DNA of 64,000 nucleotides. Source: Chryseobacterium sp. BLS98. Its GTDB lineage: Bacteria > Bacteroidota > Bacteroidia > Flavobacteriales > Weeksellaceae. Each line of letters begins with the position of its first letter. The stretch's first letter is position 1. A program made the position numbers and the translations under genes. The notes beneath the pieces are model-generated. The model ran no database searches. It was not told the origin of the DNA and was given only the letters and a program-made list of their open reading frames with translations. Positions 1 to 64,000 of the stretch are shown here, piece after piece. Location: assembly GCF_001045445.1 (NCBI RefSeq), contig NZ_LFNF01000005.1, positions 124,001 through 188,000 of the forward strand. Reading direction: 5' to 3'.

Positions 1-1272
1 CCTTTCAATCTGGGACTTGCCGCTTTATCCAATCCGATTTCTGAATTAAAAACACTTTTCCTTGACCAGAGAGACGGTTTCGACTGGCATCCGGGATTGA
101 TGATCGACCACGTAACACTGCAGACGCCTTTTCTATGCGACTGTGTATCCATGGCAGATCCAACCAATCCTTTAAGCCTTCTGAACTATCTGAAAGAAAC
201 GAACCGACTGTATAAATTCTTTATCAGGGAAGATTTTTTCATTCCGAGAAAAGAGTATAACCGTTACTGCCAGTGGGTCGTAAGCCAGCTGCCGCAGTGC
301 CGTTTCTCCACGCAGGTTGTGGATATTGTGTATGAAGACGGATTATACTTAATCACAACGGTTCACACCAAAACCCAAGAAACAGAAGTTTTCAGAACAG
401 AAAGACTGATCCTAGGAACAGGAACACAGCCGCATATACCTTCATTTATTCCGAAAGAAGATTCACGTATTCTTCATACAAGCTCATATTTGTACCGCAA
501 GGAAGAGCTTCTGGCACAGGGCAAGAAAATTGCGGTGATTGGTTCAGGCCAGAGTGCAGCAGAGGTTTTCTATGACCTGCTTCAAAGCCGCGATGAAGAC
601 ACACAGTTGGGCTGGTATTCTCGTCCGGACCGTTTCTTCCCGATGGAATATTCAAAACTGACCTTAGAATTGACTTCTCCTGATTATGTAGATTATTTCT
701 ATGGCAGAGACGAATCGGCCAGAAAAACAATTTTAAGCAAACAGCAGGCACAGTTTAAAGGAATCAATTATGACCTGATCAATGAAATCTACGATTTTAT
801 CTACGACCTGAATATCGATAATGCTGATCCTAATCTGAAGATTATTCCAAACAGCCAGCTGGATAGAGTAGATAACAGCGATCCGAACCGTTTAACTCTT
901 GAATTCACACAACTGGAGCAGGAAGTTCCTTACGAACAGGAAGCTGATTATCTGGTAGTAGGAACCGGATACCGTTACCATGAACCTGCTTTCCTGAAGA
1001 ATATCCAGTCCAGAATTAAAAGAGATTCAAGCGGTTTATTTGCTGTGAACAGGAATTATTCTATAGATCATAACGGCGGCGAAATTTACGTCCTTCATGC
1101 GGAAGTACATACCCACAGCTATATTTCAACAGACCTTGGAATGGCTGCGTACCGTAATTCCTATATTATCAATGACATATTAGGAAGAGAATATTATAAG
1201 ATCGAAAAGAAAATAGCATTCCAGGATTTTGACGTTGAAAAACATGCCGTGATGCCCACTGCGAAAATATAA
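1..1272 (+). CDS. L-lysine/L-ornithine N-monooxygenase, 5' end cut by window
   Basis: FAD- and NADPH-dependent N-hydroxylase that turns an amino group into a hydroxylamine, the first step toward hydroxamate siderophores. The frame is open back to base 1, so the FAD-binding GxGxxG start lies outside the window. Visible are the family stretch WHPGLMIDHVTLQTPFLCD, the NADPH-binding motif IGSGQSAAEVFYDL near base 540, and the C-terminal block VVGTGYRYHEPAFL followed by HTHSYISTDLGMAAYRN. The mature family is about 430-440 residues, so only a short N-terminal part is missing. It sits 6 nt upstream of an IucA/IucC gene, which fits siderophore assembly. Whether the substrate is lysine, ornithine or a diamine such as cadaverine or putrescine cannot be read from the sequence. 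It resembles IucD/AlcA/PvdA-type enzymes. Confidence 0.9.
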   Translation, partial: PFNLGLAALSNPISELKTLFLDQRDGFDWHPGLMIDHVTLQTPFLCDCVSMADPTNPLSLLNYLKETNRLYKFFIREDFFIPRKEYNRYCQWVVSQLPQCRFSTQVVDIVYEDGLYLITTVHTKTQETEVFRTERLILGTGTQPHIPSFIPKEDSRILHTSSYLYRKEELLAQGKKIAVIGSGQSAAEVFYDLLQSRDEDTQLGWYSRPDRFFPMEYSKLTLELTSPDYVDYFYGRDESARKTILSKQQAQFKGINYDLINEIYDFIYDLNIDNADPNLKIIPNSQLDRVDNSDPNRLTLEFTQLEQEVPYEQEADYLVVGTGYRYHEPAFLKNIQSRIKRDSSGLFAVNRNYSIDHNGGEIYVLHAEVHTHSYISTDLGMAAYRNSYIINDILGREYYKIEKKIAFQDFDVEKHAVMPTAKI

Positions 1273-1278
1273 GAGACA

Positions 1279-3093
1279 ATGAACACCAATTTAAATAAAA
1301 CAACCATCAGTCAGGAAATATGGCTCCAGGCCAACAGGGATCTTATGGCCAAAACCATTGCAGAGCTGATGCATGAAGAAAGGCTGAAACCTGTTGAAGT
1401 TCTTCAGGATGAACAGGGATTTACTGTTTTTAAGCTTGAAACAGGAATTGAAAATATAGAATACAGCTTCCGCGGACAGGAAAGAATGATGGATTACTGG
1501 CATATTGATAAAGACAGCATTCAGAAAATTACGGACGGCGTATCGTCTGTCGTTCTGAATATCCCTGAATTCTTCCTTGAAATGCAGACCGTATTTGATC
1601 TTGATGCCAATACTTTAGCAAGATATACCGAAGAATTGCTGTATACTTTATATTGTGATGCCTTAATCTTATCCAGAGGCGTGATGTCTTCAAAAGACCT
1701 GGCATCCAGCAATTACCAGACGGTAGAACACCAGATGACCGGGCATCCGTGGGTAATCGTAAACAAAAGCCGTTTAGGATTTTCCCCGACCGATCTTGAA
1801 ACGTTTGCTCCCGAAGCAGCACAGGATTTAAAAGTGCTTTGGCTGGCTGCCCACAAAGAAAGGTCTGCTTTCCAGTCGCTGGAACATATTGACCAGGAAG
1901 AATTCTACCGTTCCGAAATGGGGAATGAATTATTTGATAAATTCCAGCAAAAGCTGATCAGTGAAGGAAAATCCGTTCAGGATTATAATTTAATTCCAGT
2001 ACATCCATGGCAGTGGGAACATAAACTGAAGATTCATTTTGCAGGGGATATTGCTGGCGGTATTTTAATACTGCTGGGAGAAGGAAATGATATCTACAGC
2101 CCGCAGCAGAGTATCCGTACGTTATTCAATATTAATCATCCTGAAAAAAGATACCTGAAGACTGCTGTTTCTATTTTAAGCACGGGAAACATCAGGGGAC
2201 TATCACCCAAACAGATGAAAATTGCTCCGGCTATTACAGACTGGGTAAAAGGCCTGATTAAAGATGATGCCTACCTGGAAAACAAAGGAACCATATTTTT
2301 AGGAGAAGAAGCTTCTATTGCCTATCTGCATCCCCAATACAGTGCCATTGCGGGAGTTCCTTACCAGTATAATGAATTTCTTGGAGCTTTGTGGCGTGAA
2401 AGTGCCTGCAAATATTTAAAAGAAGACGAAGAAATGTTCACCATGGCTTCACTGCTTTTTGTGGATCAGAATGGAGTTCCTTTGGTTCAGGCTTTTGCAG
2501 AACAGGCCGGAATCAGCATCCAGCAGTGGATTACAGATTATCTGGATGCTTATCTTACGCCGTTGCTTCACATTTATTACACCCATTCTCTTTGTGTAAC
2601 GCCGCATGGAGAAAATATCATGGTCGTGTTAAAAAACGGAGTACCGCAGAGAATTGTCATTAAAGATTTTGTAGATGATATTGTCCTGACGACAGAAGCA
2701 CGAGAAAAACTTCCAGATCATCTGGCAGACGGACTGATCCAGTCTTCTAACAAGGAAAATGTTCCGTTGTCTATTCTTCTGGGTGTTTTTGATGCATTCT
2801 TCAGATATTTATCCAATGTTCTGCATACGCATTCTAATTTTCAAGAAGAGACCTTCTGGACGCTTGTTCACGACTGTATAGAGAACTATAAAAACCATAA
2901 TCCTCATCTGAATGAGCGGTATGAAAAATATGACCTGTATGTTCCTACATTTAAAAGGTTCTACATCAACAGTCTTCGTTTGAAAAACAACGGCTACAGT
3001 GAAAATAAAGCATTTGCTATTCCAAAAAAAGACGGTGCACTGCCGAATCCTTTGTATCAGATTGCGAATAAAAACTCTGTAGCGACGGTATGA
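1279..3093 (+). CDS. IucA/IucC family NIS siderophore synthetase
   Basis: ATP-dependent, NRPS-independent siderophore (NIS) synthetase. It adenylates a carboxylate and condenses it with an amine or hydroxylamine partner in the cytoplasm. At 604 residues it has the normal family length. Recognisable family motifs are TGHPWVIVNKSRLGFS in the N-terminal half, IPVHPWQWEHKL mid-protein, the nucleotide-binding stretch KTAVSILSTGNIRGLSP, and the C-terminal HGENIMVVL and VIKDFVDDI, followed by a FhuF-like C-terminal region. It lies 6 nt after the monooxygenase and overlaps the MATE gene by 4 nt (ATGA), so all three are probably translated together. With the hydroxylase this suggests a hydroxamate product. 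The NIS subtype (A, B or C) is not decided here, although a DesD/AlcC-like role is the simplest reading. Confidence 0.93.
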   Translation: MNTNLNKTTISQEIWLQANRDLMAKTIAELMHEERLKPVEVLQDEQGFTVFKLETGIENIEYSFRGQERMMDYWHIDKDSIQKITDGVSSVVLNIPEFFLEMQTVFDLDANTLARYTEELLYTLYCDALILSRGVMSSKDLASSNYQTVEHQMTGHPWVIVNKSRLGFSPTDLETFAPEAAQDLKVLWLAAHKERSAFQSLEHIDQEEFYRSEMGNELFDKFQQKLISEGKSVQDYNLIPVHPWQWEHKLKIHFAGDIAGGILILLGEGNDIYSPQQSIRTLFNINHPEKRYLKTAVSILSTGNIRGLSPKQMKIAPAITDWVKGLIKDDAYLENKGTIFLGEEASIAYLHPQYSAIAGVPYQYNEFLGALWRESACKYLKEDEEMFTMASLLFVDQNGVPLVQAFAEQAGISIQQWITDYLDAYLTPLLHIYYTHSLCVTPHGENIMVVLKNGVPQRIVIKDFVDDIVLTTEAREKLPDHLADGLIQSSNKENVPLSILLGVFDAFFRYLSNVLHTHSNFQEETFWTLVHDCIENYKNHNPHLNERYEKYDLYVPTFKRFYINSLRLKNNGYSENKAFAIPKKDGALPNPLYQIANKNSVATV

Positions 3094-4493
3094 GAAAGTT
3101 TCTGCATCTTGTAAAAGAAGGCTCTGTATTTGCATACGGAGCTATGGCGGGGGAAAAAGTCGAGCTTACTTCAGGCAGCATCAACCGTTCTATCTTCAGC
3201 CTTGCCATTCCTATGGTGATGGAGCTCGTGATGGAATCTGTTTTTGTCAGTATCAATCTTTTAATCATTGCAAGATTAGGAGATAAGGTCCTGGGCCTTG
3301 TAGGAATTGCAGATAACTATATCAATTTTGCCAATGCGATTGCCATTGGTTTGGGTATCGCTGCTGCAACACTGACGGCCAGGAGAGCAGGAGAAAAAGA
3401 CAAGGAAGGTATGAGCCGGACTGCCCACTACATCATATTACTGGCTGCGGCTTTTGCTTTACTGATTGGTGGTTTGTCATTCCTTTTTGCAGGAGAAATC
3501 ATCAATTTCCTCGGATTCAATACAGGAATCGTGGAGAACGGTCTTTTATTTTCAAAACTGGTCTTTTTAAGCATCGGTCTAGTAATTCTACGTCTCTCGA
3601 TTAATGGATTGTTCAGAGGTGCCGGAGATGCGGATCTTGCGATGAAGTCTCTTTGGCTTTGTCATATCTCCAGTATGATCTTTGCAGTGATTCTGGTCTT
3701 CGGGTTAGGCTTTATTCCTGCTTACGGATTGATGGGACTGGCGTATGCTACCATTTTATCCAGATTAATGGCGGTTTTATACCAGTTCTTTATTCTTCTT
3801 ACCCGCAGGACAAGTGTCAATATTCTTACGAAATTCCACGTTGACCTGCCTTTAATCAGGAAAATACTGAAAATTACTTTTGGCGGGCTGGTTCAGTACA
3901 TTATTCCTGCTTCCAGCTGGCTGATCATGGTGAAGATTATTGCCACCTTCGGAACTACGGCACTGGCAGGCTATATTATTGCCCAGAGAATTGCCTCTGT
4001 TGCTACAATGCCTGCCTGGGGAATAGGAAATGCCGCCGGTGTTCTTACCGGACAGAATTTAGGAGCCGGAAATCCGGACCGCGCAGAAAAAACAGTATGG
4101 AGAGCCGGAGGAATCAATATGACATACCTGATACTTGTTGCCATATTCTGGCAGTTTGCTGCAGGTTATGTAGTGACTTTCTTCACTAAGGAAGCCGATG
4201 TAGCCCGATATGCCGTACAGTACATCCACGTGGTCTCTATGGCTTATCTCTTACTGGGCTTTACAATGGTGATCAGCCGTGCACTTAATGCTGCCGGCAA
4301 TATTATGCAGGTAACGCTGCTGTACATGATCATGTTCTACGTTATTCAGCTTCCTCTGGCGTATCTGCTTGGTATAAGACTTCAGTGGGAACTGAAAGGA
4401 ATATTTACCGCCATCGTTTCTTCGGAAATCGTACTGGCTGTTTTATTCTTAATGATCTTCAAAAATGGTAAATGGAAAACTATAAAAATTTAA
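3090..4493 (+). CDS. MATE family efflux transporter (putative siderophore exporter)
   Basis: Multidrug and toxin extrusion-type inner membrane transporter of 467 residues with about 12 hydrophobic segments in two similar halves, for example SIFSLAIPMVMELVMESVFVS at the start of the first bundle and a matching bundle from about residue 260. The start overlaps the synthetase stop by 4 nt. A roughly 28-residue polar stretch precedes the first helix. Its place inside the siderophore operon suggests that it exports the finished apo-siderophore across the inner membrane; this is inferred from context. It could also belong to the polysaccharide-exporter-like MOP branch, but the length and pattern fit MATE best. 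Confidence 0.9.
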   Translation: MRKFLHLVKEGSVFAYGAMAGEKVELTSGSINRSIFSLAIPMVMELVMESVFVSINLLIIARLGDKVLGLVGIADNYINFANAIAIGLGIAAATLTARRAGEKDKEGMSRTAHYIILLAAAFALLIGGLSFLFAGEIINFLGFNTGIVENGLLFSKLVFLSIGLVILRLSINGLFRGAGDADLAMKSLWLCHISSMIFAVILVFGLGFIPAYGLMGLAYATILSRLMAVLYQFFILLTRRTSVNILTKFHVDLPLIRKILKITFGGLVQYIIPASSWLIMVKIIATFGTTALAGYIIAQRIASVATMPAWGIGNAAGVLTGQNLGAGNPDRAEKTVWRAGGINMTYLILVAIFWQFAAGYVVTFFTKEADVARYAVQYIHVVSMAYLLLGFTMVISRALNAAGNIMQVTLLYMIMFYVIQLPLAYLLGIRLQWELKGIFTAIVSSEIVLAVLFLMIFKNGKWKTIKI

Positions 4494-4494
4494 A

Positions 4495-4740
4495 ATGCAC
4501 ACAACAGACGAATTTTACGAAATTATCGCATCAGCAATCGCTGTGAAAAAGGAACTGGTAGATGAGAACTTAACGTATCAGGAAATCCCTGAGTGGGATT
4601 CCATGTCGCATCTGCTTATTGTGGAAGCTTTGGAGCAGTTCTACCAGGTTAAGTTTGACTTCAACGACATCCTTGAAATGGGAACCGTTGGAAAGATCCG
4701 CGAAAAAATGAAAAAATACGATGTACTCGTAGAAAACTAA
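4495..4740 (+). CDS. Acyl carrier protein in siderophore operon
   Basis: Small acidic carrier protein of 81 residues. The phosphopantetheine attachment site is Ser36 within EWDSMSHLLIVEAL, the classic DSM/DSL motif at the start of helix II. It starts 1 nt after the MATE stop and ends 4 nt before the adenylating enzyme gene, so carrier and activating enzyme are made side by side. This suggests that an acyl or aryl group is activated by the next gene product and held as a thioester. Carrier proteins are not needed for standard NIS chemistry, which makes this gene notable here. It differs in context from housekeeping fatty-acid AcpP, which normally lies beside fab genes. Confidence 0.9.
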   Translation: MHTTDEFYEIIASAIAVKKELVDENLTYQEIPEWDSMSHLLIVEALEQFYQVKFDFNDILEMGTVGKIREKMKKYDVLVEN

Positions 4741-4744
4741 GTAT

Positions 4745-6133
4745 ATGAAAATTTTAGAAAATGTAATTGCCAACAGGAACCTGTTGTTTACAGATGCTTC
4801 CAGCGGTGCCACCACGCCCGTTGGAACGCTGTACCGGTCTTTAGGCCTCAATCCTGTAGAAAAAGGATTGATCTTTTTGTACAATGACAACCAGCTGCCC
4901 AGTGTTGAGGTCCTTCTCAATTTCTATAGAACAGCTCATGCCATTGCTGTTCTGGGACAGAAGCTGCATCCTGAATTCAAAGAACGCCTGGAAGCAGAAT
5001 ACCGCCCGAAGTATATCTTTGACCCCTCAAGAGAAGAGGTTGAGGGATATGAACTGAAGGAATTCTCGGAAACGGTGAAGATCTTTGCTAAAAAAGATTA
5101 TCAGCCGGAGGTGGTTATTCATCCCGAAATCAAGATCCTGCTGAGCACTTCCGGTACCACCGGAGTTCCGAAACTGGTCAAACTTTCAGATGAAAACCTT
5201 TATCAGAACGTCATCAGCATCCTTCAGTATATGCCGATCCAGGGAACAGATGTAGTTCCGCTTAACGTACCGATTAATTTCGTGTACGGTTTTTCAATTT
5301 TTACCACCAACTGTATGCGGGCGGGAAGAATAGTTTGTACGGACAAAGACATCATGCAGAAAGCTTTCTGGGACGAAATGGAAGAGTATGGCTACAGCAC
5401 GCTTGGCGGTGTTCCTTACCTGTATGAAAACCTGAACAGAATTGGATTCTTCAGAAAAGATAGCGCCAGCCTGAGATACATGACTCATACAGGAGGCGTG
5501 ATCAATGCTGAGTTGAGAAAAACTATTTTCAACTATTGCCATGAGTTTGAAAAACAGTTTTTTGCCCAGTACGGACAAACCGAAGCCGGCGGAAGAATGG
5601 CTTACCTTACCACAGACGGTCTTCTTGAAGAAGAAACTTCGATAGGAACTCCTGTACACGGCGGAAGCTTTGAAATTGATTCTGAAACCGACGAACTACT
5701 TTTCTTACATTCCAGCATCAGTGGCGGCTATGCCAATAAACTGGAAGATCTGGCTACCTATGAACAGCCTAAGCTTCTTCGTACCGGAGATACTGCCAGA
5801 AGGGGCCATAACGGACTGTACTATATTACAGGAAGAATCAAGAGGATTATGAAGCTTTTCGGGATCCGTCTCAACCTGGATGAGGTAGAATTTATCCTTA
5901 AAAATGAACTGGAAGGAAATACAGTGGTCTGTCTGAATGGCAATGACAAAAAGATCATTGTTCTGTATGACAACAAAGAGATAGACCCCCAGGTCATTAA
6001 GGAAATTATTAAGAATAAACTGCGCATCAATCCGCAGTATGTAAGCACCGAACATATAGAATCATTCCCATTATCACAAAACGGCAAAATCAACTATCCA
6101 CTGCTTCAAAATTTACAGCATGAAAAAATTTAA
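4745..6133 (+). CDS. AMP-binding (adenylating) enzyme, acyl/aryl-activating
   Basis: ANL-superfamily adenylating enzyme. The P-loop-like core motif LLSTSGTTGVPKLVKLS lies near residues 135-150, followed by FAQYGQTEAGG (the YGxTE motif), the hinge region LLRTGDTARRGHNGLYYITG, GRIKRIMKLFGIRLNLDEVE, and the C-terminal catalytic lysine region PLSQNGKINY. At 462 residues it is somewhat short for the family but keeps both lobes. Inferred role: it adenylates a carboxylic acid and loads it onto the carrier protein encoded 4 nt upstream. Its substrate is unknown; no salicylate or 2,3-dihydroxybenzoate synthesis genes are visible in the window. The 3' end overlaps the receptor gene by 14 nt. Confidence 0.88.
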   Translation: MKILENVIANRNLLFTDASSGATTPVGTLYRSLGLNPVEKGLIFLYNDNQLPSVEVLLNFYRTAHAIAVLGQKLHPEFKERLEAEYRPKYIFDPSREEVEGYELKEFSETVKIFAKKDYQPEVVIHPEIKILLSTSGTTGVPKLVKLSDENLYQNVISILQYMPIQGTDVVPLNVPINFVYGFSIFTTNCMRAGRIVCTDKDIMQKAFWDEMEEYGYSTLGGVPYLYENLNRIGFFRKDSASLRYMTHTGGVINAELRKTIFNYCHEFEKQFFAQYGQTEAGGRMAYLTTDGLLEEETSIGTPVHGGSFEIDSETDELLFLHSSISGGYANKLEDLATYEQPKLLRTGDTARRGHNGLYYITGRIKRIMKLFGIRLNLDEVEFILKNELEGNTVVCLNGNDKKIIVLYDNKEIDPQVIKEIIKNKLRINPQYVSTEHIESFPLSQNGKINYPLLQNLQHEKI

Positions 6134-8558
6134 AACCCCTATATTACTTTTATTACTTGTCAGCTTCCCGCTGTTTATTTCTGCCCAGCAGAGCGAACGT
6201 GTTAACGGGAAGATCATGCTGTCTGAAAAAGCGCCTGTAAAGAATGCACTTTTAAGGTTAGTGAATACACCTTATCAGGCCAAAACCAATAATTTAGGAG
6301 AATATCACTTTGATAATGTGCCACCGGGAGAATATACGTTTCAGGTGGTTTTGAATGATATTGAACTGATGCGTGAGCAGATCCGCATTGAAAAAGATGT
6401 CTTTGAAATTCCGGTTATTTATACCTCCCAGGAAAATAATGTCATAGAAGGAATCACAGTGTATGCCTTCAGCAGAAACAAATTTCTGGACAGAGACAGT
6501 ATTTCAATCTCAAAAATGCCATTGAAAAATATAGAAAATCCGCAGTTCTATACAAGCATTAACCGGCAGATTCTGAAAGAGCAGCTTATCTATGATGTTT
6601 CGGACGCCCTGAAAAACGCTCCCGGTATTGTGAAAATGCAGGGAAGTGCAGGAAGAGCAGGAGACGGAAGTTTTTATTATAATTTAAGAGGATTTCCTAC
6701 CAGGGTTTCTATGGTAGACGGAGTTCCTGCAACAACCAATTCAGAAATTGATCCTGCGGATATTGAACGTATCGATGTCATCAAAGGGCCTTCCGGAACT
6801 TTGTATGGCGGTGCGGTAAACTCTTTCGGAGGACTGATCAATGTAACGACCAAAAAACCAAAAGATTATTTCGGAGGAGAGGCTTCGTATCTTTTGGGAA
6901 GCTATAACCTGAACCGTGTGACTGCCGATATATACGGACCTATTACCGATTCAAGAAAAACACTGTTCCGTTTGAATGCCGCTTATCAGTATCAGAATGG
7001 ATTCAGGGATTCTGAGTTCAGAAAATCTATGTTTGTGGCTCCTACATTCAGCTATCAGGTGGATGACAGGCTGAAATTCAGCCTTGGTGCACAGATTTAT
7101 ACCTATGAAGGAACGAACACCCCGATTATCTTTTTACCAAGAAACAGGCAATTCATCGCAAGAACTCCGGATGAACTCGGATTTGACTGGAAAAGGTCTT
7201 ATTCCAATAATGACATGAGCCTGAAGGCGCCTTCCATTAATGTTAAAGCTGAGGTGAATTACAAAATTTCAGATCAGTGGAGCTCCCAGACTTTGGTCTC
7301 GAGAAATTATAGAAAAACAGAAGGCTTGTATCAGTATCAGTTTATGAGAGGAGCTACAGATAACCTTTTGGAGCGTAATGTACAGTGGCAGAACGGGGAA
7401 GGCGCGTCTACCAGCATCCAGCAGAATTTTAACGGAGAATTTAATATAGGAACCATTAAAAATAAACTGCTCGTGGGGTTAGATTATTTAAACCAGTCTC
7501 AGAATAATAACCTTTCTCCGATTGTTGTGTTTGATTATATTGACGGGAAGAATCCTACAGCACCAGTGGTAGCGCCTGTAACGGGAACATACGGTAATAT
7601 TTCCAAAGATCTGGCATTGCAGAAAATTCAGACTTCTTCGGGAGCATTAGTGAGGAATACTTCATCAAGCAATATATATGGTGCTTACGTTTCTGATGCA
7701 GTTTATATTACAGACCGGTTGATTGCTTTGCTGAGCTTACGTTTTGATCATTATGAAAGTAACGGACAGCTTGACCTGAACACCAATATTAACACAGGAA
7801 CATTCAACCAAAATGCATTGTCTCCGAAATTCGGTTTATCCTATCAGATTCTTAAAGACCATTTGTCAGCCTATGCCAACTATATGAATGGTTTTAGTAA
7901 TGTAATTCCTGTTGCACAGCCGCTTGTAGACTATAGTGGAGATTTCAAACCGCAGAGATCCAATCAGTGGGAAGTCGGATTCAAAGGAAATCTTTGGAGA
8001 AACAAGGTGAATTTCACGCTTGGATATTATGATATTCTGGTCGATAATATGTTAAGAATCGAACCAATTGTCCGGGACGGAAAAAACTATAATGTAACGA
8101 TCCAGGACGGAGAGCAAAGAAGTAAAGGTTTCGAAATTGAAACCATTCTGAACCCGATTCAGGGTCTGAACATTATGGCTGGATATTCTCATAACGACAG
8201 TAAGTTTGTAAGAGCTGCCGCTAATGTGGAAGGCCGCCGTCCGTCATCTTCAGGTCCTGCCAATGTATTCAATTCATGGGTGAGCTATGTTCTGCCAATC
8301 AAAGGGCTTTCAGGTCTTGGTTTAGGTTTTGGAGTCAACCGTGTGGGTGAGCAGATTACTGTAGATAATACCACTACCGGGCAATTTACTTTCCCGGCTT
8401 ATACTTTAGTAAATGCTTCCGTGTCTCTTGAAAAAGAACGATACAGATTAGGATTTAAAATGAATAATTTAGGGAATGTACAGTATTTCGCAGGGCAGGG
8501 GGTGATAGTTGCCCAGATGCCGCGTAACTTTGTTGCGGAGGTAACTCTTAAATTTTAA
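6120..8558 (+). CDS. TonB-dependent siderophore receptor
   Basis: Outer-membrane receptor of 812 residues. It has a signal peptide ending at about ISAQQ (residues 1-22), then a carboxypeptidase-regulatory-like beta domain (about 25-105) typical of Bacteroidota receptors, then the plug (about 145-255) with DALKNAPGIVKMQG, FYYNLRGFPTRVSMVDGVP and ERIDVIKGPSGTLYGG, then the beta-barrel ending in the outer-membrane signature VAEVTLKF. It takes up a ferric siderophore using TonB energy. It overlaps the adenylating enzyme gene by 14 nt and is followed after 1 nt by the PepSY gene, so uptake is made together with synthesis. It is probably iron-regulated, but the operon promoter lies outside the window. 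Confidence 0.95.
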   Translation: MKKFKTPILLLLLVSFPLFISAQQSERVNGKIMLSEKAPVKNALLRLVNTPYQAKTNNLGEYHFDNVPPGEYTFQVVLNDIELMREQIRIEKDVFEIPVIYTSQENNVIEGITVYAFSRNKFLDRDSISISKMPLKNIENPQFYTSINRQILKEQLIYDVSDALKNAPGIVKMQGSAGRAGDGSFYYNLRGFPTRVSMVDGVPATTNSEIDPADIERIDVIKGPSGTLYGGAVNSFGGLINVTTKKPKDYFGGEASYLLGSYNLNRVTADIYGPITDSRKTLFRLNAAYQYQNGFRDSEFRKSMFVAPTFSYQVDDRLKFSLGAQIYTYEGTNTPIIFLPRNRQFIARTPDELGFDWKRSYSNNDMSLKAPSINVKAEVNYKISDQWSSQTLVSRNYRKTEGLYQYQFMRGATDNLLERNVQWQNGEGASTSIQQNFNGEFNIGTIKNKLLVGLDYLNQSQNNNLSPIVVFDYIDGKNPTAPVVAPVTGTYGNISKDLALQKIQTSSGALVRNTSSSNIYGAYVSDAVYITDRLIALLSLRFDHYESNGQLDLNTNINTGTFNQNALSPKFGLSYQILKDHLSAYANYMNGFSNVIPVAQPLVDYSGDFKPQRSNQWEVGFKGNLWRNKVNFTLGYYDILVDNMLRIEPIVRDGKNYNVTIQDGEQRSKGFEIETILNPIQGLNIMAGYSHNDSKFVRAAANVEGRRPSSSGPANVFNSWVSYVLPIKGLSGLGLGFGVNRVGEQITVDNTTTGQFTFPAYTLVNASVSLEKERYRLGFKMNNLGNVQYFAGQGVIVAQMPRNFVAEVTLKF

Positions 8559-8559
8559 T

Positions 8560-9741
8560 ATGAATTCTACACTGAGAAAGACAGCATATCAGTTACATCT
8601 ATGGCTCGGACTAACGTCCGGGCTTATAGTTGTAATAATGGCAGCAACAGGATGTATTCTCGCTTTTGAAAAAGAACTGAAACATGCCATACACCCGGAG
8701 AAATATTTCGTTAAAACCATCAGAAAAGAAAAATTACCGTTTTCTGTCCTCAAATTAAACGCGGAACAGGCTCTGCCGGACAGTCTGAAAGTGAGCAGGG
8801 TAGAGATATCCTCGGATCCATCCGGAAGCTATGCATTCAGGTCATTAAAGATGAATGACGAAGCTTTCACTTACTGGGGCACTTATATCTATTATTACAG
8901 GGTGTATGTAGATCCTTATACCGGAAAGGTTCTTGACGTTGAAAATGCTAAAAATGATTTTTTTGAGATTGTCATGGATCTTCACCGCCGGCTTTTACTG
9001 GGTGAAAAAATAGGTAAGACCATTACAGGATATTCCACTTTGATATTGGCAATTATGCTGGTTTCCGGACTGGTGATCTGGTTTCCCCGCAAGATGAATA
9101 AGAAAGCCTTGAAAGGGATGTTTCTCATCAAAACATCCGCAAAATGGAAAAGAGTGAATTATGACATACACAATGTCCTGGGATTTTATGCAGTCGTCCC
9201 TTTACTTCTGATCACATTTTCCGCATTAATCTGGAATTTTGAAGGCTTCGACAAATGGGTTAAAAAAACGCTGAACGGAAAAGTAAAAACCGAACAGAAA
9301 GCCAAAAGCACCCTACCTGCCAAAAAGTTTTCAGACCCTAAAAATATCCTGGATTTGGTTGGAAACAGAGTAGAGAAAAGTCTGACAGATAAAAAATCAG
9401 CACTTATCAGCTTTCCCAAAACAGAAGAAGGAACTTATTATGCTGAGGTGACCTTCGGCAATAAGCAATACCAGAATGAACAGTTTAATTTTGATCAGTA
9501 TTCTGGCAAGATATTAAAACATCAATTCTATAATGATAAGAATATCGGGTACGGTACTGCATTAAGAGCAAGAAATTATGATCTTCATATGGGAAGCATT
9601 TTTGGACTGTCCGGCAGGATCCTGTATCTCTTCGCAGGTATCATTGCAGCCTCACTTCCCATCACCGGATTCATCATTTATCTGAACAGAAAGAAGAAAA
9701 AACCGAAGAAAAAGAAAAGTAAAGCTGTCAATTTTCATTAG
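8560..9741 (+). CDS. PepSY-associated TM protein, putative ferric-siderophore reductase
   Basis: Inner-membrane protein of 393 residues with about four transmembrane helices: one near residues 12-34 (HLWLGLTSGLIVVIMAATG), one near 160-180, one near 205-225 and a last one near 355-375. A periplasmic PepSY region lies between the first two, and the C-terminal tail is lysine-rich (NRKKKKPKKKKSK). Conserved histidines (HLWLG, MDLHRRLLLG, NYDIHN, YDLHMGSIFG) could bind haem or metal, as known for this family in siderophore loci such as FpvG/FoxB-type proteins. Inferred role: reducing ferric siderophore in the periplasm to release iron. It is the last gene of the operon. Confidence 0.88.
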   Translation: MNSTLRKTAYQLHLWLGLTSGLIVVIMAATGCILAFEKELKHAIHPEKYFVKTIRKEKLPFSVLKLNAEQALPDSLKVSRVEISSDPSGSYAFRSLKMNDEAFTYWGTYIYYYRVYVDPYTGKVLDVENAKNDFFEIVMDLHRRLLLGEKIGKTITGYSTLILAIMLVSGLVIWFPRKMNKKALKGMFLIKTSAKWKRVNYDIHNVLGFYAVVPLLLITFSALIWNFEGFDKWVKKTLNGKVKTEQKAKSTLPAKKFSDPKNILDLVGNRVEKSLTDKKSALISFPKTEEGTYYAEVTFGNKQYQNEQFNFDQYSGKILKHQFYNDKNIGYGTALRARNYDLHMGSIFGLSGRILYLFAGIIAASLPITGFIIYLNRKKKKPKKKKSKAVNFH

Positions 9742-9768
9742 ATTTAAGTCTCAACTGTTATATTCTTT

Positions 9769-9832
9769 CTCCCGCAGATTACACAGATGAATACTACGCA
9801 AACATTTGCCAGATCTGCTCAATCTGCGAGAG
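9769..9832. repeat. Intergenic inverted-repeat element (type 1)
   Basis: Two 12-nt arms, CTCCCGCAGATT at 9769-9780 and AATCTGCGAGAG at 9821-9832, pair at 11 of 12 positions. Between them are shorter GCAGA/CAGATCTG-like words. It fills most of the gap between the convergent siderophore operon and the MocR gene, ending 1 nt before the MocR stop codon. It looks like a REP-type palindromic element and may also act as a bidirectional terminator stem. Confidence 0.5.
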
Positions 9833-9833
9833 A

Positions 9834-11330
9834 TTACTTATCATCAATAAGCTTTTTCACATTTTCCGCGAAAAATCCGATACTTCTTTCCATTTCATCA
9901 GCATTGAAATTTCCGAAACCCAACCGCATCGCAGTCAGATTTTTGGTTTGATAAAGCAGCGTCTTCGGAATAAAAAGATTATCCTTTGCACAGTTTCTGC
10001 TCAACTGCATCAGATTAATCGGTACATTCCATTCCAGCCAGAAAGCAAGTCCCCCGGATGGCTTTTGAAACCGAATTAACCCTTCTAAATGCTTGTCAAG
10101 AAGTTCAGCAAAATAATCCCGTCTTTCCTGATACACCTTCAGCGATTTTTTCAGATAACGGTGGATTTCGCCTTCTTCAATCATTTCTCCCAAGGTCCTC
10201 TCCATTAAAATATCACCCTGCCGGTCTATAATTCCGAGGTATTTCCGCATTTCAGCCATCAGATTTTCTGGAGCTACAATAAAACCCGTCCTGAATCCCG
10301 GAGCCAGAGATTTGCCGAAAGAGCCAATGTAAATCACCATTCCGTTGGTATCTGCACTTGCCAAAGGAAGAATCGGACTTTTATCATAATGAAATTCGTA
10401 ATCATAATCATCTTCAAGGATTACAAAACCGTACTCATGGGCAAGATCCAGCAGCTCAAGCCTTCGCTGTGCACTCAATGCAACAGTAGTGGGATAGTGG
10501 TGATGTGGAGTAAGGTAAAGCATCCGGATTTTTTGTTTTTTACAGATTTCCCGGACACTGTCCACGATAATTCCTTCTTCATCAATAGGCATTGATAAGA
10601 TGTTCACTCCTTTTTTCTGAAAAATCATATTGACAGAAAAATAACTCAGAGCCCCTACCAATACCGTATCGCCTTCAGAAAGCAGAATTTCGGAAACAAT
10701 ATAAATACTCATTTCAGTGCTTCGGGTAATAAGAAGGTTATTCTTTGAAATAGGCAGTCCACGGGACAGATTAAGATATCTCGAAAGATGTTCTTTAAAA
10801 AACTCACTGCCGTCGTGATTGTAATGGCCCAGCATTTTCTGGTTGGATTTCCTTTTAAGAATTGAGCTATAAAATCTCGAGTGCTGGCCGATCTGCGTCA
10901 GTCTGATGTCCGGAACTCCGTCATTAAAAATATATTCACAATCCGAATGCTCAAAAGGATTGTCTAAGATATTTGAACTTTTAAATGGAAATCCTGTCAC
11001 CTGAGGATAATTCTGAAGATTGTTTTTTTCAAAATTTTTCACTTTCACAGGTTTCTCCTGATGTTCTCCGATGATAAAGGTTCCTTTGTTCGGAAGACTT
11101 TCCACCCAGCCCTGTGCGGACAATTCATCATAGACTGCAACAGCCGTATTCCGATGAATATCCAAAACCTCACTGAATGTTCTGGTTCCAGGCAATTTTG
11201 TGCCATAAGGCAAAAATCCTCTTTGAATAGCATTAATCAGTTGATTCGCAATCTGCATATAGATCGATGTTTCTGAATTTCTGTCAATTTCTATAAAACT
11301 TTCATAAGGAATTTTAACCGGACTATCCAT
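9834..11330 (-). CDS. MocR/PdxR-family regulator (GntR HTH plus aminotransferase domain)
   Basis: Transcription factor of 498 residues that fuses a winged helix to a fold-type I aminotransferase domain. The GntR-type winged helix is at about residues 15-85 (SIYMQIANQLINAIQRG, then TRTFSEVLDIHRNTAVAVYDEL and LPNKGTF). The PLP-fold domain follows from about 130 to the end, with the PLP-lysine region IYIGSFGKSLAPGFRTGFIV and DDYDYEFHY. Family members such as PdxR, GabR and TauR sense PLP or amino-compound adducts. It is convergent with the siderophore operon and divergent from the biotin cluster. Since BioF and BioA are PLP enzymes a link is possible, but it is unproven. The effector and target are unknown. 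Confidence 0.9.
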   Translation of the reverse strand: MDSPVKIPYESFIEIDRNSETSIYMQIANQLINAIQRGFLPYGTKLPGTRTFSEVLDIHRNTAVAVYDELSAQGWVESLPNKGTFIIGEHQEKPVKVKNFEKNNLQNYPQVTGFPFKSSNILDNPFEHSDCEYIFNDGVPDIRLTQIGQHSRFYSSILKRKSNQKMLGHYNHDGSEFFKEHLSRYLNLSRGLPISKNNLLITRSTEMSIYIVSEILLSEGDTVLVGALSYFSVNMIFQKKGVNILSMPIDEEGIIVDSVREICKKQKIRMLYLTPHHHYPTTVALSAQRRLELLDLAHEYGFVILEDDYDYEFHYDKSPILPLASADTNGMVIYIGSFGKSLAPGFRTGFIVAPENLMAEMRKYLGIIDRQGDILMERTLGEMIEEGEIHRYLKKSLKVYQERRDYFAELLDKHLEGLIRFQKPSGGLAFWLEWNVPINLMQLSRNCAKDNLFIPKTLLYQTKNLTAMRLGFGNFNADEMERSIGFFAENVKKLIDDK

Positions 11331-11395
11331 AATATTAAAACTGGCACCTTTTAATGGTCCGGCAATATACTAATTTTGGAGTGAATAAAATTAAA

Positions 11396-11516
11396 GTTGC
11401 GGGTTACTGGTTTCGAGATACGCGTTATTTGATTCGGAGATTGGAGGTTTTAGCCTTCTTTTAAGCATTAACTCGAATTAATATTATCCCGTATCTCGAA
11501 ACCCGAATCACGCAAC
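11396..11516. repeat. Intergenic inverted-repeat element (type 2) before the biotin cluster
   Basis: Imperfect inverted repeat with arms of about 27 nt. The core GGTTTCGAGATACG at 11409-11422 pairs perfectly with CGTATCTCGAAACC at 11490-11503. Outer parts (GTTGCG near 11396, CGCAAC near 11511) extend the match with a few mismatches. The loop is about 67 nt. It lies between the divergent MocR gene and the biotin cluster and so would be part of the bio leader or promoter region. It resembles a small non-autonomous palindromic element rather than a simple operator, because it is too long and widely spaced for one dimer. Confidence 0.55.
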
Positions 11517-11538
11517 TCGAACCAAAATTGATAAACCT

Positions 11539-12162
11539 ATGGAATTTCATCAACTGCTTGAAAAAATTGTACAGGACAGCGCAACTCACGCCAAATGGCT
11601 GAATACCCTCTCGTTTATGGAAAATGCCGGTGCCAGGAAAATTTCCAGGTGCGAGCATCCGGTTTCCGTTACGCTGATACAGCTGAAACATGCTGCTGAA
11701 GAACACCGCCATGCTTACTATCTTAAAAAACAGATCGGAAAGATAGATCCGGAGATATGCACAACCTATGAGGCAGATGAACTTCTGGCTTCCATTGCCA
11801 CCAGACAATATCTTCATTCCCTGGATATAAAGGCATGCAGGTATCTTCAGACTGTCTTTAATTTAAATAAAGAAGAGCTCAAATATGCAGCCTACCTTTT
11901 TGTGACCTATGCCATTGAAGTCCGGGCAGACGAGCTGTATCCGGTATATCAGGATATTCTGACTAAGCAATCTTCAAGGATTATGGTAAAATCTATTATT
12001 CTGGAAGAAGAGGGACACCTTGAAGAAATGATTAACCAGCTCAATGAATTTTCTGTGGAATGGCAAAAGCACGCTGAAAATATTTTGACTATAGAAAAAG
12101 AACTGAACAATCAGTGGATCAATGCTATAGCAAATGAAGTGTCACAATTGGATTATGCTTAA
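11539..12162 (+). CDS. Ferritin-like diiron protein, first gene of the biotin cluster
   Basis: All-helical protein of 207 residues with the ligand pattern of ferritin-like diiron carboxylate proteins: Glu28 in helix 1, Glu55-x-x-His58 in helix 2 (HAAEEHRHAYYL), Glu127 or Glu132 in helix 3 (YAIEVRADELYP), and Glu157-x-x-His160 in helix 4 (LEEEGHLEEM). There is no signal peptide, so it is cytoplasmic. Its stop lies 8 nt inside bioF when bioF starts at 12155, which implies translational coupling. I do not recognise a named family. Diiron proteins of this shape act as oxygenases, oxidases or iron stores. The genetic coupling suggests a role in making the pimeloyl thioester that BioF needs, since no bioC, bioH, bioW or bioI-like gene is visible; that is an inference. 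Confidence 0.7.
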   Translation: MEFHQLLEKIVQDSATHAKWLNTLSFMENAGARKISRCEHPVSVTLIQLKHAAEEHRHAYYLKKQIGKIDPEICTTYEADELLASIATRQYLHSLDIKACRYLQTVFNLNKEELKYAAYLFVTYAIEVRADELYPVYQDILTKQSSRIMVKSIILEEEGHLEEMINQLNEFSVEWQKHAENILTIEKELNNQWINAIANEVSQLDYA

Positions 12163-13255
12163 AAAATTCCGGGAAGCTCTTGACCGGAGAAAAGAAACCG
12201 GAATACTAAGAACATTAAAGCCTGAATTAAAAGGCATAGATTTTTATTCCAACGATTATCTTGGTTTGGCTAAAAATGAAGAATTGCAATGGCAACTGCT
12301 GAGCCATGTTCAGGAAAATCCTGCGTTACTCTCAGGAAGTTCAGGATCCAGGCTGATCAGCGGAAACAGCAGGATAGTGGCCGAAGTGGAGAACTATATT
12401 GCCCAACAGCATCAATATTCTGAAGCCCTGCTTTTCTACTCCGGCTACAATGCCAATCTGGCTCTGTTTTCTACATTACCAGACCGCCACGATACCATTA
12501 TTGTGGATGAACAGATCCACCGGTCAGTTCATGACGCCTGCCGAATGTCCCACGCAAAAAAAATAAAATTCAGGCATAATGATCCTGATGATCTGGAAAA
12601 TATCTTGAAAAAACAGTCCGGACAATGCTTTATAGCTATAGAAAGTCTTTATTCTATGGATGGGGATCTTGCTCCGCTTCAGGAAATAGCATCCTTAGCC
12701 AGAAAATACAATGCAGCACTGGTGGTGGATGAAGCTCATGCTTTCGGAGTTTTCGGATATGGATTGGTTGAAAATCACCAGCTGCAGGATGATGTTTTTG
12801 CAACTGTAATAACCTATGGAAAAGCTTTGGGAGCTCACGGAGCTGCTATTCTTTGCAATGCAACCGTAAAATCCTATTTAGTGAATTTTGCCTCGCCGTT
12901 TATTTATACAACATCCGCTCAGGACTTCCTGTGGCTAAGTATAAAGACAGGCTATGAACTCATAAACCAAAACCCCGGATTACAGGAAAAACTCTCTCAA
13001 AACATAAAAATCTTCAGAAATCAAAATATAGAAACCTCTTCTTCAGAAATGAGCCCGATACAAGCCGTAATAATTTCCGACAATCATCAGCTGAAAGCTT
13101 TACAGGAAGCATTATCTGCCAGAGAATTTCTGACCTATGCAGTCTACAGCCCAACGGTAAAAACGGGAACTGAAAGACTCAGGATATGCCTGCATAATTT
13201 TAATACTGAGCAGGAAATTGTTGAAATGGCGGGGATTATCAGAGGATTTGTTTGA
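12155..13255 (+). CDS. bioF: 8-amino-7-oxononanoate synthase
   Basis: PLP-dependent alpha-oxoamine synthase that condenses pimeloyl thioester with L-alanine to give 8-amino-7-oxononanoate (KAPA). Visible are the DFYSNDYLGLA-like start (IDFYSNDYLGLAKN), SGSSGSRLISGN, VDEAHAFGVFG, and the PLP lysine in ITYGKALGAHGAAIL. Starting at 12155 (MLKKFREALDRRKE) gives 366 residues and the family-like N-terminus; an in-frame ATG 21 nt upstream at 12134 is less likely. The gene overlaps the ferritin-like gene by 8 nt. The C-terminal half is slightly short but keeps RLRICLHNFN near the end. The protein is cytoplasmic. Confidence 0.95.
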   Translation: MLKKFREALDRRKETGILRTLKPELKGIDFYSNDYLGLAKNEELQWQLLSHVQENPALLSGSSGSRLISGNSRIVAEVENYIAQQHQYSEALLFYSGYNANLALFSTLPDRHDTIIVDEQIHRSVHDACRMSHAKKIKFRHNDPDDLENILKKQSGQCFIAIESLYSMDGDLAPLQEIASLARKYNAALVVDEAHAFGVFGYGLVENHQLQDDVFATVITYGKALGAHGAAILCNATVKSYLVNFASPFIYTTSAQDFLWLSIKTGYELINQNPGLQEKLSQNIKIFRNQNIETSSSEMSPIQAVIISDNHQLKALQEALSAREFLTYAVYSPTVKTGTERLRICLHNFNTEQEIVEMAGIIRGFV

Positions 13256-13340
13256 AGGTGAAAAGGCTAAGGAAGCAAAGGCAAATAGGTTGATTTGCAA
13301 ATTTGCGAATTCGCTTTTTTCACAAAACATATAACTTAAC
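13256..13340. other. Short bioF-bioD spacer with palindromic words
   Basis: The only non-overlapping gap within bioF-bioD-bioB. It contains overlapping palindromic words around 13290-13315 (TTTGCAAATTTGC and GCGAATTCGC) and no open frame. It may be a small REP-like insertion; no function is assigned. Confidence 0.3.
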
Positions 13341-13955
13341 ATGAACAAACTATTCATCACCGGTATAGGAACCGAAGTAGGAAAAACCATCTGCTCAGCT
13401 GTTTTGGTAGAATATTTTAAAGCTGATTACTGGAAACCTGTACAATCCGGAGATCTCGATTATACTGACAGCCATAAAATAGAATCCTGGACAGAAAAAA
13501 CCATCTGTCATCCCGAAATCTACCGCCTTAAGCTCGCTGCATCTCCACACCAGTCGGCAGGGGAAGAAAATATTGAAATCAAGATTGAAAATTTTAAGCT
13601 TCCCAAAACAGATAACAGTCTCATTGTAGAAGGAGCAGGGGGACTTATGGTCCCTCTTTCTGACCATGTTTTCATGATCGACCTGATTAAAAAACTGTCA
13701 CTTCCCGTTGGATTAGTGGTTCGGAATTATTTAGGGTGCATTAATCATACATTGCTCTCTATCATGGCATTATATCAAAAAGAAATTAAACTGGAATTCC
13801 TCATTCTGAACGGAACTTTTCCTCCGGATACAGAGAGAGTGATAACAGAATTTATAAAGAAAGAAACCAGGATTATCCGTATTCCTGAAATAGATCAACC
13901 TACAAAAAACAGCATTAAAGCTGCTGCAGAATATTTAACAAAAATAAATTTATGA
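13341..13955 (+). CDS. bioD: Dethiobiotin synthetase
   Basis: ATP-dependent ligase that closes the ureido ring of dethiobiotin from 7,8-diaminopelargonate and CO2. It is a P-loop protein of 204 residues with the start [18 protein letters not shown] containing GTxxGKT, the motif WKPVQSG that holds substrate, and [10 protein letters not shown]. The length is normal for BioD. The stop overlaps the bioB start by 4 nt (ATGA at 13952), so the two are coupled. It is not fused to BioA or BioC, unlike some Bacteroidota. Confidence 0.95.
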
Positions 13956-14950
13956 TAATGGATAAAAAAACAACCATCAGAAACAACTGGACAAAAGAAG
14001 AAATAGAAGAAATTTATCATCTGCCTCTTCTTGAACTGATTTACAAAGCATCAACAGTTCACCGTGAGTGGCATGACCCTTCAGAAGTACAGATATCAAC
14101 ATTATTATCGATTAAAACGGGAGGATGCCCTGAAGACTGCTCGTACTGCGGTCAGGCGGCTCGTTATCATACCAATATTAAAGTTCAGGCATTGCTTCCC
14201 ACAGAAACCGTTATTGCCCATGCCCAAAAAGCCAAAGACAGCGGTTCATCCCGTTTCTGTATGGCTGCTGCATGGCGTGAAGTTCGAGACAACCGTGATT
14301 TCGACAGGGTAATCGATATGGTAAAAGGAGTCAATGAACTGGGACTGGAAGTTTGCTGTACCCTTGGAATGCTTACTGAAGAACAGGCTGTCCGTCTTCA
14401 GGAAGCAGGTCTCTATGCTTACAACCATAATCTTGATACTTCCGAACAGTATTATGAAGAAATTATTTCAACCCGGACTTTTGACAACAGAATCAATACG
14501 ATCAATAACGTAAGAAAAGCCGGAATCACAGTATGCTCAGGAGGAATTATCGGGTTGGGAGAAACACACAGAGACAGAATTTCAATGCTTTTAACACTTG
14601 CAACGATGTCCAGACATCCGGAATCTGTTCCTATCAATGCACTGGCAAGGGTAGCAGGAACACCGCTTCAGGATAATGAAAAAGTGGATACCTGGGAAAT
14701 GGTAAGAATGATTGCTACAGCCAGAATTGTCATGCCTTCCTCAATGGTAAGACTCAGTGCAGGCCGCATCGAAATGAACGAAACAGAACAGGCCTGGTGC
14801 TTCATGGCAGGAGCCAATTCTATTTTTACAGGAGAAAGGGAAACCTTACTGGTAACCCCTAATCCGGGAGTTTCCGAAGACATGCAGATGCTGGAAACCT
14901 TAGGGTTAAAACCAATGAAATCAGAAGTAAAATCAACCTGTAAAATATAA
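13952..14950 (+). CDS. bioB: Biotin synthase
   Basis: Radical SAM enzyme that inserts sulfur into dethiobiotin. The 4Fe-4S ligands are the three cysteines of [14 protein letters not shown] (CxxxCxxC) near residues 55-65. Further BioB signatures are [37 protein letters not shown]-like ([16 protein letters not shown]), and VRLSAGR with the arginine that binds the 2Fe-2S cluster. It is 332 residues, or 330 if the second ATG at 13958 is used. It overlaps bioD by 4 nt. Confidence 0.97.
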
Positions 14951-15023
14951 ATAATGAATTTTTTAGCTTTAAGTTCACATATTTTGTCTTCAATTTCAAT
15001 ACTGATCTCTAATTTACTGGCCT

Positions 15024-16334
15024 ATGTATAATTTAAAAGAGAGAGATAAAGCCGTCAACTGGCATCCTTACACGCAAATGAAAACAGCTGGAGACGCCAT
15101 TCCTATTGTAAAAGGAAAGGGTGTTTACCTGTATGACGATGAAGGAAAAAAATATATTGATGCCGTTTCATCATGGTGGGTAACTTTACATGGACATGCC
15201 CATCCTTATATTGCCGAACGGATATCTCAGCAGCTAAATACTCTGGAGCAGGTTATTTTTGCGGGTTTTACCCATGAACCGGCTGTTCAGCTTTCAGAAA
15301 ACCTTTTAGAACTGCTTCCGGAAAACCAAAAAAAAGTTTTTTATTCGGATAATGGCTCTACAGCAGTGGAAGTAGCGTTGAAAATGGGTATCCAGTATGC
15401 TTATAATCTCGGAAAAGAAAAAACAAAAATTTTGGCTTTCAAAGAGGCATATCATGGTGACACTTTCGGAGCGATGTCTGTGAGCGGAAGAAGTGTATGG
15501 ACAAAACCTTTCGGAAGTATGCTTTTTGAAGTGGTTTTTATTGACACTCCCAATGCTGAAAATATTGAGCGCCTGAAGGCTGAAATTGAAGATATAGCAG
15601 AGGAAACGGTGTGTTTTATTTATGAGCCGCTGGTACAGGGCGCAGCCGGAATGCTGATGTATAAGGCTGAACATCTTGACGAACTCATGAAATTCTGCCG
15701 GAACAAAGAAATACTGATGATTCAGGATGAAGTTTTTACAGGTTTTGGAAGAACAGGAAAATTGTTTGCAGCTGATCATCTTACCGAAGCACCGGATATC
15801 ATGTGCTTTTCAAAAGGACTGACCGGAGGAACGATGCCTATGGGAATCACTACTTGTTCGCAGATGATTTTCAATGCTTTCCTGTCGGACGATAAGTATA
15901 AAACCCTGTTTCACGGTCATTCTTTTACTGCAAATCCTCTGGCCTGTACCGCAGCACTGGCGAGTATGGAGCTTTTGTTAAAGGAAGAAACATTAATTTC
16001 CATTGATCGTATCAGTAGTCAGCATACAGATTTTATCAAGGTTCTGGAACAGCATCCCAATGTTAGAAATGTCCGTCAGACCGGAACTATTCTCGCTTTT
16101 GAGTATAAAACAGAACAAAATACCTCTTATTTTAATGAAACCGGAAAAATTCTCTATGATGAATTTCTGCAAAGAGGAATTATTATACGTCCGCTGGGAA
16201 ATATCATTTATCTGGTTCCGCCGTATTGCATTACTTCAGAAGAACTGGATTTTATTTACCAGACGATTCTTGAAGTTCTGAGCCTGTTCGGCGAGCCAGC
16301 CCATTTCCCCATTGATGCAGCTGATCGAGGATAG
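15024..16334 (+). CDS. bioA: Adenosylmethionine-8-amino-7-oxononanoate aminotransferase
   Basis: PLP aminotransferase that converts KAPA to 7,8-diaminopelargonate using S-adenosylmethionine as amino donor. Motifs are WHPYTQMK at the start, SSWWVTLHGHAHPYI, YHGDTFGAMSVSG, QDEVFTGFGRTGKLFA and the PLP lysine in CFSKGLTGGTMPMG. It follows bioB after 73 nt. The last 15 or so residues (after about LEVLSLF) are unlike the family, and the 3' end overlaps the convergent HxlR gene by 83 nt. The catalytic body is complete, so the gene should be functional. Confidence 0.95.
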   Translation: MYNLKERDKAVNWHPYTQMKTAGDAIPIVKGKGVYLYDDEGKKYIDAVSSWWVTLHGHAHPYIAERISQQLNTLEQVIFAGFTHEPAVQLSENLLELLPENQKKVFYSDNGSTAVEVALKMGIQYAYNLGKEKTKILAFKEAYHGDTFGAMSVSGRSVWTKPFGSMLFEVVFIDTPNAENIERLKAEIEDIAEETVCFIYEPLVQGAAGMLMYKAEHLDELMKFCRNKEILMIQDEVFTGFGRTGKLFAADHLTEAPDIMCFSKGLTGGTMPMGITTCSQMIFNAFLSDDKYKTLFHGHSFTANPLACTAALASMELLLKEETLISIDRISSQHTDFIKVLEQHPNVRNVRQTGTILAFEYKTEQNTSYFNETGKILYDEFLQRGIIIRPLGNIIYLVPPYCITSEELDFIYQTILEVLSLFGEPAHFPIDAADRG

Positions 16335-16605
16335 GTCCCAATTCGCGGGCCTTATCCGTAAGCTTGTAATAAACTTCCGGAGGAAAATTGTAGACTTCAA
16401 TCCGTTGGATCATATGGTTTTCCTCCAGCTGTTTGAGCTGTTCCGAAAGTACTTTCTTTGAAACCCGAGGCATATTTCTCCACAATTCTATAAAACGGAC
16501 CTCGTCTTTTTCAAAAAGATTCTGAAAAATCAATGGCTTCCATTTTCCGGAGAGAATATCCAGACTTCTTCTGAGCCCGCAGTTTTTAAATTCTTCAAAA
16601 TTCAT
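16252..16605 (-). CDS. HxlR-family winged-helix regulator
   Basis: Small transcription factor of 117 residues with the HxlR/DUF24 signature: N-terminal Cys in KNCGLRRSLDILSGKWKPLI, then RFIELWRNMPRVSKKVLSEQLKQLEE (recognition helix) and the wing with YNFPPEVYYKLTDKARELGP. The last 15 residues read into bioA antisense sequence and look like an added tail. It is divergent from the MBL-fold gene, with a candidate operator between them. HxlR proteins often respond to aldehydes, quinones or thiol stress through the conserved cysteine; the signal here is unknown. Confidence 0.9.
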   Translation of the reverse strand: MNFEEFKNCGLRRSLDILSGKWKPLIFQNLFEKDEVRFIELWRNMPRVSKKVLSEQLKQLEENHMIQRIEVYNFPPEVYYKLTDKARELGPILDQLHQWGNGLARRTGSELQESSGK

Positions 16606-16623
16606 CCTTTATAAAATATTTAT

Positions 16624-16642
16624 GGTTAACCTTTTGGTAACC
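16624..16642. promoter_or_regulatory. Candidate HxlR operator between divergent genes
   Basis: GGTTAAC and GGTAACC form an imperfect palindrome of 19 nt, starting 19 nt upstream of the HxlR start and about 55 nt upstream of the MBL start. Position and symmetry fit autoregulation by HxlR and control of the MBL gene. Only the sequence symmetry supports this. Confidence 0.4.
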
Positions 16643-16697
16643 GTCTATTATTTAGCCTTGATTGAGCCATAGCTTTGCAAGCACAAAAGTATACAAA

Positions 16698-17462
16698 ATG
16701 AAAATAGAATTATGGCGCAATGCCACATTGCTTCTCCAGATCGGAGGAAAAAAGATTTTAATCGATCCTATGCTTGGAGAAAAAGGTTCTTTAGGGAAAT
16801 TTCCGATGACGAGTGACGAATCGGAGAACCCTCTGGTTGATCTTCCGTTCAGTGAAAAGGAATTAAAAGATAAACTGTCAACAATTGATGCTGTGGCTGT
16901 CACTCACCTTCATCCGGATCATTGGGACGAAAAAGCTATTGAGCTTCTGGATAAAAATATTCCGCTCATATGTCCGGAAAGTATTGCAGATCAGATTTCA
17001 CAATCAGGATTTACCAATATTATTCCTGTTAAAAATGCTGTTACATGGGAAAACATCAACATTTCTATAACGGAAGGTCGTCATGGAACCGGAGAAATAG
17101 GAGAGAAGATGGGAGTAGTGAATGGATTTGTGTTTAAAACGGAAGAAAAAAGTATATACATCGTTGGAGACAGTATCTGGTATGAAGGTATTGCCGCCGA
17201 AATCGAAAGACATCAGCCTCAACATATCGTAGTGGCAGGAGGTGCTGCAACCTTTGTAGTGGGAGATCCTATAATAATGACCAGCCCGGATATCGTCAAG
17301 GTTTGCAGGCATACGCCGGACGCTTCTGTTTGGGTGACTCATCTTGAGGCAGTGAGCCATTGTAAGGAAAACCGCTCATTTATTCAGGATAAAATCAATG
17401 AAAATAATCTTCAGGAAAGATGTTTTATTTTGCAGGACGGAGAGGGCCGCTCTCTTGACTGA
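16698..17462 (+). CDS. MBL-fold metallo-hydrolase
   Basis: Metallo-beta-lactamase-fold hydrolase of 254 residues, cytoplasmic. Metal-binding motifs are HLHPDHWDEKA (HxHxDH), a histidine in EGRHGTGEIG, an Asp in YIVGDSIWYEG, and a late His in WVTHLEAVSHC. The pattern is close to the UlaG/YtnP-like L-ascorbate-6-phosphate-lactonase branch, but the substrate is unknown. I chose the ATG at 16698 (MKIELWRNATLLL) because the longer frame needs a TTG start inside the promoter region. It is divergently transcribed from HxlR and probably controlled by it. Confidence 0.88.
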   Translation: MKIELWRNATLLLQIGGKKILIDPMLGEKGSLGKFPMTSDESENPLVDLPFSEKELKDKLSTIDAVAVTHLHPDHWDEKAIELLDKNIPLICPESIADQISQSGFTNIIPVKNAVTWENINISITEGRHGTGEIGEKMGVVNGFVFKTEEKSIYIVGDSIWYEGIAAEIERHQPQHIVVAGGAATFVVGDPIIMTSPDIVKVCRHTPDASVWVTHLEAVSHCKENRSFIQDKINENNLQERCFILQDGEGRSLD

Positions 17463-17519
17463 TTAGAAAGCAAATTCCTTTCCTAAATGGCGTATTTTTT
17501 GGATGTTTTTTGAAAATTA

Positions 17520-18233
17520 ATGTCTATGAAGCCACTGTTTCTTTTACAACTTAACTGGAAAGAATTATTTCTGGGCCACGAAGAATGGTCCTTTCTTTTA
17601 GAAATTATTCTCCGTACTGCCATTATGTTTCTTGCTATCATCATAGGACTCAGGGTTTTGGGTAAAAGGGGAGTGAAGCAGCTTTCTATTTTCGAGCTGG
17701 TAGTGATCATAGGGCTGGGTTCTGCTGCTGGAGATCCGATGTTTAATAAAGATGTGGGAATTATTTCTTCCATCCTTGTTTTCATAATCATTATTCTATT
17801 ATACAGCATAGTCACTTATTTCATTGGTAGAAGTAAAAAATTTGAAAAGCTGGTGGAAGGAAGTTCCATCTGCCTCATCCGGAATGGTGAATTTTCCATT
17901 GATAATTTTAAAAAGGAAAACCTGGGCAGCGATGAATTTTTCGCAGAGCTCAGGCTGAAGGGAGTTTCACAGCTGGGACAGATAGAAATGGCCATTGAAG
18001 AGATTTCCGGTGAGATCAGTGTATTTTACTATGAGGATGAAAAGGTGAAGCCGGGTCTTCCTATCATGCCTGATTCACTAAAAAATCCTTTGAAAAATAT
18101 ACAGAAAGACGGTTTTTATTCCTGCACTTTCTGTGGCCATACAGAATCAAAAACCGGAGGAAATGCCGGAAACTGTTCCAAATGTAAAAAAGATGAGTGG
18201 GTGGAAGCCAGTAACAGGAAAAGAGTAACATAA
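17520..18233 (+). CDS. DUF421 (YetF-like) membrane protein with C-terminal zinc ribbon
   Basis: Inner-membrane protein of 237 residues. Three transmembrane helices lie at about residues 25-100, including the family motif LGKRGVKQLSIFELVVIIGLGS, followed by a cytoplasmic DUF421 domain (about 115-190) with FFAELRLKGVSQLGQIEMAI. An added C-terminal four-cysteine module, CTFCGHTESK and then NCSKCKKDEW, is a likely zinc ribbon. YetF-type proteins have no firm function, though spore and membrane-stress roles are proposed. An alternative start lies 6 nt downstream (17526). The stop codon lies in the stem of the terminator shared with the convergent MFS gene. Confidence 0.88.
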   Translation: MSMKPLFLLQLNWKELFLGHEEWSFLLEIILRTAIMFLAIIIGLRVLGKRGVKQLSIFELVVIIGLGSAAGDPMFNKDVGIISSILVFIIIILLYSIVTYFIGRSKKFEKLVEGSSICLIRNGEFSIDNFKKENLGSDEFFAELRLKGVSQLGQIEMAIEEISGEISVFYYEDEKVKPGLPIMPDSLKNPLKNIQKDGFYSCTFCGHTESKTGGNAGNCSKCKKDEWVEASNRKRVT

Positions 18234-18257
18234 AGGCTATGCTTGAACATAGCCTTT
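18232..18257. terminator. Bidirectional terminator between DUF421 and MFS genes
   Basis: Perfect 10-bp stem AAAGGCTATG / CATAGCCTTT with a 6-nt loop. It overlaps the DUF421 stop codon and sits just before the convergent MFS stop. Confidence 0.75.
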
Positions 18258-18263
18258 ATCATT

Positions 18264-19466
18264 TTAATCTTCCACACATTTATTTCTGGCTGCTTTCATT
18301 CCAAAATAGAACATCAGGACCACAGCAACACTTAAGAAGCCAAAAGAACTTTTCCACGAAATGTCCCAATCATGCAGTTTTCCAAAAACCGGCGGACCGA
18401 ACGCAGCAATAAGATAACCTACAGACTGAGCCATTCCGGATATTTTCACGGCATTGGCACTGTTTTTTGTCCTGGTTGAAAAGAAAAGAATGGATAAACT
18501 GAAAGACAGACCATTAGAGATGCCGATAATTACAGCATTAACGTAGATCCATTGAGTCTGCAGCCCAATAAACATCATGGTACTTCCCAACATTAATGTA
18601 CAGATGAAAACGATAAGAACCCGCTGATCCTTCATTTTACTGGCAATAATTGGTGCAGAGAAAGCAATTGGGATCATGGTGATCTGAATAACAAACAGCA
18701 CCCAGCCTGAGCTTTCAACCTGCATATCAGAATCAGTTAAAAAAGAGGGCAGCCAGGCCATCATGCAATAATAAAACAGCGACTGCAGCCCCATAAACAG
18801 GCTGATATTCCAGGCCTGTGCAGATCTGAACATATTAAAATCTGAGACGCTTAATGCTGTTTTTGACTGATTTTTATTCTTCTTATTAAACAACAGCTCA
18901 AGAACAAGAACAAATAAACCAAGTCCGGCAATCACCAGCCATATTCCAAGTGAACCGCGCCACCCGAAACCTGTCCATTCTCCAATTCTTACACTGAAAC
19001 CTGAAGCCAGCGCAGCAGTAAGATTCATAGAGACCGCAAAAATTCCGGTCATCAATCCTATCTGCTTGGGAAAATTATTTTTAATATATCCCGGAGTTAC
19101 CACATTCCCGATACAGATTCCCAGACCGATAAAAACCGACCCTGCAAACAGCATCCAAAGAGATCCTGTGATCCTCAGGAATAATCCGAAGCTCAAAATA
19201 ATTAAGGAATACATCAGAAAGCTGCTGATACTGAACCGATGTGAAAACCTGCTGACAAGGACAGAGCAGGTAGCAAACATAAACAGTGGGATAGAAGTGA
19301 GCAAGCTGACCTGAAAACTGCTCAGTTTCAAAGCTTCCCGTATATCACCTAACACAGGAGAAACAGCTATAATAGGGGATCTCAGATTGCTGGAAACCAG
19401 GATTACAACCAAAACATTAATCAGCATTAAAACGTAAGAAGCGTTTTTTCTTGTTTGATTCTTCAT
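18264..19466 (-). CDS. CynX/NimT-type MFS transporter
   Basis: Major facilitator superfamily permease of 400 residues with 12 predicted helices and a short lysine-rich N-terminus. The first helix segment VLVVILVSSNLRSPIIAVSPVL is typical of the CynX/NimT (cyanate/nitroimidazole-type) branch. It is divergent from an AraC-family regulator gene across a strong inverted repeat. Members of this branch often face such AraC genes in which the regulator has a cupin-like N-terminus. The substrate is unknown. Because the regulator carries an in-frame stop, expression of this transporter may be uncontrolled or permanently low in this strain. Confidence 0.9.
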   Translation of the reverse strand: MKNQTRKNASYVLMLINVLVVILVSSNLRSPIIAVSPVLGDIREALKLSSFQVSLLTSIPLFMFATCSVLVSRFSHRFSISSFLMYSLIILSFGLFLRITGSLWMLFAGSVFIGLGICIGNVVTPGYIKNNFPKQIGLMTGIFAVSMNLTAALASGFSVRIGEWTGFGWRGSLGIWLVIAGLGLFVLVLELLFNKKNKNQSKTALSVSDFNMFRSAQAWNISLFMGLQSLFYYCMMAWLPSFLTDSDMQVESSGWVLFVIQITMIPIAFSAPIIASKMKDQRVLIVFICTLMLGSTMMFIGLQTQWIYVNAVIIGISNGLSFSLSILFFSTRTKNSANAVKISGMAQSVGYLIAAFGPPVFGKLHDWDISWKSSFGFLSVAVVLMFYFGMKAARNKCVED

Positions 19467-19481
19467 TATATAATTTATTTA

Positions 19482-19519
19482 TGGCAAAATTAATTCAGCT
19501 CTTTTGTTTAATTTTGCCA
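19482..19519. promoter_or_regulatory. Divergent promoter palindrome between MFS and AraC genes
   Basis: Perfect 12-nt inverted repeat TGGCAAAATTAA (19482-19493) / TTAATTTTGCCA (19508-19519) with a 14-nt spacer. Each arm contains TAATTTTG, which matches the Bacteroidota -7 element TAnnTTTG and points outward. It lies about 24 nt from the AraC start (19540) and 16 nt from the MFS start (19466). It therefore probably carries both promoters and a regulator site in one element. Confidence 0.55.
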
Positions 19520-19539
19520 AAGTTTTAACTTAAAACGAC

Positions 19540-20322
19540 ATGAATCCACATAATTCTATAGATCTGGACAGCCTCGAAAAGCCTTATTTTGTATGGTTTG
19601 AGGAAAACTGGCGACATGACGACATCCTTCATTCCCATGAAAAAGGCCAGCTGGTGTATGTAGAAAGTGGATTCCAGTACATTACAGTAGATGGAAAAAT
19701 GTATTTGCTTCCGCAGAATCATGCTGCATGGATTCCTCCCGGTGCCCTACACAAAACCAATTCGCATTCGGAGAAGATCAAGCTGATGATTATGTTTGCA
19801 GAAGTGGATAAAGACAGTTCTTTTCATCTTGAAACCAATGTTTTTTCAGTTCCTCCTGTTTTAAAGGAAATGATCAGGTATTCGGAAAGATAGTCAAAAA
19901 ATATGGAGAATAATCCTGATGAAATGCTGTTTTTGAAAGCACTTTTCAATGAATTGCCCCAATTTGTAGAACATTCTTTGAAACTTCACATTAGTCTTCC
20001 TGCAGATAAACGGTTGTCTCAGCCTATTGGTTATCTGCACAATCATTATCATGAAGAAGTGAAAATAGAAGATCTGAGTGAACTCTCCAACCTTTCCTTA
20101 CGAAGTCTGGAACGGATCTTTAAAAAAGAAACCGGTATGACTTTAAGTAAATATCAGCAGATTCTGAGAATCATAAAAAGTCTGGAACTCCTGAGTTCGG
20201 GAGATCTTACTATTTCTGAAACAGCGTATGAAGTAGGGTATAAAAGTGTTCAGGCTTTTACAAGAAGTTTCCAGTCTGTGATGCAGTCGAGGCCTACGGA
20301 TTTTATAAAAACCATCCAGTAA
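19540..20322 (+). pseudogene. AraC-family regulator interrupted by an in-frame TAG
   Basis: Two same-frame pieces are separated by one stop codon, TAG at 19891-19893. The first piece (117 residues) is a cupin-type sensor with HSHEKGQLVYVESGFQYI and WIPPGALHKT. The second piece reads on without a frame change and contains the double AraC helix-turn-helix: IEDLSELSNLSLRSLERIFKKETGM and ISETAYEVGYKSVQAFTRSF. Codon usage and homology style continue smoothly across the stop, so the ancestral protein was about 260 residues. A single TGG (Trp) to TAG change is the simplest cause; sequencing error or read-through are alternatives. Re-initiation at the ATG at 19903 could still yield a sensorless DNA-binding half. 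Confidence 0.8.
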
Positions 20323-20342
20323 AAATTATTATCAAAGCAAAA

Positions 20343-20368
20343 AAATCTCCAGGTTTCCCCGGAGATTT
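20343..20368. terminator. Terminator between AraC pseudogene and lectin gene
   Basis: Stem AAATCTCC / GGAGATTT with extra pairing inside (a G-rich and C-rich run). It is followed by a T-rich stretch on the minus strand, so it best ends the lectin transcript; it may also serve the + strand gene. Confidence 0.65.
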
Positions 20369-20388
20369 GTATTCATCTAAAATAAATT

Positions 20389-20733
20389 CTAGAACTTGAA
20401 TGTGCATCCGCAAACGCTCATCTTGCCTTCAACGACTGTTGTCCACTGCCCGTTCCAGGTACCGCCGTAAGAAGCACAGATGGAAGGGCATATTTCCTTG
20501 GCATCTTCGTTGCTCCAGATAGGTCCCGCCAAAACGTCCAGCGTATATTCTGTACTTCCGGATGGCTGTGTATCGTATTCAACTTCGATAACGCTCATCT
20601 GACCTTCGACAATAGTGCTCCATTGTCCGGTGAATTTTCCTAAATGTGCCGCAGCAATACGGCCTCCGATTTTTTGTGCTTCGTCATTGCTCCAAAGTGG
20701 TCCTGCAATGATGTTGATTTTGAATGTTGACAT
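20389..20733 (-). CDS. MVL-type mannan-binding lectin with two tandem repeats
   Basis: Small protein of 114 residues made of two similar units with a period of 59 residues: IIAGPLWSNDEAQKIGG, then FTGQWSTIVEGQMSV (residues 8-48), and VLAGPIWSNEDAKEICP, then WNGQWTTVVEGKMSV (67-107). This is the arrangement of the cyanobacterial oligomannose-binding lectin MVL (two 54-residue repeats, about 113 residues). Each unit would offer one sugar-binding site. There is no signal peptide. Cysteines (82, 86, 108, 110) occur only in the second unit, so the repeats have diverged. Biological role unknown: self/non-self recognition, toxin-like or adhesion are all possible. Confidence 0.85.
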   Translation of the reverse strand: MSTFKINIIAGPLWSNDEAQKIGGRIAAAHLGKFTGQWSTIVEGQMSVIEVEYDTQPSGSTEYTLDVLAGPIWSNEDAKEICPSICASYGGTWNGQWTTVVEGKMSVCGCTFKF

Positions 20734-20736
20734 GGT

Positions 20737-20764
20737 GTAATGTTTTTAAATTGTTTAACATTAC
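20737..20764. promoter_or_regulatory. Palindrome upstream of the lectin gene
   Basis: GTAATGTT (20737-20744) and AACATTAC (20757-20764) form a perfect 8-nt inverted repeat with a 12-nt AT-rich spacer, starting 4 nt upstream of the lectin start codon. It overlaps the expected 5' leader, which suits a repressor site or a leader hairpin. Confidence 0.35.
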
Positions 20765-21162
20765 AAAGTTGTCACTTTAAAGAGATATACGTTAGAGTAG
20801 AAAGTACCAAATTCATCTTTCCGTATTTTTACCTACCACACGGTCCGGTCATATAGAGCATAAAAAAGGCCTCCTAGAGGAGACCTTAAAAAAACACAAA
20901 TGATGAAAAAAAATTATTTCGATCCACAAATATAAGTAAAATTTATATTATGTAAAACATTCAATAAGCACAAATTTTAAAAATTTATTAAGTCCAGTTA
21001 TAAATAGGATCCCAGTTAATAGTATTTTTCTAACCATTTATGGTATTTATTTATGATCATACTTTATCATAAAATGATAAAAAAGTGTATATATTTAAAA
21101 GAGTATAAATATGACTAATGAGTGTTTCCGTTAATTATAGATACTCATTCAACAAGTACAGA
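20765..21162. other. AT-rich gene-free stretch upstream of lectin and downstream of Crp gene
   Basis: About 400 nt without a convincing coding frame. It holds the lectin promoter side and one clear terminator hairpin (20866-20887). The part from about 20920 to 21120 is AT-rich with no other structure that I can support. Confidence 0.5.
20866..20887 (-). terminator. Hairpin terminator downstream of Crp-family gene
   Basis: AAGGCCTCCT / AGGAGACCTT pair at 9 of 10 positions with a very short loop, flanked by A-runs on the left and right of the + strand. Read on the minus strand it gives a stem followed by T residues, ending the Crp-family transcript about 280 nt past its stop; it may work in both directions. 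Confidence 0.6.
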
Positions 21163-21765
21163 TCAGTAAAATATCTTACCGTTCCGGATTCTTACCGCTT
21201 TTTCTTTTTCCATTTTCTTTACAACCCTGATAACAGTTTCTACACATAAACCGGTAAGGGAAGCCAGATGCTGTCTGGTAAAAGGAAACTGATAAGAATA
21301 TTTATCGGTAAACTGGTTATAGGATTTCAGGCATTCCATTACCCGTTTTACCTTGGTTCCGGGATCGGGCGAGGCAAGATTGCTCAGCATCACATGCCTG
21401 TAATGCATCCTTTCTGCAGTATAGCTGTAGAGTTTTAGGAGCAGATCGGGGGAATTTCCGACGAGTTCCAGGAATTTATTTTTATCTAACCTGATAATCT
21501 CACAATTGCCCATTGCTACTGCATTAACGGCATATGGCTTATCCGTAAAAAGAGAGCTTTCTACAAGGCAGTGGCCGTCAAAGGGTACACTATGTATTAT
21601 TTCACGACCATTTTCAAAATAGTTATTGATCTTTACAGTTCCGGATCTGATTTGAAAATAATATTTAGGATAATCATTTTCTTTAAAAATAACATTATTT
21701 GCTGTATAATTCATCAGTTCCGCACCTGAGGAAAATAAAAGTTCTTCATCTATTACCATAAGCAT
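21163..21765 (-). CDS. Crp/Fnr-family transcription regulator
   Basis: Regulator of 200 residues. An N-terminal cyclic-nucleotide-binding-like barrel (about 15-120) contains YYFQIRSGTVKINNYF and SVPFDGHCLVESSLF, and a C-terminal winged helix (about 145-200) contains FTRQHLASLTGLCVETVIRVVKKM. There is no FNR-type cysteine set at the N-terminus, so oxygen sensing by an iron-sulfur cluster is unlikely. Whether the barrel binds cAMP or another ligand cannot be told. The start could be at the third codon (second Met). It is divergent from the unknown gene at 22088. Confidence 0.88.
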   Translation of the reverse strand: MLMVIDEELLFSSGAELMNYTANNVIFKENDYPKYYFQIRSGTVKINNYFENGREIIHSVPFDGHCLVESSLFTDKPYAVNAVAMGNCEIIRLDKNKFLELVGNSPDLLLKLYSYTAERMHYRHVMLSNLASPDPGTKVKRVMECLKSYNQFTDKYSYQFPFTRQHLASLTGLCVETVIRVVKKMEKEKAVRIRNGKIFY

Positions 21766-22087
21766 ATCTACAACTGTTCTTGAGTTACAAAAATAAATTT
21801 AAATTAGTTTGATCTTTACAATTTTTTATTCAAAAATAATTATTACTTCAAAAAAAAGCGATAAAACTTTAAAATTTAAACAAATTCATAATAAATATTC
21901 ACCAACATGACTCCAATCATAAAATAGGCCACATATTCCCCTTACTTTTGGTAAAGGAAAATAACATTCCCCATCAATACATTACGTTTTAACATTGACC
22001 TCTCAACCGAGAGGTTTTTATTCATCTTATGACCCCGCTCATAAAGAGATTCTCACGGTTTTTATAACTTAGTCTAAAATCTCTACA
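21766..22087. other. AT-rich divergent region with a possible short terminated leader RNA
   Basis: About 320 nt between the Crp-family gene and the unknown gene at 22088, with no supported coding frame. It contains a perfect TAnnTTTG-type -7 element (TACTTTTG, 21943-21950) and, about 50 nt later, a hairpin with a T-run (21998-22019). Confidence 0.45.
21998..22019 (+). terminator. Leader terminator or sRNA terminator
   Basis: ACCTCTC / GAGAGGT stem with loop AACC, followed by TTTTA. No + strand gene precedes it. Together with the -7 element at 21943-21950 it would end a transcript of about 60 nt, about 70 nt before the gene at 22088. Confidence 0.5.
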
Positions 22088-22696
22088 ATGAAACCAAAGC
22101 AGATCAACAGAGTTGCACAGCAGCAATCGGGCGGATTTCATGACACAGAAAGCCAGAAGGAGTTTGAGCCGGCTCTTCTTCCTCTTAAATTTGATATATT
22201 AAAACAAAGATTTTTCTCTGTCAGTAAATGGCAAAGCTATTGCGGTGAAGGGTTTGCATCATTTAAGCTGTATGATTCCTATGGAAACGAGACAGAAAGA
22301 GCCCCTCAAAAAGGAGATTTCATGAGAATTGATATTCCCGGACCCGGAGATACCGAAGCAAAAGGATACGATTGGGTAGAAGTTACCGATATCTGCTTTC
22401 AGGAAGATAACTTTTCTGAAAGTATCATCATCACATGTAACCCTTCCAGAAATCCACAAAATAAAAAGAACAGACATATTGCCCATTTTTACAGCTCCAA
22501 AGCATCCTCTTCCTTTATGATTTCCAGGACACCCACTCACTTGAAAGCAGCGGTTTACGGAAGGAATGAGACTCCCAATTTGAATGCCGGATTTATTGAC
22601 ATCATCAGGAATCTTATGGTAGCCGTAGGAGGAATGATGGGAATATCGAAAATACAATGGAAAAAACTTTCAGATGGTTTTCTTGATTTCGAATAA
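22088..22696 (+). CDS. Conserved-looking protein of unknown function
   Basis: Cytoplasmic protein of 202 residues with no signal peptide. I recognise no family. A polar, Gln-rich N-terminus (about 1-25) is followed by an alpha/beta region with SVSKWQSYCGEGFASFKLYD, FMRIDIPGPGDTEAKGYDWVEV and FYSSKASSSFMISRTP. A C-terminal amphipathic stretch follows (IDIIRNLMVAVGGMMGISKIQW). The mixture of a ligand-binding-like barrel and a final long helix loosely resembles START/SRPBCC-type folds, but this is only an impression. It stands alone, with a possible terminated leader upstream. Confidence 0.6.
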   Translation: MKPKQINRVAQQQSGGFHDTESQKEFEPALLPLKFDILKQRFFSVSKWQSYCGEGFASFKLYDSYGNETERAPQKGDFMRIDIPGPGDTEAKGYDWVEVTDICFQEDNFSESIIITCNPSRNPQNKKNRHIAHFYSSKASSSFMISRTPTHLKAAVYGRNETPNLNAGFIDIIRNLMVAVGGMMGISKIQWKKLSDGFLDFE

Positions 22697-22911
22697 GTAT
22701 TAAGTTTTTCTCCCTTACTATATTACTGGGAATGTCAAAAGAATGACATTTAACATATTTCCCATATTATAAGTATTATTTAATGCATAGCTAATATTAA
22801 AATGATAAATTTAGGTCAATTAAAATTTTAAACTGAAATACCCACCGGTGTGGATAAGGTATTCCGGGATTTTTAATTCATTCGTTACGAAAGAATTTTT
22901 ATCAAAATAAA

Positions 22912-24717
22912 ATGACACATAAACCATTACACAATTTCCATATTCCGGTAATGGGACTGGCTTATACCATAGACAGCCCGATCCGTGTTGCCCAATATGG
23001 AATTTCTTCCGTTATTTCCATCATTGACGATGAAATCCTGGAAAAAATGAAAAACTTCTATAATAAGAAATTCAATCTTGATTATTTAGGAATTTCCACA
23101 AAAACTGAGGACTACAGGGCGAAAAGAATTACAGCTTACCTGGATATGGTAGATGATATCGTGAATGAAAAATTTGAATCATTCAAACAGGAAATCATCA
23201 GAAACAAAGAGGCATTAAAGAATTTCATGGCCATTCTTCCCAATACTTCAGACCTGAAAAGCGGATTGCAGAATTTGATGAATCAGAAGGAGAATTTAGG
23301 TTCCGGCATCAAAAACTTTATTGAAACCAATCTGAAACCCGGAAGTATCGACGTCAATATCATGACGAAAGTTGATAAAGATAATTATAAAAAAGACGAA
23401 CAGCTTCCTGTCATATTTAATGATGCACATGCTTCGTTGCGTGGTTTTGCACAGAGCAAGCTGTCTTCTTCAATGGTACTTTCTGCGGGAATGAATCCGC
23501 GCCTGTACAGCTATATTGAAGAATTTGATGACTTTTTCCCTGACCGGAACGGAATTCTAAAAAAGAAAATCATTCTTAAGGTCAGTGATTTCCGTTCAGC
23601 CATGATACAGGGAAATTTTTTGGCTAAAAAAGGGCTTTGGATCTCGGAATACAGAATTGAATCCGGACTGAACTGTGGAGGGCATGCATTTGCCACGGAA
23701 GGAATGCTGCTGGGGCCTATCATGGAAGAATTTAAGCAGAAAAAGAACGACCTTATCCAGTCTGCCCATGCTTTAATGGTCACTGCACTGGAACAGAAAG
23801 GAAAACATGTGATTTCTGAACCCCTTGAAATGAAAATTACCGTTCAGGGAGGCGTAGGAACTTCTGAAGAGCATGAGTTTTTACTTGAAAATTACAATGT
23901 AGACAGTGTGGGATGGGGATCTCCGTTTCTTTTAGTTCCAGAAGCGACCTCTGTAGACACCGAAACCAGAAACCTGCTTTTAAAATCTAAAGAACAGGAT
24001 TTTTACCTGAGCAATATCTCACCTCTGGGCGTTCCTTTTAATACGGTAAAAGGAACCTCTAATGAGATTCTGAAATACCAGAAAGAAGCTGCCGGAAAAT
24101 ATGGAAGCTCATGCCCGAAAAAATTATTGGCCCTGAGCAAAGAATTTTCACCGCAGGGAACCTGTACAGCCTCTAAAAAGTATCAGGACATCAAGTTAAA
24201 AGAACTGGAGGCTGATCATGCACTTACCGCAGAAGAATTTTGTAAAAGAAAAACTGAGATTACAGATAAGGCCTGTCTGTGTGTAGGATTGGTCAATGCT
24301 GCTTACATGGAGCATAATCTGGATATAAAAGGAGAAAAGCAGGGAGTGGTGATATGTCCGGGACCTAATCTGGCTTTTTTTGATAAAGAAGTTTCACTTT
24401 CAGAAATGGTAAGGCATATCTACGGGAATACCAACATTCTTCCTGATAACCAACGTCCGAATATGTTCATCAACGAGCTGAAAATGTATGTTGATTATCT
24501 TAAAAAAGAAATCGGCAATTCTTCGGTACAGGTTACCAATGCCCAAACCAAAAAATGGAATTCCTTCAAAAAGAATATCCTTGAAGGGATTGATTATTAT
24601 AAAAACCTGTTTCAAACATCCACTTTCTTTAAAAGCAGATTGAAAACCATAGAACTGCAGCTGCAGGAATATAAACTGATGCTTACAGCCATTGAGATTC
24701 CTCAGGCTGAAAAGTAA
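22912..24717 (+). CDS. Large protein of unknown function with a GLNCGGHAF motif
   Basis: Soluble protein of 601 residues. The start HIPVMGLAYTIDSPIRVAQYG resembles the opening strand of FMN-binding TIM-barrel enzymes (nitronate monooxygenase or glutamate synthase-like), and RIESGLNCGGHAFATEG recalls a flavin- or phosphate-binding loop. Seven cysteines, of which several cluster toward the C-terminus (SSCPKK, GTCTAS, EFCKRK, KACLCVG, VICPGP), could bind an iron-sulfur cluster or zinc. The C-terminal 110 residues look helical. No named family is recognised, and the flavin idea is only a hint. It is followed by its own terminator, so it is monocistronic. Confidence 0.6.
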   Translation: MTHKPLHNFHIPVMGLAYTIDSPIRVAQYGISSVISIIDDEILEKMKNFYNKKFNLDYLGISTKTEDYRAKRITAYLDMVDDIVNEKFESFKQEIIRNKEALKNFMAILPNTSDLKSGLQNLMNQKENLGSGIKNFIETNLKPGSIDVNIMTKVDKDNYKKDEQLPVIFNDAHASLRGFAQSKLSSSMVLSAGMNPRLYSYIEEFDDFFPDRNGILKKKIILKVSDFRSAMIQGNFLAKKGLWISEYRIESGLNCGGHAFATEGMLLGPIMEEFKQKKNDLIQSAHALMVTALEQKGKHVISEPLEMKITVQGGVGTSEEHEFLLENYNVDSVGWGSPFLLVPEATSVDTETRNLLLKSKEQDFYLSNISPLGVPFNTVKGTSNEILKYQKEAAGKYGSSCPKKLLALSKEFSPQGTCTASKKYQDIKLKELEADHALTAEEFCKRKTEITDKACLCVGLVNAAYMEHNLDIKGEKQGVVICPGPNLAFFDKEVSLSEMVRHIYGNTNILPDNQRPNMFINELKMYVDYLKKEIGNSSVQVTNAQTKKWNSFKKNILEGIDYYKNLFQTSTFFKSRLKTIELQLQEYKLMLTAIEIPQAEK

Positions 24718-24741
24718 CGGTATTTTTTTAGATTGATAGAT

Positions 24742-24768
24742 AAACAGCTTTCGTTATGAAGGCTGTTT
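24742..24768 (+). terminator. Terminator after the 601-residue protein gene
   Basis: AAACAGC / GCTGTTT stem with further TTC/GAA pairing inside, followed directly by a run of T residues. Confidence 0.7.
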
Positions 24769-24871
24769 TTTATTTATAATACCTATAAAAGGTATGCTTA
24801 TTTTGAATCTGAATCCTCCCTGATATTCCCTACCTTAGATACTTCTTAAAAATTTTAATTCAATTTATTTT

Positions 24872-25816
24872 ATGGAAAAAAGAAAGATAAAAAATACCGA
24901 TTTGTCGGTAGCTCCTGTCAATTTTGGAGGAAATGTTTTCGGATGGACACTTGACGAGAAACAGTCTTTTGATATATTGGATCAATTTGCAGATGCAGGA
25001 TTCAATTTTATAGATACTGCAGATGTTTACTCATGGTGGGTTAACGGGAAAGGAGGGCAGTCCGAGGAAATTATCGGAAAATGGATGAAAAGCCGTTCCA
25101 ACCGCCAGAATATTGTTCTGGCCACCAAAGTAGGAGCCCAAACCGAAGAACATGGCCTGGATATCAGCAAAAAACATATCCTGAAATCTGTAGATGAATC
25201 TTTACAAAGACTTCAGACTGATCATATTGATCTCTATTATACTCATTATGATGACAATACGACACCAATAGAGGAAACTCTTTCTGCATATGATGAAATC
25301 ATTAAAGCAGGAAAAGTAAGGTATATTGCGGCTTCCAATCTATCTCCCGAACGTCTGAAAGCCTCATTCGAAGCCTCGGAAAAATATAGTCTTCCAAAAT
25401 ATGTTGCCCTGCAGCCCCATTATAATTTAATGGAAAGAGAAGGTTTCGAAAAAAATTATGCTCCGCTTGTAGAAGAATTCGACCTTAGTATATTTCCGTA
25501 CTGGTCATTAGCTGCAGGTTTTCTTACCGGAAAATACCGGACCGAAGAGGATTTGGGTAAAAGTCAGAGAGGTGAAGGCGTAAGAAAATATCTGAACCCG
25601 AAAGGCCTTGAAGTACTGAAGGCTCTGGACCAGGTCAGTGAAAAGCATCAGACCACACAGGGAACAGCTGCTTTGGCATGGCTTCTGGCCAATCCTCTGA
25701 TCACGGCACCAATAGTAAGTGCAACGAGTGCTTCTCAGCTTGATACTATATTCAAGGCTCCGAAACTGGTTTTGGATCAGGAAGATATTGAACTGCTTAA
25801 TGAGGCAAGTAAATAG
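24872..25816 (+). CDS. Aldo/keto reductase
   Basis: NADPH-dependent oxidoreductase of 314 residues with a TIM-barrel. The catalytic tetrad is visible: Asp and Tyr in FIDTADVYSWW, Lys in LATKVGAQ, and His in YYTHYDDNT. The C-terminal cofactor-binding part includes ALAWLLANPLITAPIVSA. It is close to the YajO/Tas-like general stress reductases. Substrate unknown. It is monocistronic, convergent with the ClC gene across a shared terminator. Confidence 0.93.
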   Translation: MEKRKIKNTDLSVAPVNFGGNVFGWTLDEKQSFDILDQFADAGFNFIDTADVYSWWVNGKGGQSEEIIGKWMKSRSNRQNIVLATKVGAQTEEHGLDISKKHILKSVDESLQRLQTDHIDLYYTHYDDNTTPIEETLSAYDEIIKAGKVRYIAASNLSPERLKASFEASEKYSLPKYVALQPHYNLMEREGFEKNYAPLVEEFDLSIFPYWSLAAGFLTGKYRTEEDLGKSQRGEGVRKYLNPKGLEVLKALDQVSEKHQTTQGTAALAWLLANPLITAPIVSATSASQLDTIFKAPKLVLDQEDIELLNEASK

Positions 25817-25838
25817 TTCCTTTCTCATACAAAAAAAA

Positions 25839-25867
25839 ATATCCGCCCGGTTTTGCTGAGCGGATAT
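25839..25867. terminator. Bidirectional terminator between AKR and ClC genes
   Basis: Stem ATATCCGC / GCGGATAT with a 13-nt loop, flanked by an A-run upstream and a T-run downstream, so it works on both strands. Confidence 0.85.
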
Positions 25868-25939
25868 TTTTTTTGACTATTTTTTTAATGATCGATGTTA
25901 TAAGCTCTTTCAGATTTATTAATGTTGAGCTATAGAAAT

Positions 25940-27787
25940 TTAATCGGAATATTCTTTTAAAAGCTGTCTGTAGCTCATCAGGATAGAAGATTTTGATATA
26001 AACCCGATAAAATCATTATTTTCACTTGTTACCGGAAGGTTCCATACCCCAGTGTCATCAAAAACCTGAAGAATTTCCAAAGGCTTATTTTCTCGGTGAA
26101 TAACTGCTGGCGGGGTTTTCATAATCTGGGAAACCGTCATTGAGCTGTCTGTTTCTTTATTGAAAAGATAAGGACGGATGTCATCCAAAGTCAGGATACC
26201 TTTCAGTTTTCCTGCTTCATCTGTAACTGCAAAAATATTTTTATTTCCGTTTTTTACCTGTTCAAATAATTCGGTAACCGAAGCATGCTCATTAATCGTT
26301 TCTGAAAATCGGTCTATGAAATCTTCTGTTTTTAAAGCAAAAAGCAGGTTGGTATCGTGCTGTTTGGTCAGTATTTTTCCCTGTTCAGCCAAAGATTTAA
26401 GCTCGGGAGAGATCGGGGAGAACCATTTCGCAATAAGATAGGAGATAATAGATACAATCATCAGCGGAATAAAAAGATCGTATCCGAAACTGGATTCGGC
26501 AATCAGGAATATGGCTGTAAGAGGGGCATACAGTACACCACTCATTGCACCGGCCATCCCTACAAGCACGAGATTCGTTACCGGAACGTCAGTAAACCCA
26601 ATATGCTGGCAAACCAGAGCAAATAAATATCCAACTGTGCCACCGGCAAAAAGGGAAGGGGCAAAATTACCGCCATTACCTCCGCTGAATATGGTAAAAG
26701 ACGTAGCAAAAGCTTTTAAAAGACACACCAAAACCAGGAATATAATAATGGTCCAATCACCGATCTCAAAATACCTGAAAAAGCTGTTTCTGATAATAGC
26801 ATTGGTGCTGCCGTTGGTAAAAGCCTTCACCGTTTCATATCCTTCCCCGAATAACGGTGGAAAGAGCACACAGAGCAGCGACAGCACCAATCCGCCAAAC
26901 ATTGCTTTTCGCATCCTTGAAAGTTTAAGCTCTTTAATGAAATGCTCAACCTTTTGGGAAATGACCACAAAATAGCGGGCATACAAGCCTGTTACAATTC
27001 CGAGAATAAGATAATAGGGAACATTTTTATAATTAAAAGGATCTCTGGTATAAAACCTGAAAAGTACGTCTTCCTGAAGCAGAATTCTGGATAAAAGACT
27101 TCCGCACACCGCAGCCACTACCAAAGGTATAAAGTCTGTAAAAACTACACCTGTCAAAAGAATTTCAAAAGCGAACATAATCCCGGCAATCGGAGCATTA
27201 AAGGCCGAAGCAATCCCTGCGGTCGCACCTGCAGCCAGCAAGAGTGTCCGTTCTTTGTAGCTCAGCCTGTAGGTCTGCGCATAATTGGAACCGATGGCAG
27301 CCCCGGTAACGGCAATGGGACTTTCCAATCCGGCAGAACCTCCCAATCCTACGGTCACAGCACTCTGGATAATCTGGGAATACATTTTCACAGAAGCTAC
27401 AATACTTGAATTCTGGGCAATTTCGTATAAAATGGCACCGATTCCTTTTCTGTCCTGCCCTTTGAATAGAGTAAGCACAATAGATGTGGTGAGCACAATC
27501 CCCAGAAACGGAAAGACAATATAGAACAGGATCTGGTATTCAAAATGAACCTTATGCGTAATAAAATTGTGAATGGTATGGACAAGAGTTTTCAGGACCA
27601 CTCCGGCAAGCCCCGCCGTACAGCCTACAAGGATCCCGGAAAGCACCAGAAATTGGTTCCTGCTGAGCCTGTTATTCAGCCAGTGAAGGATGAGCTCATA
27701 GCTCCGGGCCTTTTCCAGCCCGTATTCCTGAAAGTCTCTTTTAAATTTTAGAAAGCTTAAATACTTCTTTTTGTTGTGAATCTTCAC
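25940..27787 (-). CDS. ClC-type chloride channel/transporter with C-terminal CBS pair
   Basis: Inner-membrane anion channel or H+/Cl- exchanger of 615 residues. The ClC selectivity motifs are present: GLGGSAGLESPIAVTG (GSxGxE/SP with the gating glutamate), AGIASAFNAPIAGIMFAFE, and GGNGGNFAPSLFAGGTVGY (GxFxP). About 10-12 transmembrane helices span residues 45-450. Two CBS domains follow (about 490-610), ending with EILQVFDDTGVWNLPVT, and usually sense adenine nucleotides. It is monocistronic; the 237 nt downstream to the next gene hold no gene that I can see. Confidence 0.93.
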   Translation of the reverse strand: MKIHNKKKYLSFLKFKRDFQEYGLEKARSYELILHWLNNRLSRNQFLVLSGILVGCTAGLAGVVLKTLVHTIHNFITHKVHFEYQILFYIVFPFLGIVLTTSIVLTLFKGQDRKGIGAILYEIAQNSSIVASVKMYSQIIQSAVTVGLGGSAGLESPIAVTGAAIGSNYAQTYRLSYKERTLLLAAGATAGIASAFNAPIAGIMFAFEILLTGVVFTDFIPLVVAAVCGSLLSRILLQEDVLFRFYTRDPFNYKNVPYYLILGIVTGLYARYFVVISQKVEHFIKELKLSRMRKAMFGGLVLSLLCVLFPPLFGEGYETVKAFTNGSTNAIIRNSFFRYFEIGDWTIIIFLVLVCLLKAFATSFTIFSGGNGGNFAPSLFAGGTVGYLFALVCQHIGFTDVPVTNLVLVGMAGAMSGVLYAPLTAIFLIAESSFGYDLFIPLMIVSIISYLIAKWFSPISPELKSLAEQGKILTKQHDTNLLFALKTEDFIDRFSETINEHASVTELFEQVKNGNKNIFAVTDEAGKLKGILTLDDIRPYLFNKETDSSMTVSQIMKTPPAVIHRENKPLEILQVFDDTGVWNLPVTSENNDFIGFISKSSILMSYRQLLKEYSD

Positions 27788-28024
27788 CTGAAAACCAATT
27801 TTAAAACTGTGATGGTTCCGTAAATTTATGAAATATCTTGATAAGGATTTAGTATTTGGCGGCTATAAATTGATTGATTCCAAACATAATGTATTGAAAT
27901 TAAGAACATTGAAGTATTATAAATATTTTTTAATAAAATTTCGTTTTCAAAATTTATAAATTCAGCTTTGATTTTCTAAGGATTAAACTTCTACAGTTCT
28001 TCTATGCAGCAATCCGTAAATACA

Positions 28025-29623
28025 CTAGGTTGCTGATTCTAAACGGTCTTTTTTCAGGTTATTGATAAAATAGGACGGACTTACACCTGTTTCTTTTTTG
28101 AAGATAACAGCAAAAACTTCTCTTGATGAAAATCCACAGGCTTCAGCCAGATAACTGATCTTATATTCTCTGTAAATAGGGTTTTCATAAAGCTTATTGA
28201 TGATATAATTGATCCTGAGACCGTTGATATAATTATTGTAATTGTTTTCTTTATACTGTTTGATAATTTCTGAAAGATACCGTGTATTGGTATTCAGATC
28301 GGTGGCAAGAGAAGTGAGACTGAGGTCTTTTTTAATGAATTTTTGTGATTTTTCAAATTTTTCCAGCTTGCCCAGGATCATTTTCACTGTTTCATCTGTA
28401 ATGGTAATGCTTTTTTCAGATGACACTTCCAGCTGCGTATTTTGTATCGGACTGCTATTGTTTTTGTTCAGCGTATTAATAACAGCTTCATAATTTTCGT
28501 GAAGTTTTTTCTGGTTTCTCTTCCAAAACAGTATCCCGCCTGCCACAAGAAGAATAATAACGGTAAGACTGATCATCAGAATTTTCTGAATGTTACCTGT
28601 ATGAGCTTTTCCCTGTTCGTCCATTATTTTTTTTACGGGCGTGTTAATGGTTTTCTTCTCTTCATTCACCAGGCTGTCATTGAGCTTTGTGTAAAGATTC
28701 ATGTATTCTTTTGAAGCTTCTTTATTTCCAAGTTCTACATATGACTTAAAATTAACTTCATAAATATCTCTCCTGATATAGGGAATACTCATTGATTTTT
28801 CCAGTTGTTCAGCTTTTTTGCCGTACTGTACCGCCAGATCATATTTTTTCTGATCATAATACAGCCAGGCATATTCATTTAAAATCGTACATTCCAGGTT
28901 TTTGGGCACCTTATAATCATTATTCTGAGCTATTTTTAGTGCCTTTTCAAAATAATTTTCAGCATCGTTGATCCTTTTGGAAGCAACGCTTGTCATTCCC
29001 AGATTCATATAAGATAAAACCAGAAGAAAGTATTTTTTTGATTTAAAATCTTTGCTATTTCCAATATGAACCGCACTTTCTAAAGACTTTTCCTGATAAT
29101 GTATAACCGAATCCAATGGTGCTTCCACATGAGCCAAATAACTTCCTATACCTGTATATATTAATGATTTGAGATAATTCTTAGTGTCAACAGTTGATAC
29201 TTTTTCAGCTATTTTTAAAGCTTTTCTAAACTCTGCAATACTTTCATTGTTAAAACCCAATTCCGTATAGGATGAAGCTCTTAGCCTATAAGTATTGGCC
29301 AGTTTCGCATCAGACCTTGTTTCAAGAGCAAGCTTTTCTGCTTCTGTACTGAGCTCAATTACTTTTTTGTAATTTCCTATATCATAATATCTGGCCATCA
29401 GGATAGAACCGCTTTCCAAGATTCCTTTTGTATACCCGTTTTTTTTAGAGACACGATAGATCTCATTGGAAAGGGTGATAGATTTTCCTATATTGTTTTT
29501 TGCTAATTCTTCAGCACGGATAATTTCGGCATCAATTTGTGAGTTTGTGAGAGGCCCGGAACCTAGTTGAGCATTAAAAAGCCCGAAAACCAAACAGGGC
29601 AGAAGTAAAATAGTATTTTTCAT
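28025..29623 (-). CDS. TPR-transmembrane-AraC regulator
   Basis: Hybrid membrane regulator of 532 residues, a Bacteroidota-type design. A signal peptide (about 1-18) is followed by tetratricopeptide-like helical repeats (about 25-330, for example YTELGFNNESIAEFRKALKIAEK and ALKIAQNNDYKVPKNL). One transmembrane helix (about 348-366, ILMISLTVIILLVAGGILFW) precedes a cytoplasmic AraC helix-turn-helix at the C-terminus (about 425-525, SLATDLNTNTRYLSEIIKQY and ISYLAEACGFSSREVFAVIF). It presumably passes a periplasmic signal straight to DNA. No target is evident; the divergent HTH pair at 29924 is a candidate. Confidence 0.9.
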   Translation of the reverse strand: MKNTILLLPCLVFGLFNAQLGSGPLTNSQIDAEIIRAEELAKNNIGKSITLSNEIYRVSKKNGYTKGILESGSILMARYYDIGNYKKVIELSTEAEKLALETRSDAKLANTYRLRASSYTELGFNNESIAEFRKALKIAEKVSTVDTKNYLKSLIYTGIGSYLAHVEAPLDSVIHYQEKSLESAVHIGNSKDFKSKKYFLLVLSYMNLGMTSVASKRINDAENYFEKALKIAQNNDYKVPKNLECTILNEYAWLYYDQKKYDLAVQYGKKAEQLEKSMSIPYIRRDIYEVNFKSYVELGNKEASKEYMNLYTKLNDSLVNEEKKTINTPVKKIMDEQGKAHTGNIQKILMISLTVIILLVAGGILFWKRNQKKLHENYEAVINTLNKNNSSPIQNTQLEVSSEKSITITDETVKMILGKLEKFEKSQKFIKKDLSLTSLATDLNTNTRYLSEIIKQYKENNYNNYINGLRINYIINKLYENPIYREYKISYLAEACGFSSREVFAVIFKKETGVSPSYFINNLKKDRLESAT

Positions 29624-29923
29624 TATTGTGTTTTGAAAAAGTAAATTAAGTACAATATTAACAATTACAGTTTAATAATAGTGTTAGTTTTTCAGAATTT
29701 ATATGATTAATTAATTTTTTAAACTTACTGAATTTTAATTGTTTAAATTCAATCAACAGCTTTTAATTCTGCAGGTTTTTAAGTTTGATAAAATATCCTG
29801 AAATAGCTGTTCTTTTTTCAGAAATCATTTCGCTTGGTACTTTTCTTTACCGGGTTAAAAGCTTAATATTACTATTCTGAATAATAAAATTCCTTTAACC
29901 GTAAAAAACACAAACAGAAATAT
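29624..29923. other. AT-rich divergent region with a palindrome
   Basis: 300 nt between two divergent regulator genes with no coding frame that I support. GAATTTTAA (29730-29738) and TTTAAATTC (29742-29750) pair at 8 of 9 positions around a 3-nt centre and could be a regulator site. Otherwise it is AT-rich. Confidence 0.4.
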
Positions 29924-30352
29924 ATGGATCTAAAAAACCTGAATATTGGGGCAATGATAAAAGAAAAAGTAGCTCAAAGCGGTATAGAAATGTCCCGGAT
30001 ATGTAAATTTCTCAACTGCAAGGAAGAAGATGTTATGAAAATGTATGATTCTCCTTCTTCTGACACAGAAATGCTGTTGCGGTGGTCCAAGCTTCTACAG
30101 TATGATTTCTTCAGGCTCTATTCACAGCATCAGATTTTGTATTCGCCCCAGTCTTCCATGAACTATATCCAAAAGAAAAATATACCGGATTCATTGCCGG
30201 ATTTCCGTAAAAACCTTTATACCAAGGAAATCATAGAATTTGTTCTGGACAAGATCAGAAAAGGGGAAATGACAAAATCAGGTGTCATTTCTGAATATAA
30301 AATTCCCAAAAGCACCTTATACAAATGGCTGCATAAATACAATATGATGTAA
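29924..30352 (+). CDS. Transposase-like HTH protein, first of a pair
   Basis: Protein of 142 residues. An N-terminal helical domain resembles a XRE-like HTH (MIKEKVAQSGIEMSRICKFLNCKEEDV, followed by LLRWSKLLQYDFFRLYSQH). A C-terminal helix-turn-helix (about 115-142, MTKSGVISEYKIPKSTLYKWL) is of the IS3 OrfA/HTH_23 type. No DDE catalytic partner or terminal inverted repeats are nearby, so it looks like a domesticated DNA-binding protein rather than a live transposon. It is followed by a second HTH gene 12 nt downstream. Confidence 0.75.
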   Translation: MDLKNLNIGAMIKEKVAQSGIEMSRICKFLNCKEEDVMKMYDSPSSDTEMLLRWSKLLQYDFFRLYSQHQILYSPQSSMNYIQKKNIPDSLPDFRKNLYTKEIIEFVLDKIRKGEMTKSGVISEYKIPKSTLYKWLHKYNMM

Positions 30353-30364
30353 AGTGAAAATACA

Positions 30365-30685
30365 ATGAAAAATATCCCTGATTATAAAAGAATATACACA
30401 GACCTTATCAATGAAAGGTATCCTGAAAAAAAAGAAGCATTCAAAGCCATACTTTCCCAAAAGGATTTGTCCCTGCTTGATGTGATCAAATGCAGTACTA
30501 TTCTTACGGATGTAGAAGATAAAAATGCCGTTACCTTTAATCAAAGGCACCGCTGTTTTGACCGGCAAACCATCATTGAAATACTGGACTATCAAAAGGA
30601 AAATGGTTATAACAATACCCAGCTCGCAAGACATTTTAAGCTGAGCAGAAATACCATTGCAAAATGGAAAAAGAAATTCATTTAA
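30365..30685 (+). CDS. Transposase-like HTH protein, second of a pair
   Basis: Protein of 106 residues with a C-terminal helix-turn-helix (about 78-106, NNTQLARHFKLSRNTIAKWKKKF) of the Fis/HTH_28 type and an N-terminal helical part. It lies 12 nt after the gene at 29924, so the two are co-transcribed and probably act together. No transposase core follows; the next gene is a convergent SDR enzyme. Confidence 0.75.
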   Translation: MKNIPDYKRIYTDLINERYPEKKEAFKAILSQKDLSLLDVIKCSTILTDVEDKNAVTFNQRHRCFDRQTIIEILDYQKENGYNNTQLARHFKLSRNTIAKWKKKFI

Positions 30686-30690
30686 AAATA

Positions 30691-30725
30691 AAAATAACCT
30701 CTCATTTAGGAAGTTTTGTTATTTT
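30691..30725. terminator. AT-rich hairpin between HTH pair and SDR gene
   Basis: AAAATAAC / GTTATTTT stem with inner CCT/AGG pairing, between two convergent genes. It is weak but well placed for a bidirectional terminator. Confidence 0.45.
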
Positions 30726-30727
30726 CG

Positions 30728-31531
30728 CTAAACTACTTTTGCTTTACGTACAATTTTGGTCAAGAGATTCGGGAAAAATCTTTTAAGATAGGTTCCCAAT
30801 ACTTCCTGTCCACCTATGGAAGCCTGGTTTTTCTTTTTTTCTATCGCTGAAAGCATTTTCCGGGCGAAAACATCAGCAGGCATTCCTTTCTTGGTGGCAT
30901 CATCCATAGTACCCTGCAGGGAGCCATTACCGGTCACTGCATTAATGGAGATATTGGTCTGGACAAATCCTGGACAAATGATCGTCACTATGATATTCCT
31001 GGTATACAATTCGGCACGCAGGCTGTCAAAAAAACCATGGAGTGCATGTTTTGCAGCAGCATAACTGCTTCGCATAGGTGCTCCGAAAATACCCATCAGG
31101 CTGGAAACTACAGCAATATGTCCGCCACCGTTTCGGATCATGTAGGGAAGAACAGATTTGGTAAGAGCTACCGTTCCTATAAAATCAATATCCATTAAAC
31201 GTTTATCCACTTCTATATCAGTTTCTATAGCCAGTGAACGCTGGGAAAGCCCTGCGTTATTGATCAGAATATCTATTTTTCCAAATCTGTCTACAACTTC
31301 TGCCACAACATCCGGCATTTTTTTGTAATCCTCCAGATCCAATGGTAGTACAGTAAAACGGTTGGCCTCAAGCCCTGCTTTTTGGGCAACAGCATCTAAC
31401 TGATCTTTATTTCTTGATGAAAGAATGATTTTTGCACTGCTTTTTATTGCCAGTTCGTTAACCAAAGCTTCCCCGATTCCTGAGGAAGCTCCTGTAATCC
31501 AAACTACTTTATTATCGAAATAACTTTTCAT
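30728..31531 (-). CDS. Short-chain dehydrogenase/reductase
   Basis: NAD(P)-dependent SDR of 267 residues. The cofactor loop is VWITGASSGIGEALV, with LINNAGLS and the catalytic Tyr-Lys in SSYAAAKHALHGFF, preceded by the serine in AVVSSLMG. It resembles DltE/YqjQ-like 'dehydrogenase of unknown specificity' proteins with a basic C-terminal end (RKAKVV). It lies 45 nt downstream of the FAD-dependent gene on the same strand, so the two are probably one operon handling a common substrate. Substrate unknown. Confidence 0.9.
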   Translation of the reverse strand: MKSYFDNKVVWITGASSGIGEALVNELAIKSSAKIILSSRNKDQLDAVAQKAGLEANRFTVLPLDLEDYKKMPDVVAEVVDRFGKIDILINNAGLSQRSLAIETDIEVDKRLMDIDFIGTVALTKSVLPYMIRNGGGHIAVVSSLMGIFGAPMRSSYAAAKHALHGFFDSLRAELYTRNIIVTIICPGFVQTNISINAVTGNGSLQGTMDDATKKGMPADVFARKMLSAIEKKKNQASIGGQEVLGTYLKRFFPNLLTKIVRKAKVV

Positions 31532-31576
31532 CCTTGTTTTTTTAGTGTTTGCTTCTTAATTTTTAAAATTCATCAT

Positions 31577-33235
31577 TTAAATTCCTGCTATATATTTTCC
31601 GGCTTTCATTCCGGAAAAGATACAGCCTCCAAGAAATGTTCCTTCCAGCGCACGGTAGCCATGCATTCCGCCACCGCCGAAGCCGGCAGCTTCTCCTGCT
31701 GCATACAGCCCGTCAATTACACTATCATCATCTCTCAGAACCTGTCCGTTAAGGTTGGTTTTAATCCCTCCCAATGTCTTCCGGGTAAGAATATGAAGCC
31801 GTACGGCGATTAAAGGTCCGTTTTTAGGGTCCAGTATTTTATGCGGAGCTGCTACACGGCCTAATTTATCTCCAAGATAATTCCTTGTATTCCTTATATA
31901 ATTTACCTGTGTATCTTTTGAATACTTATTGTCAAGCTCACGGTCTCTGGCCTCTATCTGTTCCTTTATTTTATCATAGCTCAAATGATGGGCACCGGAA
32001 AGTTCATTCATTCTTTCCACCAGGTTTTTCAGATCATCTGAAACTATAAAATCTTTTCCATGTTCTTTAAATGCTTCTACAGGTCCCGGTGCTTTTTTAC
32101 CAAAAATCCTGCTCAGAAAAAGGGCATAGTCCTTATTGGTAATATCCGGATTCTGCTCTGACCCGGAAAGGGCAAATTCTTTTTTAATGATTTTCTGGGT
32201 CAAAATAAACCAGGAGTAAGAAAATCCTGTATCCTGGATATGCTTCAGGGTTCCCAAAGTATCAAACCCCGGCAGGAAAGGAGCGGGGAGACGGTTTCCC
32301 TTGGCATCGAACCATAAAGAAGAAGGACCGGGCAGTATTCTGATGCCGTGTTTCGGCCATATCGGGTTCCAGTTCTGTATTCCTTCCGTATAATGCCACA
32401 TCCTGTCCGGATTGATGATATGTGCTCCTGAGTTTTCGGCAATACCGATCATTTTTCCGTCCACATAGGCAGGTACGCCGCAGACCATATTTTCCGGAGC
32501 TTTTCCTAATCTTTCCGGCCAGTTTTTTCTTACGAGCTCATGGTTTGCTCCTATGCCGCCAGATGCAATGATGACGTGAGAAGCATGATATTCAAACTGT
32601 GCTGTGACGTTTCTGTTGGTTTCGGCACCTCTTTCTTTATCATCATTCTCAAGGATATTACCCCTGAGACCTTTGATTTTGCCGTTTTCTATGATCAGCT
32701 CAGTTATCCTATGTCTGAATTTCATCTGTAAAAGCCCATTTTCTTTTGCTTTGTAGGCCTTATCTACAAATGGTTTTATTACACCTGTTCCTGTACCCCA
32801 GCTGACGTGGAAACGTGGTACGGAGTTTCCATGGCCGGTTGCTGATCCGTCACCACGTTCTGCCCATCCAACCATGAACATGAACTTAATCCCCAGCTTG
32901 GAAACATAGGCATATTTTTCATAGGCTGCAAATTTCAGATAAGCTTCCGCCCATTTTCTGGGCCAGTAATCTTCTTTGCGGTCAAAACCTGCTGTACCTT
33001 TCCAATCCTGGAGAGCCAGCTCATAAGAATCCTTAATTCCCATTTTGCGCTGCTGGGGCGAGTTAATCAGGAACAGACCTCCAAATGACCAGAATGCCTG
33101 GCCTCCTATATTCTGTTCCGTTTCCTGATCAAGGAGAAGTACTTTTTTCCCCGCATTGGTAATTTCCATAGCTGCGGTAAGTCCTGCTAATCCTGCACCC
33201 ACGATAATAGCATCAGGCTGGAATTCTTCTTCCAT
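31577..33235 (-). CDS. FAD-binding dehydrogenase (KstD-like flavoprotein)
   Basis: Flavoprotein of 552 residues of the FAD-binding-2 (succinate dehydrogenase/3-ketosteroid dehydrogenase) family. It has the Rossmann start IIVGAGLAGLTAAMEITNAGKK, then QAFWSFGGLFL, VIIASGGIGANHELVRKNWP, and the C-terminal FAD block YAAGEAAGFGGGGMHGYRAL followed by EGTFLGGCIFSG. There is no signal peptide or Tat motif, so it is cytoplasmic. It is known in genomes as 'FAD-binding dehydrogenase' of unknown substrate. It is first in a two-gene unit with the SDR enzyme. Confidence 0.9.
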   Translation of the reverse strand: MEEEFQPDAIIVGAGLAGLTAAMEITNAGKKVLLLDQETEQNIGGQAFWSFGGLFLINSPQQRKMGIKDSYELALQDWKGTAGFDRKEDYWPRKWAEAYLKFAAYEKYAYVSKLGIKFMFMVGWAERGDGSATGHGNSVPRFHVSWGTGTGVIKPFVDKAYKAKENGLLQMKFRHRITELIIENGKIKGLRGNILENDDKERGAETNRNVTAQFEYHASHVIIASGGIGANHELVRKNWPERLGKAPENMVCGVPAYVDGKMIGIAENSGAHIINPDRMWHYTEGIQNWNPIWPKHGIRILPGPSSLWFDAKGNRLPAPFLPGFDTLGTLKHIQDTGFSYSWFILTQKIIKKEFALSGSEQNPDITNKDYALFLSRIFGKKAPGPVEAFKEHGKDFIVSDDLKNLVERMNELSGAHHLSYDKIKEQIEARDRELDNKYSKDTQVNYIRNTRNYLGDKLGRVAAPHKILDPKNGPLIAVRLHILTRKTLGGIKTNLNGQVLRDDDSVIDGLYAAGEAAGFGGGGMHGYRALEGTFLGGCIFSGMKAGKYIAGI

Positions 33236-33352
33236 GGTATTGATTTGCTTTGGTTGATATTGAATTATTTACTATATTAAATATATAAAATATTTCATAT
33301 CCGGATGTTGGAAAATTAATGCACCGTAATTTGGCTATGGCAGAATAAAAAA

Positions 33353-33381
33353 ACAGGTCAGAAAAATTATTCCTGACCTGT
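33353..33381 (-). terminator. Terminator after the small membrane protein gene
   Basis: ACAGGTCAG / CTGACCTGT stem with an A/T-rich loop and an A-run on the + strand before it, giving a T-run after it on the minus strand. It is placed 28 nt past the stop of the gene at 33410. Confidence 0.75.
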
Positions 33382-33409
33382 TTTTATGTAAGCAAGTTTC
33401 AATTTTTTA

Positions 33410-33589
<180 letters not shown>

Positions 33590-33796
33590 TTAATGTTATT
33601 TTCTCATTTAATACATATTCTGTGCCTTTATGCAATAAAGTTGTCAATAACATCTAAAATGTGGTATCTATCCTCTATTTGCAATGAAAATAAATTCTGT
33701 CAATAATAGGATTATTAAAATCAATAACAATCTCATTTATAATGTATTAAAAAAACAGAATAAAAACTAAAAGCTATAGAATTTGAAATCTACCTT

Positions 33797-34189
33797 TTAT
33801 AAAGTTTTCCGGTCCAGGGCATAGCAGTTATCTTCTGCTTTACTGATCAGGATATAAAAGAAAAGGGCATAGATCATTTGTATTCCCATCGCTTCCCAGT
33901 TTTCTACGGTGCTGCTTCCAAAAAGAAGCATGATGATAAGTCCGGCCCCTGCCATGCTTGCCAGGCGGGTCTTAAAGCCTATAATAAGAAGACCACCAAT
34001 CATAAATTCCAAAAAAGGGAGAGCTGTACTGAACAGGTGCACAAAGGGTTGGGGCAGCCAGCTTTTTTCAAAACTTTTTGTCATTCCTTCAGCAAAAACG
34101 GAAAGTTTAGGAATTCGGGCAAGACCGTGTCCCAGAAGATTTACTCCCATGGATATCCGTAAAAGGAAATAAGCTATATTTTTATTCAT
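33797..34189 (-). CDS. DoxX-family membrane protein
   Basis: Membrane protein of 130 residues with four hydrophobic segments. It has the DoxX signature with RISMGVNLLGHGLARIPKL at the start and a second-half motif FLEFMIGGLLIIGFKTRLASMAGA. DoxX proteins act in quinone- or thiosulfate-linked redox and in oxidative-stress complexes, with the substrate usually undefined. It is 11 nt downstream of the deacetylase gene on the same strand, so it is co-transcribed with it. Confidence 0.88.
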   Translation of the reverse strand: MNKNIAYFLLRISMGVNLLGHGLARIPKLSVFAEGMTKSFEKSWLPQPFVHLFSTALPFLEFMIGGLLIIGFKTRLASMAGAGLIIMLLFGSSTVENWEAMGIQMIYALFFYILISKAEDNCYALDRKTL

Positions 34190-34200
34190 AATATTTATTT

Positions 34201-35178
34201 TTAGTTATTATATTTTTCTTCGCTGTTATCTATAGGGGTTGCAGGATCATTAACCACCATTTTTGCGATATCATCCTTACGCATAAAAACGACTCCCTGC
34301 TTTTCTTTAGTATATCTGATAAATTCTTCCATAGCATGAACCATTGCAGGAGTTCCGCCGATCCTGTCATGGAAACTGATGCTCATCATTCTTCTTTTGG
34401 AAGCCCCTTCTTCATACAAGCGGTCAAACTCAAATTTCAGCTGCGTGAGAAACTGATCCGGGCTCCAGTGTTTCCCTTCAATGTTTACAATATCATTATT
34501 TCTGAGGGTATAAGGAATCACAACAAAATTTTTCCCATTAACCTTGGTAATAACAGGCTCGTCGTGACTAAGGTCATCTATATGATAAAGGAAACCAAGC
34601 TCCTGCAGGACCTTTAAAGTATTAGGGCTTCTTCTGAGCCAGTTGCAGTTGTAGCCTAAAACTTTCTGTCCTGTAATCTTTTCAACTGCGTCTGCACCGT
34701 CTTTTACAAAGTGCAGTTCATCGGTATAGTTTTTATTCCACTGGTTGTCCCAGGCAAAGCCGTGGCCAGCTATTTCATGACCTCCATTGGCAATGGCTCT
34801 GGCAATTTCTGGGTATTTTTCAGCGGCCGTCCCAACAACATGGGAAGTCACTTTTATATCATACTTTTTCCACAGATCCAGCATACGGTAAATTCCTTCG
34901 TTCGCGCCATAACGATACCAGCTTTCTGCAGCAAGATCCGGCTGTCCTTTGGGAAGGGGAGTTCCGCTGAAAGGACTTTCTGCACCTTCGGGCTGGCCTC
35001 CGGTTTCAAACTGCATGGATACCGAAATAACCAGGCGAGCACCGTTGGGCCAGTATTTTTTGGATATTGATTCTGTCTTTTCAGATTCTTCATTGGTGCC
35101 TTTCCTGTTCTTTTCGATACAGGAAGCCAGCATCATTACGGATGCGATCAGGAAGGCAGATGTTTTTAAATGCTTCAT
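34201..35178 (-). CDS. Lipoprotein polysaccharide deacetylase (PuuE-like)
   Basis: Carbohydrate esterase/NodB-fold protein of 325 residues. The ATG at 35178 (MKHLKTSAFLIASVMMLASC) gives a clear lipoprotein signal peptide with lipobox LASC; the longer frame has no signal. The start of the fold reads RLVISVSMQFETGGQPEG. It has HVVGTAAEKYPEIARA, HEIAGHGFAWDN (two histidines) and late SFHDRIGGTPAM. It resembles the PuuE/allantoinase-like deacetylases more than the peptidoglycan ones, although those are usually cytoplasmic. It would sit on the outer membrane or face the periplasm. It is divergent from an AraC-family gene that may control it. Confidence 0.85.
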   Translation of the reverse strand: MKHLKTSAFLIASVMMLASCIEKNRKGTNEESEKTESISKKYWPNGARLVISVSMQFETGGQPEGAESPFSGTPLPKGQPDLAAESWYRYGANEGIYRMLDLWKKYDIKVTSHVVGTAAEKYPEIARAIANGGHEIAGHGFAWDNQWNKNYTDELHFVKDGADAVEKITGQKVLGYNCNWLRRSPNTLKVLQELGFLYHIDDLSHDEPVITKVNGKNFVVIPYTLRNNDIVNIEGKHWSPDQFLTQLKFEFDRLYEEGASKRRMMSISFHDRIGGTPAMVHAMEEFIRYTKEKQGVVFMRKDDIAKMVVNDPATPIDNSEEKYNN

Positions 35179-35268
35179 TTTAAAAAGTTTTGTTCTGCAA
35201 AATTCATCAATATACGGCTGGATTATATTGTAAAAATTTATGCTAAATTTGTAAAAATCCATTCATCC

Positions 35269-36111
35269 ATGAAGCGTATTGTTAATTTCAGTTCTTTCAA
35301 TGTTTTCAGTATCGAGAAGGAGATTTGGGATATAGAATATCATAATCACAATTTCTACGAGCTGATTATCATAGCAAGCGGAAAAGGCACCCATCACCTG
35401 AACGGAGTTACATTTGCCTATCAGAAAGGAGATGTTTTTCTGCTAAGACCCAGCGATGCCCATGAATTTTCCATAAAAAGAAAAACCAGGTTCATTTATA
35501 TAAAATTCACAGAAAATTATATCTGGGAAAGCCTTCATACCGATAAAAAAACTGAGCTCAATAAAGTAATCCGTCTGATGATGGAAGACAGCTCTTTTGT
35601 TTATGAATCGGCCATCAGCAACAAAGCAGACAGGGAACACATGCTGCAGCTTGCCGGAATCCTTCTTTATGAATTTAATAATAAAAGTATCTACAGCAAA
35701 GAAACTTCAGCAGATCTTTTCTCTGCAATGATCACCATTCTGATCAGAAATACAATGAACAGCGGAGGAAAAGAGCGGATATCGAAAGGAACCAGCCAGG
35801 CTGAAAAAATTCTTTATTACATTACTGTGAATGCAATGGATGCCGATAAAATGAAGCTCGAAAACCTTGCGAAAGAATTCACTCTTTCTCAGAATTATAT
35901 CAGCATTTACATTAAAAAACAAACCGGATTTTCCATACAGCAGCACGTGATGCATCAGAAAATAAAGGCTGCAGAAAAGCTGTTAAAGCAGAGTAATTAT
36001 AATATCAATGAAATTGCCGATCAACTTGGATTTAATGATGCCAGCCATTTTAATAAGATCTTCCGGAGTTATAAAAATATGCCGCCATCATTATTCAGGA
36101 AAAATAACTAA
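35269..36111 (+). CDS. AraC-family regulator with cupin sensor
   Basis: Transcription factor of 280 residues. The start at 35269 (MKRIVNFSSFNVFSIEKE) is chosen because upstream codons overlap the divergent gene and are not family-like. An N-terminal cupin (about 15-95) carries the motif NHNFYELIIIASGKGTHHL and DVFLLRPSDAHEFSI, and a C-terminal double helix-turn-helix (about 185-280) has LENLAKEFTLSQNYISIYIKKQTG and INEIADQLGFNDASHFNKIF. A TAnnTTTG-like -7 box (TAAATTTG, 35244-35251) lies 17 nt upstream. It probably controls the divergent deacetylase-DoxX operon. Confidence 0.9.
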   Translation: MKRIVNFSSFNVFSIEKEIWDIEYHNHNFYELIIIASGKGTHHLNGVTFAYQKGDVFLLRPSDAHEFSIKRKTRFIYIKFTENYIWESLHTDKKTELNKVIRLMMEDSSFVYESAISNKADREHMLQLAGILLYEFNNKSIYSKETSADLFSAMITILIRNTMNSGGKERISKGTSQAEKILYYITVNAMDADKMKLENLAKEFTLSQNYISIYIKKQTGFSIQQHVMHQKIKAAEKLLKQSNYNINEIADQLGFNDASHFNKIFRSYKNMPPSLFRKNN

Positions 36112-36152
36112 CTCTCTTTCTATTATTATGCTTAAAATCTTATCTTGAAGCT

Positions 36153-36617
36153 ATGAAAACAAGTGCAGGCATCTTATTATATAAAAGGCAGAAAAATAAA
36201 TTATATTACTTCCTGGTTCATCCTGGCGGGCCTTTTTGGAAAAATAAAGATATCGGGGCATGGTCTGTCCCGAAAGGAGAAGTGCAGCCAGATGAGGATG
36301 CTCTGGACCGGGCTTTAACTGAATTCAAGGAGGAAACCGGGCAAATCATAAAGGGGAAGTTCACGGCTCTTACACCGGTTAAGCAGAAAGGCGGCAAAAC
36401 TGTTTATGCCTGGGCTCTGGAAAGTGACATGGAAACATCCGGGCTTTACAGCAATACTTTTCAGATGGAGTGGCCTCCAAAATCTTCCAAAATGATCGAA
36501 ATTCCTGAGGTAGACCAATGGGAATGGTTTGAATCGGAAGAAGCTCAAAAAAGAATCAATCCGTCACAGGCTGCCTTCATCTCAGAATTGGAAGAATTAC
36601 TGGATAAGCAGGAATAA
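36153..36617 (+). CDS. Nudix hydrolase
   Basis: Pyrophosphohydrolase of 154 residues, cytoplasmic. The Nudix box is GEVQPDEDALDRALTEFKEE ending in TGQI; the usual Arg before the first Glu of the REUxEExG core is Thr here, while both catalytic glutamates of the EE pair are kept. The start MKTSAGILLYKR, WSVPKGEV and VYAWALESDMETSGLYSNTF resemble the diadenosine-polyphosphate/NTP branch known for large nucleotide substrates. It is monocistronic, convergent with the unknown gene downstream. Confidence 0.85.
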   Translation: MKTSAGILLYKRQKNKLYYFLVHPGGPFWKNKDIGAWSVPKGEVQPDEDALDRALTEFKEETGQIIKGKFTALTPVKQKGGKTVYAWALESDMETSGLYSNTFQMEWPPKSSKMIEIPEVDQWEWFESEEAQKRINPSQAAFISELEELLDKQE

Positions 36618-36621
36618 AATT

Positions 36622-37113
36622 CTATTTTTTAATCCCGATAGATTTTAAAGCATTTACCGTAAGATAGATGTCATCGAAAACAGTGAGGGCTTCGATGTAT
36701 GCAAAAGCTGTTGACAGCAAATCATTTTTATTAAAAGAAATTTCGATGGCCTGGTCATAGGAAGCTACAATCCTTACCACAGAATATCCGTTGTAAGCAA
36801 TGGTAAAGCCTTCAAACAGACAGTTCCGTTCCGCTTTCTGATAGGTGGTATATTCCTCAAATCCAGTGGTATCATTTCTTTTTACATTATTATGATCAAG
36901 TGATTTCCAGGAGGTGTAATTCTTCGGTTCTTTCAATACATTTCCCTGTGGATCTACGGGAACAAACATTCCAAGAGTCAAAGGTTTTCTTAGAAGATTG
37001 GCATAGTTTTTCATCAGACGCAAAGTCTGAAGGTCGGCATATCCTTCGTTAGAGTAGTACTCAATAACAAAATCTGTCATCGGAATCAGCTTGTGGGAAG
37101 CTTCAGTCGGCAT
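36622..37113 (-). CDS. Protein of unknown function
   Basis: Cytoplasmic protein of 163 residues when started at 37113 (MPTEASHKLIPMTDFVIEYY); the longer frame starts at 37167 with a less natural N-terminus. It has no recognised family. Visible are a helical N-terminal part (YADLQTLRLMKNYANLLRK), a middle stretch with WKSLDHNNVKRND, an aromatic-rich beta part (AYNGYSVVRIVASYDQAIEISF) and a C-terminal helix (STAFAYIEALTVFDDIYLTV). It is alone on this strand next to the convergent Nudix gene and the Fur gene. Confidence 0.6.
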   Translation of the reverse strand: MPTEASHKLIPMTDFVIEYYSNEGYADLQTLRLMKNYANLLRKPLTLGMFVPVDPQGNVLKEPKNYTSWKSLDHNNVKRNDTTGFEEYTTYQKAERNCLFEGFTIAYNGYSVVRIVASYDQAIEISFNKNDLLSTAFAYIEALTVFDDIYLTVNALKSIGIKK

Positions 37114-37244
37114 AATTGGTGTTTTCTTTTCTGAAAATAAAAATAGTACTTTTATTTGCTTTTCCAAACATTAATCTACTTCATGATACAGGAAGACTGA
37201 TGTGGAAGATTTTAGATTTCCGGAAAGCAAGCCATATTAAAGTC

Positions 37245-37634
37245 TTAAGCTCCGGAACATTTCGGGCATATCCCGCTCACTATAAAATTATATTCCTGTG
37301 CTATGAAGCCGGAAGGCAGGCTGATATCAGGAACTGCATTTTCAATACATGTTACGGAATGGCACTCTTTACAGTTAAAGTGAACATGATTGTGAGCGTG
37401 TTTTTCTGTACTGCATTTTCCGCTGCATCTGGCAAAATTTACAACTCCGTCTATATTCACAATTTTATGAATGAGTCCTTCATTTTCCAGCCTTTCCAGC
37501 ACTCTGTAAATGGTCACCCTGTTGCAGAGATCACCCAGTTTTTTCTGAATGTCGGGTTGGGAGAGCGCTACGTCAGAATGATTGATGACATTTAAAATTT
37601 CAGTTTTGGCCTGGGTATTTCTGATCTGTTTCAT
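37245..37634 (-). CDS. Fur-family metal regulator
   Basis: Metalloregulator of 129 residues from the ATG at 37634 (MKQIRNTQAKTEILNVINHS). The winged helix includes PDIQKKLGDLCNRVTIYRVLERLENEGLI. The C-terminal half holds CSGKCS, the His-rich EKHAHNHVHFNCKECHSV and a final CPKC pair. Paired cysteines of this type form a structural zinc site. It is divergent from a MerC gene across two GCAACAAAGTT(G/A)C palindromes, which points to zinc (Zur) or another metal as ligand, rather than iron. Autoregulation is likely because the first palindrome starts 9 nt upstream of its own start codon. Confidence 0.9.
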   Translation of the reverse strand: MKQIRNTQAKTEILNVINHSDVALSQPDIQKKLGDLCNRVTIYRVLERLENEGLIHKIVNIDGVVNFARCSGKCSTEKHAHNHVHFNCKECHSVTCIENAVPDISLPSGFIAQEYNFIVSGICPKCSGA

Positions 37635-37642
37635 TTTTAAAT

Positions 37643-37695
37643 GCAACAAAGTTGCTTTAATTAAAATTTTATCTATACTTTTGCAACAAAGTTAC
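37643..37695. promoter_or_regulatory. Tandem Fur/Zur-type boxes and merC promoter
   Basis: GCAACAAAGTTGC (37643-37655, a perfect palindrome with AAA centre) and GCAACAAAGTTAC (37683-37695) repeat with a 40-nt period, close to four helix turns. The -7 element TACTTTTG (37676-37683) abuts box 2, and a TTG 21 nt before it lies in box 1, so a bound repressor would cover both promoter parts of merC. Confidence 0.7.
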
Positions 37696-37722
37696 AATAA
37701 GAAATTTAAATCCCGATCTTTT

Positions 37723-38061
37723 ATGAAATCAAAAATTCTTGATGCTGTAGCAATTTCCGCAGCAGTTCTGTGCCTTATTCACTGTATTGCTTTTCCGCTT
37801 CTGATGATCATTCCTTTGGGCATATCCCACAATCCGTTTATAGACCTTACCTTTCTTATTATTGGTGCCGTAGTGGTATACAGAATTACGAAAAATATGA
37901 CCTGGAACTGGCTAAAATTCCTGTTCTGGATTTCCATCGCCCTCATTGCTGTCTCCGTTGTGGCAGACCTGATTTTTGAAATTCATATTCCACTGATTTA
38001 TGCAGGAGCAGCAGGATTAATTACAGGTCATATCCTTAATTTCAGGAATCATAAGCATTAA
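37723..38061 (+). CDS. MerC-domain membrane protein
   Basis: Inner-membrane protein of 112 residues from the ATG at 37723, preceded by the regulated promoter. It has about four hydrophobic segments and the MerC motif LCLIHCIAFPLLMIIPLG with a conserved cysteine pair nearby (LCLIHC). MerC proteins carry metal ions across the membrane. Control by the adjacent Fur-family regulator suggests a role in zinc or other metal uptake rather than mercury resistance, because no other mer genes are nearby. Confidence 0.88.
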   Translation: MKSKILDAVAISAAVLCLIHCIAFPLLMIIPLGISHNPFIDLTFLIIGAVVVYRITKNMTWNWLKFLFWISIALIAVSVVADLIFEIHIPLIYAGAAGLITGHILNFRNHKH

Positions 38062-38179
38062 CAATTTCTGCAGATTTAAGCAAATAGTACAGTTTAAATG
38101 AAAATTCACAATTAATTAATGCAACCTTGTTTCTTTAATTAAAATTACCCTCTAACTTGCCCTACGAAATTTTACCAAG

Positions 38180-39577
38180 ATGAACAGACGTAAGTTTTTA
38201 AAAGGCTCAGCATTGCTGTCCGGCCTGCTGACTTTAAACCCGGTTGACTTTTTTGCCAACGGAGTAAAAGAAATTCCTGATCCAAAAAAGAAGGCAAAAA
38301 ACATTATTTTTATGATCAGTGACGGAATGAGCTCCGGAACTTTGGCCATGGCCAACCTGTATTCTCAGAATATTCTGGGTAAGAACGGAAACTGGATGAA
38401 CCTGTATCTTGACAATAAAGTTTCCCGGGCATTGATGGATACTGCTTCCGCAAGTTCAATTGTTACGGATTCTGCAGCAGCCAGTTCGTCTTTCGGAGGA
38501 GGATACCGGGTAAAAAATGGTGTTCTTAACATTGGAACCAATGGGGAAAAATATGTCCCGATCTGGCAAAAATTCAAAAAAGCAGGAAAAAAAACAGGCT
38601 GTGTAACAACGGTAACGATTACCCATGCCACTCCTGCGGGCTTCTGCGTAAATTCCGACAGCCGAAATGCGGAAAATGAAATCGCGGAAATGTATGCTGA
38701 AATAGGTTTTGATGTCATGATGGGCGGCGGGGATGAGTTTTTTAATCCTTTAAAAAGAGAAGATAAAAAGGATATTTATGGCTTATACAAACAGAAAGGC
38801 TATCAGGTTCTTAAAAACAAATCTGATCTTAAGAAAGCGGAAAAGGGTAAGAAAGTTCTGGGAATATTCAATTCCGGGGCTTTACCATATTCTATTGACA
38901 GAAAAAATATTCCTGAGCTGCAGCAAACCCCATCCCTTGCTGAGATGGCTCAAACTGCAATAGATCAAATGAAAGATCATAAAGAAGGTTTTGTTTTACA
39001 GATCGAAGGCGGAAAGGTAGACTGGGCTGCGCATGCCAATGATATTTCGGCTTTAATTCATGACCAGCTTGCTTTTGATGAAGCGATAAAAACGGTCATT
39101 GATTTTGCAGAAAAAGACGAGAATACGCTGGTAATCATTACTACAGATCACGGCAATGCCAATCCCGGAACAATTTACGGTGCTGATGCTACCCAAAATT
39201 TTAACAGCATTGCCAATTATAAGTTTACCAACGAATATATCCTGAATGCTATTCATTCAGATTTTAATCTTCAGCAGATGAAAGACTGGATCTTTGAAAC
39301 CAATCAAATAAGTCTTGCCGATGATGAAGCGAAACATTTGCTTAGCTTTTATTCGGGGCTTGAGAAGCAGGAAACGGGAATTTACAATTACAAAAAACTT
39401 CCTTTCAAAGCCTATTCGGAAATTCAGAAAAAACATAATTCTGTCGGCTGGATCAGCATGGACCATTCCGGGGATTATGTGGAAGTTGCAGTTTACGGCC
39501 CGGGGAAAGAGCTTTTACCCCCTTTTATTAAAAATACGGATCTGCATTATCTGATGCTGAAAGCGGGACAGATATAA
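38180..39577 (+). CDS. Alkaline phosphatase
   Basis: Periplasmic metal-dependent phosphomonoesterase of 465 residues. The N-terminus NRRKFLKGSALLSGLLTL is a twin-arginine (Tat) signal. Catalytic and metal motifs are MISDGMSSGTLAMAN (Asp of metal site 2), the nucleophile Ser98 in VTDSAAASSSF, THATPAG, EGGKVDWAAHANDI, TTDHGNANPG and the C-terminal DHSGDYVEVAVYGPG. Length and motif order are those of the PhoA family. No pho-box was sought. It is a single gene, convergent with the glycosylase gene after 35 nt. Confidence 0.95.
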   Translation: MNRRKFLKGSALLSGLLTLNPVDFFANGVKEIPDPKKKAKNIIFMISDGMSSGTLAMANLYSQNILGKNGNWMNLYLDNKVSRALMDTASASSIVTDSAAASSSFGGGYRVKNGVLNIGTNGEKYVPIWQKFKKAGKKTGCVTTVTITHATPAGFCVNSDSRNAENEIAEMYAEIGFDVMMGGGDEFFNPLKREDKKDIYGLYKQKGYQVLKNKSDLKKAEKGKKVLGIFNSGALPYSIDRKNIPELQQTPSLAEMAQTAIDQMKDHKEGFVLQIEGGKVDWAAHANDISALIHDQLAFDEAIKTVIDFAEKDENTLVIITTDHGNANPGTIYGADATQNFNSIANYKFTNEYILNAIHSDFNLQQMKDWIFETNQISLADDEAKHLLSFYSGLEKQETGIYNYKKLPFKAYSEIQKKHNSVGWISMDHSGDYVEVAVYGPGKELLPPFIKNTDLHYLMLKAGQI

Positions 39578-39612
39578 ATAAGCAAACTTTAAATGAATCA
39601 AAAACAAAGTGA

Positions 39613-40221
39613 TTAGGACTTCGGTTTGCTTACATACTTATTTCCTTTTACATAAAAACGCCATGGCAGCAAGGCATCTTCCTGGGCATACACAACCCCG
39701 ATTCTCGGACCGGCTACAATGGTTTCAGGAGAATATCTGATACCGTGGTCTTCAATCCATATTTCATTTTCAGTCAGATCTTTTTTATTGAAGGAACGGT
39801 CAATGCCTAAAGCTTTAGCCGCTGAGCCCGGTCCTGATGAAATAGCCGGTTTGGAAGCAGGCATATTACGCCTCAGTTCCATAATATCAGATCCGATTAG
39901 CGGTTCTACAGCCCTCACCAATACAGCATGCGGTTCGTCTTCAACAGAGCTTACAATGTTAAAAAGATGATGAATCCCATAACATAAGTAAACATATGAA
40001 ACACCGCCGGGATGGTATAATGTTTCCGTACGGCTGGTACGGCGGCCTCCGTAAGCATGGGAAGCTTTATCCAATACCCCGAAATAGGCTTCAGTTTCAA
40101 CAATAACGCCTGCCGTAACATCCCCGTCAATTTCGGTAAAAAGTACTTTTCCTAAAAGATCTTTGGCCAGAAACAGGACATCCTGATTGAGGTAATAGGA
40201 AAGGGGAAGCTTTAGTTTCAT
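39613..40221 (-). CDS. 3-methyladenine DNA glycosylase (MPG/AAG family)
   Basis: Base-excision enzyme of 202 residues that removes alkylated purines. Visible are LAKDLLGKVLF, VIVETEAYFGVLDKASHAYGG (catalytic Glu within ETEAY), RTETLYHPGGVSYVYLCYGI and AGPRIGVVYA. It is of the AAG/MPG type, not AlkA. With exonuclease III, AlkB and an S24 repressor within 4 kb it is part of a loose DNA-repair neighbourhood, although not in one operon. Confidence 0.93.
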   Translation of the reverse strand: MKLKLPLSYYLNQDVLFLAKDLLGKVLFTEIDGDVTAGVIVETEAYFGVLDKASHAYGGRRTSRTETLYHPGGVSYVYLCYGIHHLFNIVSSVEDEPHAVLVRAVEPLIGSDIMELRRNMPASKPAISSGPGSAAKALGIDRSFNKKDLTENEIWIEDHGIRYSPETIVAGPRIGVVYAQEDALLPWRFYVKGNKYVSKPKS

Positions 40222-40320
40222 TTTTTGATCAGACTTAAAGTTACTGCAAAGGTAAACATCTGCATTTTATAAAAGCAATAGATCAGCGTCAGAATCAAGA
40301 TTTTTAAAAGCATAAAAAAA

Positions 40321-40335
40321 GCCCTTTGACAGGGC
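40321..40335 (-). terminator. Terminator of the DUF892 gene
   Basis: GCCCT / AGGGC stem with a 5-nt loop and a run of A on the + strand before it, i.e. a T-run after it on the minus strand, 24 nt past the stop codon. Confidence 0.75.
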
Positions 40336-40358
40336 ACTTTTATATATTGCTGTAAGAA

Positions 40359-40925
40359 TTATTTTGCTTTACTGTTAATGGCTGTATCAGCAATTTTAGT
40401 TAACAGCTGATCACATTTTTTTTCTTCATTGAGAGTGGCCAGAAGGTTCTTTAAGCAGTCTTTTTCTTTAAGAACTTTGGCATATGCGGCGAGTGAGCCA
40501 TAAGTGGCAATTTCATAATGCTCTACTTTTTGTGCAGCCGCAATAATACCGGCGTCTCTTACGGGTCCGGCTTCTGTTTCTTCCATGATGCTTTTTCCTT
40601 CATCCAGCAATCCCTGCATGGCATCACACTTTTTAGCCTGGGCTTTTTTTCCAAGAGAAGCGAAGCATTCCTCAAGTCTTTTTACATGAATTTCCGTTTC
40701 ATTCAGATGCTGTTCGATAGCCGATTTCAGTTTTTTGTCAGTAGCATTCTTATACATTTTAGGAAGTGCTTTTACAAGCGCTTTTTCTGCCCAATAGATA
40801 TCTTTCAGAGAATCTTCAAACAAATCTTTCAATTGTTTGGCGGCATCTTTTTTAGCGGGAGTTTTTGCTGCTTTTTTCGCTACAGTTTTCGACGTTGCTT
40901 TTCTTGTTGTTTTTTTAGTTTCCAT
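40359..40925 (-). CDS. DUF892 (YciF-like) protein with a histone-like basic N-terminus
   Basis: Four-helix protein of 188 residues. Residues about 30-185 form the YciE/YciF ferritin-like DUF892 domain (QLKDLFEDSLKDIYWAEKALVKALPKM; EQHLNETEIHVKRLEECF; AAAQKVEHYEIATYGSLAAY) with Glu/His pairs suited to a diiron centre. The first about 30 residues (TTRKATSKTVAKKAAKTPAK) are Lys/Ala/Thr-rich like a histone H1 tail. Known DUF892 proteins are stress-induced and ferritin-like; a DNA-binding tail suggests DNA protection, as in Dps. This is inferred from composition only. Confidence 0.85.
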   Translation of the reverse strand: METKKTTRKATSKTVAKKAAKTPAKKDAAKQLKDLFEDSLKDIYWAEKALVKALPKMYKNATDKKLKSAIEQHLNETEIHVKRLEECFASLGKKAQAKKCDAMQGLLDEGKSIMEETEAGPVRDAGIIAAAQKVEHYEIATYGSLAAYAKVLKEKDCLKNLLATLNEEKKCDQLLTKIADTAINSKAK

Positions 40926-41087
40926 AATAATATAATTTAGTGTTGGTTTTTATCCTATGGTAGCTGCAATTATAGGACCAGCCTGTAATTTCGGGTATTC
41001 GTGTGGTAGCGGGGAAGAAGTATTCAGATCTCCGGCAGATAATTTTCCATGATGAAAATGAATGTCCGCTAAAGAGTGGGAGAGTCT

Positions 41088-41318
41088 TTAATCTTCCTGC
41101 TCTTTTCTGAAACTTACGACTTCGTAATCATCATTTGAGCTGTACTTTTTACAGCTGCTGTCGTTAAAATCATCAGGATTCTTAGAGAAATCCTCAATGT
41201 ATTTTGCACTTTCCCCGGTATCAGTCGGTGAAATAATGATATGATAATTCTGGATAACGGATTCATCCGCTTTTTTTACAGCTTCTTTTTTATATTCCAA
41301 TGCTTCAGTATATTTCAT
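41088..41318 (-). CDS. Small acidic protein of unknown function
   Basis: Protein of 76 residues when started at 41318 (MKYTEALEYKKEAVKK). It is acidic and polar, with one cysteine, no membrane segment and no known motif; a stretch reads YHIIISPTDTGESAKYIEDF. It sits 8 nt downstream of another small gene on the same strand and is therefore its likely operon partner. The short length and lack of motif leave the function open; codon use resembles the neighbours. Confidence 0.5.
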   Translation of the reverse strand: MKYTEALEYKKEAVKKADESVIQNYHIIISPTDTGESAKYIEDFSKNPDDFNDSSCKKYSSNDDYEVVSFRKEQED

Positions 41319-41326
41319 AAGATATT

Positions 41327-41554
41327 TTATTTTTCGAAAATTAATCTGCCGTCGAAAGGTTCGCTCCATTTTATAAAAATCTGATCGTTCAGCCTGGTAA
41401 TCATGGCCTGAATGGTTTCATATTCGCCGTTTTCTTTTTTTCTTTCAACGGTGAGATTGGATCCCTGACCGATTTCCTTAATGGTAAATTCTAACTGATA
41501 CTGGTTTTCATTATTCAATACGAATTCCGCTTTTGTAAAATTTCTATTTAACAT
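41327..41554 (-). CDS. Small protein of unknown function
   Basis: Protein of 75 residues from 41554 (MLNRNFTKAEFVLNNENQ), the natural start; a longer frame begins at 41578. It is beta-rich, with alternating hydrophobic residues (YQLEFTIKEIGQGSNLTV, RLNDQIFIKWSEPFDG), cytoplasmic, without cysteines. No family recognised. Paired with the gene at 41088. Confidence 0.5.
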   Translation of the reverse strand: MLNRNFTKAEFVLNNENQYQLEFTIKEIGQGSNLTVERKKENGEYETIQAMITRLNDQIFIKWSEPFDGRLIFEK

Positions 41555-41726
41555 GGGATAAGGTTTTATTTTTAGCATAATGAATAAATTATGCCAATAT
41601 AAATCTGAAATTAATTTTAATTTAAAAATATATTTTTTACTTTCATAATATTATATTGATGATCAGTATGATGGAATAGTTATTGCCTTATGGAAATTAC
41701 AATACAGCCCTTTAAATCAACCCAAC

Positions 41727-42500
41727 ATGAAAATAGCAACCTACAATGTGAACGGAATCAACGGTCGGTTACCGGTTTTGCTGCAATGGCTGAAAGAAGC
41801 GCAACCTGATATTGCCTGCCTTCAGGAATTAAAGGCTCCCCAAGAACGTTTTCCTTTAAAAGAAATCAATGCAGCAGGATATGAAGCTATATGGCACGGA
41901 CAGAAAAGCTGGAACGGAGTGGCTATTCTTGCCAGAGGTCTGGAAATTACGGAAGTTCAAAGAAGTTTACCCGGAGATCCGGAGGATGTCCAGAGCCGTT
42001 ATTTAGAAGCTATTATTGACCAAATGGTGATATGCTGTCTTTATCTTCCCAACGGGAATCCTTATCCAGGTCCTAAATTTGATTATAAACTGGACTGGAT
42101 TAAACGTTTGAAAAAGCGAACCAATCAGCTTATTAAAATGGAACTGCCCGCCATACTCATCGGGGATTTCAATATTATTCCTGAAGCAAGGGACGTCTAT
42201 AAGCCTGAACGCTGGGAAAATGATGCATTATTCCGGACAGAAGTCAGAAAAGCCTACAAAGAATTATTAAATAAAGGGTGGCTTGATTCTATACGGACTT
42301 TATATCCTGATGAAACGATCTATACCTTCTGGGATTACCTGTATAAAGCCTATGACCGCAATGCAGGGATAAGACTGGATCATATTCTTTTAAGTCCGTA
42401 CCTTCATTCTGGCTTGCAATCGGGAGGAGTTGACAAACATGTCCGCGGATGGACGAAAAGCAGTGACCATGCTCCTGTATGGATTCAACTGGAAAAGTAA
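41727..42500 (+). CDS. xth: Exodeoxyribonuclease III
   Basis: AP endonuclease and 3'-phosphatase/exonuclease of 257 residues. Exonuclease/endonuclease/phosphatase-fold motifs are all present: ATYNVNGINGRLPVLL, CLQELKAPQERFP (metal Glu), GDFNIIPEARDVY, RLDHILLSPYLHS and KSSDHAPVWI. Length and motifs match XthA. It acts on abasic sites made by glycosylases such as the MPG enzyme nearby. It is convergent with the AlkB gene after 6 nt. Confidence 0.94.
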   Translation: MKIATYNVNGINGRLPVLLQWLKEAQPDIACLQELKAPQERFPLKEINAAGYEAIWHGQKSWNGVAILARGLEITEVQRSLPGDPEDVQSRYLEAIIDQMVICCLYLPNGNPYPGPKFDYKLDWIKRLKKRTNQLIKMELPAILIGDFNIIPEARDVYKPERWENDALFRTEVRKAYKELLNKGWLDSIRTLYPDETIYTFWDYLYKAYDRNAGIRLDHILLSPYLHSGLQSGGVDKHVRGWTKSSDHAPVWIQLEK

Positions 42501-42506
42501 AACACT

Positions 42507-43118
42507 TTATATTTCATGAACCATCCGGAAAGTAAGGTTGATCCTTGGTTTCATCGCTTTCACAGATTTAGCAATGCGGTGTTCCCAATTTTCCTGCAGA
42601 TCACCTTTCATAATCAGCAATGAACCATGCTGAAGCGGTAGACTGTATCTGTTCTGATGCTGGTCTGCTTTCCGGAAATCAAAGTTTCTTACCTGCCCAA
42701 GGCTTATAGAAGCAATAACAGGCCGGTTCCCCAGTTCACTTTCCTTATCGCGGTGCCAAGCTACAGAATCATTTCCGTCCCGGTATAAATTCAGCAATAC
42801 AGAATTAAACTGATAGCCGGATGATTTTTCTATCTGCTGTTTCAAAGCGAACAATTCCGGCAGCCACGGATTAACATTAAAGGAATTTCCGCCCAGTTTG
42901 TATGCTTTGGTTTCATCGCCATACCATGCCGTCAGTCGGGGTGTCAGGACTGTTTTATCATACATTTTCTGGGTTCTCTGCTTCCACGGAACGGTATGAA
43001 GAAGGAGCTCCTCAAGTTCAGAAGCTTTGTCTCCGGGCAGGAAATGCGGGGTATATTCAAGCAGTTCCTCCGGAAACCGGAAGTATTCGTCTGCATTAAA
43101 TAAACTTAGCTGATCCAT
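42507..43118 (-). CDS. AlkB-like 2-oxoglutarate/Fe(II) dioxygenase
   Basis: Oxygenase of 203 residues that oxidatively removes alkyl groups from DNA or RNA bases. The iron ligands are visible as WHRDKESELG (HxD) and NWEHRI (second His), with the 2-oxoglutarate arginine block PRINLTFRMV at the end. The middle reads SVLLNLYRDGNDSVAW and ISLGQVRNFDFRK. It lies 19 nt downstream of the S24 repressor gene on the same strand, so both are probably one operon. Confidence 0.92.
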   Translation of the reverse strand: MDQLSLFNADEYFRFPEELLEYTPHFLPGDKASELEELLLHTVPWKQRTQKMYDKTVLTPRLTAWYGDETKAYKLGGNSFNVNPWLPELFALKQQIEKSSGYQFNSVLLNLYRDGNDSVAWHRDKESELGNRPVIASISLGQVRNFDFRKADQHQNRYSLPLQHGSLLIMKGDLQENWEHRIAKSVKAMKPRINLTFRMVHEI

Positions 43119-43137
43119 ACCTTTTTACATTATATTC

Positions 43138-43920
43138 TTAAGATTTACGGCGACCGGACATTTTTTTATCAAGCTGTTTTATATCCTGTTTCAGTTCACG
43201 GAACATTTCTTTAAAATTATAGTTGTCATAATCTCCGGGTTCAAAATCTTCCGGGAAAATCCCTGATGCATACTGCCAGATCTCAACAATTTCTTCAGAT
43301 GGAATGTCATACGGTTCGTAGAATGAATTGTCTGCACTTACACAGATGCTGTTTCCTTTTCTTTCTTTAAAACGCTTATAAGTAATTCCGTCATTTAAAG
43401 TGATGAAAACGTAAGTTTTTCCGGGTTTAAGCTCATCAATTCCCTCTACATATTTTCCTACAATGTAGGAACCGTTTCTAAAAGGCGGCATAGAGTCTCC
43501 GTCTGCGGGGAATGCCCTGTATTTGCCGTTAGTCAGGAAAGGCAAGGCAATTCTCTGAAGGCTTTCTATATATCCAACGTCACTGTATCCTTCAAGATAT
43601 CCCATCGAGGCTTTTTGCGGAATAATTTCTATGGTATCATTTCCCAGGTCATCTACGGCTACCGGCAGTACAATTCTGTTATCCGGAAGCTTCAGCATGT
43701 CTTCTACAGGGTATTTGCAGATATCTACAGAAACCAGCAGATCAATACTTACATGGAAGTATTTGGCTATTTTTACAAGCAGCCCGATAGGCGGCTCAGA
43801 AACTCCATTTTCATATTTGGAATACCGTACACGGGAAATGGCAAGTTCATTAGCTACAGATTGCTGGGAGAGACTTCTTTTATCTCTTAAGAAGCGAAGA
43901 TTATTTGAGAAAACCGACAT
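43138..43920 (-). CDS. XRE-S24 peptidase repressor (LexA-like)
   Basis: Regulator of 260 residues. An N-terminal XRE helix-turn-helix (about 1-65, NLRFLRDKRSLSQQSVANEL, SRVRYSKYENGVSEPPIG) is followed by a C-terminal S24 signal-peptidase-like domain with the serine motif FPADGDSMPPFRNGSYIVGK and the lysine in GITYKRFKERK. Such proteins cut themselves when RecA filaments form, and so behave like phage CI or LexA. I chose the start at 43920 (MSVFSNNLRFL), the longer frame adding a weak N-terminus. With alkB 19 nt downstream it suggests damage-induced repair. Confidence 0.88.
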   Translation of the reverse strand: MSVFSNNLRFLRDKRSLSQQSVANELAISRVRYSKYENGVSEPPIGLLVKIAKYFHVSIDLLVSVDICKYPVEDMLKLPDNRIVLPVAVDDLGNDTIEIIPQKASMGYLEGYSDVGYIESLQRIALPFLTNGKYRAFPADGDSMPPFRNGSYIVGKYVEGIDELKPGKTYVFITLNDGITYKRFKERKGNSICVSADNSFYEPYDIPSEEIVEIWQYASGIFPEDFEPGDYDNYNFKEMFRELKQDIKQLDKKMSGRRKS

Positions 43921-44004
43921 TGATACAAAATATATCAACAAAAATACAAATTCTGACTAAAAAACACCTCTAATTTATAAGATAAAACCTGTTATTTTGT
44001 CTAA

Positions 44005-46896
44005 TTACTTCTCCTTAAGCTCTTTATTGATGCGGTTTTCTGCATTTTTAGCTTTCTGTTCCTGGGCTTCTTTTTCTTTTCGCTGCTGACGCCTTGTTTT
44101 CTTTTCGGCACGTCTTTCTTCACGGATCACTTTATTGGATTTTTTATTGTATAAAGCATCGATGATTCCCTGTCCGGTTTTACTGAAGATTTTAATTTTC
44201 GGCTTGGCATGGGTTCCGGTTACCACAACAGGAAAACCGATCCACCCGCCCGGAGGCAGTCCAACTCTTATTCTTAAGTCCAGCAAACCGTTGAAGCTTG
44301 TTGTTCCGCTTATGGAAGGTCTTAAAACAGATACTTTAAAGGTAAACTTATCAACATGGATCAGGTTGTTCCTGATATGGGTCTCGATGTTTACCCCTTT
44401 CATATCCGGATTATCAAATGCTTTCGCCCCGATATTATCTCCTACGGCAGAAAGCATTTTTAAATTCTTTACTTCCACATCACGGAGGTTAACAATTCCA
44501 CCGCCTTCCAGAGACGGATAAATCGGGCTCATATTTTTATCAAAATCACCTTTCAGCTTATAATCTAGTGAGACGATTCCTTTCACATTTTTTGCTGCAG
44601 TTACCATTTCACGAACCATATCAATTTCTTTATAAGCCCGCTGTACATCAAAATCCTGGACTTTAAGGGATATATCATAATTAGCAGTAAGAGGAGATTC
44701 GTCCTGATAACGGGCATCTATATTCATGCGGCTTCCGATGATATCAAATGAAGTATTCTTAAGGTACACCTGACCTGTATTCACAGAGGCATTTCCTTTA
44801 AGATGATTGAGAGCCAATCCTTTGAATTCAACTTTTTTTGCATCGGCTTCAAGGGAAACATCAAGGTTTTTAGGAATAATGACAACTCCGCTGCTTTTCG
44901 GATTTTCCACTTTTGCATATTCCACTTCGATAGATTTATCGGTATTATCACCGTTTTTAAGAGCCATAAATTCATCAATCAGGATATAATTGGACCTGAG
45001 TCCGAATTTTCCGTGAAGGGTTCCTTTTCTTTCAATGAAATAGTTGATGGTATTTAAGAGATAACCGTTTAAAGCAAAATCAGATTTCCCATAGGTAGCA
45101 AAGAATTTTGTGAACCACATTTTTTCGTTCTCAAACCTGAAGTTTCCTTCCCTGATAAAAAATGATTTCGGGAGGTATTCTGTCGTTGCCTTAATATTTT
45201 TTAAAATCAGGGTTCCTTTGTTATCAAGCTTGCTATACTGGCCTTTAGTGGCATAGCTCTGCCGTCCGTTTAAGGAAAGATCTGCCATAATCAATCCGCT
45301 GATATCGAATCCCTTTTTAGCAAAAACTTTATAAATTCTTCCTACGTTTAAAACTCCTTTTGCCCGGACTTTATACAAGAGGTCTTCAAAATCCTGCAGA
45401 TCAGCATTCACAAAAACAGGATTCCCTTCAAAATCGAAACTGAAAGGATCCAGTTTAACGCCTAAACTCCTGAAAGTACCGCCAGTATTGACAATATTGG
45501 CGATCAAACTGATGTTTTGGATAGGGTTGGGATAATACTTTGTTTTAACCAGACCGTTTTTAAGGTGAAGATATCCATTGGTTTTCGGGAATAATTTTTT
45601 GTCTAGGCTGAATATGCCATTAGCTTTAATATTGGTATCCATTAGTCCACGGATATCAATATCTTTCAGACCCAGGGCCTGATCAAGCGTCTGAAGATCC
45701 ACAGCTCCTTTTATATCGGCATTGACCTGCATTTCGTTCAGGCCTTTTGTTTGTACGTAAGCCCGGAAATTATTATTGGGCCCCAGATCAAAGCTCAGTT
45801 TTTTCAGATCTATGCCTAGCTGGTTGGTATCCAGCGAAGGCAGGTCTATATTAAGATCCATATTAAGGTGGTTCATCGGAACGGGTGCTTTTCCGTTGGA
45901 TACAAAGCCGTTTTTAACCAGAAGGCGCACTTTGGCTCTTGGCTTAATTTTTTTCGGCTCGCTGAATCTTCCTTTAATATGAAAGTAGAGATCACTGTTG
46001 CCTTCAATTTTGGTGTCTTTTGCCCAGTCCAGATATTGCGGAGGGAGGACGGAGATCATTTCCCGGATGGTGGTATTCTCAGAAGCCGCCTTGATGTCCA
46101 TATTATATCCGTCTTTCAAAATACTGATAAAACCAATAAATTTTAAAGGAAGTTCATTGATTCTTAATTCATTTTTTTTCAGGACAAAAGTCAGGGCATT
46201 GGTATTGATTCTGGTGATCAGGTCCGCATGTAAAGTTTTCTGTTTGGCGTAATAGATCCTGTTCAGGCTGAAATCTACTTTATCGATATCAAGATTGGTC
46301 TGAAGATCGAAAATATCCTGGCTAAGGCCTCCTTTTCCGGTATAGTTCAGGCCTTTGGCATCAACAAGAACCCTGGCCGAGTGGTCATTATATTTTATAT
46401 TCCAGTTTTTAAATTTAATAAGATCCAGCTTTATAGAGGCTCCGGTTTCTGTACCGTCTTTGGGTTTTCCTGAAGGTTTTGAAACATATACATTATAATT
46501 GGCTTCTCCTTTCGTGTTGACGAAAACATTGGCATTGGCATCGGTTACATAAATTTCATCAATTTTTACTTCACGGTTGAAGATCAGGTTTTTCAGGTTA
46601 ATTCCTACAGCTACTTCTCTTGCTGTGAGTAAGGTATCATTTTGGAAAGGTTTTGAGCCCTGTAAAACAAGGTTGTCCACAGAAACTGTAAGGGAAGGGA
46701 AGTGCCGGAAAAAAGTAAGGTGAGTTTTCTTGTAATCTAGTTTTCCTGCAAGATGTTTATTGGCAAATATTTTTACCTGCTGAGAAATGGTCCCTGGAAA
46801 AAGAATGGGAAGAATAAACATTAAAAACAGAATTGATGCTATAGAAATTCCTGTCCATTTCAGAATCTTCAAAATTATTTTTTTAAACCTTTCCAT
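44005..46896 (-). CDS. AsmA/DUF748-type large membrane-anchored protein
   Basis: Protein of 963 residues. One N-terminal transmembrane helix (about 10-35, WTGISIASILFLMFILPILFPG) anchors a long periplasmic part of AsmA-like beta strands, with repeated hydrophobic/polar patterns and motifs such as IYVTDANANVFVNTKGEANY. The last about 40 residues (from REERRAEKKTRRQQRKE) are strongly basic. AsmA-family proteins bridge inner and outer membranes in lipid transport or OMP quality control. It is a single gene, divergent from the glycine-rich peptide gene. Confidence 0.85.
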   Translation of the reverse strand: MERFKKIILKILKWTGISIASILFLMFILPILFPGTISQQVKIFANKHLAGKLDYKKTHLTFFRHFPSLTVSVDNLVLQGSKPFQNDTLLTAREVAVGINLKNLIFNREVKIDEIYVTDANANVFVNTKGEANYNVYVSKPSGKPKDGTETGASIKLDLIKFKNWNIKYNDHSARVLVDAKGLNYTGKGGLSQDIFDLQTNLDIDKVDFSLNRIYYAKQKTLHADLITRINTNALTFVLKKNELRINELPLKFIGFISILKDGYNMDIKAASENTTIREMISVLPPQYLDWAKDTKIEGNSDLYFHIKGRFSEPKKIKPRAKVRLLVKNGFVSNGKAPVPMNHLNMDLNIDLPSLDTNQLGIDLKKLSFDLGPNNNFRAYVQTKGLNEMQVNADIKGAVDLQTLDQALGLKDIDIRGLMDTNIKANGIFSLDKKLFPKTNGYLHLKNGLVKTKYYPNPIQNISLIANIVNTGGTFRSLGVKLDPFSFDFEGNPVFVNADLQDFEDLLYKVRAKGVLNVGRIYKVFAKKGFDISGLIMADLSLNGRQSYATKGQYSKLDNKGTLILKNIKATTEYLPKSFFIREGNFRFENEKMWFTKFFATYGKSDFALNGYLLNTINYFIERKGTLHGKFGLRSNYILIDEFMALKNGDNTDKSIEVEYAKVENPKSSGVVIIPKNLDVSLEADAKKVEFKGLALNHLKGNASVNTGQVYLKNTSFDIIGSRMNIDARYQDESPLTANYDISLKVQDFDVQRAYKEIDMVREMVTAAKNVKGIVSLDYKLKGDFDKNMSPIYPSLEGGGIVNLRDVEVKNLKMLSAVGDNIGAKAFDNPDMKGVNIETHIRNNLIHVDKFTFKVSVLRPSISGTTSFNGLLDLRIRVGLPPGGWIGFPVVVTGTHAKPKIKIFSKTGQGIIDALYNKKSNKVIREERRAEKKTRRQQRKEKEAQEQKAKNAENRINKELKEK

Positions 46897-47241
46897 GAGT
46901 CATAATTTTGGTTGTTATTCTTATTACATATTTGATAACAATAATTAATTATTCTCAATCTAAAATTAAGCCATTTAAGTAATTTCAGGGGTTACAACTC
47001 CTTTTCAATATTAAATTAATTTTATCTGAAACTGAATTTAGGAATCCAACGTTTCGGAAACATCAATGGTAAAAGCACCATTAATTCCGAAAATAATCCG
47101 GTTTTTAAAATAATTACATATATATTAAATAACCATTATGTTAATTAAATATAAATTAATAAATATTTTTTGTTACAATTATCATTTCATATTATAATTA
47201 TTCATAAATTAGTGATGTAATAATCATAAAATTTTATTATC
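46897..47241. other. AT-rich region with a two-part hairpin upstream of the peptide gene
   Basis: 345 nt between the AsmA-like gene and the glycine-rich peptide gene, with no supported coding frame. It holds a two-part palindrome at 47052-47092 and is otherwise AT-rich. Confidence 0.5.
47052..47092. promoter_or_regulatory. Two-part palindrome (possible RNA hairpin or operator)
   Basis: Outer arms TTTCGGAA (47052-47059) / TTCCGAAA (47085-47092) and inner arms AATGGT (47065-47070) / ACCATT (47077-47082) are both perfect. It lies about 150 nt upstream of the peptide gene. Such a nested stem is more GC-rich than its surroundings and could fold in RNA or DNA. Confidence 0.45.
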
Positions 47242-47526
47242 ATGAAAAACTTAAAAAAATTGAACAGAAACGAATTAAAAACTATTTCAGGTAATGGTAT
47301 CTTCGATAACATCGGTGGTGTTATTGGCGGCCTTGGTGGAGTAGTTACCGGAGCAGTAGGTGGCGTGGGCACTATCGTTGGTGGTGTCGTAACCGGTGTA
47401 GGCAATACCGTTGGTGGTGCAGTAAATGCTACAGGGCAACTCGTAGGTACTACATTGTGCAATGTACAGTGCGTGATCAACGGGGTAGTGCATATCCAGT
47501 TGCTTTCATGCGGATCTACCTGCTAG
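47242..47526 (+). CDS. Glycine-rich bacteriocin-like leader peptide
   Basis: Precursor of 94 residues. The leader MKNLKKLNRNELKTISGNG has the layout of double-glycine-type leaders, with GNG in place of GG at the cut site. The core (about 75 residues) is glycine- and valine-rich with many GG/GxxxG steps (GGVIGGLGGVVTGAVGG, GGVVTGVGNTVGG), a glycine-zipper pattern for membrane insertion. It ends in a symmetrical cysteine pattern C-x3-C-x12-C-x3-C (CNVQC to CGSTC). This matches an exported bacteriocin or toxin-like peptide. Its own strong terminator follows. The downstream two-component system and CPBP protease may belong to the same system. Confidence 0.8.
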   Translation: MKNLKKLNRNELKTISGNGIFDNIGGVIGGLGGVVTGAVGGVGTIVGGVVTGVGNTVGGAVNATGQLVGTTLCNVQCVINGVVHIQLLSCGSTC

Positions 47527-47547
47527 AATAATTCGCAGTAAAAGTAT

Positions 47548-47576
47548 AACCGCTCTTTTCAGAGCGGTTTTTTTTA
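47548..47576 (+). terminator. Strong terminator after the glycine-rich peptide gene
   Basis: Perfect 9-bp stem AACCGCTCT / AGAGCGGTT with loop TTTC, followed by seven T residues. It separates the peptide gene from the two-component genes, which therefore have their own promoter. Confidence 0.92.
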
Positions 47577-47693
47577 TGGATTCTAAAGGCTTAATTTTAG
47601 TTACAATTATGATACAGGCAGAAAAATACGCATCTGTTCATTTTTATCTGTCAATTCAGAATTTCTTCAAAATTGAATATATAAATTAGCAAC

Positions 47694-48371
47694 ATGAAAA
47701 TCCTCATCATTGAAGACGAAAAAGAACTTGCAAAAAGTATCTCCGAATATCTTTCCGGAGAAAGCTATCTGTGTGAGTTTGCAGCCACATTCGGTGAGGC
47801 GATGGACAAGATAGAAGCTTTTAACTATGACTGTATCTTGCTTGATATTATGCTTCCGGGCGGAAACGGACTTACCATCCTGGAAGAGTTGAAGAAACAG
47901 AATAAACAGGATGGCGTCATCATTATTTCTGCAAAAAATGCTTTAGATGATAAGATAAAAGGCTTGCAATTAGGTGCCGACGATTATCTTACCAAACCTT
48001 TTCATCTTTCCGAACTGATGGCCAGAATTTATTCTATCATCCGGAGAAAACAGTTTAACAATTCCAATATTATAAAGCAAAATGAACTGCAGATTGATCT
48101 TTTAGCTAAATCTGTAAGTATCAATAATAAAATGATCATCCTTACCAAAAAAGAGTTTGATTTACTCATCTATTTTATCGGAAACAAAAACAAAGTAATC
48201 TCCAAAAGTACACTGGCAGAGCATCTTTCCGGCGATTTTGCAGATATGCTGGATAATCATGATTTTGTATATGCCCATGTAAAAAATCTAAAGAAAAAAC
48301 TGTATGATGCAGGATGCGAACATTACCTGAAAACAGTATATGGAACCGGATATAAATGGGAAAGCAATTAA
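47694..48371 (+). CDS. OmpR-family response regulator
   Basis: DNA-binding response regulator of 225 residues. The receiver domain (1-120) has the acidic pair ED (E7, D8), phospho-acceptor Asp51 in ILLDIMLPGGNG and Lys in YLTKPFH. The C-terminal winged helix (about 130-225) has ILTKKEFDLLIYFIGNKNKVISK and DNHDFVYAHVKNLKKKL. It is 9 nt upstream of its histidine kinase, so they form one unit. Likely targets are the downstream efflux genes and perhaps the peptide gene; inferred from position. Confidence 0.94.
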   Translation: MKILIIEDEKELAKSISEYLSGESYLCEFAATFGEAMDKIEAFNYDCILLDIMLPGGNGLTILEELKKQNKQDGVIIISAKNALDDKIKGLQLGADDYLTKPFHLSELMARIYSIIRRKQFNNSNIIKQNELQIDLLAKSVSINNKMIILTKKEFDLLIYFIGNKNKVISKSTLAEHLSGDFADMLDNHDFVYAHVKNLKKKLYDAGCEHYLKTVYGTGYKWESN

Positions 48372-48380
48372 AATCTACCA

Positions 48381-49667
48381 ATGAAACCATTATTAAGCAA
48401 AACAACAAAGCCGTTTATTATTTATGTCCTGATTATTCTGGTGATAAGTATTCCGGTATATTATTTTGTGGTAGATACGATATGGAAAGGTGAACTGGAT
48501 GAGCATAATACAACCATAGCAGAAAAAACAGCTTATGAATTTAACAGCCTCAAGCTTTCTGATACAGAACTAGAAAAAAGTATTGCTCTTTGGAATAAAA
48601 TCCAGCCGGGAACGGATATTGAGAAAATTCCGTTCAATTATTTAAAGAAAGACTCATTTTTTACGGTTGATAAGAAAAATGCCTTTACTCCCAAAACAGA
48701 AATAGAACGGTACAGATGTTTAAGAAAAGTAGTCTATATCAACAAAAAGCCTTTTCTTTTTACCATAGAAACCAATATTGAGGAATCTCATGAAACCGTT
48801 ACTGCAATTACTTTAATAACCATTTTTTTCTTCATTCTTATTGTTGTAGGATTATTATTTTTAAATAAAAAGCTTTCAACATCGGTATGGCTGCCGTTCC
48901 GGAATACTTTGGATCAGCTTAAAACATTCAACCTGAATAAGCAAACCAAAATTGAATTTGGCAAAACAGATATTACAGAGTTTAAAGAACTCAATCAATC
49001 GTTGGACAAGCTGATTGAGCATACTGTCTCAGCATTTAAAACTCAGAAAGAATTTACTGAAAATGCCTCTCACGAATTGCAGACTCCTTTGGCAATTCTA
49101 AAGAATAAGCTGGATATTTTACTGCAAAATGAAAGCCTAACCGAAAAACAATACCAGATTGCAGAGGAAATGCATCGGGCATTAACAAGAAGTTCCAGAA
49201 TCAACAAGAATCTTCTGTTATTGGCCAAAATTGATAACAGCCAGTTTGAAAAAACTGAAGCCATCCGGTTCGACGAGCTGCTTCACCAAAGCATGGAGAT
49301 ATTCCGGGAACATTTTGAGCAGAAGAACATTTCTGTAAAAGAAAATATTTTACCTGATATACAGGTATACGGAAGCAGAAGCTTAATAGAAGTTCTGATC
49401 AACAACCTGATCCTGAATGCAATCCGGCATACTCCAGCTGATGGTGTGATTTCAATTACTTTGGGAAATTCATCATTTGAAATAGCCAATTCCGGAACAG
49501 AAAAATTAAATACAGATTTACTGTTTAAAAGGTTTTCGAAGCTATCGACTGACAGTAACGGCAGTGGTTTGGGATTGGCCATTATTAATGAAATAGGTAA
49601 ATTCCATGACTGGAAAATCAATTATCAATTTGAAAATAATTTTCATGTTTTTTCTGTAATGATCTAA
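48381..49667 (+). CDS. Sensor histidine kinase
   Basis: Membrane kinase of 428 residues. Two transmembrane helices (about 11-30, FIIYVLIILVISIPVYYFVV, and about 140-160, TLITIFFFILIVVGLLFL) flank a periplasmic sensor of about 110 residues. The dimerisation domain has phospho-acceptor His231 in ENASHELQTPLAILKNKL. The ATPase domain has the N-box LINNLILNAIRHTP and the G-box GSGLGLAIINE. It pairs with the response regulator upstream. Confidence 0.93.
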   Translation: MKPLLSKTTKPFIIYVLIILVISIPVYYFVVDTIWKGELDEHNTTIAEKTAYEFNSLKLSDTELEKSIALWNKIQPGTDIEKIPFNYLKKDSFFTVDKKNAFTPKTEIERYRCLRKVVYINKKPFLFTIETNIEESHETVTAITLITIFFFILIVVGLLFLNKKLSTSVWLPFRNTLDQLKTFNLNKQTKIEFGKTDITEFKELNQSLDKLIEHTVSAFKTQKEFTENASHELQTPLAILKNKLDILLQNESLTEKQYQIAEEMHRALTRSSRINKNLLLLAKIDNSQFEKTEAIRFDELLHQSMEIFREHFEQKNISVKENILPDIQVYGSRSLIEVLINNLILNAIRHTPADGVISITLGNSSFEIANSGTEKLNTDLLFKRFSKLSTDSNGSGLGLAIINEIGKFHDWKINYQFENNFHVFSVMI

Positions 49668-49822
49668 AAATTCAATCCTTCAATTTAATCAACAGTCTGA
49701 AGAAATTAATTGATTAACTTTACGAAGAGATAAGACTGCTTTATTTGATATTGAGACTGAAATCCAGACATATTAATGAATTAAGATGCTATAAATAATT
49801 ATTTTACAAACCTAGATTCAAT

Positions 49823-50623
49823 ATGGAAGATAATAAACCAAATTTCCGGAAAGAGAAGGTTCAGGCTTTTGCCAAAGTATTGTTATTTTATGTCTGTACT
49901 ATAATAATATTGATTTCAGCATCACAATTCACAAAAGAATTATCAAAACCAAAAGGTGACTTATTATCTATTTTCATAGCAGTATTAGCAACATTTTTTC
50001 TTACATTTTTATTTGTAAAATGGGATAAGATTAAACTTTCCGACATTGGATTAAAACCCGGGATATTAACGCTCAAAAGACTTTTTTCCGGATTTATAAT
50101 AGGTTTATTACTGGCAGTCCTCCAGGCTTTGATCGTAATGGCTTTCGGACATCTGAAATTAATAATGACTTCCGGTTTCAATTGGGGAACCATTGTTTTT
50201 TCTTTATTTTTTTATCTGCTTATAGCAGTTCGTGAAGAGCTGGTTTTCCGATCTTATTTACTGAGAACATTAGATCATAAATTTAAAGCCACATTCGCAT
50301 TATCTGTCATGATTATACTGTTTATTCTTGAACACATTGTATCCGGTATGAGTTGGAAAATGGCAATCGTTGGTTCCGGATTAGGAGGTTTACTATTTGG
50401 AGTTGCCGCATTAAAGACAAAAGGAATTGCCTTACCGATTGGCCTTCATACAGCATGGAACTTTGGACAATGGATGACAGGTTTTAAAAATCAATCCGGA
50501 ATTTGGAATGCGGTTGTTGATAAAGGATATGAGATTCAGACAGAAAATGTAGGATTAGCAGCTTTTGTATTGCTAATGGTTTCTACTACTTACATTTTAT
50601 CTTCCAGAAAAATAGTTCTTTAA
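49823..50623 (+). CDS. CPBP-family intramembrane metalloprotease
   Basis: Membrane protein of 266 residues with about 7-8 hydrophobic segments and the CPBP (Abi/CaaX-like) motifs: AVREELVFRSYLLR (EExxxR), ILEHIVSGMSW (His) and LHTAWNFGQW (HxxxN). Family members cut prenylated proteins or give self-immunity against bacteriocins. Here it stands between a two-component system and an efflux operon, with a bacteriocin-like peptide gene 2.3 kb upstream, so an immunity role is attractive but unproven. Confidence 0.88.
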   Translation: MEDNKPNFRKEKVQAFAKVLLFYVCTIIILISASQFTKELSKPKGDLLSIFIAVLATFFLTFLFVKWDKIKLSDIGLKPGILTLKRLFSGFIIGLLLAVLQALIVMAFGHLKLIMTSGFNWGTIVFSLFFYLLIAVREELVFRSYLLRTLDHKFKATFALSVMIILFILEHIVSGMSWKMAIVGSGLGGLLFGVAALKTKGIALPIGLHTAWNFGQWMTGFKNQSGIWNAVVDKGYEIQTENVGLAAFVLLMVSTTYILSSRKIVL

Positions 50624-50803
50624 AATAAGACGCTGAATAAAGAGCTAATAAATTCAAAATTGAGCTTCATTTTTACCCCTTAATACTACCAACTTTGAAC
50701 AGCTGTCAATCCTCTTAAGTCTGTATATTAATTACGGATACTTCTAATCTATTCTAAATTTCTACAAAATCAGGTCCCATTTTTACCGGATAATTTATAG
50801 AAT

Positions 50804-52069
50804 ATGGATTCCTTGCGTGCCTGTCTCATTCAAAGTTTTTTGTTTTCGACTCTGCTTTTCAGTGGTTTTACCATAAAGGCGCAGTCAAAAAACACTTTAT
50901 CATACTTCCTTGAAACAGCAAAAACAAACAGTCCGGTTTTAAACGATTTCAACAACCAGATGATGTCCAATCGGATAGACAGTTTAAAACTAAGAGCAAC
51001 TTACGGTTTTATTGTCACCGGAGAAGGAACTGCAGGTTATGCTCCTAATATAAAAGGGTGGGGGTATGATAATGCACTGACCAACGGGCAATCTCTTTTT
51101 GCAGGAGTACGGGTTGCCAAAGAATTTATCAGCCGGAATAATCTTAATACAAGACTTGCAGGCATCAATGCAAGTATAGCGCAGGTTTTAGCTCAGAAAA
51201 ATATCAGCATTCAAACGCTGAACAAGCAAATTACAGATCAGTACATCGCAACTTATGCAAGTCAGCAGCAATATAATGTAAGCAAGGAGATCATTCATCT
51301 GCTGGACCAGGAAGATATCGTCCTGAAAAAGCTGACACAGGCTGCTGTTTTCAAACAAGCCGATTATCTGACATTTAAAGTGACTCTTCAACAAAATCAA
51401 TTGACACTGGAGCAGCAAAAAGCCGACTGGCAGAACAATTATTCTCTGCTGAAATATTTATCCGGCATTGTGGATGATACTTTTGAGCCTGTTGAAAAAC
51501 CATTATTCAGTGAAACGCTGAATCCTGCTTCTTTTGATCAAAGTATTTATGCCAAAGCTTTTCAGGCTGACAGTTTAAAACTGGCCAATAACGCAGAGAT
51601 CATTCAATATGATTATAAGCCTAAGATCACAGCTTTTTCAGACAGTGGTTATCAGTCTTCGTTTACCACAACTCCTTATAAAAATTTTGGAATGAGTGTT
51701 GGCATTGGTGTCACTATTCCAATTTACGACGGACACCAGAAAAAAATGCTTTTACAGCAGAATCAGCTATCACTGCAAACCCGCCGGAAATATCTGGAAC
51801 AGACCCAAAGACAATATCAGCAGCAAATTTTACAGATTACCAACCAAATAGAACAATATGACAGAATGATCAAGACTGCCAACCAACAGATCATTTATGC
51901 CAAAACCCTGGTTGAAGCCAATGCAAAACAGCTTCCTACGGGTGATGTAAGAATGGTCGACTTTATTTTATCCATTAATAATTTACTCAGTCTTAAAGGA
52001 AATATCATTCAGTACACTACCATATTATTTAACCTGAAAAATCAGCTGCAATATTTAATCATTCAATAA
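50804..52069 (+). CDS. TolC-family outer membrane factor
   Basis: Outer-membrane channel subunit of 421 residues with a signal peptide (about 1-26, ending IKAQSK). Long amphipathic helices follow in two similar halves (for example ITDQYIATYASQQQYNVSKEI and RQYQQQILQITNQIEQYDRMIK). The motif YKPKITAFSDSGYQ and VGIGVTIPIYDGHQKKM are typical TolC-family strand regions. It works with the adaptor and RND permease that follow by 3 and 4 nt. The start at 50804 is preceded by an AT-rich leader. Confidence 0.9.
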   Translation: MDSLRACLIQSFLFSTLLFSGFTIKAQSKNTLSYFLETAKTNSPVLNDFNNQMMSNRIDSLKLRATYGFIVTGEGTAGYAPNIKGWGYDNALTNGQSLFAGVRVAKEFISRNNLNTRLAGINASIAQVLAQKNISIQTLNKQITDQYIATYASQQQYNVSKEIIHLLDQEDIVLKKLTQAAVFKQADYLTFKVTLQQNQLTLEQQKADWQNNYSLLKYLSGIVDDTFEPVEKPLFSETLNPASFDQSIYAKAFQADSLKLANNAEIIQYDYKPKITAFSDSGYQSSFTTTPYKNFGMSVGIGVTIPIYDGHQKKMLLQQNQLSLQTRRKYLEQTQRQYQQQILQITNQIEQYDRMIKTANQQIIYAKTLVEANAKQLPTGDVRMVDFILSINNLLSLKGNIIQYTTILFNLKNQLQYLIIQ

Positions 52070-52072
52070 ATC

Positions 52073-52999
52073 ATGAAAAAAATAATCGCCTTTATCATAC
52101 TGTCACTTATTGTTCTCAGCTGTAACAAAACACAAGAAAATGTTCCTGCAGCTTCTGAACCTGATGCAAAACCCAGGACACTTGTCACAGTAGCTTATCC
52201 TTCCGATACCGCTCAGCTTAATAATACAATTACGCTCAATGCAACTGCAACCTATTTATTGAAGTCTGACGTAAAAGCCAACAGCACAGGTTATATTACA
52301 AAAATGACCATTAAACTGGCGGATCATGTAGGAAAAGGAAATATACTTTTCGGATTACAGACCAAAGAAGCCAGGGCGTTGGGAAATACAATTAATAAAT
52401 TGGATCAATCCTTTCGCTTCAATGGAACAACGACAGTAGCAAGCCCTGCAACAGGATATGTTGCCATGGTGAACCATCAGATCGGTGATTATGTGCAGGA
52501 TGGGGAAGTATTGGCAACTATTACAGATGCAGCCAGTTTTGGTTTTGTGGTAGATGTGCCGTATGAATATCTTCAAATTATAAAAAACAAAGGCTCTTTA
52601 CCGATTACTTTGCCTGACAATACGGTTTTGCAAGGAAAAATCGCAAAAGTAATGCCTTCGGTTGATGCTGTTTCCCAAACCGTGAAAGTTTTATTACAGG
52701 TTGCCAACAGCAGCAATATTCCTGAAAACCTGATTGGTACGATCAGCTTTTCCAAAACTTCCGCTTATGGACTTTCTGTTCCTAAAATGGCGGTTTTAAG
52801 TGACGAAACCCAGTCTTCTTTTTGGGTGATGAAATTAATTAATGATACGACAGCCGTAAAAACAGACATTACAAAAGGGGTAGAAACCGATCAATATATT
52901 CAGATAAAATCGGGTAATTTAACAACAAAAGACAAAGTAATTGTTTCAGGAAATTTCGGATTGAGTGATACTGCAACTGTAAAAATACAAAAGCCATAA
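52073..52999 (+). CDS. RND efflux periplasmic adaptor (lipoprotein)
   Basis: Membrane fusion protein of 308 residues. The N-terminus MKKIIAFIILSLIVLSC is a lipoprotein signal with lipobox VLSC. A lipoyl/barrel-like region follows (about 45-170), with VKANSTGYITKMTIKLADHVG and ATGYVAMVNHQIGDYVQDGE, then a beta-barrel and a membrane-proximal domain. The adaptor is compact because it lacks a long coiled-coil hairpin. It joins the TolC-type channel to the RND pump of the same operon. Confidence 0.9.
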   Translation: MKKIIAFIILSLIVLSCNKTQENVPAASEPDAKPRTLVTVAYPSDTAQLNNTITLNATATYLLKSDVKANSTGYITKMTIKLADHVGKGNILFGLQTKEARALGNTINKLDQSFRFNGTTTVASPATGYVAMVNHQIGDYVQDGEVLATITDAASFGFVVDVPYEYLQIIKNKGSLPITLPDNTVLQGKIAKVMPSVDAVSQTVKVLLQVANSSNIPENLIGTISFSKTSAYGLSVPKMAVLSDETQSSFWVMKLINDTTAVKTDITKGVETDQYIQIKSGNLTTKDKVIVSGNFGLSDTATVKIQKP

Positions 53000-53003
53000 C
53001 TTT

Positions 53004-56000
53004 ATGAAAAAGTCATTTTTTGTAACCTATAAAAGCCCTTTGCTGGTATTGATTTTCCTGATAGTGGCGGGCGGAATTTATTCTTATACTAAAATCCAGT
53101 CAGCTTTATTTCCGCAGATTACTTTTCCCAAAATAAAAATCATTGCAGATGCAGGGCAGCAGCCGGTCAACCAGATGACAGTAGGAGTTACCAAAGTCCT
53201 GGAAAATGCCGTAAAAAAAGTGCCTGATCTACAGGTTTTAAAAAGTACAACCAGCCGGGGCAGCTGTGAAATTTCTGCTTTCATGGACTGGAATGTGAAT
53301 GTAGATTTAGCTAAACAGCAAATAGAAAGCAGTGTAAATGAAGTTCGAAACCAATTACCGCCGGATATTAATATTTCCGTTGAAAAAATGAATCCATCGA
53401 TTCTTCCGGTAATGGGCTATTCGCTGAATTCAACTTCAAAAGACCCGATTGAGCTGAAACAACTGGCACTTTACACGATCAAACCTTTTCTTTCACAGGT
53501 TCCGGGTGTAAGTGAAATAAGAATTATCGGCGGACAGGACAAGGAATTCCGTGTTGTAATGAATCAGGCGATGATGGCGAGACTGGGAATTACACCCGCT
53601 TCTGTTCAGCAGGCAATTAATAATACTAATTTTATTAAATCAAACGGATATTCTTCAGATTTCAGGTATCTCTATCTGACACTTACTGATGCCCAGATCC
53701 GTAACGAAAGGCAATTGAAAAATCTTGTCGTGAGCAATAACGGAACCCGGATCGTTTTGTTGGGCGATATTGCCCAAATCAATGTTCACAATGCAAAACA
53801 ATATATAAAAGTCAATGCTAACGGACAGGAAAGTATCCTGATCGCAGTGATACAGCAGCCCGATGCGAATGTGGTGGATTTAAGCAAAGCAATGGAAGCA
53901 AAAATTGCCGAGCTTCAAAAAATACTTCCGAAAGATATCGTACTAAAACCTTATTATGTTCAGGCAGATTTTGTGAATGATTCTATTAAAAGTGTTACGG
54001 ATGCTTTATGGATAGGACTGGTCTTGGCGATTATCGTTGCAATTATTTTTCTTCGTTCGTGGAAGGCAAGTGCGGTTATTCTGATTACGATTCCCATTAC
54101 ATTAAGTCTTACAATGCTTGTGCTGTATACCATAGGGCAGACGTTCAATATTATGACATTGGGAGCCATTGCCGCTGCCATCGGATTAATTATTGATGAT
54201 GCGATTGTCGTCGTAGAGCAAATCCACCGGACACATGAGGAGCACCCCGAAGAATCTTCCAGGATATTGGTACAAAAAGCAATCAATTACCTTTTAAGAG
54301 CAATGGTAGGTTCATCACTCAGTACAATTGTGATTTTTCTGCCTTTTATGCTGATGAGCGGTGTTGCAGGAGCTTATTTTAAAGTAATGACAGACACGAT
54401 GATCATCACCCTAATTTGTTCTTTTTTTGCAACCTGGATATTATTACCCATTGTTTATTTATTACTTTCTTCCGGAAAGAAAAAAGAAAAAAACCTTCAG
54501 CATCACGATGTAAAGGAAAGAAAATGGGTAGGCTTTTTTATCAGAAAACCATTGTACAGCTACTTGTTTATTGGGTTGCTTATCATTCTTACAGCGATAA
54601 TTCTTCCAAATATCAGCACCGGATTTCTTCCGGATATGGATGAAGGAAGCATTGTTTTGGATTATAATTCACCTCCGGGAACATCCCTTGAGGAAACAGA
54701 CAGGGAGCTGAAGGAAGTGGAAAAAATCATCACTTCAACCCCTGAAGTTCAGGCGTACAGCCGGAGAACCGGAACTCAAATGGGTTTTTTCATCACAGAA
54801 CCTAACAGAGGTGATTATTTAATTCAACTTAAGAAAGATAGAAGCAGGACCACGAATGAAGTTACCAATGATATCCGTGCTAAAATTGATGCTTCAGGAT
54901 TGCCATTAACCGTAGATTTTGGACAGGTGATTACCGATATGCTGGGCGATTTAATGAGCAGTGTTCAGCCCATTGAGATTAAAATTTTCGGGACAGACCA
55001 GAAGGTTATTGAAGAGTATTCGAAAAAGGTTGCTGATATTGTAAGCAAAGTTAACGGAACAGCTGATGTTTTTAACGGAATTGTCATTGCAGGTCCATCA
55101 ATGGTTGTGACACCTAAACTGTCTGTTTTAGCACAGTATAATATTTCTCTGCCGGATTTTCAGAATCAGCTGCAGGCTAACCTGGACGGGAATGTAGCCG
55201 GAAACATCTTTGATAATGTTCAGTACACGCCGATACGGTTATTATACAATGAAAAAAGTAACCAGTCTCTAAGCGACATCAACAACAGTATGATTGCTTT
55301 ACCCAACGGAACACTGAAACCCTTAAGTGAATTTGCAAACGTAAACGTTACCACTGGTTCAGCAGAAATCAACAGGGAAGATCTGCAGACTTTAGGAATC
55401 GTAACTGCAAGACTGGATAACGGAAATCTGGGCGGAACAATTCAGGAAATTCAGAAACAGATCAATCAGAAAATTAAGTTGCCGAGTGGATATTCTGTAG
55501 TATATGGAGGTGCTTATGCTGAACAGCAGCAATCGTTTAAAGAACTGTTGATTATTCTGCTGGTTTCCAGCCTGTTGGTATTTTCAGTGATGTTATTTTT
55601 ATTCAGAAATGTCCTGGTAGCCCTTATCATTTTATGTATTTCTGTATTAGGTCTTTCAGGCGGTATTTTACTATTGTATCTAACCAATACTCCTTTGAAT
55701 GTCGGGAGCTATACAGGACTCATTATGATGGTCGGAATTATTGGTGAAAATGCAATTTTTACCTACTTGCAATTCCACGAAAGCCTGGCGGATAAAACCA
55801 AAGAAGAAGCTGTGATCTACGCAATCAGTACCAGACTCCGGCCCAAATTAATGACCGCTTTAGGAGCCATCATCGCATTAATGCCACTGGCACTGGGAAT
55901 CGGAACAGGAGCGCAGATGCACCAGCCATTGGCTATTGCCGTTATCGGTGGTTTCATCGTTGCATTACCGCTTTTGCTGATTGTTTTACCAACGTTACTA

Positions 56001-56036
56001 AACAAAATCAATTTAAAAGAAGAAGAAAAATCCTGA
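53004..56036 (+). CDS. RND efflux permease
   Basis: Inner-membrane proton-driven efflux pump of 1010 residues with 12 helices, duplicated in two halves, each with a large periplasmic loop. Key signs are FPQITFPKIKIIADAG after the first helix, the proton-relay Asp pair in GLIIDDAIVVVEQIH (TM4), the helix motif VSSLLVFSVMLFLFRNV, and the second-half MVGIIGENAIFTYLQF. The last two genes upstream give channel and adaptor, so the operon is a full tripartite pump. Substrate unknown: metal, dye or lipid are possible. It is probably regulated by the two-component system upstream. Confidence 0.93.
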   Translation: MKKSFFVTYKSPLLVLIFLIVAGGIYSYTKIQSALFPQITFPKIKIIADAGQQPVNQMTVGVTKVLENAVKKVPDLQVLKSTTSRGSCEISAFMDWNVNVDLAKQQIESSVNEVRNQLPPDINISVEKMNPSILPVMGYSLNSTSKDPIELKQLALYTIKPFLSQVPGVSEIRIIGGQDKEFRVVMNQAMMARLGITPASVQQAINNTNFIKSNGYSSDFRYLYLTLTDAQIRNERQLKNLVVSNNGTRIVLLGDIAQINVHNAKQYIKVNANGQESILIAVIQQPDANVVDLSKAMEAKIAELQKILPKDIVLKPYYVQADFVNDSIKSVTDALWIGLVLAIIVAIIFLRSWKASAVILITIPITLSLTMLVLYTIGQTFNIMTLGAIAAAIGLIIDDAIVVVEQIHRTHEEHPEESSRILVQKAINYLLRAMVGSSLSTIVIFLPFMLMSGVAGAYFKVMTDTMIITLICSFFATWILLPIVYLLLSSGKKKEKNLQHHDVKERKWVGFFIRKPLYSYLFIGLLIILTAIILPNISTGFLPDMDEGSIVLDYNSPPGTSLEETDRELKEVEKIITSTPEVQAYSRRTGTQMGFFITEPNRGDYLIQLKKDRSRTTNEVTNDIRAKIDASGLPLTVDFGQVITDMLGDLMSSVQPIEIKIFGTDQKVIEEYSKKVADIVSKVNGTADVFNGIVIAGPSMVVTPKLSVLAQYNISLPDFQNQLQANLDGNVAGNIFDNVQYTPIRLLYNEKSNQSLSDINNSMIALPNGTLKPLSEFANVNVTTGSAEINREDLQTLGIVTARLDNGNLGGTIQEIQKQINQKIKLPSGYSVVYGGAYAEQQQSFKELLIILLVSSLLVFSVMLFLFRNVLVALIILCISVLGLSGGILLLYLTNTPLNVGSYTGLIMMVGIIGENAIFTYLQFHESLADKTKEEAVIYAISTRLRPKLMTALGAIIALMPLALGIGTGAQMHQPLAIAVIGGFIVALPLLLIVLPTLLNKINLKEEEKS

Positions 56037-56200
56037 ACTAAACCCAATATGTGAAAATGTATGCTTCAGGATTCGAAAATTCAAAATTTCTTCTAAATCA
56101 TTCTTCAGTATTGTATTAGAAATTAAAATATAATTAAAAGGATTTCTCAATACAGGCGATAACGCTGGGGTAAAGCTATAAGTTTTAAAATATAATAGCC

Positions 56201-56785
56201 ATGGATAATTTAATTGAAGCTGTCAGGAACTATGTGATCGTTTTTCTTTCGGAAAATCTTTCAGATCAGCTTTCTTTTCACAATATCGGACATACTTATG
56301 AAGTGGCGGATGCCGTACGCGAAATCGGTTTGCAAACATGCCTCTCTGAAGAGGAAATGCTTATCGTACAGGTTTCAGCATGGTTTCATGACTGCGGATA
56401 TGCCAATACCTACATCGGCCATGAGGATGAAAGCAAAAAATTGGCAATGAATTTCCTGAAAAAATTCGGATCTGATGAAAATTTTATTGAAGCTGTTTTA
56501 AGGTGTATCGAATCTACTAAATATCCTCCACAACCTGCTTCTTTACTGGAAAAAGTAATGTGCGATGCAGATATGTATCATTTAACCAAAGCCAATTATG
56601 CAAAATATAGCAAAGCTATAAGGCAGGAATTTGAAACCTATCTCGGGCTGGCTTATACAGATGAAGAATGGCAGATGAAAAATTATCAATTTCTTACTGA
56701 ACATCAATATTTTACAGATTATGGAAAGAAAATCTTAAGCCGGTTTAAAGATGTTAATATTCAGTTGTACCAATATTTAAAATAA
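56201..56785 (+). CDS. HD-domain phosphohydrolase
   Basis: Protein of 194 residues with the HD metal-binding pattern: LSFHNIGHTYEV (first His), WFHDCGYANTY (HD pair) and CDADMYHL (late Asp). HD proteins hydrolyse phosphate esters of nucleotides, cyclic dinucleotides or (p)ppGpp. It has no other domain, so the substrate is open. It is a single gene, followed after 23 nt by a PAP2 phosphatase gene. Confidence 0.9.
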   Translation: MDNLIEAVRNYVIVFLSENLSDQLSFHNIGHTYEVADAVREIGLQTCLSEEEMLIVQVSAWFHDCGYANTYIGHEDESKKLAMNFLKKFGSDENFIEAVLRCIESTKYPPQPASLLEKVMCDADMYHLTKANYAKYSKAIRQEFETYLGLAYTDEEWQMKNYQFLTEHQYFTDYGKKILSRFKDVNIQLYQYLK

Positions 56786-56808
56786 AATTCAGTCACATTA
56801 TACTTATT

Positions 56809-57609
56809 ATGATACCAAAACATTATAAAAAAATGGTTCTCAGTTTTCTCGTTTTAATTTCATCTTACGGGAAGCTGGCTGCACAAAGCAATAGTGACAG
56901 CATTCAGACTCCTGAGGTTATAAAAGAAAGTACTGTTATATTAAATACTGAAAAAGAACGTTTTAATTATAAAAGACTGATCATTCCCGGCGCGTTTATC
57001 GGTTATGGAATTGCCAGTTTAACGGTGAAGGATTTAAAACGGCTGAACTTTTCTACCAGGGATGAAATTAATGAACATCGGCCTGATCATATAAAACTGG
57101 ACAGCTATACCCAATTTGCCCCTGCAGCTTTGGTATATGGCCTCAATGCCGTTGGTGTGGAAGGAAAACATAATTTCAGAGACAGAACGATCATCTACGG
57201 AACATCCATGCTGATTACCTCTGCCATTACCATTCCTTTGAAGCATATTGTAAAAGAGGAAAGACCCGATCAGTCGAATAATTTATCTTTTCCTTCGGGT
57301 CATACGGCAATAGCTTTTGCTTCTGCTCAGTTTATGTTCAGGGAGTATAAGGATACGAATTTTCTGCTGGGAATTTCCGGGTATTCCCTGGCTGTTTTTA
57401 CAGGAATCTACAGGATGCTCAACGATAAGCATTGGGTAGGGGATGTGGTAGCAGGAGCCGGGTTTGGGATTCTTTCAACAGAACTGGCTTACTGGTTGTA
57501 CCCAAAAATTAATACTATGCTGGGCGGTAAAAACAAAAATACGGCTACCATGGTAATGCCTTATTATCAGGATAAAAGTATAGGGATTGGTTTAGTGAAA
57601 ACTTTTTAG
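56809..57609 (+). CDS. PAP2-family phosphatase
   Basis: Membrane phosphatase of 266 residues with a signal peptide (about 1-25, ending KLAAQS). The acid-phosphatase motifs are LKHIVKEERPD (KxxxxxxRP), FPSGHTAIAFAS (PSGH) and GIYRMLNDKHWVGDVVAG (SRxxxxxHxxxD-like, with Tyr-Arg before His and Asp). Substrates are usually phosphatidic acid, undecaprenyl pyrophosphate or similar lipids in the periplasm. It lies 23 nt after the HD gene, so co-transcription is likely. Confidence 0.92.
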   Translation: MIPKHYKKMVLSFLVLISSYGKLAAQSNSDSIQTPEVIKESTVILNTEKERFNYKRLIIPGAFIGYGIASLTVKDLKRLNFSTRDEINEHRPDHIKLDSYTQFAPAALVYGLNAVGVEGKHNFRDRTIIYGTSMLITSAITIPLKHIVKEERPDQSNNLSFPSGHTAIAFASAQFMFREYKDTNFLLGISGYSLAVFTGIYRMLNDKHWVGDVVAGAGFGILSTELAYWLYPKINTMLGGKNKNTATMVMPYYQDKSIGIGLVKTF

Positions 57610-57630
57610 ATAACCTCAAAAACTAAGGAT

Positions 57631-58047
57631 ATGTGGTTCTATTATGCATTACTTTCGGCTTTATTTGCGGTATTTACAGCTATTTTTGCTAAAATGGGAG
57701 TGTCCAATATCAATTCCAATCTTGCAACAGCAATCAGGACAATAGTTATTCTTGTGATTGTCTGGAGCATTGTTTTTGTAAAGGGTGAAGCAAAGGAAAT
57801 AGGTTCATTATCAAAAATCAATATTATTTTTCTTGTTTTATCGGGCGTTGCAACCGGCTTGTCGTGGTTATTTTATTTTAAAGCTTTACAGATCGGAAAG
57901 GTTTCCCAGGTTGCAGCTGTAGATAAGTTGAGCGTGGCCATAGCCGTCATTCTGGCAGTATTATTTTTCAAAGAAACATTAACACTCAAAACTGCAATTG
58001 GAGCTTTATTAATTATTTCCGGAACTATTTTATTTGCGTTAAAATAA
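57631..58047 (+). CDS. EamA/DMT half-size transporter
   Basis: Small membrane protein of 138 residues with four to five helices, about one EamA repeat: WFYYALLSALFAVFTAIFAKMG at the start and VSQVAAVDKLSVAIAVILAV in the second half. Half-size members of the drug/metabolite transporter superfamily work as dimers. It lies 21 nt after the PAP2 gene, so it may be the last gene of that unit. Substrate unknown. Confidence 0.85.
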   Translation: MWFYYALLSALFAVFTAIFAKMGVSNINSNLATAIRTIVILVIVWSIVFVKGEAKEIGSLSKINIIFLVLSGVATGLSWLFYFKALQIGKVSQVAAVDKLSVAIAVILAVLFFKETLTLKTAIGALLIISGTILFALK

Positions 58048-58377
58048 GTATTTGTTATCCCATATTATTTTAATCATTATCCTTCTTTGCCTGTATAAAT
58101 GATTTAAAAGATGTTTCAAAATTCACAAAAAAATATTTCACATCTTAATAATTTTAAGCATAATAAGAATATTCAGTGTAAATTAAAATCAAATGCTTTT
58201 TAATTGATATTTTTTTTAATTAATTTAATATAAAATAACATTTTTAACATTGTATTTATTTGATAATGAGCAGTTAATATTAATAAATTTCTCTTTCTAA
58301 AGTGAAATATTTTATTAATTTAGCTATAACAAAGCTTTGTGATTCTTTAAATTATTATTAATCAAAAAAAATCATTC
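58048..58377. other. Very AT-rich gene-free region before the first peptide pair
   Basis: 330 nt with very low GC, with no coding frame that I support. It includes palindromic words ACAAAGCTTTGT (58329-58340) and AAGATGT / ACATCTT. It should carry the promoter and leader of the peptide pair. The higher AT content than the genes on both sides could mark a transferred or silenced locus. Confidence 0.5.
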
Positions 58378-58536
58378 ATGAAAAAATTAGAAAACAGAAA
58401 AGTTCTTTCAAGAGAACAACTGAAAACTATTGCCGGTGGCGATAAAGGTGTTTGCATATTAGCAAGTGGCGGATACGTTATGAGAGACTGCAATATGAAA
58501 TGTCCGGATGGAGGACGTCCTGTTTGCCCTGCTTAA
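58378..58536 (+). CDS. Cys-rich leader peptide, family A (copy 1)
   Basis: Precursor of 52 residues. The leader MKKLENRKVLSREQLKTIAGG ends in a double glycine at residues 20-21. The 31-residue core has four cysteines spaced C-x11-C-x3-C-x7-C, with the family words GGYVMRDC, KCPDGG and ending CPA. Its sister on the minus strand (63585-63746) has the same spacing and C-terminal CPA. Peptides with such leaders are usually cut after GG by a C39 peptidase-ABC transporter and exported. No such exporter is in the window. Function unknown: bacteriocin, signalling peptide or metal-binding peptide. Confidence 0.85.
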   Translation: MKKLENRKVLSREQLKTIAGGDKGVCILASGGYVMRDCNMKCPDGGRPVCPA

Positions 58537-58578
58537 GTAATTATCCCTTTTAAAAACAACTAAACTAAAAAGATCAAT

Positions 58579-58737
58579 ATGAAAAAATTAGAAAATAAAA
58601 AAGTTCTTTCCAGGGAAAAATTGAAAGAAATTTCAGGAAACGGAATTAGCTTCCAATGCACTTATAAATGTTGTGACGATAGCTCATTACCATTATGTCC
58701 CGGGTTTCAATGCCCTGCAGTAATATGCCCTAAATAA
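58579..58737 (+). CDS. Cys-rich leader peptide, family B (copy 1)
   Basis: Precursor of 52 residues, 42 nt after copy A1 on the same strand. The leader MKKLENKKVLSREKLKEISG differs from A1 by a few residues and ends in GNG instead of GG. The core of about 30 residues has six cysteines: C-x3-CC-x7-C-x4-C-x4-C, with FQCTYKCC and the C-terminal CPAVICPK. Sister B2 at 63777-63947 keeps the CPAV(I/V)CP ending and the CC pair. The even cysteine number fits disulfides or metal binding. It is followed by a decayed lipoprotein fragment. Confidence 0.85.
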   Translation: MKKLENKKVLSREKLKEISGNGISFQCTYKCCDDSSLPLCPGFQCPAVICPK

Positions 58738-58740
58738 TCT

Positions 58741-58840
58741 AATTATTATTACAGGTATAGTGCTAATTTTATGCTCATTAAGGAGTATTCACTTCTGAAT
58801 CAATGAGCGTTAGAACAACCAAAAAACAGGTTATATTAAG
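58741..58840 (+). pseudogene. Decayed fragment of the lipoprotein gene at 60663
   Basis: About 100 nt starting 4 nt after the stop of peptide B1 align with the inside of the intact lipoprotein gene (about 60693-60795). Over the best 55 nt, 44 match by my count. The protein trace is FTSESMSVRTTKKQVI against FTSESLSIGMTKEQVI in the intact copy. A 2-nt deletion just before this stretch breaks the frame, and the start, lipobox and 3' part are absent. It is a relic of a duplicated lipoprotein gene. Confidence 0.75.
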
Positions 58841-58869
58841 CTCTCAGTAAATAATATATTTACTGAGAG
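58841..58869 (+). terminator. Terminator after the peptide pair and lipoprotein relic
   Basis: CTCTCAGTAAA / TTTACTGAGAG stem of 11 bp with a 7-nt AT loop, followed by TTTTTT. It closes the first peptide-pair transcript on the + strand. Confidence 0.85.
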
Positions 58870-58972
58870 TTTTTTAATGAAATTATTACTTCTTTGATTG
58901 TCAACCTGAAAATAACCCGGTAAAAACAAGCAATTACCTGAAATTATAGTATTTATAGTTTATGAGTTATAT

Positions 58973-59323
58973 CTATTCATTTCTGTATTTTTTCCCCCAG
59001 TGTCTTAGGGTTATCAGCACATCCTGAAGGCTCCTGCCTTTATCACTGATGCTGTAATGAACCCGGGGTGGCACCTCTTTATAATCTTTCCGGATAATAA
59101 GTCCTTCGTCCTGCAATTCTTTAAGCTGTTTGATCAGCATTCTTTCTGTAATGTTATGCAGTTTCCCTTTTATTTCAGAATAACGGAGTTCATCATTATC
59201 CAGCAACGAAGCCAGTATGCCCACTTTCCATCTACCTCCGATAACTGTTAGGGTATAGAACATCCCGCAGTTTTTAATAAGGTCTGTTTCGTTTAAAAAA
59301 TTTGTTGAATTTTCTTTTCTCAT
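58973..59323 (-). CDS. HxlR-family winged-helix regulator (second copy)
   Basis: Regulator of 116 residues with KNCGMFYTLTVIGGRWKVGILASLL (Cys and the winged-helix start), SEIKGKLHNITERMLIKQLKEL and a wing ending YSISDKGRSL. I chose the ATG at 59323 (MRKENSTN) because the longer frame (to 59341) overlaps a clean operator palindrome, and the extra MYPPMN is unlike the family. It is divergent from the SDR-DoxX pair and probably represses it; typical ligands are electrophiles or quinones. Confidence 0.88.
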   Translation of the reverse strand: MRKENSTNFLNETDLIKNCGMFYTLTVIGGRWKVGILASLLDNDELRYSEIKGKLHNITERMLIKQLKELQDEGLIIRKDYKEVPPRVHYSISDKGRSLQDVLITLRHWGKKYRNE

Positions 59324-59335
59324 ATTCATGGGTGG

Positions 59336-59357
59336 GTACATACAATTTTGTAGGTAC
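59336..59357. promoter_or_regulatory. HxlR-type operator
   Basis: GTACATAC (59336-59343) and GTAGGTAC (59350-59357) form an inverted repeat matching at 7 of 8 positions around AATTTT. GTAC palindromes at this spacing are typical of HxlR/YodB-type sites, and it lies between the HxlR gene and the divergent SDR gene. Confidence 0.6.
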
Positions 59358-59411
59358 TTGTTTATGGTAAAGGTATAAAATATTTTTGTTCATATATAAA
59401 ACAAAATTAAA

Positions 59412-60236
59412 ATGGGACAAAAAGTATGGCTAATTACAGGAGTTTCCAAAGGATTTGGAAAAGAGCTTTCAAAACAAATCCTTGAAGCCGGGGATATTGT
59501 TATAGGAACTGTGCGGAATGAAGAGGATCAGCAGGCCTTCGACAATAACGTAAACGCAAAATCTTTTATTATTGATCTTGCCAAAACAGAGCATATTGAT
59601 TCGCTTATTAGTAAGATCATTGAACAATACGGTCAGATTGATGTTTTGGTAAACAATGCGGGTTTCGGTGTATTTGGAATGATTGAAGAGTTTGAGGAAC
59701 AGGAGATTATCAGGCAATTCAATGTCAATTTCATGTCTGTATGGAAACTTTGCCAGGCCGTCATTCCATATATGAGAAATAAAGGCCAGGGAGTGATTGT
59801 GCAGCTTTCTTCAAGGGTTGGTATTACAGCAGGTATTGGGAATGGTATTTATGCTGCCAGTAAATTTGCTCTTGAGGGAATGAGTGAGTCACTTGAACAG
59901 GAAGTGAAACCATTTGGTATAAAAGTATTGCTGGTAGAGCCTGGAGCTTTGCGCACTGATTTTTTTGGTGGATCTGTACATTATGCCCGGAACGAATTCC
60001 CTTTATATGCAGAAAAATTAGGGGATATAAGGATAAATACAAAAAAGATCAACGGTAAGCAACCCGGTAATCCTGTTGCCGCTGCACAGGCCATCATCAG
60101 GGCTGTAAATAATGATGTTCCAACCTTCAGGTTACCTCTTACAACGGGTACTATCGAAACTATGAAAGCTAAAATTGCTGATTTACAGAATTGTATAGCA
60201 TTAACTGAGGAGATTGCAATAAGTGTGGATTATTAA
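59412..60236 (+). CDS. SDR-family oxidoreductase
   Basis: NAD(P)-dependent short-chain dehydrogenase of 274 residues with KVWLITGVSKGFGKELS, VNNAGFGVFG, the Ser in IVQLSSRVG and the Tyr-Lys pair in GIYAASKFALEGM. It is of the 'retinol dehydrogenase-like/oxidoreductase' SDR type with unknown substrate. It is the first gene of a two-gene unit with the DoxX-like protein 10 nt downstream and is divergent from the HxlR gene, so it is a probable electrophile- or aldehyde-responsive enzyme. Confidence 0.92.
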   Translation: MGQKVWLITGVSKGFGKELSKQILEAGDIVIGTVRNEEDQQAFDNNVNAKSFIIDLAKTEHIDSLISKIIEQYGQIDVLVNNAGFGVFGMIEEFEEQEIIRQFNVNFMSVWKLCQAVIPYMRNKGQGVIVQLSSRVGITAGIGNGIYAASKFALEGMSESLEQEVKPFGIKVLLVEPGALRTDFFGGSVHYARNEFPLYAEKLGDIRINTKKINGKQPGNPVAAAQAIIRAVNNDVPTFRLPLTTGTIETMKAKIADLQNCIALTEEIAISVDY

Positions 60237-60246
60237 TGACTGAACA

Positions 60247-60639
60247 ATGAAAATAACTTTTAAAAATATTCTGTACTGGGCTTTGTACATAGGATACCTG
60301 TATATCATAGTACCATCATCACTGTTTAAAATTTTTCAACGCCCCGCGATGATGCAAAGCATGGAATCATTAGGTTTTAACAAAACATGGACTCTTGCCA
60401 TCGGAATTGCCGAAGTGATCGGAGTTGCTCTAGTGGTTTTGGGACTCTACAGGTCTCCATTCAGAACTATAGGCATATTATTTCTGTTTCCTTTTGCGAT
60501 TGGTGCCTTTACTACTCACATGGCACATCAGGAATACCATCATTATGGGCATTCACTCATCATGTGTTGCCTTTCTGCAATCCTTTTATTTTTAGACAAT
60601 AGGATTAAAATAAATCTTTCCAGTACTAAAAAATTATAA
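60247..60639 (+). CDS. DoxX-like membrane protein
   Basis: Membrane protein of 130 residues with about four helices: NILYWALYIGYLYIIVPSSLFK, then SLGFNKTWTLAIGIAEVIGVALVVLGLYR, FRTIGILFLFPFAIGAF and SLIMCCLSAILLFL. It is of the DoxX-like family. It is 10 nt after the SDR gene and probably co-expressed under HxlR control. Its role may be quinone or redox related, unproven. Confidence 0.85.
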   Translation: MKITFKNILYWALYIGYLYIIVPSSLFKIFQRPAMMQSMESLGFNKTWTLAIGIAEVIGVALVVLGLYRSPFRTIGILFLFPFAIGAFTTHMAHQEYHHYGHSLIMCCLSAILLFLDNRIKINLSSTKKL

Positions 60640-60662
60640 AGAATACATCCAAAGTAGTTTAT

Positions 60663-60992
60663 ATGAACGTGTTAAAGTTTAAATTATTAGCATTAATTAT
60701 AACAGTTATAATGTTAATTTCCTGCTCTTCAAGAAGTAAATTCACCTCTGAATCATTGAGCATTGGAATGACAAAAGAACAGGTTATATCAAAATTTGGA
60801 AAACCCTATAAATCTTCATTTACAGAAAATAAAGAAGCCGGAGAAATTAAAGAATCTTTATACTATAAAGAAAGTTTAAATATGGGAAATAGATCAATAA
60901 CAAATATTTTAACTTTTAAAGGTGGAAAATTGGTTTCTCTTGAACAAGGGCAGGAATCTGAGAATAATTCTCCGGTTATAATTCATCCCTAA
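60663..60992 (+). CDS. Small lipoprotein with a BamE/OmlA-like repeat pattern
   Basis: Lipoprotein of 109 residues. The signal peptide (about 1-19, LLALIITVIMLISC) ends in lipobox LISC. The mature part has the LSIGMTKEQVISKFGKP motif, common in SmpA/OmlA (BamE-like) lipoproteins, and a short beta part (ILTFKGGKLVSLEQGQ). BamE proteins help assemble outer-membrane proteins, but this one is small and could serve another task. A damaged copy follows peptide B1 at 58741. It stands 23 nt after the DoxX-like gene. Confidence 0.8.
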   Translation: MNVLKFKLLALIITVIMLISCSSRSKFTSESLSIGMTKEQVISKFGKPYKSSFTENKEAGEIKESLYYKESLNMGNRSITNILTFKGGKLVSLEQGQESENNSPVIIHP

Positions 60993-61073
60993 TCAAATGC
61001 TTACTGTAAAAAGAAAATTGAATAGTAACTCTCATCAAATCTGAATCCCATTTAGATTAACATAACAATTTTA

Positions 61074-63302
61074 TTATTTTGTTCTGTTTTTGATTTCATC
61101 AGAAGCATTATTGAAATCACGTATTTTTTCAATTTTTTTGTTTCCGAAGTTATAAGAGATAGAAATATTTAATTGACGTGGATAGTTATAAATATTGATA
61201 TAATTGTAGTTTCCGTTTTGTTGCGGATCATCAATTATAACCCTATTGGTATTTAAAACATCATAAACAGTGGCTGCAAAGGTCCAGTCATTCCATATTT
61301 TTTTGAGCCCTATTTCCAAACTGCCGAGAGGCCTTAACTGACCCAGTTCTATCTGGTAATTGCCAACGTACCAATAGTTAATACTGGCAAACCATGTTTT
61401 AGCCTGATCAAGTCTTATATTATTATTAGTTGAAATGGTTATTCCATTTGATTTTCTGGAATTAATATATGCCGGAAACTTTTCACCTGTTAACGGATCC
61501 GTATCAATACTTCCATCATTAATATTATGCTGTAAACCAATACTTACATTGGTATTCCAATACTGTTTAAAAAATGATTTCTGGAAACCGATTGTAAAAT
61601 TGAATTCTTGACGGTTGCCAAAATTGGTTCTTATATACCTTAATACATTTACATAGCTGCCGTTATTTTCAATTATTCCCTGCAAAGGTATTTGCAGGAT
61701 AACATCTTTATAATATTTATGACCGACAATGAAAAAATATGAATTTTTGAACATATAATTAAGTTCCTGGGAATAAACTGCGGAAGCTTTCATAAACGGA
61801 TTATTCTGAACATAATTGGTTTCCGTTAAATAAGTTCTTACAGGGTTTACTTCCCAAAATGAAGGTCTTTTCATACGGCCTGAAAAAGAATATGAAAGAT
61901 TATGATCTTTATTGATAGAGTAGTTCAGGTTTAGGTAAGGTAAAATATTATGATAGTTTCTCGTAAGATTTTTTAAATTGTCATCCTGAGCGTTATAAGA
62001 GTTTCCTTTATTTTGTGTTAATTCATAACGAATTCCGGCTTTTGCAGAGATTTTATCGTTTACTTTTTTTTCAACAGTCAAATATCCTCCGTAAATATTC
62101 TCCAGATAAAAAAAATGATTTGGATTTCTAACTGCTACACCGGTAGCCAATTGATATAGACTTGTTTCTGTATCATTATCTGTTTTCGTATAGCTGTAAT
62201 TTCCTCCAAAAGACAGTGTGAAATTATTTTTAAATTTCTTATAATAATCTACCGTTACAGAAAAACTGTTAATAATCTGTGGTGTTTCCTGAATAATCTG
62301 GCTTATATCTTCTCCCGTATTTCCATTGGAATCTGATGCTGATGTCGTATTGAGGCCATTCTGTTTTTTTCTGAAGTTTAGATAGGCTGCATTTAGATTT
62401 AATTTACTGCCGATAGAATCCGTTTTTAATTCATAGTTTAAATTGACAGAATTATTATAAGATTGGGCGTTTTCATGATTTATGCTTCGGTTGTAAGAAG
62501 TTTTCCAGACAGTATCATTTAATACATTTACAGTGTTAAATAAATTGGTAACCGAAGTGAAATTTTTGTTATACCAGTTATTATAGCTCAATGCAATGCT
62601 GCTTTTGTCATTTAAAGCATAATCTATATTCAGATATCCTCCATAGTCCTTGTTTGGAATAGATACGGTTCCTTCTGAACGATTTGAAGCTATATTGCTG
62701 CCATTTTCCAATATATAATACTGCCGTTTGGTGTTTTCACTACTATTAAAACTTGAATTAATTCCGAGATTATTTTTTCTGTAATTGATAGAAAATCCCA
62801 TTCCCGGATTGTTATAATATCCCTGATTATTGCTCATTCTTAAGCTTCCGTTCAGGCCATTTTCTGTTATCTTTTTTAGAATAATATTAATAACCCCATC
62901 TGAAGATTCAACTTGAAATTCGCTGCCGGGCATCGTAATAATCTCTATTTTCTGTATGCTTTCAGATGGCATACTTTTTAAAAAGGCTGCCAGAGCATCA
63001 GCATCCATTTGATTTTTTTTACCATTGATATAGATTACAGCATTTGATTTTCCGGCAATCCGTAAAGTTTTATCATCCATTGATGAAATCAGGGGAGTTT
63101 CTTTTAAAAGACTAAAGACCGTGGTCCCTTTTGCTGCCGGGGAAGCTCCTACATCATATATAAACCGGTCATTTTTTCTCTGGAATTTATTTTTTTTCAG
63201 TACAATTTCATTTATTTTCTTTGTTGCTGCTGTATCTTTTTTTTCTTGTGCAGTTACAATTGTTCCGCTCAGTACAATGATTAAATGGATCAGACGTTTC
63301 AT
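61074..63302 (-). CDS. Outer-membrane beta-barrel protein (TonB-receptor-like)
   Basis: Protein of 742 residues. It has a signal peptide (about 1-18, ending VTAQ), a plug-like region (about 40-145, with FIYDVGASPAAKGTTVFSLL, LRIAGKSNAVIYINGKKN and IEIITMPGSEFQVESSDGVI), and a long barrel (about 150-742) ending ISISYNFGNKK before a polar tail. It belongs to the Bacteroidota 'outer membrane beta-barrel' group close to TonB receptors. It has no N-terminal carboxypeptidase-regulatory domain, unlike most of this group, so it is a compact form. It lies downstream of the second peptide pair on the same strand, about 280 nt away. It may import or export the peptides or act as a receptor for them; inferred. 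Confidence 0.85.
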   Translation of the reverse strand: MKRLIHLIIVLSGTIVTAQEKKDTAATKKINEIVLKKNKFQRKNDRFIYDVGASPAAKGTTVFSLLKETPLISSMDDKTLRIAGKSNAVIYINGKKNQMDADALAAFLKSMPSESIQKIEIITMPGSEFQVESSDGVINIILKKITENGLNGSLRMSNNQGYYNNPGMGFSINYRKNNLGINSSFNSSENTKRQYYILENGSNIASNRSEGTVSIPNKDYGGYLNIDYALNDKSSIALSYNNWYNKNFTSVTNLFNTVNVLNDTVWKTSYNRSINHENAQSYNNSVNLNYELKTDSIGSKLNLNAAYLNFRKKQNGLNTTSASDSNGNTGEDISQIIQETPQIINSFSVTVDYYKKFKNNFTLSFGGNYSYTKTDNDTETSLYQLATGVAVRNPNHFFYLENIYGGYLTVEKKVNDKISAKAGIRYELTQNKGNSYNAQDDNLKNLTRNYHNILPYLNLNYSINKDHNLSYSFSGRMKRPSFWEVNPVRTYLTETNYVQNNPFMKASAVYSQELNYMFKNSYFFIVGHKYYKDVILQIPLQGIIENNGSYVNVLRYIRTNFGNRQEFNFTIGFQKSFFKQYWNTNVSIGLQHNINDGSIDTDPLTGEKFPAYINSRKSNGITISTNNNIRLDQAKTWFASINYWYVGNYQIELGQLRPLGSLEIGLKKIWNDWTFAATVYDVLNTNRVIIDDPQQNGNYNYINIYNYPRQLNISISYNFGNKKIEKIRDFNNASDEIKNRTK

Positions 63303-63364
63303 ATATTTATGTTTTTTAATTTATGTATTACAATGTAGCTTGTTATGCAATATACATGTATACA

Positions 63365-63385
63365 ATTCATGAATTAATCATGAAT
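63365..63385. promoter_or_regulatory. Palindrome upstream of beta-barrel gene
   Basis: ATTCATGA / TCATGAAT, a perfect 8-nt inverted repeat with a 5-nt spacer, 63 nt upstream of the start codon at 63302. It is well placed for a regulator site. Confidence 0.4.
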
Positions 63386-63525
63386 CTATTTAGATAAGAC
63401 ATTCGAGATATCACAAGTATTACATCGCGAGCCAAATAGTACTGCAGATATCCTGAATTATAATGAGAAAAGCTATAAACAGAAACCCTCTCAATTAGAG
63501 CTATATGCAGAATGTGTATATACAA

Positions 63526-63560
63526 TCAGCCCGGATAGATTATCTGTTTATCCGGGCTGA
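63526..63560. terminator. Hairpin after the second peptide pair
   Basis: TCAGCCCGGATA / TATCCGGGCTGA is a perfect 12-bp stem with an 11-nt loop, 25 nt past the stop of peptide A2. The T-run after it on the minus strand is weak, so it may be a partial terminator that lets some transcription reach the barrel gene. Confidence 0.7.
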
Positions 63561-63584
63561 CTGAAGTTTAAATAAAATTAATCC

Positions 63585-63746
63585 TTAAGCAGGACATATA
63601 GGATATCCTCCGTTGGGACATTTTAATGTACAGTCCCTTAGAACATAGCCACCATTGGAAAGTCTGCAGACTCCCTGTACATTACCTCCGGCAATGCTTT
63701 TCAATTGTTCTCTGGAAAGGCTTTTTTGGTTTTTTAAATTTTTCAT
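63585..63746 (-). CDS. Cys-rich leader peptide, family A (copy 2)
   Basis: Precursor of 53 residues. The leader MKNLKNQKSLSREQLKSIAGG ends in a double glycine. The 32-residue core repeats A1: C-x11-C-x3-C-x7-C, with GGYVLRDC, KCPNGG and CPA. The core differs from A1 mainly at the start (NVQGVCRLSN). It is 30 nt downstream of copy B2 on the same strand, so the order is B then A, the reverse of the first pair. The conserved spacing across two copies, with the rest of the sequence drifting, indicates selection on the cysteine framework. Confidence 0.85.
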   Translation of the reverse strand: MKNLKNQKSLSREQLKSIAGGNVQGVCRLSNGGYVLRDCTLKCPNGGYPICPA

Positions 63747-63776
63747 TGTAATATTTTTGGTTAAGAAATATGTTAA

Positions 63777-63947
63777 TTATTGTGGGCATACCACTGCCGG
63801 GCATGCACTAAGGCTTGGGCACCGGGGGATTCCGGCAGGAGGGCAGCATTCATATGAACATTCTTTGATAGTGATATTCATTCCATTGCCCATTACATTT
63901 TTTAAATACTCTCTTGAGAGTGCTTTTCTGTTTTCTGTTTTTTTCAT
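63777..63947 (-). CDS. Cys-rich leader peptide, family B (copy 2)
   Basis: Precursor of 56 residues. The leader MKKTENRKALSREYLKNVMG ends in GNG like B1. The 34-residue core has six cysteines: C-x3-CC-x7-C-x5-C-x4-C, starting KECSYECC and ending CPAVVCPQ. It is 30 nt upstream of A2, so the two are co-transcribed. It starts 53 nt from the window end, so its promoter is mostly outside. Together with A2 it forms the second A/B pair. Confidence 0.85.
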   Translation of the reverse strand: MKKTENRKALSREYLKNVMGNGMNITIKECSYECCPPAGIPRCPSLSACPAVVCPQ

Positions 63948-64000
63948 TTTAAAAATTTTAGGTTAGTTATAATTTATATGATTGATGAATAAGTACTTAT

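Follow-up and report, generated by a model that had tools for sequence, protein, structure and literature searches.

Cysteine-rich leader peptides A and B of a Chryseobacterium genome as members of a large bacteriocin-like repertoire, probably exported and disulfide-locked

The window (the whole stretch of 64,000 nucleotides analysed here, from Chryseobacterium sp. BLS98) carries two cassettes, each with one gene of a family A and one of a family B of short cysteine-rich peptides with a leader. Our comparison shows these peptides to be members of a large bacteriocin-like peptide repertoire of the genus, probably exported and locked by disulfides, and most likely not the halves of an obligate two-part toxin. 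We used the genome of the strain itself (G000; 4.4 Mb, 8 contigs) and a set of 173 genomes of the genus that includes it, the others being likewise designated by G numbers.

When the open reading frames were read again, the four genes were found where the preliminary description had placed them, in order A-B on the forward strand and B-A on the reverse strand, i.e. on opposite strands and in opposite order (Table 1). The gap between A and B is 30–42 bp in both cassettes. The recomputed cysteine spacing also agreed with that description, with 11-3-7 in both A copies and 3-0-7-4-4 and 3-0-7-5-4 in the B copies, and the four cores measure 31, 32, 30 and 34 residues past GG or GNG. The leader type is indeed common to all four peptides, but the pattern that had been quoted for it was too tight, A2 (MKNLKNQKSLSREQLKSIAGG) and B2 (LSREYLKNVMGNG) being looser. 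A1 and A2 share 69% identity, and B1 and B2 54%. Furthermore, A and B are distant relatives of each other, as judged from an hhalign probability of 98%, to which the leader contributes much, and from the motif C-x3-C(C)-x7-C common to both.

The case for these frames had been made to depend on a third-position bias across homologs, and changes do pile up in third codon positions in both families (differences at positions 1/2/3: 260/212/545 for A and 149/113/313 for B). The dN/dS ratios of the computable pairs range from 0.02 to 0.35 for A and from 0.04 to 0.23 for B; several pairs with saturated dS were left as 'nan', and the B pair of G153 and G079 shows no synonymous change. A1, B1, A2 and B2 are genuine genes, on which purifying selection acts. 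The predicted structure of A1 (pLDDT 78.5) combines three short strands with a helix in the leader, and a Foldseek search with this model returned no match at E <= 0.001, while the prediction for B2 was unusable (pLDDT 49). Sequence matches in the PDB were taken as chance (best E 0.93 for B; best E 0.1 for A, over 20 residues of a three-finger toxin). A resemblance to squash-type protease inhibitors was also considered for the B core, and was dropped.

Table 1. Features of the two cassettes and their surroundings, in window coordinates
Feature	Position	Strand	Description
Upstream block travelling with cassette 1	58150..58377	+	aligns to upstream regions in G074, G145, G153 and G079
A1	58378..58536	+	52-aa precursor; leader ends in AGG; core C-x11-C-x3-C-x7-C
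B1	58579..58737	+	52-aa precursor; leader ends in GNG; six-cysteine core
Fragment related to lipoprotein gene 60663-60992	58742..58836	+	81% alignment inside the lipoprotein gene, G153 and G079
Hairpin after B1, its 3' end U-rich	58838..58872	+	-19.8 kcal/mol, z -6.6
Horizontally shared segment (58,955-68,137), as indicated by sequence identity	58955..64000 in the window, on to G000:C5:192137	.	94.6-95.8% DNA identity, G153 and G079
Outer-membrane beta-barrel (OMP)	61074..63302	-	PF14905, 215.6 bits; candidate linked partner of A2-B2
Hairpin in the A2-OMP gap, no T run following	63523..63563	-	-25.8 kcal/mol, z -6.8
A2	63585..63746	-	53-aa precursor; leader ends in AGG; four cysteines
B2	63777..63947	-	56-aa precursor; leader ends in GNG; six cysteines; A2 follows after 30 bp

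Several DNA elements accompany the cassettes. The block upstream of A1 is a probable promoter region of cassette 1; a sigma-70 scan of the whole window gave no excess of sites (29 found vs. 29.9 expected). The hairpin that follows B1 is a probable terminator of this cassette. The one next to A2 may separate the A2 and OMP transcription units, which weakens the OMP gene as an operon partner of A2. Both hairpins are missing from a consensus scan of the window. The lipoprotein-related fragment behind B1 is likely a scar of the duplication or movement of the cassette.

We then looked at how far the leader extends beyond these four genes. An exact DNA leader pattern was too strict and found nothing in the own genome, while a profile of the four peptides gave 26 matches at E <= 10, 7 of them weaker than E 0.7. 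In the parts of G000 that were read, 27 distinct ORFs with this leader type were recognised, including one dubious case; for the whole genome this is a lower bound. Their leaders end in G-G, G-N-G, G-S-G or G-A-G. Once A1, A2, B1, B2, an orphan B and the dubious ORF are subtracted, 21 of the 27 have other or diverged cores. The NCBIfam model NF047798 (leader_Chryseo, 'bacteriocin-like protein'), which describes the same leader type as that of A and B, matches the own genome 37 times at E <= 1; the leader family is therefore already known and named by NCBI. At least one match over its cut-off occurs in 160 of the 173 genomes. Against this cut-off of 23.5 bits, A2 scores 25.3, core B 23.2, A1 19.5 and B1 12.1, with no match for B2. 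As the model spans 18 leader positions only, the A and B cores carry no family name. No core passes any of the curated models tested: NF047792 (CCPGW family putative bacteriocin) bears a weak resemblance to B1, far under its cut-off of 80 bits (B1 18.8, A2 15.0), and PF10439 (class II bacteriocin) gives 18.1 for A1 and 14.0 for A2 against a gathering score of 27.1. A literature search by model names, accessions and Chryseobacterium bacteriocins found no publication on the leader family among the entries listed.

Searches outside the genus set added little. A scan of named genomes with A1 gave 8 loci (L034-L041), by title none from Bacteroidota; the only one translated, L034, was judged a chance match and is presumably a piece of transketolase. 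A2 and B2 had no plasmid match at E 0.01, and queries A4 and A5 had none among viral contigs. Within the window, a further peptide of 94 aa (47242-47526, forward strand) has a GNG leader of the same type, a long Gly/Val-rich repeat core and four terminal cysteines; relatives of it are found in G074, G145 and G153, adjoining A in the first two. Elsewhere, at L052 (G168:C2), four leader peptides lie in a row; their cores are related and have GFCC or GYCC at the end.

The leader-directed export proposed in the preliminary description is supported by gene content: five C39-ABC exporters of G000 score above the cut-off, all outside the window, and B and A-like relatives lie in C39-ABC operons of other genomes. 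One operon (G000:C1:251107-256563), on a different contig from the cassettes, brings together a VKOR gene (PF07884, with Thioredoxin_4), Peptidase_C39 with ABC, HlyD_3 and one leader peptide inside. Full VKOR/C39-ABC/HlyD operons hold B in G056 and G141, and A-like peptides in G056, G141 and G075. To describe the context of B, 60 loci were fetched, a non-random choice spread down the score list. In 6 of them, B lies 0.3–1.3 kb from a VKOR gene; C39-ABC and HlyD are also present in four of these stretches (G042, G094, G020 and G014), while G118 has short C39 matches only and G143 only VKOR in the part read. Nine leader-type ORFs were recognised in the operon of G056 (L090, G056:C1:2136001-2156000), and in addition a B between the first two. 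Two further exporter loci of G000 have precursors of their own. At L095 (G000:C2:906001-926000), a lanthipeptide-type dehydratase occurs together with two leader-like precursors, a C39-ABC and a second VKOR protein. At L096 (G000:C5:7001-27000), a C39-ABC and a radical SAM protein are neighbours of a short precursor whose tail is rich in Pro and Thr.

The VKOR gene (E <= 1e-60) is present in 161 of the 173 genomes. B was found in 139 of these 161 genomes vs. none of the 12 without VKOR (Fisher p 5e-10, uncorrected for relatedness). Likewise, leader-model matches at E <= 1 have a median of 40 (1 to at least 49) in the genomes with VKOR vs. 1 (0–6) in those without, the rank test being again uncorrected for relatedness. 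Since 8 of the 12 VKOR-less genomes possess other C39-ABC exporters (one or two each), the repertoire is tied to the VKOR gene and not to C39 in general. Exceptions occur in both directions: G069 has five leader matches (best E 7.5e-8) with neither VKOR nor C39 at the cut-offs used, and G106, G089, G086, G137 and G152 have VKOR yet only 1–4 leader matches. In addition, cysteine counts are even in 61 of the 65 clusters into which the cores of the fetched loci fall, the unrelated L034-L041 being excluded, and in 60/63 clusters with at least four cysteines vs. 263/374 control ORFs of the same DNA (p 3e-6). The remaining four clusters, with odd counts, argue against a strict rule.

The explanation that we prefer, at about an even chance of being right as a whole, is that A and B are antibacterial peptides exported by C39, oxidised by VKOR, served by a shared exporter in trans, and probably acting singly. 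A and B would be precursors of small secreted peptides. Among the five exporters, the C39-ABC at G000:C1:253031-255223, in the operon with HlyD and VKOR-thioredoxin, would cut the leader after G-[G/N/S/A] and export the core, and the VKOR enzyme would close two disulfides in A or three in B. The cassettes of the window would be accessory copies, lodged in a part of the chromosome that undergoes recombination and using this exporter in trans, and the mature peptides would act on other bacteria in a bacteroidetocin-like manner.

The distribution of the two families is very unequal. The A profile matched 13 of the 173 genomes at E <= 1e-5, and these matches were then read individually. True A is found in 7 genomes (8 genes, at least 77 bits; G000, G153, G079, G170, G074, G145 and G085), A-like peptides in three others (G075, G056 and G141), and other leader peptides or B itself in the remaining three (G034, G168 and G120). 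An improved A profile, run on 296 genomes of the family, picked up the same 11 genes, all scoring at least 93 bits, before scores fell to 49.7 bits; at E <= 1e-6 it matched 77 of these genomes, all but 10 via weaker matches only. By comparison, the B profile matched 139 of the 173 genomes of the genus, and an improved version 125 of the 296 genomes of the family, in 2 of the 33 genera sampled. In 52 of the 60 fetched loci, the same C-N hydrolase gene (92–99% identity) lies no more than 3.6 kb from B, at a median distance of 0.2 kb; in 9 of these 52, B was placed by profile only, not by sequence pattern. Besides the six loci by a VKOR gene, two have B near neither gene (L141, on a short contig, and L150). 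The orphan B of G000 (L005; C3:908964) is itself beside a C-N hydrolase gene and a cold-shock gene. Thus, B belongs to the core of the genus and has accessory copies besides, and A is its rare companion.

This conservation of core B is the main argument against a toxin and feeds the leading alternative, namely that core B, and perhaps A, is a self-directed signal or envelope factor of which the window copies are duplicates. Its prevalence and its fixed neighbourhood would suit such a role, as would the low dN/dS (0–0.12 in 10 comparisons with the G000 copy), unlike that of a fast-changing toxin, and the confinement to two of the genera sampled. Moreover, no recognised immunity gene stands beside the cassettes, where seven proteins were scanned (EamA, HxlR, SDR, DoxX, DUF2845 and OMP families). 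A self-directed peptide fits less well, however, with the state of A and of the cassette copies, which are patchy, moved and partly damaged; we regard this alternative as rather unlikely.

The mobility of the cassettes can be followed by comparison with relatives. Colinearity of the own genome with a close relative (G074) stops at 58,050 and resumes at 73,493 (G000:C5:197493), with different DNA in between. Within this different DNA lies the shared segment of Table 1, whose identity in G153 and G079 contrasts with the 78–84% of the G153 matches flanking it on either side and with the 79–80% identity of the VKOR proteins of both strains to the own one, which indicates horizontal sharing with distant species. 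G170 matches the own DNA at 90–93% over 61,062-68,101. As for cassette 1, A1 and 228 bp upstream match the A locus of G074 at 84% DNA identity, next to a relative of the Gly-rich peptide at 47,242. G153 and G079 also carry this upstream block, there fused to a damaged B with A missing, so cassette 1 has both moved and decayed. The damaged B copies (L085 7535-7690 in G153; L086 6889-7060 in G079) lie between the DoxX and lipoprotein genes. That of G153 has no start codon at the usual place, that of G079 an in-frame stop, and both have lost the last cysteine. Patchy A, damaged copies and horizontal sharing fit an arms-race gene.

The gene of the barrel, a divergent one, adjoins A2-B2 in all four genomes with this pair (G000, G153, G079 and G170). 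Among the best six candidates per genome, the close barrel type (at least 85% identity) was found in 5 genomes, 4 of them beside A2-B2; around the fifth, in G145, no leader peptide was seen in the 16 kb read. Barrel relatives at E <= 1e-150 occur in 169 of the 173 genomes, again among the best six candidates per genome, and G000 has three matches on the same count, including the window's own, with two in tandem on C1. The 47 plasmid records matched by the OMP all show less than 60% identity. The barrel is a possible linked partner of A2-B2, and we treat it as a lead.

The cysteines of A and B might instead belong to precursors of modified RiPPs, of the radical-SAM or lanthionine type. TIGR04149 (rSAM-modified RiPP) gives weak scores of 19.1 for A1 and 21.4 for A2, under its cut-off of 25 bits, and the genome holds the lanthipeptide dehydratase and radical SAM peptide loci described above. 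However, both enzymes sit with their own precursors elsewhere, the genes between 57631 and 63302 belong to other families, and the VKOR gene of the operon and the even cysteine counts point to disulfides, so that such modification is improbable here.

The preliminary description had supposed that both partners are needed, and had made this depend on A and B not occurring mostly alone in relatives. This part does not hold for B, since 132 of the 139 B genomes lack true A. B adjoins 5 of the 8 A genes (two in G000 and one each in G153, G079 and G170), and no B passing the ORF filter was seen within the 19.5–20 kb read around A in G074, G145 and G085. The closeness of the two genes in the window and the presence of some B elsewhere in all seven A genomes could be cited for an obligate two-peptide bacteriocin; the latter can be chance because B is in 80% of genomes. 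In class IIb two-peptide bacteriocins, both genes co-occur, both peptides are required for activity, and an immunity gene and an exporter lie in the same cluster. In our case, A and B differ widely in occurrence, the window has no C39-ABC, and the cassettes have no recognised immunity gene nearby. We therefore give an obligate pair little credence, less than modified RiPPs: A2 and B2 were co-inherited, yet each peptide probably acts singly. Finally, secreted metal-binding peptides, which the preliminary description had also listed and which only the cysteine-rich cores would recommend, are very improbable because the operon encodes a disulfide-forming enzyme; besides, the four cores contain no histidine, and none of the seven window proteins scanned has a metal transport family as its best match.

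If A and B are exported peptides of the repertoire, as we prefer, the genus-wide tie between the VKOR-exporter operon and repertoire size offers an entry point to the export and oxidation of tens of scattered peptides, and the repertoire would be a source of likely antibacterial peptides, with predicted disulfides, from Gram-negative bacteria. A bolder version, which we consider speculative and rather unlikely, is that a single VKOR-thioredoxin/C39-ABC/HlyD operon serves all these scattered peptides, with B as the core member, and that A2-B2 spread together with the barrel as a receptor or protected variant of the target.

Two known systems of Bacteroidetes allow comparison. According to PMC4999547, BSAP-1 of Bacteroides fragilis is a MACPF toxin whose gene was co-acquired with, and lies beside, the gene of an outer-membrane protein related to its target. 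A2-B2 is similar in that a possible toxin gene stands beside a barrel gene. It differs in that BSAP-1 is a MACPF protein and that its target was replaced; for A2-B2, a replacement of the BSAP-1 kind by a resistant target is weakened as a reading, because G000 keeps related barrels elsewhere.

The bacteroidetocins (class IIf) are the nearest worked example, and by analogy with them we rate antibacterial action of A and B as most likely. PMC6671954 describes peptides with four cysteines behind a GG leader, which come with a C39-ABC and a thiol oxidoreductase; no immunity gene was found there, and killing was demonstrated. A and B resemble them in the short leader (GG in A), the cysteine core (four cysteines in A), the thiol oxidoreductase and C39-ABC, and the lack of a recognised immunity gene. 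Class IIf peptides combine a GG leader with at least two cysteines; A1 and A2 have this, with four cysteines, and only A does, because B ends in GNG, most B homologue rows ending in G-N, G-S or G-A. In class IIf, the C39-ABC, a TM protein and usually a thiol oxidoreductase share one region with the peptide, whereas no five-TM partner was noticed next to A or B, the A and B genes of the window lie outside the exporter operon, which is on another contig, and B has six cysteines.
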